A stretch of 32,658 bases of DNA from an uncultured Acidimicrobiales bacterium (GTDB lineage: Bacteria; Actinomycetota; Acidimicrobiia; Acidimicrobiales; SHLQ01): NCBI GenBank assembly GCA_905479685.1, contig CAJQNJ010000119.1, positions 1-32,658 on the forward strand, in the 5' to 3' direction. Positions 1 through 32,658 of this stretch are shown here, one piece after another. Both the position numbers and the translations under genes were made by a program. The notes under the pieces were generated by a model that had not been told where the DNA came from, did not search any database, and saw nothing but the letters and a program-made list of their open reading frames with translations. How positions within the stretch are numbered: the stretch's first letter is position 1; each line of letters starts with the position of its first letter.

Positions 1-13
1 GCTCTTCCGATCT
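1..13. other. Illumina adapter remnant
   Basis: The first 13 bases, GCTCTTCCGATCT, are identical to the 3' end shared by both Illumina TruSeq adapters. The match begins at base 1 and covers exactly the shared part. This is almost certainly untrimmed adapter at a contig end. An in-frame TAG at 13-15 straddles the junction and should not be read as a real stop upstream of the first gene. Confidence 0.93.
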
Positions 14-15
14 AG

Positions 16-324
16 GCCGTTGCCGAGTCCCTACCGTTCGAGGTTTCGGCAGTGGTCAGTCACGCCGACGTCGGGACCGTGATCGGTTGGGTCCTCGAGT
101 GGTTCGACCAGCTCGGCCTGAGCAGCGACTTTGGTGAAGAACTCGGTGGCGACTGGGTGGTAGAAGAGCGCGTTGTCGCCGACGAGGTTGGTGCAGCCGA
201 ATACGCTGTCGCGAAATCTCTTACCAGCGGATCGGATCTGGACCCCGTGCACGTCACCGTGATCGTGGATTCGTTCGTGCGCTACCTCCGCGACATCGGA
301 GCCATCGGAGATGAGGTATTGTAG
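16..324 (+). CDS. hypothetical protein, 5' truncated at contig end
   Basis: Open frame of about 102 codons ending in TAG at 322-324, beginning right after the adapter remnant, so the true start is probably lost. Codon positions support the plus strand: first positions are strongly G-rich and third positions GC-rich, whereas a reading frame on the other strand over the same bases (31-357) looks like its mirror. The product is acidic and probably mostly helical, with no signal peptide or membrane segment. I do not recognise a family. A GTG at 52 could start a shorter form of 90 residues, but the codons upstream of it look equally coding. The gene could also be a fragment of something larger to the left. 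Confidence 0.4.
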   Translation, partial: AVAESLPFEVSAVVSHADVGTVIGWVLEWFDQLGLSSDFGEELGGDWVVEERVVADEVGAAEYAVAKSLTSGSDLDPVHVTVIVDSFVRYLRDIGAIGDEVL

Positions 325-504
325 GAATACCGAGAGAAAGGGGGTGGTCCACATCAATACTGATTTTGGAACCTTGGAGGTGTCTGACCGTTAGGTCGGG
401 CCCGCTGGACCATATGGCGAGACGTTGACTCGCTGTCCGCTCTGCAGACAGTGTCAGGCACCGCCGAACTCGAACCGTCGGACGTTGTTCCACCCGGCCG
501 CTGT

Positions 505-529
505 ATGTCAGATCTACATGGTCTGACAT
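505..529. repeat. 8-bp inverted repeat, possible operator or hairpin
   Basis: ATGTCAGA at 505-512 is perfectly repeated in inverted orientation as TCTGACAT at 522-529, with a 9-base spacer. A dyad of this size in an intergenic stretch fits a dimeric regulator site or a small RNA hairpin. There is no T-run after it, so an intrinsic terminator is unlikely. Confidence 0.45.
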
Positions 530-570
530 GTCGCAAGGTCGTTCGGTTCTCCAGCGAATACGAAGTACGG

Positions 571-600
571 CGAGGGAGGATCCAATTGGGTCCTCCCTCG
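571..600 (+). other. strong 10-bp stem, hairpin-like palindrome
   Basis: CGAGGGAGGA (571-580) pairs perfectly with TCCTCCCTCG (591-600). The 10-base middle contains CCAATTGG, itself a palindrome, so nearly the whole 30 bases are self-complementary. In RNA this would be a very stable stem lying 30 bases upstream of the start of the 64-residue CDS at 631. No U-tract follows. It could be a terminator of the upstream transcript, a leader structure, or a DNA-binding site. Confidence 0.55.
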
Positions 601-630
601 TTCGCGTGTGTGACCTCTAGGATTTCTGGA

Positions 631-825
631 ATGGATCGTCCCAAGGAATTTGCCGAACATCGCTTCATCGGCGACAAGCGAACCCAGGTCGTGTACGACC
701 TCGATGCTCCAACCCGGGATGATTCGGTCATCGCCGAGTTGGTTGCGAGCCAAAATGTGGCGACGTTCGGTCCTGACACGTTGCCCGAGGCTCACAACCG
801 CGGCTATCGACTGCGATCGGCCTAG
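631..825 (+). CDS. small conserved-looking hypothetical protein (64 aa)
   Basis: ATG at 631 to TAG at 823-825. The protein begins MDRPKEFAEHRFIGDKRTQ and ends in a basic segment (HNRGYRLRSA). It is soluble, charged and has no signal peptide. From memory it resembles short actinobacterial hypotheticals sharing an HRFIGDKRTQ-type stretch near the N-terminus and an FGPDTLxEAxNRGYR-type C-terminus; this is recall, not a search result. Function unknown. The open frame extends further upstream, but codon choice becomes unlike coding before 631 and the upstream part crosses the palindrome at 571-600, so ATG 631 is preferred. The hydrolase-like gene starts 10 bases after its stop, so the two are probably co-transcribed. 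Confidence 0.62.
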   Translation: MDRPKEFAEHRFIGDKRTQVVYDLDAPTRDDSVIAELVASQNVATFGPDTLPEAHNRGYRLRSA

Positions 826-835
826 GTCGGCGGCC

Positions 836-1609
836 GTGCAGGTCACCATCAAGGGGTCTGCGGGGGACCTCGAAGGCTGGCTGGCACAGCCGGAGCGCGT
901 GCCAGGAAATGGTCGTCCGGGCCTCGTGATCGTGCCTGGCTTTCCGACCGACAGCGGCGGCGGCGCGAACTCGTTTCGGACGCTTCCAGACTTGGCCGAT
1001 CGAATCGCCGACCACGCGCGAATGGTCGCGTTGGCGTTCGCGTTTCGAGGATTGGCCGGCAGTGAAGGACATTTCTCGCTCGACGGTTGGCGTCGAGACC
1101 TCCACTCCGCAATCGATTATGTACGCAAGGTCGATGGCTTCGATGGTTCGCTGTGGCTGTTGGGGTTTGGCACTGGTGGAGCGGTGTCGGTGGACGTCGC
1201 TGCGACCGATGGAAACATTGCCGGGCTCGTCTGTGTCGCTGCCCCGGCCGACTTCCAAGACTGGGCTTCTCGTCCTCGCGAGCTTCTCTCGCATGCTCGA
1301 CGGTGTGGAGCAATCAGTGATCCGGACTTTCCGTCCGATTTTGGTCGTTGGGCCAAAGAGCTCCAAGGTGTTTCCACTGTGGCCTCGGCACAACGCCTGG
1401 CCGCCGCCGGAACGGCGATGATGGTGCTGCACGGGAGCAACGACAACGCGGTGCCCTCACTCGACGCACGAGCGATCGCCGATGCGCACGGCCACGCTGA
1501 TCTTCGAATTCTCGAAGGGGCGCGGCATCATCTTCGACATGACCCGCGTGCGATCGCCACGGCGATTGGATTTCTCGACCGCAGAGGACGGCCCGCCACT
1601 TTGGGCTGA
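836..1609 (+). CDS. alpha/beta-hydrolase-like protein without the nucleophile Ser
   Basis: Cytoplasmic protein of 257 residues with an alpha/beta-hydrolase layout: an early strand LVIVPGFP (about 30-37, oxyanion region), a nucleophile-elbow segment LLGFGTGG (108-115), an acid loop GSNDNAVP (200-207) with Asp203, and a late His pair (231-232). The usual G-x-S-x-G elbow reads G110-F-G112-T-G114, so the serine position is glycine. Thr113 is adjacent but out of register. Either the protein is not a classical serine hydrolase or it uses another residue; I have the impression that this GFGTGG form recurs in an actinobacterial subfamily. Start GTG 836 is chosen because the longer frame runs through the preceding gene in another register. 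Substrate unknown. It converges on the BY-kinase gene. Confidence 0.72.
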   Translation: MQVTIKGSAGDLEGWLAQPERVPGNGRPGLVIVPGFPTDSGGGANSFRTLPDLADRIADHARMVALAFAFRGLAGSEGHFSLDGWRRDLHSAIDYVRKVDGFDGSLWLLGFGTGGAVSVDVAATDGNIAGLVCVAAPADFQDWASRPRELLSHARRCGAISDPDFPSDFGRWAKELQGVSTVASAQRLAAAGTAMMVLHGSNDNAVPSLDARAIADAHGHADLRILEGARHHLRHDPRAIATAIGFLDRRGRPATLG

Positions 1610-1634
1610 TGCTCACCTAGCCGAGTGAATCGTG

Positions 1635-3179
1635 TCACCGGCGTCCGGATCCGTACGCGTAGCTGCCTTGGCTCTCCTCTGCTCCATTCAGCACCGCTCC
1701 GAATGGCCGCGCCTGTGCACGTGCGAGTAGTTCCATTGCGCGCTCGACCTCGAGCGTGTTCGTCTGGCCGCGCATGGCGACCAACAGCGTTGCGTCGGCG
1801 ATTCGAGCAAGGGGGAGCGTGTCTGCCACGGGTCGAAGGGGTGGCGAATCGATGATCACGAGGTCGTAGGCGTAGGCCAGCTTCTGGATGAACTCATACG
1901 CTTCCACCGAACGAAGCAACTCCGCGGGTGGCGATCCGCTCGAACCTGCCGGAATTACTGATATCAGGCCTTCGTTCGAGGCTTGCTCAGTAACAATTTC
2001 AGCGTTCCCGATCCTGGCGAGTTGGTTGGCGAAGCCGTTCTTATTGGCGATGGAGAAGATCTCGTGCTGGGTGGGGTTGTGGAAGTCCGCATCGATCACG
2101 ACGACGCTCGAGCCAGATCTTGCGAATGCAACCGCGAGGTGCGCGGCTACGGTCGATTTTCCCTCCGATGAATTGGCGCTCGTCACCAGAATCGAACGAA
2201 GCTCGGAGTCTGAGGCTTGGCCCAATTCGATCGCAGAGCGAAGCGTTCGGAAGGCTTCCGTGAATGCCCCTGTTCTGGAGGTGATGAGTTTCGCCTCGGA
2301 TTTCGTTCCGAATCGCGTCTTGTGAGGCGCGGGGATGAGGCCCAGAACTGGGACACCGTCGGTGGCATGCTCGAGGTTGTCCTTGGTCAGAATCGTGTCA
2401 TCAAGTGTTTCGAGAATCAGAGCGACACCAACCCCGAGGATCAACCCGGCGACCACTGCCAGGCTCATGTTTCGAATCCACGATGGGGAGTAGGGCGATG
2501 GCGGCGGTTCGGCTGCTCGAAGGATCGCGACTGATGCGCTGCTGTTGAGCTGGCTGAGCACATCGATCTCGTTCAGCTGTGCTCGAAGCCGTACTTCCTC
2601 AGCATCGAGTGAGCTGATCTGGATCTGCAAGCTCGAGGTGTCTTGGCTCGTCTCCAGTGCTCGCTCGAGCTCCAGTCGACTCGTGCTGATGATTGCCAGT
2701 CTTTCGTTGATCACATCTACTGCAGCGATGAACCGCTCACCAGATGCAAGCGATCGCTCCCTGACGTAGGCGCTGGCGAACGTGTTTGCGATGTCCGCGG
2801 CACGCTGAGGATCTGGGTCGACTGCCGTGAACGTGAGCGTGTCCGAGGTCGACGCAGCGCCAACCGTTGCCGAAACCTCTGTCGTGAAGGAGCTGGTTGC
2901 TTCTACGGTGACTCGATCACTCTTTGCGAACTCGACCTCGTTCTCGAGGTTTCGGCTTCGAACGTTGCTCGACAGGTTTGTGTTCTCGTCGATGATGCTC
3001 GAGCTACTAGGGGCGTCGACTCGAACGCGAGCCTCGGCTCGATACTGTGGCGTCTGGAGGGCCGAAACAGCGACGGAGGCTCCCAAAGCGAGAAGAGTGA
3101 GTGAAGCAATGATCCAGATACGACGTCGTCCTATGTCGAGGTAGTCGCTCAGGTGCAGCTCGGCCACGGGCTCAGCCAT
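1635..3179 (-). CDS. Wzz/BY-kinase, polysaccharide co-polymerase (copy 1)
   Basis: Inner-membrane protein of 514 residues that combines a Wzz chain-length domain with a cytoplasmic tyrosine-kinase domain, as in actinobacterial CpsC/CpsD fusions. Visible parts: TM1 about 21-41, an extracytoplasmic coiled-coil-rich region with Ser-rich stretches (about 55-230), a Pro-rich turn before TM2 (about 237-257), Walker A ANSSEGKS (335-342), Walker A' VIDADFHNP (361-369) and Walker B VIIDSPP (441-447). The tail carries only two tyrosines, Tyr507 and Tyr509, in a YAY motif rather than the Tyr cluster of Gram-negative kinases. The family controls chain length and assembly by cycling phosphorylation. It is the last gene of the minus-strand run beginning at 6221, separated from the WecG gene by 111 bases. 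Confidence 0.92.
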   Translation of the reverse strand: MAEPVAELHLSDYLDIGRRRIWIIASLTLLALGASVAVSALQTPQYRAEARVRVDAPSSSSIIDENTNLSSNVRSRNLENEVEFAKSDRVTVEATSSFTTEVSATVGAASTSDTLTFTAVDPDPQRAADIANTFASAYVRERSLASGERFIAAVDVINERLAIISTSRLELERALETSQDTSSLQIQISSLDAEEVRLRAQLNEIDVLSQLNSSASVAILRAAEPPPSPYSPSWIRNMSLAVVAGLILGVGVALILETLDDTILTKDNLEHATDGVPVLGLIPAPHKTRFGTKSEAKLITSRTGAFTEAFRTLRSAIELGQASDSELRSILVTSANSSEGKSTVAAHLAVAFARSGSSVVVIDADFHNPTQHEIFSIANKNGFANQLARIGNAEIVTEQASNEGLISVIPAGSSGSPPAELLRSVEAYEFIQKLAYAYDLVIIDSPPLRPVADTLPLARIADATLLVAMRGQTNTLEVERAMELLARAQARPFGAVLNGAEESQGSYAYGSGRR

Positions 3180-3290
3180 CGAGTTCTCTCAGATCTGGTT
3201 GGGCCGCGAGTTGGCGGACGGGCGCACACAATCCTAGTTCCGACAGGGGGCGATATCGGTAATTCGTACGTCGACCCATCGAGCGCGGCG

Positions 3291-4058
3291 TCAGCGCAAT
3301 CGCTTTCGAGCGACTGCTTTCGCGAGCTCGAAGCAGTACTGGGAGTTCGTCACCAGATAGCGCTTGAACAATCGCTTGGGCTCGAGGCTCAGACGCCATA
3401 ACCACTCCAACCCGTACTTCTGCATCACGGGAGGGGGCTTCTTGAGTTGGCCAGCGTGATAGTCGAATGCGGCCCCGACTGCCATCATTGCGGCGTTGAC
3501 CGAACCCTTGTGGGCTCCGACCCATTTCTCTTGACGGGGACATCCGCGACCGACGAGCACGACGCCAGCACCTGAGTTGTTGATGCGTTCGATGTCGGCT
3601 GCGTCTTCTTCTTCTGTGGCGTCGCGGAATCGGTCGGGCTGCACATCGGAGATCACTGCGTGGGGCCATTCGTCGAGCACCGCATCGACAAATGCTTCGC
3701 AGGTTTCTGCCGTCGATCCGAAGAGGTAGATTCCGACGCCTGCGTCAGCGGCTGCTCCGCAGACCTTCCACGTCAGGTCTGGTCCGTAGACACGGTCGTT
3801 TAGACCCGAGTCGTGGAGGATGTTCATCGCCCAACGAACAGGTTGGCCGTCTGGAGTGACGAGATCGAGGTTGTTGACGACCTCACGAAATGACGGGTCG
3901 TGGACTGCTTCCATCAGGCCATGCGTGGCGAGCGCGCTCATCGCAAAGCTCTGTTTGGCCGTTCCAGCTTCGATGATCCGAACGGTCGCGTCTTCATAGT
4001 CGGTGACCGAGAGGCCCACGCCGAACACGTCGACCTTTGGTGGACCGGTCGAGAGCAT
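3291..4058 (-). CDS. WecG/TagA/CpsF family glycosyltransferase
   Basis: 255-residue glycosyltransferase (GT26 family), which transfers a sugar such as N-acetylmannosamine or its uronic acid to an undecaprenyl-linked acceptor. Family hallmarks are visible: VTPDGQPVRW (67-76) with the conserved Asp70, RVYGPDL (89-95), an FGS loop (113-115), GRGCPRQEKW (170-179), and GAAFDYHAG (195-203) before a Lys/Pro-rich stretch. The chosen ATG at 4058 overlaps the stop of the upstream epimerase by one base (TGATG), which suggests translational coupling; an in-frame start at 4085 would add nine residues but lies well inside the upstream gene. Peripheral membrane location is expected from the basic C-terminal region. 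The acceptor and sugar cannot be told from sequence alone. Confidence 0.9.
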   Translation of the reverse strand: MLSTGPPKVDVFGVGLSVTDYEDATVRIIEAGTAKQSFAMSALATHGLMEAVHDPSFREVVNNLDLVTPDGQPVRWAMNILHDSGLNDRVYGPDLTWKVCGAAADAGVGIYLFGSTAETCEAFVDAVLDEWPHAVISDVQPDRFRDATEEEDAADIERINNSGAGVVLVGRGCPRQEKWVGAHKGSVNAAMMAVGAAFDYHAGQLKKPPPVMQKYGLEWLWRLSLEPKRLFKRYLVTNSQYCFELAKAVARKRLR

Positions 4059-5140
4059 CAGGCGGTGGTCTCTTCGGAGAGCCATCGCTCAGCCATCTTG
4101 TCGTGGATCTCACCCATGATGGCTTTCAGATCGTAGGTGAACTTCCACTCTGGGTAGTGATTCTGGAAACGACGGACATCGCTGACGTACCAGATGTGAT
4201 CGCCGATGCGGTTCTCGTCGGAGTATGTCCATTCGAGTTTCTTCCCCGACAGCTCCTCGGACATCTCTATGGCCTCGAGCATGGAACAGTTGATGGCTCG
4301 ACCACCGCCGATGTTGTACACCTCAGCCACGCGCGGAGCCCGGTAGAAGTGATCGAATGCGCTGATCAGGTCTGAGGCATGAATGTTGTCTCGTACCTGC
4401 TTCGCTTTGTATCCAAAGATCGTGTACGGACGCCCAATGACCGTGCATTTGACGAGATACGCGAGAAAGCCATGCAGCTCGGCGCCCGAATGGTCTGGTC
4501 CGGTGAGGCATCCTCCGCGGAACGCTGCGGTCTTCATGTCGAAGTACCGGCCGTACTCTTGGACCAAGGCATCGGCGGCAAGCTTGGATGCGCCGAACAG
4601 ACTGTGCGTGGATTGATCGACCGACATCTCCTCGGGGATGCCGTGTTCTGCCCAGGGATGTGCTGGATCGAGCTCCCAGCGTGTCTCCAACTCGATCAGA
4701 GGCAGATGGTTCGGTGTGTCGCCATACACCTTGTTCGTCGACGTGAAGATGAACACCGCATCAGGGGCATGCTGACGCGTGGCCTCGAGCAAATTCAAGG
4801 TGCCCGTTGCGTTCACGCTGAAGTCGGTGTGCGGGTCGCGCGCAGCCCAGTCGTGTGAAGGTTGTGCGGCGGTGTGCACGATCAAGGAAATGTCGGTTCC
4901 GTATGTCCTGAAGAGTGCATCGATTGCATCGTTGTCACGGATGTCTGCGTGGACATGGCGATAGTTGTCGAATCGAGCGGTGAGGTCGTTCACAACCCAA
5001 TCCGTCGACGCTTCGGGCCCGAAGAACTCTTGGCGCATGTTGTTGTCGACGCCGACGATGACATCGGCTTCCGCCGCGAAGTGAGTCACGGCTTGTGAGC
5101 CGATGAGGCCACCCGAGCCGGTAACGATGATCACGGACAT
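4058..5140 (-). CDS. NAD-dependent epimerase, CDP-tyvelose-epimerase type
   Basis: Extended short-chain dehydrogenase of 360 residues. The Rossmann motif GSGGLIG is at 8-14 and the Asp that binds NAD ribose at about 32. [12 protein letters not shown] (133-144) is characteristic of CDP-paratose 2-epimerase (tyvelose epimerase) relatives. The active-site segment reads SLFGASK (180-186): Lys186 is present, but the usual Tyr is Phe182. I recall Phe here in a set of close relatives, so this may be a subfamily trait. The start at ATG 5140 has a good ribosome site (AGGGAG) about ten bases upstream; the frame is open further up but there overlaps the preceding gene. Role: converting a nucleotide sugar for the repeat unit. 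The exact substrate is not determinable here. Confidence 0.87.
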
Positions 5141-5165
5141 GGTGGAGAGCTCCCTAGTTGCGCCA

Positions 5166-6221
5166 CTAAAACTGTAGTGGGGGTTCAGAGAACCGCAATA
5201 ATTCGTACAACCTAATGTGCTCTTTCGCGATGACCTGTACATCGAAGGGTTCGAGGTCGGGTAGCCCGCGCTCGGCGTCGAGCCACCGATCCAGCGCATC
5301 CATGTCGAACGTTGACACATCCTCTGGCACAGCGAAGACCCATTCTTCGCCCACAGCCTCTCGAAGATCGTCGGCCTGTGGCCCTTCATTCAGCACGATC
5401 GGTAGACCTCGGGGCAACGCGTAGAACGGGCCGCCAGAGTTGAACGTGTTGCGCTGCAATGAGACGAGCGCTGTCGAACTGGCGAGGACCGGCTTGAGGG
5501 CTTCGTCGTCGGCAAACCCGGGACGTATGGTGAGCCAACTCCGTTGGCTGGCGAGCGTTTGTAACTCCTCCAGTAGGTGACGATCACCAACGCCGCCAAC
5601 GACGAGAACTGGGTGCCGGTTCGTTCCGTCGTCGAGGGCGGTGACGAACTCGAGGATCCGGTGATACGGGTGAATCTGCCCAAGGATCACGAGTAGGTCA
5701 CGGTCTCGGGCTGGTGCAAGTTCGATTGGGACTTCGGGAGGGTGTGTTGGGTGCGGGATGGTCACCACCATCGAGTCGTCTGCGATCGCGCCATCCTTTC
5801 GCAGCACCTGCTCGTGACCCGGCACCAGGATGATCGTGGCGCGTGCGAGACGCTGAACCGAGCGCCGAAAAGCAGCGTCGATTGCATTCGATGTGCCATG
5901 TGGGGCGCGATTGTGGGCGGTCAACACGATCGTGTGCCTGCGGAGCCGAAAGGCGCCCACGAGCAACGCGGCCCGCACGTGCTTGAGCGCGGATGCTACG
6001 GGACTCGCGCCGCGGGATACGTGCTCAGGCCACTGGATGTGCACGATCTGATCTGGCGTTCTGAGCACGGTCGTGAGCGTCAGCGGTTCGACCGTCCATC
6101 CTTGATCCTCGATCGCTCCAACGACATCGCGAATGTATGGGCTGTTGGTTTGCTGAGGGGTAACCGACCAGAGGACGCGGCGTGTCGGCACTCGTTGACG
6201 GGCTGGATCCAGAGGAGGCAT
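5166..6221 (-). CDS. GT-B fold glycosyltransferase
   Basis: 351-residue cytoplasmic glycosyltransferase with a two-domain GT-B look. The N-terminal half has VHIQWPEH (60-67) and TAHNRAPH (101-108), typical of GumK-like and related mannosyl/glucuronosyl transferases; the C-terminal half has [16 protein letters not shown] (261-276), which replaces the usual GT4 nucleotide-sugar motif. No membrane segment. It is the first gene of a four-gene minus-strand operon and leaves only 25 bases before the epimerase. The ATG at 6221 has a G-run immediately upstream with almost no spacing, so a slightly internal start (for example GTG at codon 11) is possible. Donor and acceptor are unknown. Confidence 0.82.
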
Positions 6222-6280
6222 CCCCCCTATTGAGCCACATCGGACAACAGGGCCGTGGGATTTCCGATGGTGGACTGTGA

Positions 6281-6380
6281 CGAACGTAACAATGCTGCAA
6301 TACGATGACGGACTTTCACGGCCTGCCTATAGTTCGACAGGGAAAATCGAGATCCCAATGTGTCGTTTTCGTTACGAACG
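6281..6380. promoter_or_regulatory. divergent control region with repeated GTTACG motif
   Basis: The gap between the glycosyltransferase start (6221) and the beta-helix start (6397) holds two related 10-mers: CGAACGTAAC at 6281-6290, whose reverse complement is GTTACGTTCG, and GTTACGAACG at 6371-6380. They agree at 8 of 10 positions when turned to the same orientation and face the two divergent genes. A shared regulator is possible but unproven. A TATAGT hexamer lies between them at 6328-6333. Confidence 0.3.
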
Positions 6381-6384
6381 GTGC

Positions 6385-6390
6385 TATAAC
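6385..6390 (+). promoter_or_regulatory. candidate -10 box (TATAAC), leaderless start
   Basis: TATAAC lies six bases before the GTG at 6397. Transcription would begin about seven bases after the box, which falls on the GTG itself, so the mRNA may be leaderless. Leaderless transcripts are common in Actinobacteria. No clear -35 box is seen, and no Shine-Dalgarno sequence precedes the GTG, which agrees with this reading. Confidence 0.4.
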
Positions 6391-6396
6391 CCTTCT

Positions 6397-7899
6397 GTGC
6401 GTTTGTGGGGCTCGTTGAAGCGGATCAGTTTTTCTCTATTGGTGGTTTTGGTCATTGCCGCGACCACTGCCGGAGGGTTGACTGGCACATGGTCGGACAT
6501 TGGTCAGTCTTTTGTCTCGGTTACGGGCCGATCCGTGGTCGAACCGGGTCCCGCCCGAGTAGTTGTCGAAACTGATGGAGATGAAGTGGACGCACTCACA
6601 TCGGCGCCGGTTGCGCAGGCGGTTGTGATCCCTGTGACGAGTTCTGAAGCGCCACCCTTGACCGTGGGAACAGATGATGGTCCGATACCTTCACAACCTG
6701 ACGTGGATCAGGAGCCCGAGACCATAGTGCTCGGCACCACACTGACCACGCCCACAGTGAACGAGCCCGACTCGACAACGACGACCACGACGCAGGCCCC
6801 CACGACGACCGCGTCCACCACGACGGCAGCGCCGAGTACGACGGCAGCGGAAACACCCCTGACGACCAAGTCCCCAGCGACCAAGGCCCCGACGACGACG
6901 GCGGCTCCGGTCGACAATGGACCGGTCAAGGTCTCGAACAGTGGACACGCCAACGGCGGTGGCTTCTCGAACACCCCGATCGAAGCCGCACTGGCACAAG
7001 CCAAACCAGGGACGGTATTCGCCTTCGAGCCAGGCCAGCACAAGGCCCTCAAGGTTTCCTCGGTCAACGGCGCACAAGGCAACCCGATCGTCTTGACCGC
7101 CGCAGACAAGAACAACCGGCCGGTATTCACCGATGGCGGATACACCGCGCGTGCTGGCATCGAGGTGACCGGGTCATCCAATGTCGCGATCGCATACCTC
7201 GACGTCAGGAAGTCGATGTGGGGGATACGAGTCGAAGGCTCCTCGGGGATTGTCATCGATGCGGCCCGTGTGTCCGACATTGGCCAGGAAGGCATCCGCG
7301 TCACGCAACGTTCGTCGTGGGTCACGATTCGCAACTCGGTCATCTCGGGAACCGGGCGTCGATCCGGTACGGCGAGTGACGGACAGTCCTACTCGTTGTT
7401 CGGTGAGGGCATCTACATCGGGAGCGGCCAGGATTCGAGCGACGAAGTGCACCACATCGTGATCTCGGGGAACGATATTTCTCAGACGGGTACGGAGGCG
7501 ATCGATGTCAAAGCACCCGCCCATGATGTCGAGATCACGAAGAACGTCATCCACGACATCCAGACCGGAACCAGCGGTGCGATTGTCGTTCACCTCAAGG
7601 ATGACTACGTGGCGACGAGTCCGAACATCAGAGTCACGTACAACAAGATCTCGAACATCTCCACCAACTCTGGCCACCGCGACGGGGTGGGTGTCGTGAT
7701 CGGCTCCTCGGTCGATGTCATCGGCAACACGATTCGGAACACGGCCCACTACGGCATTCGGATAGAGGACAAGGGTTCTCAGGGCGGCAAGATCACTGTC
7801 AATATTGTCGACAACACTTTTGCATCGAATGGTCAGGGCGCCATCTGGCAGTCCGGCAACAAGGCGAAGGTCAACACCTCAGGGAACACGGGCGCCTGA
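6397..7899 (+). CDS. membrane-anchored parallel beta-helix protein (copy 1)
   Basis: 500-residue secreted protein. A short basic start is followed by one hydrophobic segment (about 10-30, signal anchor), a linker, a Thr/Ala/Pro-rich stalk (about 127-171) that looks like a glycosylated or wall-spanning spacer, and a right-handed parallel beta-helix (about 178-500) with repeated N-x-I and G-I-x-V turns. Conserved stretches shared with the gene at 11411-12874: DIGQEGIRV (294-302), GEGIY (336-340), EAIDVK (367-372), SGAIVVHL (393-400), HRDG (427-430). Such helices occur in polysaccharide lyases, hydrolases, epimerases and carbohydrate-binding surface proteins; I cannot assign a reaction. GTG 6397 is chosen because the frame upstream (from 6277) looks non-coding and a -10 box precedes this GTG. 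Its stop abuts the convergent flippase stop. Confidence 0.82.
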   Translation: MRLWGSLKRISFSLLVVLVIAATTAGGLTGTWSDIGQSFVSVTGRSVVEPGPARVVVETDGDEVDALTSAPVAQAVVIPVTSSEAPPLTVGTDDGPIPSQPDVDQEPETIVLGTTLTTPTVNEPDSTTTTTTQAPTTTASTTTAAPSTTAAETPLTTKSPATKAPTTTAAPVDNGPVKVSNSGHANGGGFSNTPIEAALAQAKPGTVFAFEPGQHKALKVSSVNGAQGNPIVLTAADKNNRPVFTDGGYTARAGIEVTGSSNVAIAYLDVRKSMWGIRVEGSSGIVIDAARVSDIGQEGIRVTQRSSWVTIRNSVISGTGRRSGTASDGQSYSLFGEGIYIGSGQDSSDEVHHIVISGNDISQTGTEAIDVKAPAHDVEITKNVIHDIQTGTSGAIVVHLKDDYVATSPNIRVTYNKISNISTNSGHRDGVGVVIGSSVDVIGNTIRNTAHYGIRIEDKGSQGGKITVNIVDNTFASNGQGAIWQSGNKAKVNTSGNTGA

Positions 7900-9159
7900 T
7901 CACTCGCTGGAGCGGTTTCCTTCTCGCCGAGCGAGAATGCTCACCGCGCCCCAGAGCAGTGCGGCGAACAGCATCTCTGCCACAAGGGTCGTCACAGCAG
8001 CGGCGCGCCAACCGTGCGTCGGGATGAACAGGATGTTGCCAACCAGGTTCACAACGGCCGTACCGAAGATGATCCAAGAGCGAACGTTGTGGTGATCAGC
8101 ACCAGTCAGCGCATTACCGGGAAAGTACTGCAGGCCCTTGGCCAGCGGAATGAAGGCCAGCCAACGGATCACGTCGACGGACTCTGCGTAGTCTGCGTCG
8201 TCGAGAATCAGGAGCACGAGCGGTGCTGCAAGGAATAGTCCGACGCCGGCGATGATTCCGTACCCGGCGGCGATGACGGTGAGCCGACGAGCGAAGGCCA
8301 TGGCTTCACGAACCGTCGACGACCCACGGCGAAAGAACTCGGCGTACGTTGCTCGAACCAACGCGATGAGTGGCACGGTGGACAGCTCGGCAATTCGGTA
8401 GCCGGGCGAGTACACCGCAGCATCGTTGGCAAGGTCATATGCGTTCAGTGCGATCTTGTCGATGTCGGTTTGGCCGCTCGATGATGTCTGCACGAAGACG
8501 AACCCAATGCCGTGCCAAAGGTCTTGTCGGTTCGGTGCTGCGAGACGGTGAGTTCCACCGAAGGTGCGGGCGACCTGAAACGAGCTGAATGCACCCCACG
8601 CCAACATGCCGACCAGAAGGAACGCCGCCCATTGTGCGAGTTGGTCATATCCGAGGAGGAAAAACGCGCCAAGAAGAGCAAGGCGAATGACTCCTCCGGT
8701 GAGATTGATGCGGAGCCCCACGTCAGAACGGTGATGCGCTTCGGTCATCATCGTCGCTGCCTGTGCGGTGTTGAATCCCACGAGTTGAGCAATGCCGAAC
8801 GCGACTACAACGTTGAGGGAAACATCAAATATCAGTGCAGAGATCGCGGTCGCGACCGCCGTGCCGAGCAGGCCGCCAATAGACGTCGCGGTGACCAGTT
8901 TGGCCCACGTCGTCGAGAACGGCAGCTCCCGCGCGACGGCGCGCACGCCAACATGATTCATCCCCCATTGGCTCACGGGTCCGAGCAAGGTCAACAGACC
9001 CAAGATCCCGACGTACCGGCCGAATTCCTCCTTGTCGAGGATCCCGGCCAACACGAAGATCGTGGCTGCGCGAGTCGCTTGAACGATCAGTTCGGCGACG
9101 AGTACGAATGCGGTGTTCTGAGCCAGTCCCTTGGTGGAACGGTCGACATCGATGCTCAC
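7900..9159 (-). CDS. Wzx-type flippase (MOP superfamily)
   Basis: 419-residue integral membrane protein with about a dozen hydrophobic segments spread along its length and the N-terminal pattern of polysaccharide-export flippases (first helix followed by GRYVGILGLLTLLGPVSQWG at about 47-66). The family moves undecaprenyl-diphosphate-linked repeat units across the cytoplasmic membrane. Its start overlaps the stop of the upstream GT2-GT4 fusion by four bases (ATGA), so the two are translationally coupled, and this is the last gene of the minus-strand run that begins at 18816. Its TGA meets the TGA of the convergent beta-helix gene as TGATCA. Specificity cannot be read from sequence. Confidence 0.88.
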   Translation of the reverse strand: MSIDVDRSTKGLAQNTAFVLVAELIVQATRAATIFVLAGILDKEEFGRYVGILGLLTLLGPVSQWGMNHVGVRAVARELPFSTTWAKLVTATSIGGLLGTAVATAISALIFDVSLNVVVAFGIAQLVGFNTAQAATMMTEAHHRSDVGLRINLTGGVIRLALLGAFFLLGYDQLAQWAAFLLVGMLAWGAFSSFQVARTFGGTHRLAAPNRQDLWHGIGFVFVQTSSSGQTDIDKIALNAYDLANDAAVYSPGYRIAELSTVPLIALVRATYAEFFRRGSSTVREAMAFARRLTVIAAGYGIIAGVGLFLAAPLVLLILDDADYAESVDVIRWLAFIPLAKGLQYFPGNALTGADHHNVRSWIIFGTAVVNLVGNILFIPTHGWRAAAVTTLVAEMLFAALLWGAVSILARREGNRSSE

Positions 9160-11306
9160 GGGTGGTTGCTCATCGCCAATGCGTCGACGACGCCACTCGC
9201 GAAGTTCTCGGCCATGCGCTCGATCGTCAGCTCGAATCCTGTCTCGACGGCGCCGTTCTGGAGAAGGGCAAGGAGAATCGGGTCGTGGAGAATTTCGGCG
9301 ACTCGATTGGCATAGTCGGTGGGTGACGGATCGCCGGAGACAATCACACCGTTCTTGCCATCGATCAGATAGTCGATCTCCGGGCTGTGGTAATCGATGT
9401 CGGTGGTGATCGTCGGCAGACCCAAAGCAAACGCATCGACAATATTGAGCCCGACCATGCCTGGCATCAGTTGTATCGACCCGGTGGCGGCCAGGCGAAG
9501 CCGGTCATCTCCATACCGCGGTCCCACGTAATGGATCCACGGAGCTGCTCTGGCAGCTCGTTCCACCATGTCGCGTTCGCTTCCTCCACCGATGATGAGC
9601 ATCTCGAAGTCCGGAATGAGACGTCGGATCTGTTCAGCGGCATCGAGGAGAAACTGGGTTCGTTTCGGCGGGTAGATCCCGCCCATGAAGACAGCAACCG
9701 GCCCCGAACCCATGCCCAGCTCGTTGCGCACGTTCGAGGCGCTGTCTGCTGGTAGCGCACGTACGACGGCTCGAATATGGGCGGTGTCTGTGGTGTTCAT
9801 GACCGATGTGACTCTGTCAGGAGGCATTCCGGCATCGATCGCGGCGCGGGCCGACAGGTCGTTGTACGCGAAGAACCAGTGCGCTCGTTCCGTCAGGCGT
9901 CGCTTCAGGCCTTCCCCTGACTGCCCTTCGAGTAGCGCCTGGAAGTTCTTCCCATGGCCCCAGAAGGCATGGCGTGTGCGCAGCGGCCGTTGGCCGTACG
10001 CCAGGACCACATTGAAGAGCTGTTTGGACGCCTGCTCGGTGATCACGAGGTCTGATCCGTACGCGACGTCGAATCCTGGTTGCCAAAGGAGAGACCGCCC
10101 TGCGATCGAGAATTCGCGAAGTGGGCGGATTTCTGCCCACGGCATCGATGCCCGATCACCCTTCGCCCGGTCTTCAGCGAGGCCTTCGGCGACGATCAGA
10201 CGTAGCTCGATGTTCTTCGATGCAAGTGTGGTGCGGAGCGCTTCGTAGAACGCAACACGATAGTGGTTCGTGTTCTTGATCAGGATCGAGACAACAGGCT
10301 GGCCAGCGTCTTGTCGCGATATCTGAGATTTGGAACGTCGTGTGAATGTCCCGGGTGACAAGGCAGCCGATGCGCCAATCTTGCCGAAGCCGGTCAGACG
10401 ACGTCCGGAGGCCACAGCAGCTCCACCTTGGCGAAACAGCGTGGCGCTGAGGGTTTGCCGGTCGCTCACACGCCGATCCCGGCGGGGCAACATCTCCTCG
10501 GTGGCAAGGAAGTTCTCCCATGTCGGTTCATCACGGCCGGCGCGGATCGCGTCCATACATTGTTTGGTGTACCGCAGACGCTCTGCGTGTTCGGACGCTC
10601 TGCTGGAGGTCACCGAACCGTCGTGGATGCGATGCGCAAAGCTGCGTCGAGGGTCCGCGAGAACGGGATGCTCGAACCCGAGACGCGTGAATGTGGCGAG
10701 ATCCATCGCGGATCCGAAACGCTCTTCGAAGCCACCGATCGAGGAGAGGAGTTCGGTCCTGTAGATCGCCGAGGGAAACACGACCTCGATCAACTCGCCT
10801 GCATCGATTGTGGCTCTCCACGCGTCGAGAGATGCGGGCCCGTAGTCCTTGTTCGTAGAGAACTTCGGATCGTCGTAGGTGCCACTGACGCGTCGGCAGA
10901 AGGAGCCGATGACGGCGGGGGTAGGAGTGGTGGACCAGAAGAGGTCGAGAAGTTTAGAAACGCGTGGTTCGAGGACGAGGTCGTCGTCGCCCATGAACGT
11001 CACGAAATCGGTGGTCGTTGCGGCAAGAGCCGTGTTGTGCGAGCCAGCGATCGTGAGTCGGGTGGGAAGCGTCTCGATCGCCATCGGGCCGTCCCACGGT
11101 TCGAGAAGTCCCTCGATGTCTTGTGCGAGCAGCGGGTCGTCGGGTCCGTTGAGAACCACACGCAACGAGACTCCAACGGGTGTGGTGTCGAGAAGGGAGC
11201 GGAGGGCTGCCTGAAGATAGCCATCTCGTCCGATGGTGCAGACACAAATCGTCAGGTCGGCAGGCACCGGAGCTCGATCGAGCAACCTGTCTTCGTTCTC
11301 TGCCAT
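9156..11306 (-). CDS. bifunctional GT2-GT4 fusion glycosyltransferase
   Basis: 716-residue protein that joins two glycosyltransferase folds. The N-terminal part (about 16-240) is GT-A/GT2: a first strand LTICVCTIGRD (18-28), an acidic cluster MGDDDL (105-110) in the place of the metal-binding DxD, and a late His. The C-terminal part (about 337-710) is GT-B/GT4: GGIYPPKR (542-549), a GGGSE loop (573-577) and GLNIVDAFALGLP (619-631). At the classical EX7E site the two glutamates read Gly616 and Asp624. The linker (about 260-335) is basic. No membrane segment. Such a protein could add two successive sugars. A 104-base gap separates it from the upstream beta-helix gene. The fusion could instead be two families with one inactive half. 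Confidence 0.86.
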   Translation of the reverse strand: MAENEDRLLDRAPVPADLTICVCTIGRDGYLQAALRSLLDTTPVGVSLRVVLNGPDDPLLAQDIEGLLEPWDGPMAIETLPTRLTIAGSHNTALAATTTDFVTFMGDDDLVLEPRVSKLLDLFWSTTPTPAVIGSFCRRVSGTYDDPKFSTNKDYGPASLDAWRATIDAGELIEVVFPSAIYRTELLSSIGGFEERFGSAMDLATFTRLGFEHPVLADPRRSFAHRIHDGSVTSSRASEHAERLRYTKQCMDAIRAGRDEPTWENFLATEEMLPRRDRRVSDRQTLSATLFRQGGAAVASGRRLTGFGKIGASAALSPGTFTRRSKSQISRQDAGQPVVSILIKNTNHYRVAFYEALRTTLASKNIELRLIVAEGLAEDRAKGDRASMPWAEIRPLREFSIAGRSLLWQPGFDVAYGSDLVITEQASKQLFNVVLAYGQRPLRTRHAFWGHGKNFQALLEGQSGEGLKRRLTERAHWFFAYNDLSARAAIDAGMPPDRVTSVMNTTDTAHIRAVVRALPADSASNVRNELGMGSGPVAVFMGGIYPPKRTQFLLDAAEQIRRLIPDFEMLIIGGGSERDMVERAARAAPWIHYVGPRYGDDRLRLAATGSIQLMPGMVGLNIVDAFALGLPTITTDIDYHSPEIDYLIDGKNGVIVSGDPSPTDYANRVAEILHDPILLALLQNGAVETGFELTIERMAENFASGVVDALAMSNHP

Positions 11307-11410
11307 TTCGTCGAGCCTCGTCGATTCCGATTCAGTAAGGGTCTACCAAGCGCCGATTCGTCGTCGACACACCCTAACTGTCTGACCAATCGGCAGGCTG
11401 CGTTCGACCT

Positions 11411-12874
11411 TCAGCTGTCGGAGTCATCTCCATGGTCACGTTCGACCGCACCGAACGTAACCGGTCCGTCTGTCGGGCGCGCATCTCCGTTCAGGTCGTC
11501 GACCACTCCCACGCTCGGGGCAGAGGACAATTCGGAAGCTGCGTCGTCTGTCAGCCGGTAGTTGCCCCGATCGGCGGCGACGTACACGTCGCCCGCAGCC
11601 TGGCGGTTCTCTTCGCCGCCGGTGCCGAGGTTGTTCCTGCTGGCGACTTGCATCCCGCGTCCCTCGGAGACCACCGAGCCAATCTCTCCGGCGTTGAGGA
11701 AGGTGTTGTGCAGTACTGACGCGATGCCGCCACTTCCACGGAGGAAAATCCCGCGGTGTTGGCAGTTGTGTAGGACGTTGTTGACGATGCGGATCTCAAC
11801 TTGGCTCACGATGCAGTTGCCATCACGGTGGGGCGAAGATCGAGTGACGTTTCGGATCACGTTGCGCTCGATATTGATGTTCGGGTTGCCATCTTGGTCG
11901 CCGTTGAGGTGAATCACGATTGCCCCAGACGTGTTCGTCACCACGTCGGACACGATGTTTCCGATGATGTCGACGTTCGTCGAAGGTCGCTTGATGTCGA
12001 TCGCCTCGTCCGTCGTGCGCATCACCCGGTTGTTGATGATCATCACCCGATCGATCACGTCAACGCCTCCGGGTGATCCGGTACCGACGTATATACCTTC
12101 GCCGTTCGCTCGACCGTTGTCGGTTCGACGGCCTGTGTCCGCCACGATGTTGCTGTCGATGCGGACGTTCGTCGAACCTGCCTTGACCCGGATCCCTTCC
12201 TGGCCGATGTCGGCAACGTCGAGTCCGCGGACCGTGATGTGGTGGGAGTTCTCGATGTACACGCCCCACAAGGCTTGACGTACTCGCATTCCGACGATCT
12301 CGACGTGCTCCGAGTCCCGAATGAGAACCCCTGCGTCTGCGCTGTATCCCTCTCCACGGAACTCGACACCGGCAGCTGCCTCGATGTGGATTGGAGCTTC
12401 CGTGGTGCCCGCAAGACCAACGATCCTCAGCGGGGGATAGGTGCCGGGTTGCAGGACGATGACTCCGCCCGGATTCAGAACCTCGAGGGCGGCCCCTAGC
12501 GTGATTCGTGCTTGCTCGGGGCTGTCTCCGGTTCGATCGTCTCCTCCATCCGGTGCCAGGTAGACAACATCGAACGACGTCGGCAGAGGTGCCGTGGTGC
12601 TGGAGCGTTCGGCTCGTGTTTCGGTGGTCGGAGCGATTGTGTCAGCTTCACGGACCGGCTCGCTACTGCTCGCACTGGAGGAGTTGAACGGGAGAGAAGA
12701 CGACGCAGAATTCTCTGGGCCTTCGGCGTCGCTGCCACACGAAGCAAGAATGACGATGGCAGCGACAACGAGGTGAAGTGATCGCGGCGCGCGTGCAGGA
12801 TCGTCGTTACCTCGTTCGAGGTCCGGTTGCAGGCTGAGCCATGCGATGCCCCGAGGGCGGAAGAAACGCAACAC
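11411..12874 (-). CDS. lipoprotein parallel beta-helix protein (copy 2)
   Basis: 487-residue secreted protein. A long basic n-region and short hydrophobic core (about 33-43) end in a lipobox, LASC, with Cys46 as the lipidated residue. A Ser/Thr-rich spacer (about 53-98) follows, then a DUF1565-like entry (VYLAPDGGDDRTGDSPEQA, about 104-122, and a VLQPGTY turn at about 140-146) and a right-handed beta-helix. It shares a series of motifs with the protein at 6397-7899 (WGVYIE, DIGQEGIRV at 222-230, GEGIY, EAID, TSGAIVIHL, HRDG) and is a paralogue. GTG 12874 is preferred over a start at 13108 because the longer version overlaps the neighbouring gene and its extra residues look non-coding. Likely role: modification or binding of the exported polysaccharide, outside the membrane. 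Reaction unknown. Confidence 0.8.
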   Translation of the reverse strand: MLRFFRPRGIAWLSLQPDLERGNDDPARAPRSLHLVVAAIVILASCGSDAEGPENSASSSLPFNSSSASSSEPVREADTIAPTTETRAERSSTTAPLPTSFDVVYLAPDGGDDRTGDSPEQARITLGAALEVLNPGGVIVLQPGTYPPLRIVGLAGTTEAPIHIEAAAGVEFRGEGYSADAGVLIRDSEHVEIVGMRVRQALWGVYIENSHHITVRGLDVADIGQEGIRVKAGSTNVRIDSNIVADTGRRTDNGRANGEGIYVGTGSPGGVDVIDRVMIINNRVMRTTDEAIDIKRPSTNVDIIGNIVSDVVTNTSGAIVIHLNGDQDGNPNINIERNVIRNVTRSSPHRDGNCIVSQVEIRIVNNVLHNCQHRGIFLRGSGGIASVLHNTFLNAGEIGSVVSEGRGMQVASRNNLGTGGEENRQAAGDVYVAADRGNYRLTDDAASELSSAPSVGVVDDLNGDARPTDGPVTFGAVERDHGDDSDS

Positions 12875-12957
12875 GAGTGGTCGACGGTACCTCGAATCGT
12901 GCGCACTGTGTGATCGGCTCGGTTTGCGATGATCCCGCTGACACCAGGTTGATCGCG

Positions 12958-14478
12958 TCAGTTCTTCAGGCTGGCGTCGCCGAAGGTATTCCCTTCGATG
13001 CGCACATTCGTTGTGCATGTGCCCGGGATCCAGGCGTGGTTCGTGCCGTTGGGGAGGTGCTGATTGTCCATCCAGACTCGGTTGCCAGTGATGACATGGT
13101 CGCGACACTGGCTGCTGTACCCGTAGTGGTTGATCGTCATTCCGACAGTGGTCTTGTGTGGAACGTTGCCGGTTCCGAGGATGGTGTTGTTCCGAACGGT
13201 GATGTGGTCACCGCCCGCCAGGTTGATACCCACGTGGCCGGGATTGATCAGCACGTTGTTCTCGGCGACGATGTACTGACTTGGACCCACCGACGAGTTC
13301 CCGTCCCCGAGAATCATTCCGGTACCCGTGGTGCTCGGGCCGCCGTTGCGCATTCGATTGCCCGAGATGCGGATGGGACTCGAGCTTGTTCCCGATGAGC
13401 TATAGAGGTTGATCATGTCTTCGTAGTCGGAGTCCCATCGGCCGCGACCTTCGATGACGTTGTTGGTGATCGTCATGTTCGATGCGCCGCGCACTCGACT
13501 GATCTGGACGGCGTTTCGTCCGGCGTCGAAGAACCGGTTGCTGTCGATCGCGATGTTTGATGAAGCGCCGTGGATTTTGATGGCTCGGTTTCCCTTGTCG
13601 CCGTCCTTCTGGCTGATGTCGCTGCGAATGTGTCTGATCGTGTTGTTTCGGATCGTGATGTTGGTTCCCGAAGCGATTTGAATGGCGTTGTTGCGGTCGC
13701 CGCCGAAACGTTCGCTCGACATGTTCTCGATGAGTGACCCTTGGATGGAGATGTTGCTGGCGTTCTCAATGTTGATGAGGCCGGTGTCGTAGTGGGAACC
13801 AACTGCCTTTTGGGTTCCGCAGTCTCGGACGGTGACGTTTCGGATCGTGATGTTTCTCACGCCAACGAGGCTGAGGCATCTTCCATTGGGATTGGAGATG
13901 ATCAGATTCTCGAGGATGACGTCGCTTTGGCCATCGAGGTTCTGGAACCCGACCGATCGACAGTTGGTTTGACAGCCAACCGAGCCACCTGGTGACGTTG
14001 TCGCCTTGGCTGGAGCCCGGGTCGTCGGGGGCGTTGTCTTGGCCGGTGCGGCGGTCGTGGCTGGCGCTGCTGTGGTGGTGGGTGTCGTGGTCGCGCGTTG
14101 TGCTGGAGCGGTGGTGGACGGGGACACCTGACCTGGTACGACTGCAGTTGCTTGCGCCTCAGATGTCGATGGCGTCGCGGTCGTCGTGGTCTGGCCGTTC
14201 GTAGCTGGCTGAGCCTGAGGAGGGTTGCGTGTTGCCGGCGGCACGCGGTCGGATTCCGAGAAGGCCAGCGCTGTCGGTGCATCCTGGATCGTCGAGGGCT
14301 CGTGGATCGACCGGCCTGGTGCTGGTTCGTAGGCAACTCGGCCTTTCGACGGCTCCACGAGTTGTCGAGCAGTCTCTTCGCCGGTTGCCACCGACGACAT
14401 GCTCTCTAGCGTGGTGGTCTCGGCACCGGGGGCGCGAAGCCAGAAGAGGGCACCGACGAGAACGATGGAGATCGCCAC
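12958..14478 (-). CDS. signal-anchored parallel beta-helix protein (copy 3)
   Basis: 506 residues from GTG 14478: a short hydrophobic segment (2-14), a spacer, a Thr/Pro/Ala-rich stalk (about 95-165), a Cys pair (169 and 173), then a right-handed beta-helix to the C-terminus made of many N-x-I-x-I-x-x-N turns. It is more distant from the other two helix proteins and lacks their DIGQEGIRV block. The chosen start leaves almost no n-region and a hydrophobic core of only 13 residues. The frame stays open for 27 codons upstream to a TGA at 14560-14562 and encodes a plausible N-terminus (FEVPEDFVIKPQHSLQVAG), but contains no ATG, GTG or TTG. The TGA lies inside the 25-bp tandem repeat, so the native start may have been lost to it. 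Possibly N-terminally damaged. Confidence 0.76.
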   Translation of the reverse strand: MAISIVLVGALFWLRAPGAETTTLESMSSVATGEETARQLVEPSKGRVAYEPAPGRSIHEPSTIQDAPTALAFSESDRVPPATRNPPQAQPATNGQTTTTATPSTSEAQATAVVPGQVSPSTTAPAQRATTTPTTTAAPATTAAPAKTTPPTTRAPAKATTSPGGSVGCQTNCRSVGFQNLDGQSDVILENLIISNPNGRCLSLVGVRNITIRNVTVRDCGTQKAVGSHYDTGLINIENASNISIQGSLIENMSSERFGGDRNNAIQIASGTNITIRNNTIRHIRSDISQKDGDKGNRAIKIHGASSNIAIDSNRFFDAGRNAVQISRVRGASNMTITNNVIEGRGRWDSDYEDMINLYSSSGTSSSPIRISGNRMRNGGPSTTGTGMILGDGNSSVGPSQYIVAENNVLINPGHVGINLAGGDHITVRNNTILGTGNVPHKTTVGMTINHYGYSSQCRDHVITGNRVWMDNQHLPNGTNHAWIPGTCTTNVRIEGNTFGDASLKN

Positions 14479-14550
14479 ACCGGCGACTTGAAGGGAATGT
14501 TGCGGTTTGATGACGAAGTCTTCGGGAACTTCGAATGACGCCTTGAGCAG

Positions 14551-14600
14551 AAAGTGGGGTCAGACCACGTTGCTCAAAGTGGGGTCAGACCACGTTGCTC
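14551..14600. repeat. two exact tandem copies of a 25-bp unit
   Basis: Bases 14551-14575 and 14576-14600 are identical 25-mers beginning AAAGTGGGGTCAGACCACG. Each unit contains the dyad GGTCAGACC. The pair lies between the ligase gene and the third beta-helix gene, and its first copy supplies the in-frame TGA (14560-14562) that ends the upstream extension of the helix gene. It may be a small dispersed repeat, for instance of the REP kind, but that needs a genome-wide count. Confidence 0.85.
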
Positions 14601-14637
14601 ATTGCTCCAGTCATCGGCGCTCCCAACGACGTCGGGG

Positions 14638-15969
14638 TCAGGAACGTGTCTTGACGTCGGGAGTGAACGGGCGCGGTACGCCCTTGTTGCGGGCCGCGGT
14701 CACGCATGCAACGACGAAGAAGATGAACGAGATGTCGCGGCGAACGACTCCCGCTTCGGTCAGCGAGAAGATCAGGGAATATGAGATCAAGACGATCGGT
14801 ACGAGTCCAACCGCTGTCGGCACGGCACGAATGTTGCGCGCTCCCCAGATGAGGCCGCGGAGGAAGATCCCGAGCAACAACACGGGACCCATGGGCCCCA
14901 GGTACAGCCAGGCATCGATGAACGCATTGTGTGCATGAGGTGAATCAAACTGCGCCCGAATCAGCACCTCGAACGACGCGCGATCGGTGTCCCAGAATGC
15001 GAGCCAACCGTGTCCAAACCATGGCTTGTTCGCGATCCCGTAGGTGAACGAGTCCTGCCAGAGTGGGAGGCGGCCCGTGAAGGTGCTGTCCTTGCCGAGC
15101 AACCCGGTGGCGACCACAAGGTTCGTCCCGGCGAGAGCTGTGAGTATGGAGAACACCGTGACCATCGCAACGGCGGTTGCGCCGTAGAAGGTCTTGCGGC
15201 CCCGGAAACCGAGGAACACGGCCAACAACGCGATCAAGCCGCCGGTCGCTCCGAGCGATGTTGCAGAGTCGCTTGCTATGACCTGCACCAGTGCCAGCAG
15301 AGCCAGGATCGGCCAAACAAAGAAGCTTCGACGTATTCGAGCCAAGAAGCTGAACACGACGAAACTCAGCGATGCGATTCGGCCCAGTTCGTTCTTGGTG
15401 GTGAAGACGCCACTCCATTGCGATTTTCCTTCTGTCGACACATTGATGGTGTCCAACCCAAAGTCTTGGAAGACGAAGATGAAGATGTAGTTGATGAACA
15501 GGCCGATTGCCAGACCGATACCAGCGAGATACAACATCTCCTCGAGCTGGAAACGAGAGGCGAAGTAAAGACCTACCAGCAACGTGATGATGAGCACGAT
15601 GGAAGCAGAGAGCGTCTCGCCGATGTTGACGGACCACACGGTCGAGAGCGTCGCCAGGCCGACGAGCGCGATCAGCAAAGGCTCCCTACCCGCTGCGGCA
15701 GCTGCGACATGCCAATTGCCGTTGAAGCCCAACCAGACGACGCCGAGGAATGACAAGAAGACGAGTGTGGTGACCGGACTGCCGCCCTCGACCGTCCCCG
15801 CCGATCCGTTCGACACGCGCGTGAACCACTCCATGGGGAGGGAGAACGAGAAGACGAACAACATGATCCCGCCGACGATCCGCTCGAGCATGCCCGGGCG
15901 TCGAAGAAACGGTTCCATCGATGGGGCATCGGTGATGTTCTGGACGGTTATTTCCCGGGTGGAAGTCAC
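14638..15969 (-). CDS. O-antigen ligase/polymerase family membrane protein
   Basis: 443-residue integral membrane protein with about eleven hydrophobic segments and a large extracytoplasmic loop. It belongs to the O-antigen ligase (Wzy/WaaL) superfamily: TKNELGRIASL (191-201), TFTGRLPLW (296-304), a GHGW turn (319-322) and the His motif PHAHNAF (344-350) in the loop before a Leu/Gly-rich helix. In a locus with a Wzx flippase and Wzz/BY-kinases, polymerisation of repeat units (Wzy role) is the best guess; ligation to a surface acceptor is the alternative. The start is GTG 15969, one base after the stop of the second BY-kinase, so they are coupled. The next gene downstream is separated by about 160 bases that include the tandem repeat. 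Confidence 0.87.
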   Translation of the reverse strand: MTSTREITVQNITDAPSMEPFLRRPGMLERIVGGIMLFVFSFSLPMEWFTRVSNGSAGTVEGGSPVTTLVFLSFLGVVWLGFNGNWHVAAAAAGREPLLIALVGLATLSTVWSVNIGETLSASIVLIITLLVGLYFASRFQLEEMLYLAGIGLAIGLFINYIFIFVFQDFGLDTINVSTEGKSQWSGVFTTKNELGRIASLSFVVFSFLARIRRSFFVWPILALLALVQVIASDSATSLGATGGLIALLAVFLGFRGRKTFYGATAVAMVTVFSILTALAGTNLVVATGLLGKDSTFTGRLPLWQDSFTYGIANKPWFGHGWLAFWDTDRASFEVLIRAQFDSPHAHNAFIDAWLYLGPMGPVLLLGIFLRGLIWGARNIRAVPTAVGLVPIVLISYSLIFSLTEAGVVRRDISFIFFVVACVTAARNKGVPRPFTPDVKTRS

Positions 15970-15970
15970 G

Positions 15971-17623
15971 TCACTGCGCAGACCGTGAGGCGGTGACCTT
16001 TTCGTAGGCGTATCGATCCTTGCGAAGCACCGAACCGCCGATGTCGCTGTTGTCGCGGTTCAGGATTGCGCCGACCACCGTGCCACCCGCTCGATCGATG
16101 TCCGCGCGCACTCGCAGCAGCGTGTCCGTATCGGTCCGGCTGCTGTCGACAACTATGATGACCCCATCGACTGCGGTTGCGATGCTGGACGCATCGGCAG
16201 CGCTGAGCACCGGGGGTGCATCGACGAGGATGATGTCGAACTGCTCTGCCAGCTCATCCATCAGGCTGGCGAACCGGTTTGTTGCCAGGAGCTCGCCGGG
16301 GTTGGGTGGGGGAGGACCGGCTGGAACCACGACCAGCCCGGGCGTGCCCGGAACCGAGACCATGATGTCGGTGACAGTCGGATCGGTGAGCCAGTCACCG
16401 AGCCCTTTCTGTGTGGAGGGAATTCCGAGCACCTTTTCAAGGGTGGGGCGCCGAAGGTCCGCGTTCACGAGGCAGACCTTCGTCTCGCCCTGAGCGAGTG
16501 CAATCGCCAGATTGGCCGCGGTGGTCGACTTGCCCTCGGCTGGTCGAGCGCTCGTGATGAGGAAGGATTCGGCATCACGTGTCGAACCGAGGAACTGGAC
16601 CGACGAACGAAGGCGCCGGAATGCCTCTCGCGAGCGTTGGACCTTGGCAGATCGACCTCCCGAGAGCATCACGATTGCCGATGAACCGCTGCGATAGGCC
16701 ATGCCGAACGATGGAATCGAGGCCAGAACACTTGTGCCGAGCGCGAGTTCGACATCGCTGGACTCTCGAGCCGTTCGATCGAGGCGGTGCAGGACGAAGG
16801 CCAACGCTGCGCCCATACCCAAGCCGAGTATCAAACTCAGCGCCCGAATGATGTTGTCAGAAAAGCCAGTCGGAACGGTGGGCAGATCGGCCGACTGCAA
16901 AACTTCAGCTGGTGCCGCTCGAGTGTTCAGCACAATTTCGGCTTCGGTAATTTGGTTTGTCCTCTCTCGGAGGTCTCTGGAGAGGTCACTGTGCAACGAT
17001 CGATTGGAATTGACCTGCGCGTTGGCCGCCGACGCCCCATTGCTTCCCTCGACCTGCGCGTCGGCCTTTCTGACGAGGACGACGAGTTCTGCGTCGAGCT
17101 TGTCGATTTCCTCATTGATTGTGTCAACCGTCTGTGACAGTTCTTCGATCAACGCACGGTCCACTTCGACGCCTTCCGAGACGCGCTTTGCCACATAATT
17201 GCGGGCAAAGGAGTTCACCGTGTCCTGCGCGACAGCGGGATCGATGTGGACGAATGTCAGTTCCAAGGTGTCACTCTTGTCGACGAAGGTCACATCGAGG
17301 TCACGCAGCAACAGCAACGGTGAGGTCGTGAGTCCGAGGTCGGCGGCAACAAGGCTGGCTACCGCATTCGAGTCGACGACCTCGCGCTCGCGTTCGAGGG
17401 CAGGCGTTTCGAGCTTGCCCTGAACCGATCCTGCATTCGTCGCATTGACGAGGACCTTCGCAGACGCTGCCCAGGTATTTTCGCGGGTGGTCGTGAACAG
17501 CACGCCAGCGCCGAGACCGAGGGCCGCGCACAGGACGATCAGCCACTTGCGTTGCCGGATCGCGGCCAGGTAGTCCTCGAGCCCCGGCGTCTCTTTCGCC
17601 TGGGATCCAGATTCATACATCAT
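15971..17623 (-). CDS. Wzz/BY-kinase, polysaccharide co-polymerase (copy 2)
   Basis: 550-residue inner-membrane protein with a Wzz domain followed by a tyrosine-kinase domain. TM1 about 27-45, an extracytoplasmic helical region (about 150-235) with long coiled-coil character, a PxxP segment before TM2 (about 258-278), Walker A ARPAEGKS (359-366), Walker A' VNADLRRP (386-393) and Walker B IILVDAPP (464-471). The kinase motifs are closer to the textbook than in the copy at 1635-3179. The tail has Tyr538 and Tyr540 in another YAY motif. The role is control of chain length together with the ligase/polymerase gene that starts one base after its stop. ATG 17623 has a GGAG about ten bases upstream; the alternative ATG at 17620 is less well spaced. 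Confidence 0.93.
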   Translation of the reverse strand: MMYESGSQAKETPGLEDYLAAIRQRKWLIVLCAALGLGAGVLFTTTRENTWAASAKVLVNATNAGSVQGKLETPALEREREVVDSNAVASLVAADLGLTTSPLLLLRDLDVTFVDKSDTLELTFVHIDPAVAQDTVNSFARNYVAKRVSEGVEVDRALIEELSQTVDTINEEIDKLDAELVVLVRKADAQVEGSNGASAANAQVNSNRSLHSDLSRDLRERTNQITEAEIVLNTRAAPAEVLQSADLPTVPTGFSDNIIRALSLILGLGMGAALAFVLHRLDRTARESSDVELALGTSVLASIPSFGMAYRSGSSAIVMLSGGRSAKVQRSREAFRRLRSSVQFLGSTRDAESFLITSARPAEGKSTTAANLAIALAQGETKVCLVNADLRRPTLEKVLGIPSTQKGLGDWLTDPTVTDIMVSVPGTPGLVVVPAGPPPPNPGELLATNRFASLMDELAEQFDIILVDAPPVLSAADASSIATAVDGVIIVVDSSRTDTDTLLRVRADIDRAGGTVVGAILNRDNSDIGGSVLRKDRYAYEKVTASRSAQ

Positions 17624-17670
17624 GAGGGGAACGCTCCTCGTCGTTGGGTGTCATCGTACTTCTGCCACGC

Positions 17671-18816
17671 TCATTGAGGGGGGCATGGGCCCACGTCGGC
17701 GATGAGTGGACGGTGGTCGGAGAATCGGGTGTCTTCGGACAATGCATTGGCGGTGCACAGATCGTCGCTGATGAGAATGTGATCGAGTCGCGCGAAGATC
17801 AGTGACCACGGGAGCGGACGATCCGCTGTCGGGACCGCCCAGCCGCTGTGGCGCATGCCATCGTTCATCTCCCGCGTGAGCGTGCGATATCCCTGGCCTC
17901 GATCGACGGTGTTGAAGTCTCCGAGCATGACAACGGGCAGGATTTCTGCTTCCACGGCATTCGTGATCGCTTCCACGAGCTCGATGTGGCCGGAGGCTGT
18001 GAGCTGGTACGGGCCTTCGCCGGGGATCGGGCGGGGAATGTGAAGCGCATAGACGATCACCGGTCCATCGTCGGAGGCGACCTCGACTCGAAACCCCGGG
18101 AGGCCGCCGGGAAAGACGTCAGCTATCGGATCTTCCAGAACCTGAAGCTCGAACTTCGAGTAGATCCCGATGCTCGGCAACCCGTTGCGTCGATAGGTGT
18201 CTCCGTCGGGTACCAGGCCCTGCTCGTTCTGCTGTTGACGCTCGAGCGAAAGAATGTCGGCGTGCGCGTTTGGAAAGCGGCCACGGAACTCCGCATCGTG
18301 CGCTTCGGTCAGCTCGATCCCGACGAGCAGGTCGGGATCCCGTCGGTTCACGAAGTATCCCGAATCGTTGTCGCTGAAGAAGTAGAGGCCAGCGTTGAGG
18401 GTCGCCGCTCGGAACGATGACTCGGGCGCTGGTCCGTTCGTGGGGCGCCACGGCAAGATCACCGCAACCACGAAGAACAGAACGAGTGATATCAGAACGG
18501 ACAGCCAACGGAGACTCCGGCGCAACACCGCGGCGAAGAACGAAATAGCAACGCCAAAAAGAATCACGACGGGCAACAGGATGGCCACGAACTCCATCAC
18601 GGGGTGAACGGAGCGGAACACGAACCACAGCCAGGGCGTAATCGGAGCGAGCCACATCAGACCCCGGCGGCTCATCCGAAAAGCGCGTTCAGTGGAAGCA
18701 TCCATTTCCACAGGCGCTGGTGTCTCGTTGGCCGAGGGGACATCGATGCGCAGATCGGCCGCGGTGCTCACAGTCTCTGAGCGTATGGTCGATGACGGAT
18801 CTTGGGAATGAGTCAT
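17671..18816 (-). CDS. membrane-bound EEP-family (endo/exonuclease/phosphatase) protein
   Basis: 381 residues: a cytoplasmic N-terminal tail (1-52), three hydrophobic segments (about 53-69, 72-95, 100-122) and an endonuclease/exonuclease/phosphatase domain (about 133-378). The metal and catalytic residues are in place: Asn141 (RAATLNAG), Glu168 (GIELTE), His259 (ALHIPRP), the GDFNT motif (299-303), Asp345-His346 and SDHRP (366-370). With three membrane passes the domain probably lies outside the cytoplasm, which argues for a phosphodiesterase or phosphatase acting on lipid-linked or surface material rather than a nuclease of cellular DNA; this is inference. It heads the minus-strand run that continues with the BY-kinase 47 bases on. 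The aceE stop lies 79 bases upstream. Confidence 0.83.
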   Translation of the reverse strand: MTHSQDPSSTIRSETVSTAADLRIDVPSANETPAPVEMDASTERAFRMSRRGLMWLAPITPWLWFVFRSVHPVMEFVAILLPVVILFGVAISFFAAVLRRSLRWLSVLISLVLFFVVAVILPWRPTNGPAPESSFRAATLNAGLYFFSDNDSGYFVNRRDPDLLVGIELTEAHDAEFRGRFPNAHADILSLERQQQNEQGLVPDGDTYRRNGLPSIGIYSKFELQVLEDPIADVFPGGLPGFRVEVASDDGPVIVYALHIPRPIPGEGPYQLTASGHIELVEAITNAVEAEILPVVMLGDFNTVDRGQGYRTLTREMNDGMRHSGWAVPTADRPLPWSLIFARLDHILISDDLCTANALSEDTRFSDHRPLIADVGPCPPQ

Positions 18817-18895
18817 ATGAATCGAATGACGCTAGTTCGATATCGTGTGGCCGGGTCAGATCACCGACGGCATCGCCAAAGTCAACGCATAGTGC

Positions 18896-21598
18896 TCAGT
18901 GCGAGTGCGCTGGGTCGGGTGCATTCGGGTCCAGCCCGTACCGCTCGATCGCGCCGACGACGACATCGCGATCGATGGCACCTTCGTCGGCGAGTGCCGA
19001 CAGTGTCGCCACGACGACGTGTGCCGTGTCGACCTCGAAGAACGAGCGCAGGGCTTCCCTGGTGTCCGAACGACCGAAGCCGTCGGTGCCAAGCGGCACG
19101 AACCGGCCGGGCACCCACCGGGCGATCTGATCGGGCACCGCCTTCATGTAATCCGATACCGCGACGATTGGACCCCCGACGGTGGCGAGTTTCGTCGTGA
19201 CGTCGGCGGCGATGATGTCATCGGTGACCCGAATCCGATTCGCGCGTTCGGCCGCGAGAGCGTTCTCTCGGACCTTCTTGTACGACGTGGCGCTCCACAG
19301 CTCAGCTCCGACGTCGTAGTGGTCCGCGAGTTCGGCTTGAGCTTCGCGGGCAGCACCTTGTGCCGAACCCGAGAACAGAATCGCTGCGCGATGTGTTCGT
19401 TCCGGCGCATCGCCCCATTGGTACAACCCGGACAAGATGTCGGCATCGGTCACGTGGTCAGGGCGCGCCGGCATCTCGTAGTTCTCGTTGTAGATCGTGA
19501 GGTAATAGAAGACGTCCTCGCCACCTTCGGCTCCGTCGCCGTACATCCGACGAAGACCTTCTTTGATGATCGCGCCGAGTTCGTATGCATATGAGGGGTC
19601 ATAGGCCTCGCACGACGGAACCGTCGAGGCGAGCAGGAGGCTGTGTCCGTCCTGGTGCTGCAATCCCTCGCCCATCAGTGTCGTTCGACCGGCTGTGGCG
19701 CCCATGAGGAATCCTCGTGCGCGCGAATCTGCCGCGGACCAGATCAGGTCGCCGACCCGCTGAAATCCGAACATCGAGTAGAAGGTGAAGAACGGAACCA
19801 TGGGGACTCCGTAGTTCGCATAACTCGTGGCGGCAGCAATGAAACTCGCCATCGAGCCCGCTTCGGTGATCCCCTCTTCGAGAATCTGACCATCGGTGTC
19901 CTCGGAGTAGGAAAGAAGCAGTTCGTGGTCGACGGGTTCGTAGAGCTGCCCAAACGGGGCATAGATCTCGAATTCTCGAAACATCGAATCCATTCCGAAG
20001 GTGCGTGCCTCGTCGGGAATGATCGGCACAACTCGAGGTCCGAAGTCCTGGTCTCGCATCATCGATCGGAGCGTCGCGGTGAACACCATGGTCGTCGACA
20101 CCTCGCGACCCCCTGACCCCTTGTCGAGGTCATCGAAGATCGACTCCTGCGGCAGGATGAGTGGCCGCCGAGTGCGGACCACTCTCCTCGGGAGAGCTCC
20201 ATCGAGCTGTGCTCGCCGCTGTAACAGGTATTGCATCTCGGCCGAATCGGGAGCGGGCTTGTAGTACGGCGGCATGGCGTCGTCCAGAGCAGACTCGGGA
20301 ATCTCGTCTTCGAGATGCAGGCGCTCGCGCATCTCGAGCATTTGTTCCTTGTTCATCTTCTTGAGTTGGTGTGTGCTGTTGCGGGCTTCGAAGCCCTGTC
20401 CGAGCGTCCAACCCTTGATGGTCTTGGCCAAGATCACCGTTGGTCGTTCGGTTTCGTCTACGGCAGCCTTGTACGCGGCGTACAGCTTCTGGTAGTCATG
20501 GCCGCCGCGAGGGAGGTTGCGGAGATCTTCGTCGGTCAAATGTTCCACCAGCTTGCGCAACCGAGGATCAGGTCCGAAGAAGTGCTCTCGGACGTAGCTT
20601 CCCGGCTCGACGGCGTACCGCTGGAACTCGCCGTCGACAACAGTGTTCATCTTGTTCAGGAGAACACCGTCGACATCGCGTGCGAGGAGCTCATCCCACT
20701 TGGATCCCCAGACGACCTTGATGACGTTCCAACCGGCCCCCCGGAAGCTGCCTTCGAGCTCTTGAATGATCTTCGAGTTGCCGCGGACCGGTCCGTCGAG
20801 GCGTTGCAGGTTGCAGTTGACCACCCAGATGAGGTTGCTGAGACCTGATCGACCGGCGAGCGATATCGCGCCGAGTGTCTCGGGTTCATCGGTCTCGCCA
20901 TCACCGAGGAAGGCCCACACCTTTCCTGCCGAAGCATCGTCGATGCGACGCTGCGTGAGGTACCGAGCAAAACGAGCATGGTAGATCGAGTTGATCGGGC
21001 CGAGACCCATCGACACGGTCGGGAACTCCCAGAACTCGGGCATGAGCCGGGGGTGTGGATACGAGGACAGCCCCTTGCCGCTGATCTCCATCCGGAAATG
21101 ATCGAGGTTCTCTTCGGTGAGACGCCCCTCGAGAAAGGCGCGGGCGTAGATCCCCGGAGCGGCGTGTCCCTGCATGTAGATGTGATCCCCGGCAAGGCCG
21201 TCATCCTTGCCACGCCAGAAGTGGTTGAAGCCCACGTCGTAGAGCGATGCCGACGATGCGAACGAAGAGAGGTGACCACCGATGCCGTCCGCCTTCTTGT
21301 TGGCCCGCACGACCATGGCCGCAGCATTCCAACGGATGAAGGCTCGGATACGGCGTTCGATGTGTTCGTCACCGGGGAAGAAGGGTTGGTCTTCAGTCGG
21401 AATCGTGTTGACGTACGGCGTCCACACGGAGGGGGCAGTTCCGATCTGCATCTCCTGAGAACGGGCCATCAGACGACTCATCAGATATCGGGCGCGCTGC
21501 TTGCCAGCGCCTGAGGCAACCGCATCCAGCGAGTCGAGCCATTCCTGGGTCTCGTCGGGATCGATGTCGTGGAGCTGCTGGGAGAAGTTCTCGTGCAT
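18896..21598 (-). CDS. aceE: pyruvate dehydrogenase E1 component, homodimeric type
   Basis: 900-residue thiamine-diphosphate enzyme that decarboxylates pyruvate and passes the acetyl group to the lipoyl E2 of the pyruvate dehydrogenase complex, in the cytoplasm. The TPP motif runs from GDGE (232-235) to NCN (261-263). HxxGHAAPG-type and YPHPRLMPEFWEFPTVSMGLGP stretches match AceE closely, and the length fits the family (about 890-930). ATG 21598 is chosen because the protein then starts MHENFSQQL and runs into DPDETQEWLDSLD, which is the usual AceE beginning; the longer open frame upstream lies antisense to the RNase H gene. No E2 or E3 gene is adjacent. The gene is divergent from rnhA. Confidence 0.96.
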   Translation of the reverse strand: MHENFSQQLHDIDPDETQEWLDSLDAVASGAGKQRARYLMSRLMARSQEMQIGTAPSVWTPYVNTIPTEDQPFFPGDEHIERRIRAFIRWNAAAMVVRANKKADGIGGHLSSFASSASLYDVGFNHFWRGKDDGLAGDHIYMQGHAAPGIYARAFLEGRLTEENLDHFRMEISGKGLSSYPHPRLMPEFWEFPTVSMGLGPINSIYHARFARYLTQRRIDDASAGKVWAFLGDGETDEPETLGAISLAGRSGLSNLIWVVNCNLQRLDGPVRGNSKIIQELEGSFRGAGWNVIKVVWGSKWDELLARDVDGVLLNKMNTVVDGEFQRYAVEPGSYVREHFFGPDPRLRKLVEHLTDEDLRNLPRGGHDYQKLYAAYKAAVDETERPTVILAKTIKGWTLGQGFEARNSTHQLKKMNKEQMLEMRERLHLEDEIPESALDDAMPPYYKPAPDSAEMQYLLQRRAQLDGALPRRVVRTRRPLILPQESIFDDLDKGSGGREVSTTMVFTATLRSMMRDQDFGPRVVPIIPDEARTFGMDSMFREFEIYAPFGQLYEPVDHELLLSYSEDTDGQILEEGITEAGSMASFIAAATSYANYGVPMVPFFTFYSMFGFQRVGDLIWSAADSRARGFLMGATAGRTTLMGEGLQHQDGHSLLLASTVPSCEAYDPSYAYELGAIIKEGLRRMYGDGAEGGEDVFYYLTIYNENYEMPARPDHVTDADILSGLYQWGDAPERTHRAAILFSGSAQGAAREAQAELADHYDVGAELWSATSYKKVRENALAAERANRIRVTDDIIAADVTTKLATVGGPIVAVSDYMKAVPDQIARWVPGRFVPLGTDGFGRSDTREALRSFFEVDTAHVVVATLSALADEGAIDRDVVVGAIERYGLDPNAPDPAHSH

Positions 21599-21642
21599 AT
21601 ACGTGCAGTCTCTCAACCAAGTCGGAAAATAGGAAACTTCTG

Positions 21643-21675
21643 CCGATGTTTCTCTCCGAAGAAAGGAAACATCGG
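21643..21675. promoter_or_regulatory. 9-bp inverted repeat between aceE and rnhA
   Basis: CCGATGTTT (21643-21651) and AAACATCGG (21667-21675) form a perfect inverted repeat with a 15-base spacer. It sits 45 to 77 bases upstream of the aceE ATG and 17 to 49 bases upstream of the rnhA ATG. The position suits an operator controlling one or both divergent genes, or a 5' UTR hairpin. Confidence 0.5.
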
Positions 21676-21691
21676 GGCATGCTGGTTGGCC

Positions 21692-22258
21692 ATGACGCTC
21701 TTTGACCCCGATCCCTTCGACAGTGATCCCATCGGTGGTGGGCCTGACAACCCCACTCGATCCATCGATTCGATCAAAGATCAGGTCGTGAAAGTCTCCA
21801 CGGGCACAACCGACCGACGTGAGGTCTTCACCGACGGCGCATGCAGCGGCAACCCCGGTCCGGGTGGATGGGGATGGGTCATGCCCGAGGATCTCTGGGC
21901 ATCTGGGTCCGAGAACCCATCGACGAACCAACGAATGGAACTGATGGCGGTTCTCCATGCCGTCACCCACCTCGATGGCGCGCTCGAGATCGTGAGCGAT
22001 AGCACATACGTCGTCAACTGCTTCCGGGACGAGTGGTGGAAGGGCTGGGAACGTCGAGGGTGGCGCAACAGCCAGAAGAAGGACGTCGCGAACCAGGATC
22101 TTTGGAAGCCGCTGATCGCGAGCTACAAGATCAGCGATGTCACGTTTCGTTGGGTCAAGGGTCATGCCGGCAATCGTTGGAACGACGAAGCCGACCGACT
22201 TGCGGTGGAAGCTTCGATGGACGGCGGAAGCAAGGGTGTGGTGGTCTCCTTCTCCTAG
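21692..22258 (+). CDS. rnhA: ribonuclease HI
   Basis: 188-residue enzyme that cuts the RNA strand of RNA-DNA hybrids. All active-site residues are visible: Asp48 (FTDGACSGNPGPGGWG), Glu83 (TNQRMEL), Asp103 (IVSDSTYV), His158 (KGHAGN) and Asp168 (NDEADRLA). About 45 residues precede the RNase H fold, an acidic and probably disordered N-terminal extension not found in the E. coli enzyme. ATG 21692 is preferred; the open frame upstream crosses the inverted repeat and the aceE 5' region. The stop TAG at 22256-22258 lies inside the first copy of a 24-bp near-tandem repeat, so the last residues (VVSFS) may be repeat-derived. Confidence 0.94.
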   Translation: MTLFDPDPFDSDPIGGGPDNPTRSIDSIKDQVVKVSTGTTDRREVFTDGACSGNPGPGGWGWVMPEDLWASGSENPSTNQRMELMAVLHAVTHLDGALEIVSDSTYVVNCFRDEWWKGWERRGWRNSQKKDVANQDLWKPLIASYKISDVTFRWVKGHAGNRWNDEADRLAVEASMDGGSKGVVVSFS

Positions 22259-22301
22259 ACCTGGCCAAGAGCACGATTTCTCCTAGACCGGGCCAAGAGC
22301 A
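22250..22301. repeat. two near-identical 24-bp direct repeats
   Basis: The unit starting TTCTCCTAGACC and ending GGCCAAGAGCA is present at 22250-22273 and again at 22278-22301, with 23 of 24 bases identical (T or G at unit position 13) and a period of 28. The first copy contains the TAG stop of rnhA. The period and placement resemble the 25-bp tandem repeat at 14551-14600, although the base sequences differ. Confidence 0.8.
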
Positions 22302-22350
22302 GATCGAGTGATGCGGGAATAGCGCGGTGAATCGAGAGGGTTGCTCCTCC

Positions 22351-22635
22351 ATGGCAACAGCAACGTACAACGGTCGCATCATCGCCCAGAGTGACGACAC
22401 CACCTTCGTCGAGGGCAACCATTACTTCCCGCTCGAGTCGCTCGACAGGAGTGTCGTCACCGAGACCGATCGACACTCCGTGTGTCCGTGGAAGGGAACG
22501 GCCTCGTACTTCACACTCGACGTCGACGGTGAGACCGCGGAGAACGCAGCCTGGTACTACCCCGAACCCAAAGAAGGCGCAGAGCAGGTAGCCGGGAGAG
22601 TGGCCTTCTACGGTGTGGTCACGGTCGAGGCCTAG
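22351..22635 (+). CDS. DUF427 domain protein
   Basis: 94-residue cytoplasmic protein of the DUF427 family: MATATYNGRIIAQSDDT, a VEGNHYFP strand (23-30), a conserved CPWKGTASYF (47-56) and AAWYYPEP (69-76). The fold is a small beta-tent; biochemical function is unknown in the family. ATG 22351 is preceded by GAGAGGG at a normal distance, better than the ATG-like GTG at 22327. It follows rnhA by 92 bases that include the near-tandem repeat. Its TAG overlaps the TAG of the convergent SRPBCC gene as CTAG. Confidence 0.88.
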   Translation: MATATYNGRIIAQSDDTTFVEGNHYFPLESLDRSVVTETDRHSVCPWKGTASYFTLDVDGETAENAAWYYPEPKEGAEQVAGRVAFYGVVTVEA

Positions 22636-23081
22636 GCTTCGACCAACTGAGCCAGCTTCTCGAGGGTTTGTTCGATGTTGCCAAGGTGGCGATTCGGATA
22701 ACCCGCCTTCTCGATCACCATCGGCGATGTCGACGTCGACCAGTCGAAGGTCTCGGTCACCATCGTGCCCCCATCGACGGGTTCGAGTTCGTAGCGCCAG
22801 CGGTGTTTGCCGAAGTGCTGCCAGGCGATCAGGCGGTTCTCGTCGTACTCGACCACCTTGTTCGTGATCCGGTAGGGCAACGGTCCGAGCTTGACCGAGG
22901 CACCGAACTTCGACCCGAGCGTGAGCGGTTCGGACTTCCCCCGCGTCGCTTGCACCGTCCCCGACCCGTCTATCTCCGGATGCCGGCTCGCGTCCGACAC
23001 GATCGCAAAGATCTCCTCGGCCGACGCCTTGATCATCCGCGACGCACTCGTCTGCTTCGCTTCCATGTCAACACCGCTCAC
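22632..23081 (-). CDS. SRPBCC (START-like) family protein
   Basis: 149-residue small ligand-binding fold protein. After a basic start it has the SRPBCC opening SASRMIKASAEEIFAIVSDASRHPEIDGSG (a strand followed by a helix, about 12-41), a central strand with ITNKVVEYDENRLIAWQH (72-89), WRYELEPVDGGTMVTETFDW (94-113) and a long C-terminal helix (132-148). Polyketide-cyclase-like; the ligand is unknown. GTG 23081 overlaps the stop of the TIGR01777 gene upstream (GTGA), which suggests translational coupling; ATG 23066 is the other possible start. SRPBCC and TIGR01777 genes are often neighbours or fused in bacteria, which supports a linked role. Confidence 0.86.
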   Translation of the reverse strand: MSGVDMEAKQTSASRMIKASAEEIFAIVSDASRHPEIDGSGTVQATRGKSEPLTLGSKFGASVKLGPLPYRITNKVVEYDENRLIAWQHFGKHRWRYELEPVDGGTMVTETFDWSTSTSPMVIEKAGYPNRHLGNIEQTLEKLAQLVEA

Positions 23082-23962
23082 AGCAGATCCTCCAGCGCAT
23101 CCTCGAGGGTCTCGTGTTCGAACACGTACCCGGTATCTGACAGTACCGATGGAAGAGCCCGCGTACTCGTGTAGAGGAACGCCTGAGCGAGTTCCTTTCC
23201 GAGCCGAACGTTCACGGCGAAGCTCGGTGTCGGCAGGAGCGTCGGACGATTGAGCGCCCGACCGACAGCCTTGGTGTAGTCAGCATTGGTGACCGGGTTC
23301 GGAGCGGTCAGGTTGACCGGACCCGAGATGTCGTGGTCGATCAAGTGGAGAATCGCTCGGATCTGATCATTGATCGATATCCAGCTCCAGTACTGGCTCC
23401 CGTCGCCGAATCTACCCGCTACACCGAGCTTGAAGAAGAGCAGGGCTTCGCCGAGCGCCCCTCCGTTCGGGCTCAAGACGATGCCTGTGCGGATGAAGGC
23501 AGTCCGTACCCCGGCCTCGACTGCGGGACGTGTGGCCTGCTCCCAGGCGACAGCGACCTCTGGCAGAAACCCAGTGCCTGGCTCGGAGTGCTCGGTCAGT
23601 TCCTCGTCGCCACGGTTCCCGTAGATGCCGACTGCGGAACCACTGATCAGCACCGGTTTCCGCTCGAGACCGGCCAGAGTTTGCGCCAGTAGCTCAGTCC
23701 CCTTGACCCGACTGTCCAGGATTTCCCGCTTGCGTTCGGGAGACCACTTCTTGTCACCGATGCCGGCACCTGCGAGATGCACGACCGCATCGACACCTTC
23801 GAGTTTGGCGGCCTCGATCGTTCCCTCCGCGATGTCCCACGAGATGTCGGCTGGGCCGGGATTGCTTCGAACGACTCGGATGGCCGTGTCGCCACGTCGC
23901 TCGATCCCCTCGATCAGCGCCTCGCCGATGAGCCCGGTTGAACCTGTGATTGCAATCTTCAT
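23078..23962 (-). CDS. TIGR01777 family NAD-dependent epimerase/dehydratase-like protein
   Basis: 294-residue atypical short-chain dehydrogenase. GSTGLIG (7-13) is the nucleotide-binding loop, VVHLAGAGIGDKKWSPERKR (61-80) is a signature of this family, SGSAVGIYG (107-115) follows, and the C-terminal DUF1731 segment (about 225-294) starts at NPVTNADYTKAVG. The family has no firm biochemical role; the name SulA/YfcH-like is often used. It is the first gene of a two-gene minus-strand unit with the SRPBCC gene, coupled by a GTGA overlap. ATG 23962 has a GGAGG-like run close upstream. Not obviously linked to polysaccharide synthesis. Confidence 0.9.
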   Translation of the reverse strand: MKIAITGSTGLIGEALIEGIERRGDTAIRVVRSNPGPADISWDIAEGTIEAAKLEGVDAVVHLAGAGIGDKKWSPERKREILDSRVKGTELLAQTLAGLERKPVLISGSAVGIYGNRGDEELTEHSEPGTGFLPEVAVAWEQATRPAVEAGVRTAFIRTGIVLSPNGGALGEALLFFKLGVAGRFGDGSQYWSWISINDQIRAILHLIDHDISGPVNLTAPNPVTNADYTKAVGRALNRPTLLPTPSFAVNVRLGKELAQAFLYTSTRALPSVLSDTGYVFEHETLEDALEDLL

Positions 23963-24152
23963 GCCTCCACCCTAGGCAGTCGGCTCGTGGCGCGGCGGCT
24001 CGAACACGACGGGCCGTCGCGCCCACTACAACCTGGCGGTGGCAACGCTCCTGACGACATCTCGGCAATCGAGCACATACGGTCCATGTGCAGCGTAGAT
24101 AGGGCGAGCGTGAGCCAAAGGGTCGCGAAACTGCAGTCGAAGACCAGAGGGT
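23963..24152. other. intergenic, nothing recognised
   Basis: About 190 bases between the TIGR01777 gene start and the LPXTG gene stop, both on the minus strand. No ORF of coding character, tRNA or clear terminator was seen. It probably holds the promoter of the TIGR01777-SRPBCC pair. Confidence 0.4.
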
Positions 24153-24752
24153 TCAGCGGGATTGTCGGGGTTTTGTTCGATGCGAGTAAGCAGCCAGTGC
24201 CAACCCAACTGCTACAAGTGCTGAGGCGAACGACACCAGTCTGCTCGAGTTTCCACCGGTGAACGGCAGAGCCTCGGGGATCCCATTCACGATTGGGGCG
24301 TCAGGGTCGGGATCGATGCTGAGCGACCCGTCGGACGACAGTCGAATCAGCACACTGAGGTCGAGGTTTCCACAGCGCGAATGGACGTCGTAGGTGCCAG
24401 GCCCGAGTTCGGTCGGGAGTTGCACATTCGGGAATGCGAAGATTCCATTCTCCAGCGAGTCGGCACTGTCGACCGATGTTGTCACGGCAAGGATTCGGCC
24501 AGGAACGCTCTGCGATGCGGGCGGATCGTTTGTCGTCGGCTGAATGCCGGGCAGGTAGAGGACTACTTCCACGCCTCCCGCGCAGCCCAGGCCGGTGAAG
24601 TCAGCAAACCCTGGGCGTGTTGGCGAAGTCGTCACGAAAAGGCCTGAAACGCCGCCGTACTGCGCGGACAGGAAGGACGGTGATATGGCTGTCGATACGA
24701 GGATCGCGAACAACGCGACGATCGAGCGGCGGAACAGCTTCACCTTGTCCAT
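24153..24752 (-). CDS. LPXTG-type surface protein, sortase substrate
   Basis: 199-residue exported protein. The basic start MDKVKLFRR and hydrophobic core (about 11-28) form a signal peptide ending near LSA (28-30). The mature part is beta-rich with Cys57 and Cys127, possibly a disulfide. It ends with LPFTG (162-166), a hydrophobic segment (about 172-188) and a basic tail (HRTKPRQSR), a full cell-wall sorting signal. A sortase would cleave after Thr165 and link the protein to the wall. No sortase gene is in the window. ATG 24752 gives a normal signal peptide; GTG 24770 would add six residues. It follows the DUF4012 gene by 40 bases. Function of the mature domain unknown. Confidence 0.82.
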   Translation of the reverse strand: MDKVKLFRRSIVALFAILVSTAISPSFLSAQYGGVSGLFVTTSPTRPGFADFTGLGCAGGVEVVLYLPGIQPTTNDPPASQSVPGRILAVTTSVDSADSLENGIFAFPNVQLPTELGPGTYDVHSRCGNLDLSVLIRLSSDGSLSIDPDPDAPIVNGIPEALPFTGGNSSRLVSFASALVAVGLALAAYSHRTKPRQSR

Positions 24753-24774
24753 TCGGTGGATACCCACCACATGT

Positions 24775-24794
24775 GAGGGGTCAGGTGGACCCTC
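24775..24794 (-). terminator. hairpin at the DUF4012-LPXTG junction
   Basis: GAGGGGTC (24775-24782) pairs with GACCCTC (24788-24794) with one bulged G and a five-base loop. It overlaps the stop codon of the DUF4012 gene. No U-tract follows on the minus strand, so it is a weak terminator candidate, possibly an attenuating or processing stem. Confidence 0.35.
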
Positions 24795-27192
24795 AGTCGG
24801 CCAGCATGAAGCTGAATACCTCGGGCCGATCGAGAGGCGCTGCCCATCTGACCCCGTCGGCGTGTGACGTCCAGCCTGCTGGAGGCACGATTCGCGAGCC
24901 GTCGTCGGTGGATACGCGCCATGAAATCTTGTCGGGCGAGCTGAGCGGCTGCGATCCGACGGTCAGCTCGAACGCCGAACGGCTGCTCAGATCAGCCTCG
25001 AGTTCGAGATCGAGGGTGGCGAACTCGCCGGGTGGAATTGTCACGACCATCGAATAGACCCAGTGGCCGAATTCAGTGCCCACCTCGACCGGCGCAGGGT
25101 CCCCGTCGACCAGAGCGTCCACGAGGATGTCCGATGAGTAGATCGACAAGATCATGCGGTTCGTTCCGAGATCGAGGTCTTGGTCGTTCGACGCGAGCAC
25201 GGCGTCGGGGAGACCTGACGATGGCGCTGTGTTCTCCAGCATGATCGTCACGTCGTGCACGACCTGCTCGGTCTCGGGGCGTACCGTCGTTCGAAGATCG
25301 ACCGTACGCTCGAGGTAGGGATCGATCTTGTTCTGCCCGGCGTTTTGATGCACGATCGCCAAGACGTTCTCCGGCGAACGAGGAAACGCTCCAGAAAGTC
25401 CGAGCCGCTCGACGATCGAACCGTCTTCGTCGTCCGCCAGCCAGAGTGAGATGCGACGCTGTTCTGCGAGCGGCGCCAACTCGGTGGCGAACGCAATCGG
25501 ATCCGGCGGATTCTCGATGAGTGAATCGACGAGTTGGTCCGTCATGTCGAGCAGCCTCTGCTCCCTACCCGGTTCGTCATCTTCGAACCGTGCGTATTGC
25601 TCGACCAGGAGTTCCCGTGATGCATTCGCACCAGTGAGCGACATGTCTCCGTCGAGGTCGATGGGTTCGGCGAAGCCCAGCAGCCCTTCGATCACGAAGG
25701 GATCAATCAGCAGAATCGCTTCGACATCGATGCCGGTCGCCTGGGCGAACAGGTCAGCCGAGACCCGCGCGACGCTTGGAAAATCCGGGCTGATCGTGAC
25801 GTCTTGAATGTGGCGGTCGATCGAGTAGCGCTGATATCGAGCCACGAATTCCGCGTCGCCCTGCAGCGTGGCCGAGTGTGTCTCGAGGAGTGCGTTCAGG
25901 TCGCGCGCCTGGTATTGCTCGGCCACCGAGAGCGTGCCATCTCGAGACTCGAGGAGCACCCAGTTGCCGACGAAGCCTCCCATGGCACGGGCTTCGGCTG
26001 GCGTAGAAATCATGACCAGGATCTGTGACGCAGTGTCTCTTCCGAGAAGGTTGGCACTGACATGGAGCGCCTCAGCCGAAGCGCCGACCAGGCCTGAACT
26101 GCGGCCGAGAACCTCGACTGCTCGATCCATACGGTTGGCGAGAGGAGGGACGAGCCACGGAGATCGAGATCGATCGATCCGACTGTTCGCTCGCTCGGTA
26201 GTGGCCGCAAGGGCATCGACCGCCGGCGTGATCGACTCCACCTCGTTGACGTTGATCGCGCCGTCGGTGAAGAGCTCATCTGGGCGTACCCGTTGGGTTG
26301 TGACCGCGGCTGAGCTTGTCAGTGCGCTTGCCTGTCCGGTGACGACCTGGGCAGCGCGAACGTGCTGGCCAAGGATCGGAATCAGACGGCTCGGGGTCAT
26401 CCATGGGCCTGCAAGGACACGATTTGCCGACGCCCAGTCATCGGCTGCTTCATCGAAGAGTTCAGTCGATGCCAGCAGGTCGCCGTCGCTTGCTGCTTCT
26501 GCGGCCGATCGAGAGGTACGAAGCCCATCCAGCATCGAAGGGATCGAAATGGCGGATATGGCTGCGGTCATGAGGATCGTGAGGCCGAGTGTCCACGCGA
26601 GGCGGCGACCGTGCCCGCGGATCATGCGACGTCGACGACGCGAGAGCGTCTTCCATCCGGTCATCAGAACCGGAACGGTCGCGACGAGGGTGATCATGGC
26701 GCTCGTTGCGAACGGGTCCTCGATGTGCCCGCCGCTGAGACGCCACAGCGGACCAGCTCCCTGCGTCAAGAGTGCGGGGACTGCGACAGCTGCAACGACT
26801 GATCCGACCAGCCGGTCGCTACGTCGGCGTCGGTTGTTGACCGAACGAGCGGTCAATCCGAGCGCGATGACACACGCGACCTGACCGAGGAGTGAGGCTG
26901 TCGACACCGCTGCGAGTCCGGCGAGAACGGGCCATGTCCATCGTCGCGCGCGGCCTGCGAACCACACAACGGTTCCTGCAAACACGCCGCGGTACATCGC
27001 GTCGGCCATCGCGATTCCGGCTGGTGATGCGTCGCTGAGTAAGGCTGCGCCAACCGACGAGATGGCGACCAGCGAGATCGTGACGGTCTGCCTGGCCCGC
27101 GTGTCTGGCGCCGTCGTGAATCCCCGGCGGGCCGCTCGACGAATCGGAGCGGGATCAAGAATCGGGGCGCGTTCTCGCAGATCGATGGTCAT
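24793..27192 (-). CDS. DUF4012 domain membrane protein
   Basis: 799 residues. The N-terminal part holds several hydrophobic segments (about 38-53, 66-79, 85-113, 129-143, 163-178, 199-217) separated by very basic loops; the remaining 580 residues are mainly extracytoplasmic. STPAEARAMGGFVGNW (396-411) matches the conserved start of the DUF4012 domain, which in other genomes has an E-x-R-x-x-GG core. DUF4012 genes commonly sit near polysaccharide or wall-polymer genes in Actinobacteria and Patescibacteria, but no activity is established. It faces the PglF-type gene across a 100-base divergent gap and is followed by the LPXTG gene, with which it probably forms an operon. Confidence 0.85.
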   Translation of the reverse strand: MTIDLRERAPILDPAPIRRAARRGFTTAPDTRARQTVTISLVAISSVGAALLSDASPAGIAMADAMYRGVFAGTVVWFAGRARRWTWPVLAGLAAVSTASLLGQVACVIALGLTARSVNNRRRRSDRLVGSVVAAVAVPALLTQGAGPLWRLSGGHIEDPFATSAMITLVATVPVLMTGWKTLSRRRRRMIRGHGRRLAWTLGLTILMTAAISAISIPSMLDGLRTSRSAAEAASDGDLLASTELFDEAADDWASANRVLAGPWMTPSRLIPILGQHVRAAQVVTGQASALTSSAAVTTQRVRPDELFTDGAINVNEVESITPAVDALAATTERANSRIDRSRSPWLVPPLANRMDRAVEVLGRSSGLVGASAEALHVSANLLGRDTASQILVMISTPAEARAMGGFVGNWVLLESRDGTLSVAEQYQARDLNALLETHSATLQGDAEFVARYQRYSIDRHIQDVTISPDFPSVARVSADLFAQATGIDVEAILLIDPFVIEGLLGFAEPIDLDGDMSLTGANASRELLVEQYARFEDDEPGREQRLLDMTDQLVDSLIENPPDPIAFATELAPLAEQRRISLWLADDEDGSIVERLGLSGAFPRSPENVLAIVHQNAGQNKIDPYLERTVDLRTTVRPETEQVVHDVTIMLENTAPSSGLPDAVLASNDQDLDLGTNRMILSIYSSDILVDALVDGDPAPVEVGTEFGHWVYSMVVTIPPGEFATLDLELEADLSSRSAFELTVGSQPLSSPDKISWRVSTDDGSRIVPPAGWTSHADGVRWAAPLDRPEVFSFMLAD

Positions 27193-27292
27193 GGCGGGTC
27201 ATGGGCCTATCGACAGTGGTGGGGTGGACATGAGAAGGCTGAATCACCGAGCCCTGCTCATATCTGGGTGATCGGGACCGACAGAACTCTCG

Positions 27293-29164
27293 ATGAAGCA
27301 CGACACAGATCGCGAGCGGAGTAGGCCCGCGCAACCCCGGGGTCTCCGGACCCCGGGGGCCACGTCTCTGTCCGATCGCACGGCGTCTCGAAACATCGGT
27401 CTGCGCGTGCTCACCGACGGACTGATCTGGTTTCTGGCGATGGTCGGCGGTGCAGCGACCATGGGTGCATCACTTTCGCATGGTGCTGTCGCAGGAGCGG
27501 CTGCGGCTGCGATGCAGTTGATCTTCGGAGCGGCGACAGGTCTCTACCGAGGCCGATGGAGGCTCGCGAGCTTCGATGAGGTGGTTGCGCTCGCTGTCGT
27601 GGTTGGCGCAGTCTCTGCTGGTTTGGCCGCCATACGAGTTGTTGCCGATGCTGTAGGAGTCACCGTCGCCATCAGTGTTCTCGCTCCTTTCGCGGCCTTC
27701 AGCTTCATGGTGTTCGCTCGGGGCGTTCGTCGCTACTGGAATCAGCGCCTTCGTCGTCGAGAAAATACGTTTGAACAAGAGCCGATCGTTGTGTTCGGAG
27801 CCGGTGATGGCGGAGCGCAAATCGTGCGGGCCATGCTCGGAAATTCCAGAAGCACATATGTACCCGTCGCCTTGCTCGACGATGATCCGGCCAAACAAAA
27901 CCTCCGAATCCAAGGAGTTCCGGTACTCGGCGGCAGGGACGATCTTGCTCGTGTCACGCGATCTGCTGGTTGCTCGGTCCTTGTCATTGCGATCCCGACT
28001 GCCGGCTCACGCACCATACGAGCTCTCTCTGCTCAGGCCGAAGAACTCGGGCTCGATGTTCGTGTCCTACCGCCAACCCAGGAACTCGTCGATGGAATCG
28101 TCTCGCTCTCGGATCTTCGAGAAGTGAGTGAAGAAGATCTGCTCGGGCGCCGGATGATCGACACGGATCTCGACGCCATCGCCTCGTATCTGACGGGGCA
28201 GTGTGTCCTCGTCACGGGTGCCGGAGGTTCGATCGGCTCGGAGCTGTGCCGTCAGATCGCCCGATTCGGTCCGAGGAAGCTGGTGATGCTCGATCGCGAT
28301 GAGTCAGCCTTACACGGCGTACAGCTGTCACTCGAAGGGCGCGCCTTGCTCGATGACCGCAACCTCGTCGTGGCTGACATCCGCGACGGTGACCGGCTGG
28401 ATGAAGTATTCGAGGAGCACTCACCGGGTGTTGTCTTTCATGCTGCCGCCCTGAAACACCTTCCCCTCCTCGAGATGTATGCAGAAGAGGGCTGGAAGAC
28501 CAACGTCTTGGGAACGAACAACGTGCTTCGCTCCGCAGCGAGGGTCGGCGTGGCGCACTTCGTGAATGTCTCCACTGACAAAGCGGCGGACCCAACGAGC
28601 GTTCTCGGCTACACCAAACGACTCGCAGAGCAGCTCACGTCATGGTACGCGAACCGAAGTCGAGGAGACTGGGTGAGTGTCCGATTCGGAAACGTGTTGG
28701 GCTCGCGCGGATCGATGCTCGAGGCATTCCGTGCCCAGGTCGACGGAGGTGGGCCGATCACCGTCACCCATCCCGATGTGACCCGGTTCTTCATGACTCC
28801 CCAAGAGGCATGCGAACTGGTCATCCAGGCGGGCGCGGTGGGTCATCGAGGAGAGGCGCTCGTCCTCGATATGGGAGAGCCGGTCCGGATTCTCGATGTC
28901 GCGCAACGACTCGCTGCCTCGGCCTCGGAGCCGATCGACATCGTCTTCACCGGGCTGCGCCCGGGGGAGAAGCTCCATGAAGATCTGATCAGCAGAGATG
29001 AACTCGACATCCGTCGGGCCCACCCATTGATCTCACACGTTGGTGTGCCAGCTCTTGGGCCCATCCAACTCGGTCTCTTCGACAACTCGAGCAACTCCAT
29101 TGCGAGAGAATCGATGCGTCGACTGTGCGTCGAGTCCGACGCGACCGCTGTGCTCGTCCTGTAG
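27293..29164 (+). CDS. CapD/PglF-type nucleotide-sugar 4,6-dehydratase
   Basis: 623-residue membrane protein. N-terminal helices (about 37-60, 64-82, 96-118, 124-142) anchor a CoA-binding-like Rossmann domain (VVFGAGDGG, 166-174) and a second Rossmann domain with the catalytic dehydratase (TGAGGSIG, 308-315; HAAALKHLP, 383-391; STDKAADP, 427-434). Relatives convert UDP-GlcNAc to the 4-keto-6-deoxy sugar, the first step toward bacillosamine, QuiNAc or FucNAc. The usual active-site YxxxK is LxxxK here (Leu438, Lys442), comparable to the MxxxK of PglF/WbpM. The length and layout match the full-size enzymes. ATG 27293 is used; the gene is divergent from DUF4012 and convergent with the PglD-like gene. 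Confidence 0.92.
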   Translation: MKHDTDRERSRPAQPRGLRTPGATSLSDRTASRNIGLRVLTDGLIWFLAMVGGAATMGASLSHGAVAGAAAAAMQLIFGAATGLYRGRWRLASFDEVVALAVVVGAVSAGLAAIRVVADAVGVTVAISVLAPFAAFSFMVFARGVRRYWNQRLRRRENTFEQEPIVVFGAGDGGAQIVRAMLGNSRSTYVPVALLDDDPAKQNLRIQGVPVLGGRDDLARVTRSAGCSVLVIAIPTAGSRTIRALSAQAEELGLDVRVLPPTQELVDGIVSLSDLREVSEEDLLGRRMIDTDLDAIASYLTGQCVLVTGAGGSIGSELCRQIARFGPRKLVMLDRDESALHGVQLSLEGRALLDDRNLVVADIRDGDRLDEVFEEHSPGVVFHAAALKHLPLLEMYAEEGWKTNVLGTNNVLRSAARVGVAHFVNVSTDKAADPTSVLGYTKRLAEQLTSWYANRSRGDWVSVRFGNVLGSRGSMLEAFRAQVDGGGPITVTHPDVTRFFMTPQEACELVIQAGAVGHRGEALVLDMGEPVRILDVAQRLAASASEPIDIVFTGLRPGEKLHEDLISRDELDIRRAHPLISHVGVPALGPIQLGLFDNSSNSIARESMRRLCVESDATAVLVL

Positions 29165-29231
29165 CGCCTGCGGGTTTCCCTAGAGCGTGCGCGCCCTGCG
29201 GTAGGCCACCCTCAGCTCGCCCAGGCTTCGC
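29165..29231. other. short convergent gap, nothing recognised
   Basis: 67 bases between the ends of the dehydratase (plus) and the acyltransferase (minus). A terminator would be expected, but I saw no strong hairpin with a U-tract. Confidence 0.35.
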
Positions 29232-29939
29232 TCAGGTCTCGACCGCGGGTACGCCGGCTACCGTTTGTGCTCTTCGTACGTCGCGCGTCACCACGGCGCC
29301 AGCGCCGACCACTGCGTCGTCACAGATCCGCACTCCCGGCAACACGGTCGCTCCTGCGCCGATGAATACCCGGTCGCCGATGTCGACGGAGCCGGTGATC
29401 TGGACCCCGGGACAGATGGTGACGAAGTCGCCGAGAGAGCAGTCGTGTGAGATGGATGCCGCCAGGTTCACGTGGGTGTGTCGGCCGATGACAACGTTCG
29501 TGGTGACGATGCTGCGTTGTGCGAGCACCGACCCTCTTCCGATTCGTGAGCCCGAGCCCACGATCGCAGTGGGATGTATCAGGGGGCCGAACGGGTCTGC
29601 GAAAGACTCTGCGATTTGAGATCGAATCGCTGGTGCTCCGACGCCGATGAAGAGCTCGCACGCGCGGTCCTCGAGCGCGCTCGAGTCCCCGAGGAACCGG
29701 ATCCCCGACCGAGCGAGGACGCCGAGGTCCGGGCAAGCATCGTCGACCACTCCGAGAAGGCTCACCTCAGCGTCGTGGGCTTGGACGTCGCGCACGATAT
29801 CTGCCAGTTCGCGGCCGTGCCCGCCGGATCCAAGCACAACGATCGATCGAGTGGATCGTCGCTCCAGGTCGAGCTCGATCTGGTTCGGTGGGCGACCAGG
29901 CCGAAGGCCCGTTGCGCGGGTATCTGCCGGACCGATCAT
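29232..29939 (-). CDS. PglD/NeuD-type sugar acetyltransferase
   Basis: 235-residue cytoplasmic enzyme. The N-terminal Rossmann-like part has VVLGSGGHGRE (34-44), and the C-terminal part (about 120-228) is a left-handed beta-helix built of hexapeptide repeats (IGRGSV, IGDRVFIGAGATVLPGVRI). His156 and the SHD at 164-166 lie where PglD places its catalytic His. The family acetylates the amino group of UDP-4-amino sugars (PglD) or sialic acid hydroxyls (NeuD). With the PglF-like gene at 27293 and the PglC-like gene upstream, an N-acetylating role in a bacillosamine-like pathway is most likely. Its ATG overlaps the stop of the PglC-like gene (ATGA). The N-terminus has about 30 extra residues, so a start further in is possible. 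Confidence 0.86.
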   Translation of the reverse strand: MIGPADTRATGLRPGRPPNQIELDLERRSTRSIVVLGSGGHGRELADIVRDVQAHDAEVSLLGVVDDACPDLGVLARSGIRFLGDSSALEDRACELFIGVGAPAIRSQIAESFADPFGPLIHPTAIVGSGSRIGRGSVLAQRSIVTTNVVIGRHTHVNLAASISHDCSLGDFVTICPGVQITGSVDIGDRVFIGAGATVLPGVRICDDAVVGAGAVVTRDVRRAQTVAGVPAVET

Positions 29940-30637
29940 GCTGCTCGCCGTTCTTGGGTGGGGCTGGAGGCGAGATCAATGTCCGTGTTGCTCGCGAGGT
30001 CAACGGCGTCGGTGAGGGTCGGCCTCAGGTCGACAACGGGGTCGGTCGGATCGTGGCCATCGACGCCCTGACCACCGATCACGACGCGAGCGGTTTTGCA
30101 CAACGTTGCGAAGTACAGGCTGATCGTCGGCTGGCGCGCCCAACGGAGGTCGAAGGCCAGCCGGTCGTTCCAGAGGAGACTGTTTCTGCCGTTTACCTGC
30201 GCAAGTCCGGTCAGGCCTGGACGTATCGAAGCTCTCTCCCGTTCGGAGGTGGACAGGCTTGCGAATTGCTCTGGGAGCATGGGTCTCGGGCCCACGAGAC
30301 TCATGTCGCCACGCAGGACGTTCACGAGCTGCGGAAGCTCGTCGAGCGATGTTCGGCGCAGGAGTCGTCCGACCGCCGTGATCCGAGTCGGGTCCGGGAC
30401 CAGGGCATTTCTTCCCGTGAGCATCGAGCGGAACTTGTACATTCGGAACGGCGATCCCCCCGAACCGATACGTTTCTGCGTGAACAGGATCGGGCGGCCC
30501 GACGAGATGAGGACTGCCGCTCCAGTGATGATCATGAGCGGTATCCACGCTGGAGCCAGAAGTACGACAATGCCAACGTCGAGCGACCGGATGGCGATCG
30601 AGTTGTTCGATTGAACTGGGAGCTCGGCGGAGAACAT
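29936..30637 (-). CDS. PglC-like phosphoglycosyl transferase (initial sugar transferase)
   Basis: 233-residue monotopic membrane enzyme that transfers a sugar-1-phosphate from a UDP-sugar to undecaprenyl phosphate, the first step of repeat-unit assembly. One hydrophobic re-entrant helix (about 21-46) is followed by TQKRIGSGGSPFRMYKFRSM (53-72), the catalytic DE dyad Asp99-Glu100 in TSLDELPQLVNVLRGDMSLVGPRP (about 96-119), and RPGLTGLAQVNGR (139-151). The size matches small PglC-type enzymes rather than the long WbaP type. The C-terminal 45 residues are low in motifs. It lies seven bases after the epimerase and is coupled to the acyltransferase by ATGA. The sugar may be UDP-diacetylbacillosamine or a relative (inference from the neighbours). 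Confidence 0.93.
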   Translation of the reverse strand: MFSAELPVQSNNSIAIRSLDVGIVVLLAPAWIPLMIITGAAVLISSGRPILFTQKRIGSGGSPFRMYKFRSMLTGRNALVPDPTRITAVGRLLRRTSLDELPQLVNVLRGDMSLVGPRPMLPEQFASLSTSERERASIRPGLTGLAQVNGRNSLLWNDRLAFDLRWARQPTISLYFATLCKTARVVIGGQGVDGHDPTDPVVDLRPTLTDAVDLASNTDIDLASSPTQERRAA

Positions 30638-30644
30638 GGCTCGG

Positions 30645-31643
30645 TCAGTGTTGTGGGATTCGACTCCGAGCGTTGTCGCCGGAAAGGGCGATGGACAGCT
30701 CGGTTCGGGGTTGTTGGTCGACGATTGTTCGCATCCACTCGATCGTCTGAGTCAAACCGTCTTCGAAATCGACAGGATCGATGTCGGGGATGAGCGAGGT
30801 CAAAAGGCTGCAGTCGGCTTGTGAATGTGCAACGTCACCGACGCGATTTCCCACGTTCTGTATCACGAGGGGTTCATCGACCTTCGTGGCGATGAGCGAC
30901 AGAACTTGATTGAGGTCGATCCTCGATCCGAACGCCAAGTTGACCGGGTCCGGAGAGGAGATCTTCCGCTCGAGTGCCAGTCGGATGGTGCTGCAGACGG
31001 TCGAGACGTGGGTGAAGTCGCGAGATTGCGTTCCATCGCCGTGCACGGTGATCGCCCTGCCTCGCAGTGCCGCATCGACGAACGCTGGGATGACGGCGGC
31101 ATAGACGTGACCCGCTGGTTGGAGCGGTCCGAAGACGTTGAAGAACCGAAAGGCGATGGTTGGGATGTCGAACGAGGAGCGGTATGCGAGCGCGTATGCC
31201 TCGGCGGCCAGTTTCGATGCTGCATATGGACTCATCGGTCGGGTCGCCAGCGACTCTCGTTTGGGCAGCTCAGGGTTCGCCCCGTACACCGAGGAGGAGG
31301 ATGCCATGACGACGTGCCGGCCGCCGACGCGGCGGGCTGCTTCGAGAACGTTCAGCGTTCCCGAAGCGTTCGCCAAGTGACTTGCGATGGGATCGTTGAG
31401 CGATCGAGGGACGGAGGATCTGGCGGCGAGATGCACGATGGACTCGGCGTCGGCAGCGAGCGTGTTCATCAGTTCGAGGTCGAGAATCGATCCGACGGTC
31501 AGGTCGACGTCGACGCCATCGAGATTTGTCTCCCGTCCGGTCGATAGGTCATCCAGGATCGAGACGGTGTGCCCGTGTAACAGCAACTCTCGGGCGAGAT
31601 TGGCGCCGATGAAGCCGGCACCTCCCGTGATCAAGGTTCTCAT
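30645..31643 (-). CDS. NAD-dependent sugar epimerase/dehydratase
   Basis: 332-residue extended short-chain dehydrogenase. TGGAGFIG (6-13) binds NAD, Asp31/Asp32 the ribose, and the catalytic triad is Ser116-118 (ASSSSVYG), Tyr140 and Lys144 (SPYAASK). FRFFNVFGPLQP (167-178) is typical of UDP-glucose/GlcNAc 4-epimerases and related UDP-uronate enzymes. It should interconvert a UDP-sugar for this locus; the exact substrate is open. The ATG at 31643 overlaps the ABC transporter stop (ATGA), so this is an operon gene, and the PglC-like gene follows seven bases on. Confidence 0.9.
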   Translation of the reverse strand: MRTLITGGAGFIGANLARELLLHGHTVSILDDLSTGRETNLDGVDVDLTVGSILDLELMNTLAADAESIVHLAARSSVPRSLNDPIASHLANASGTLNVLEAARRVGGRHVVMASSSSVYGANPELPKRESLATRPMSPYAASKLAAEAYALAYRSSFDIPTIAFRFFNVFGPLQPAGHVYAAVIPAFVDAALRGRAITVHGDGTQSRDFTHVSTVCSTIRLALERKISSPDPVNLAFGSRIDLNQVLSLIATKVDEPLVIQNVGNRVGDVAHSQADCSLLTSLIPDIDPVDFEDGLTQTIEWMRTIVDQQPRTELSIALSGDNARSRIPQH

Positions 31644-32658
31644 GTGGCGGCTCCTGATGATGTCGAGATGGTCGAGGGTTCATGCGGTTGCGAATCGAGG
31701 TCGACGATGGCGTCGGTGACGGCGTCAGTGGTCGCTGGGCCGAGGCAACCAGCGGTGATTCGATGCACATGATCGGCGTGCTCGATCGTTTGGAGACGGT
31801 GGGCGATCGCCACAACCGTGACCTCACCGTGCAGTTCGCGCAGCGTTTGTCCGATCAACGACTCAGAGCGACTATCGAGCGCGCTGGTGGGCTCATCGAG
31901 GAGAAGGAGATCTGGTTCGCCAGCGAGGGCTCGCGCGATGGCGATTCGCTGTCGTTGGCCACCGGAGAGCTGGTCTCCGAGTTGTCCGACCGGCGTTGAC
32001 CAGCCGAGGCGCCATGCTTCGATTTCGTGTGCAATGTGTGCGCGCACAGCGGCCCGTTTTGCATCGTCGGCCGACACGCCCGTGCGTCCGAACCGTATGG
32101 CGTCGAGGACGGTTCCCGAACCCAAGCGAGGGTCCTGTGCGACATACGCGACGCGAGCGTGCCACCACACAGGGTCGATGTCCGCGAGCGGTATGCCGTT
32201 GACGAGAATGGCGCCCGAGCTCGGTGTTCTCAGGCCGAGCAGAAGAGCCATCAGCGTTGATTTTCCAGAGCCCGAGGGACCGACGAACGCAACGAAGTCG
32301 CCCACATGAATCTTCAGGTCGACGTTGGTCAGCACGGCATCGTTCGGCGCAGCGCCGTCGTACGCCTCCGGTTCGTATTGGAAGTGGACGCCACGGAGCT
32401 CGATCGTCTCGAGGCGGGCAGACGCTGGACGACGTCCGCCGACCGCTGGAGTCGAGTGAATGAAACGTTCGGCTTCGGAAAGCAGCTGGCCCACGGCGGG
32501 TGCAGCTTCGTTCATCGCTTGCATGGCGGCCTGCGTGGCTTGCCCGTAGCTGAGGGAGCGCAGCAGCATCAATAGCGCGCCCGTGAGGGCTGCGAGGGTG
32601 GTGGCGTTGCTTGCATCGATCACGGCGAGCATTCCGAGGATGAGCGCAAAAGCTCCCA
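31640..32658 (-). CDS. ABC exporter, C-terminal part (runs off window)
   Basis: C-terminal 338 residues of an ABC exporter with fused membrane and ATPase domains; the N-terminal part lies beyond the right edge. The first visible residues (GAFALILG and on) continue a transmembrane helix. The ATPase has Walker A GPSGSGKS, signature LSGGQRQR, Walker B LLLLDEPTSALD and the H-loop His (AIAHR), all intact. The layout is that of MsbA/PglK-like half-exporters, which work as homodimers. PglK flips lipid-linked oligosaccharide in the Pgl pathway; with PglC-, PglD- and PglF-like neighbours that role is possible, but multidrug or lipid exporters look the same. The C-terminal tail is Ser/Thr-rich. First gene of a minus-strand operon that overlaps the epimerase by ATGA. 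Confidence 0.9.
   Translation of the reverse strand, partial: GAFALILGMLAVIDASNATTLAALTGALLMLLRSLSYGQATQAAMQAMNEAAPAVGQLLSEAERFIHSTPAVGGRRPASARLETIELRGVHFQYEPEAYDGAAPNDAVLTNVDLKIHVGDFVAFVGPSGSGKSTLMALLLGLRTPSSGAILVNGIPLADIDPVWWHARVAYVAQDPRLGSGTVLDAIRFGRTGVSADDAKRAAVRAHIAHEIEAWRLGWSTPVGQLGDQLSGGQRQRIAIARALAGEPDLLLLDEPTSALDSRSESLIGQTLRELHGEVTVVAIAHRLQTIEHADHVHRITAGCLGPATTDAVTDAIVDLDSQPHEPSTISTSSGAAT

Follow-up and report, generated by a model that had tools for sequence, protein, structure and literature searches.

What are three beta-helix proteins doing among the genes for a surface polysaccharide? The window, by which we mean the whole 32,658 nucleotide stretch analysed here, makes up an entire contig (G000:C119) of an Acidimicrobiales MAG of 3.2 Mb that is 85% complete. 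A first-pass annotation had described the three proteins, here named BH1, BH2 and BH3, as interleaved with a Wzx flippase, a GT2-GT4 fusion and a Wzy. The genes lie where it placed them, and each of the three products scores above the cut-off for Pfam Beta_helix (2.7e-19, 8e-12 and 1e-11, respectively). The family searches also agree with the names given to the neighbours: a Wzx (Polysacc_synt), the GT2+GT4 fusion, a Wzy (Wzy_C) and a Wzz/tyrosine-kinase protein. The genes of the locus are as follows.

3291–4085, minus strand: WecG/TagA-family glycosyltransferase (TIGR00696, above cut-off)
4058–5140, minus strand: sugar-nucleotide epimerase of the SDR family (E=1.9e-36 to its nearest solved structure, CDP-tyvelose 2-epimerase)
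5166–6221, minus strand: glycosyltransferase-like gene, co-conserved with the locus, with no NCBIfam family match
6397–7899, plus strand: BH1, with an anchor (6436–6477), a Thr-rich stalk (~6775–6909) and a PL31-like beta-helix head (~6970–7896)
7900–9159, minus strand: Wzx flippase (Polysacc_synt, 3.8e-10)
9156–11306, minus strand: GT2-GT4 fusion glycosyltransferase, kept in relatives
11411–12874, minus strand: BH2, a lipoprotein with a lipobox (12737–12778), a short Ser/Thr stalk (12575–12703) and a PL31-like beta-helix head
12958–14478, minus strand: BH3, with an N-terminal anchor (14437–14475), a long Thr/Pro/Ala stalk (13984–14190) and a beta-helix head of a different family (12958–13986)
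14638–15969, minus strand: Wzy polymerase/ligase (Wzy_C, 8e-13)
15971–17623, minus strand: Wzz/BY-kinase chain-length protein

With a flippase, Wzy_C, a Wzz/BY-kinase and glycosyltransferases together, this is a Wzx/Wzy polysaccharide locus. The SDR gene is co-conserved with it and is ~90% identical in same-genus relatives. At 17671–18816, the window also encodes a membrane-anchored endonuclease/exonuclease/phosphatase-fold protein, which in relatives is kept between AceE and the BY-kinase. In four related loci (L066, L067, L068 and L070), BH2/BH3 and the GT2-GT4 fusion are separated by an extra GT4 gene, which shares ~60% identity with the fusion's own GT4 half and has no counterpart in the window (11306–11411).

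Each beta-helix protein was said to have its own tether followed by a Ser/Thr-rich stretch, and the sequences bear this out, with a TM anchor in BH1, a lipobox in BH2 and a TM anchor in BH3. BH1 begins at a GTG that has an equivalent in its orthologues, and this start is followed by the anchor SLLVVLVIAATTAGG, which is common to the orthologues, and by the Thr-rich stalk. The lipobox of BH2 is LASC. In the window, BH2 has only a GTG start and an unusually long n-region, and its orthologues have clear lipoboxes (LLAAC, IAAAC, FVAGC and LATSC). A longer mechanical ORF that would start BH2 at 13108 overlaps BH3 and was rejected. Two related proteins of other lineages (L089 BH3 and L091x) have a hydrophobic segment at the C-terminus, which suggests that tethering is preserved in more than one way. 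BH2 orthologues from two genera (L066, L067 and L069) have a long Ser/Thr/Pro C-terminal tail with a shared terminal motif of two Cys followed by WAPFL or WAPLL, possibly a sorting or cell-wall signal. Tail and motif are missing from the BH2 proteins of the window and G573.

BH1 and BH2 share 35% identity over 305 aa (E=2e-45), and are indeed the paralogues with shared blocks that they had been taken for. When they were used to query the PDB with phmmer, 6KFN was the sole match of BH1 (E=1.4e-6) and the best match of BH2 (E=1e-11), and a profile of 11 relatives found 6KFN at E=1e-18. 6KFN is PsAly, an alginate lyase listed as PL31 (PMC8618178). The catalytic residues of PsAly are Tyr184 and Lys221, with the Y184F and K221A variants lacking detectable activity, and its first cation is held by Glu181, Glu216 and Asp219 (PMC6796002). 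All five residues are present in both BH1 and BH2, where the alignment puts them in two short blocks of each protein.

7402–7416, plus strand: GEGIY of BH1, equivalents of Glu181 (cation) and Tyr184 (catalytic)
7495–7512, plus strand: EAIDVK of BH1, equivalents of Glu216 and Asp219 (cation) and Lys221 (catalytic)
12089–12103, minus strand: GEGIY of BH2, equivalents of Glu181 and Tyr184
11990–12007, minus strand: EAIDIK of BH2, equivalents of Glu216, Asp219 and Lys221

The acidic blocks of the pair, earlier suggested to be catalytic, thus correspond to the catalytic and cation site of PsAly. The five residues are invariant in the close set of 11 sequences. A genome-wide scan supplied 112 homologues for alignment, and Tyr and Glu181 were each found in 112/112, counts that are biased upward because GEGIY is one of the scan's two search patterns. 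The other three positions lie outside those patterns; Lys was found in 110/112, the Glu216 position was occupied by 92 Glu and 19 Gln, and the Asp219 position by 90 Asp and 21 Glu. A NosD (copper-binding) identity was rejected, as the NCBIfam match was weak (20.5 bits against a cut-off of 300).

Sequence homology to PL31 extends over the catalytic domain of both proteins. However, Lys128, His154 and Arg156 of PsAly, which PMC6796002 describes as fully conserved in its PL31 set, are aligned with Trp, Arg and either Lys (BH2) or Thr (BH1), respectively. Because these three residues are replaced, we call BH1 and BH2 PL31-like and not PL31; their substrate therefore probably differs from that of PL31, and lyase chemistry may have been lost. 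The brown-algal lyase SjAly keeps the five residues and lacks His154 and Arg156. In the Asp250/Lys252 region the alignment is unreliable, and by eye SGAIVxHL sets a His near Lys252. A tree placed 18 window-type sequences apart from 42 others, including PL31 proper, with support of 100/98, and on these sequences the window clade is the sister of PL31 proper.

The AF2 model of BH2 (51 sequences; pLDDT 83.8, pTM 0.86) had 6KFN as its top Foldseek match (9e-11), and VIA aligned the two with Z 31.8 and an rmsd of 2.2 A over 276 residues. The PL31 fold, a right-handed beta-helix with a cleft on the sheet PB1, is seen in this model and is predicted for BH1 by its 35% identity. Other beta-helix CAZymes reach similar VIA Z scores (29 for the epimerase/lyase 8ja4 and 28.8 for AlgE), and the fold alone therefore cannot select PL31, whereas the sequence does. 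In the DSSP string of the model, DIGQEGIRV, GEGIY, EAIDIK, SGAIVIHL and HRDG/QHRGI either precede PB1 strands of consecutive coils or form them. The shared blocks thus sit on one beta-sheet of the predicted helix and are not mere structural turns spread round it. Polar residues conserved in at least 10 of 11 sequences were enriched on PB1, with strands assigned by hand from the same string (11/16 vs 19/55, Fisher p=0.016); for strictly invariant residues the enrichment was not significant (p=0.11). The enrichment in the model is modest, and is in the direction foreseen when the shared D, E and H residues were proposed to lie on one face.

A shared fold also suits C5-epimerases, which would invert uronates in the finished chain as AlgG and AlgE do, tuning gel strength and surface retention. 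AlgG, AlgE4/6 and 8ja4 align with the BH2 model at VIA Z 26–29, and in alginate loci the epimerase is encoded within the biosynthetic operon. We nevertheless consider epimerases unlikely, as the nearest sequence relative of the pair, which has the Tyr/Lys/cation site in common with it, is a lyase, and neither AlgG nor AlgE was among the matches of the PDB sequence searches. That lyases and C5-epimerases share the beta-helix fold does count against a firm lyase call.

BH3, initially described as a more distant third paralogue, is better treated as a family of its own, since its match to the pair (E ~1e-4) is generic beta-helix similarity only. It had no match among PDB sequences at E<0.01. The fold matches of its AF2 model (5 sequences; pLDDT 81.6, pTM 0.87) were near-tied between PfbA, NosD, PL6, AlgE/AlgG and tailspikes, the best being the adhesin PfbA (Z 29.4), and BH3 is for this reason given no enzyme class. 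The most conserved acidic block of its head is a candidate active site.

13408–13440, minus strand: RWDSDYEDMIN of BH3

The E and D of the ED pair are invariant in 11/11 homologues, in which further invariant residues include Arg134, Arg157, Asp228 and His251. Homologues of BH3 are rare, found in 6/19 genomes of the family and in 2/396 of a phylum sample, one of the two being this genome. Paralogues lie outside the polysaccharide locus, both in this genome (G000:C6) and in others of the genus, and the paralogues tested carry CBM60 modules (L164, and L165 with three). Searches of plasmids gave no match to BH3, and no viral contig with a BH3 relative was found. The BH3 head is probably carbohydrate-active.

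The beta-helices could instead be non-catalytic lectins or surface-retention factors, binding the polymer, holding it at the wall or acting as adhesins. Tethers and stalks suit retention, and the best structural match of BH3 is an adhesin, near-tied as it is with many enzymes. However, PL31 catalytic residues conserved almost completely across phyla would not be expected of a mere binder, an argument that is weaker for BH3, and we regard this explanation as improbable.

A scan profile from a two-sequence alignment returned no matches, while one from an 11-sequence alignment returned 78 loci; the named relatives from the genome scan were mostly Acidimicrobiales MAGs. Linkage of such beta-helix genes to Wzx/Wzy loci, part of the initial interpretation, recurs in other genomes. 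The locus is carried by five relatives of two genera, with the order AceE-EEP-BYK-Wzy-heads-GT4-GT2GT4-Wzx-head-GT-SDR-WecG conserved in G567, G568, G570 and G573; in G556, which belongs to another genus, it is rearranged. An Actinomycetes MAG (L091) has two PL31-like genes together with separate GT2 and GT4 genes, Wzx, Wzy, BYK, WecG and SDR. Of 79 loci with PL31-like genes, 7 include a window-type Wzx and/or Wzy and 59 include none of the markers tested. As most PL31 relatives are not so linked, we conclude that linkage to biosynthesis is a property of the window clade. In Cryobacterium (L105, L116, L121, L128, L130, L135–L137, L150 and L157), PL31-like genes, often two in tandem, have a BY-kinase homologue less than 10 kb away, and possibly represent a second, independent link between PL31 relatives and polysaccharide synthesis. 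A phage origin was rejected, as PHROGs gave no match and none of 50,697 phage records matched BH2; the PL31-like gene of one viral contig groups with PL31 proper in the tree.

The head beside the flippase is exchanged on a fixed anchor. The opposite-strand slot behind Wzx encodes a PL31-like protein in three genomes (G000, G568 and G570) and a BH3-type protein (BH3b) in two (G567 and G573). Across both types the N-terminal anchor and leader are homologous, that of window BH1 matching the BH3b N-termini of G567 (48% over 56 aa, E=5e-14) and G573 (41% over 71 aa, E=2e-13), while the heads of BH1 and BH3b are not homologous (23–27%, E ~1e-3). Later head types were found near Wzx in further genomes, though their count is descriptive only, because their profiles were built from the same loci. 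Beta-helix proteins of a third type, many with a lipobox and stalk, neighbour Wzx in G557, G558, G559, G560 and G566, and a second G559 locus has two PL14-like proteins, of which one passes the Pfam cut-off. Near Wzx, G564 has an apiosidase-like lipoprotein and beta-helix genes, G565 a stalked pair matching none of the named head types, and G563 a beta-helix ORF that is truncated where the contig ends. The stalked PL14-like pair in the G559 EPS locus lies at L213:4138–5676 and 9466–10749, and this locus also encodes an acyltransferase-SGNH protein. Elsewhere (L071:8892–11141), a PL31-like beta-helix is fused to an apiosidase-like glycosidase domain (PF13204).

In 12 other flippase stretches of the same genomes (two of which overlap), used as controls, no PL31, BH3, third-type or PL14-like heads were found, and there was one apiosidase-like gene. 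Among Pfam families matched by at least two members of the 92 control ORFs, none was a beta-helix family. According to the Pfam tally, several of the control loci (L223–L234) carry GH9-like and sulfotransferase genes. We tentatively propose a polymorphic system for tailoring surface glycans, in which anchor and stalk stay fixed beside the flippase and heads are swapped between lineages to match the polymer of the locus; the case for it is, in our judgement, slightly short of even. If head exchange does track polymer structure, heads could predict surface-glycan chemistry from sequence and be a source of new polysaccharide-specific lyases.

That the pair are lyases for scavenging or self-defence, acting on foreign alginate-like polysaccharide and present in the locus by chance, would agree with the 59/79 PL31-like loci lacking a biosynthesis marker and with the degradative role of PsAly, but is very unlikely given the permanent membrane tethers, a placement inside the Wzx/Wzy locus that is conserved in several genera, and the lack of such genes in other flippase loci of the same genomes.

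The answer that we lean towards, with moderate confidence, is that BH1 and BH2 are tethered extracytoplasmic enzymes that use a PL31-type site on the polymer of the locus, presumed to contain uronate, and that BH3 is an unrelated, probably carbohydrate-active head. A lipid carrier would serve for assembly of the polymer, Wzx would flip it and Wzy would polymerise it; the tethered heads would then encounter it outside the membrane, where their stalks would let them extend across the cell wall. Glu/Glu/Asp would bind a cation that holds a uronic acid unit via its carboxylate, and Lys as base and Tyr as acid would act at C5/O4, leading to cleavage (a lyase) or, less likely, C5-epimerisation. In this way the head set may trim, release or remodel the surface polymer. 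The sequences and models themselves show the homology and predicted fold, the retained active-site residues, the tethers, the linkage and the exchange of heads, and from these the secretion topology, the uronate content of the polymer, the activity, the substrate and the role are deduced. The locus showed no gene for making uronate. This genome has two nucleotide-sugar dehydrogenases, which agrees with uronate in the polymer, although such enzymes are near-universal. Another possibility is a dideoxy- or 2-epimerised sugar, given the likeness of the co-conserved SDR to CDP-tyvelose 2-epimerase. With these findings, the uncharacterised beta-helix proteins that uncultured actinobacteria encode in Wzx/Wzy loci gain a testable active site, and a PL31-sister subfamily tied to polymer synthesis rather than digestion is defined.

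The first-pass annotation knew of no described system like this one, a view that the analysis does not support, as RbmB, WceF and AlgG are known examples of beta-helix enzymes in EPS loci and PsAly is a characterised relative of the pair. RbmB of Vibrio cholerae, encoded in the rbm cluster, cleaves Vibrio polysaccharide, and is thus a beta-helix lyase encoded with matrix-polysaccharide genes that acts on the cell's own Wzx/Wzy-type polymer (PMC11637428). The BH2 model aligns with it at VIA Z 28, but RbmB is a single enzyme, and the PDB search with the pair did not return it as a sequence match. Nor is it known to be tethered. In Pantoea stewartii, the stewartan cluster encodes WceF, a beta-helix EPS-modifying hydrolase (PMC7949094). 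WceF differs in being a trimeric tailspike-like hydrolase that is not PL31-like. RbmB and WceF are thus precedents, and the principle of placing a beta-helix enzyme within an EPS locus is known. The alginate operon encodes an epimerase, AlgG, and a lyase, AlgL, for its own polymer. AlgG matches the fold of the BH2 model (VIA Z 26), but AlgG and AlgL are periplasmic, lack a stalk and belong to a synthase-dependent pathway of Gram-negative bacteria. The proposed swapping of heads beside Wzx can be likened to that of depolymerase domains in phage tailspikes. A search of the literature, covering open-licence papers only, found none that joins PL31 with exopolysaccharide biosynthesis. The closest known relative is PsAly from Paenibacillus sp. 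FPU-7, which has in common with the pair the right-handed beta-helix and the Tyr184/Lys221 and Glu181/Glu216/Asp219 site (E=1e-11 for BH2). In contrast to PsAly, BH1 and BH2 are tethered and stalked, are encoded in a biosynthetic locus, lack Lys128, His154 and Arg156, and branch outside PL31 proper.
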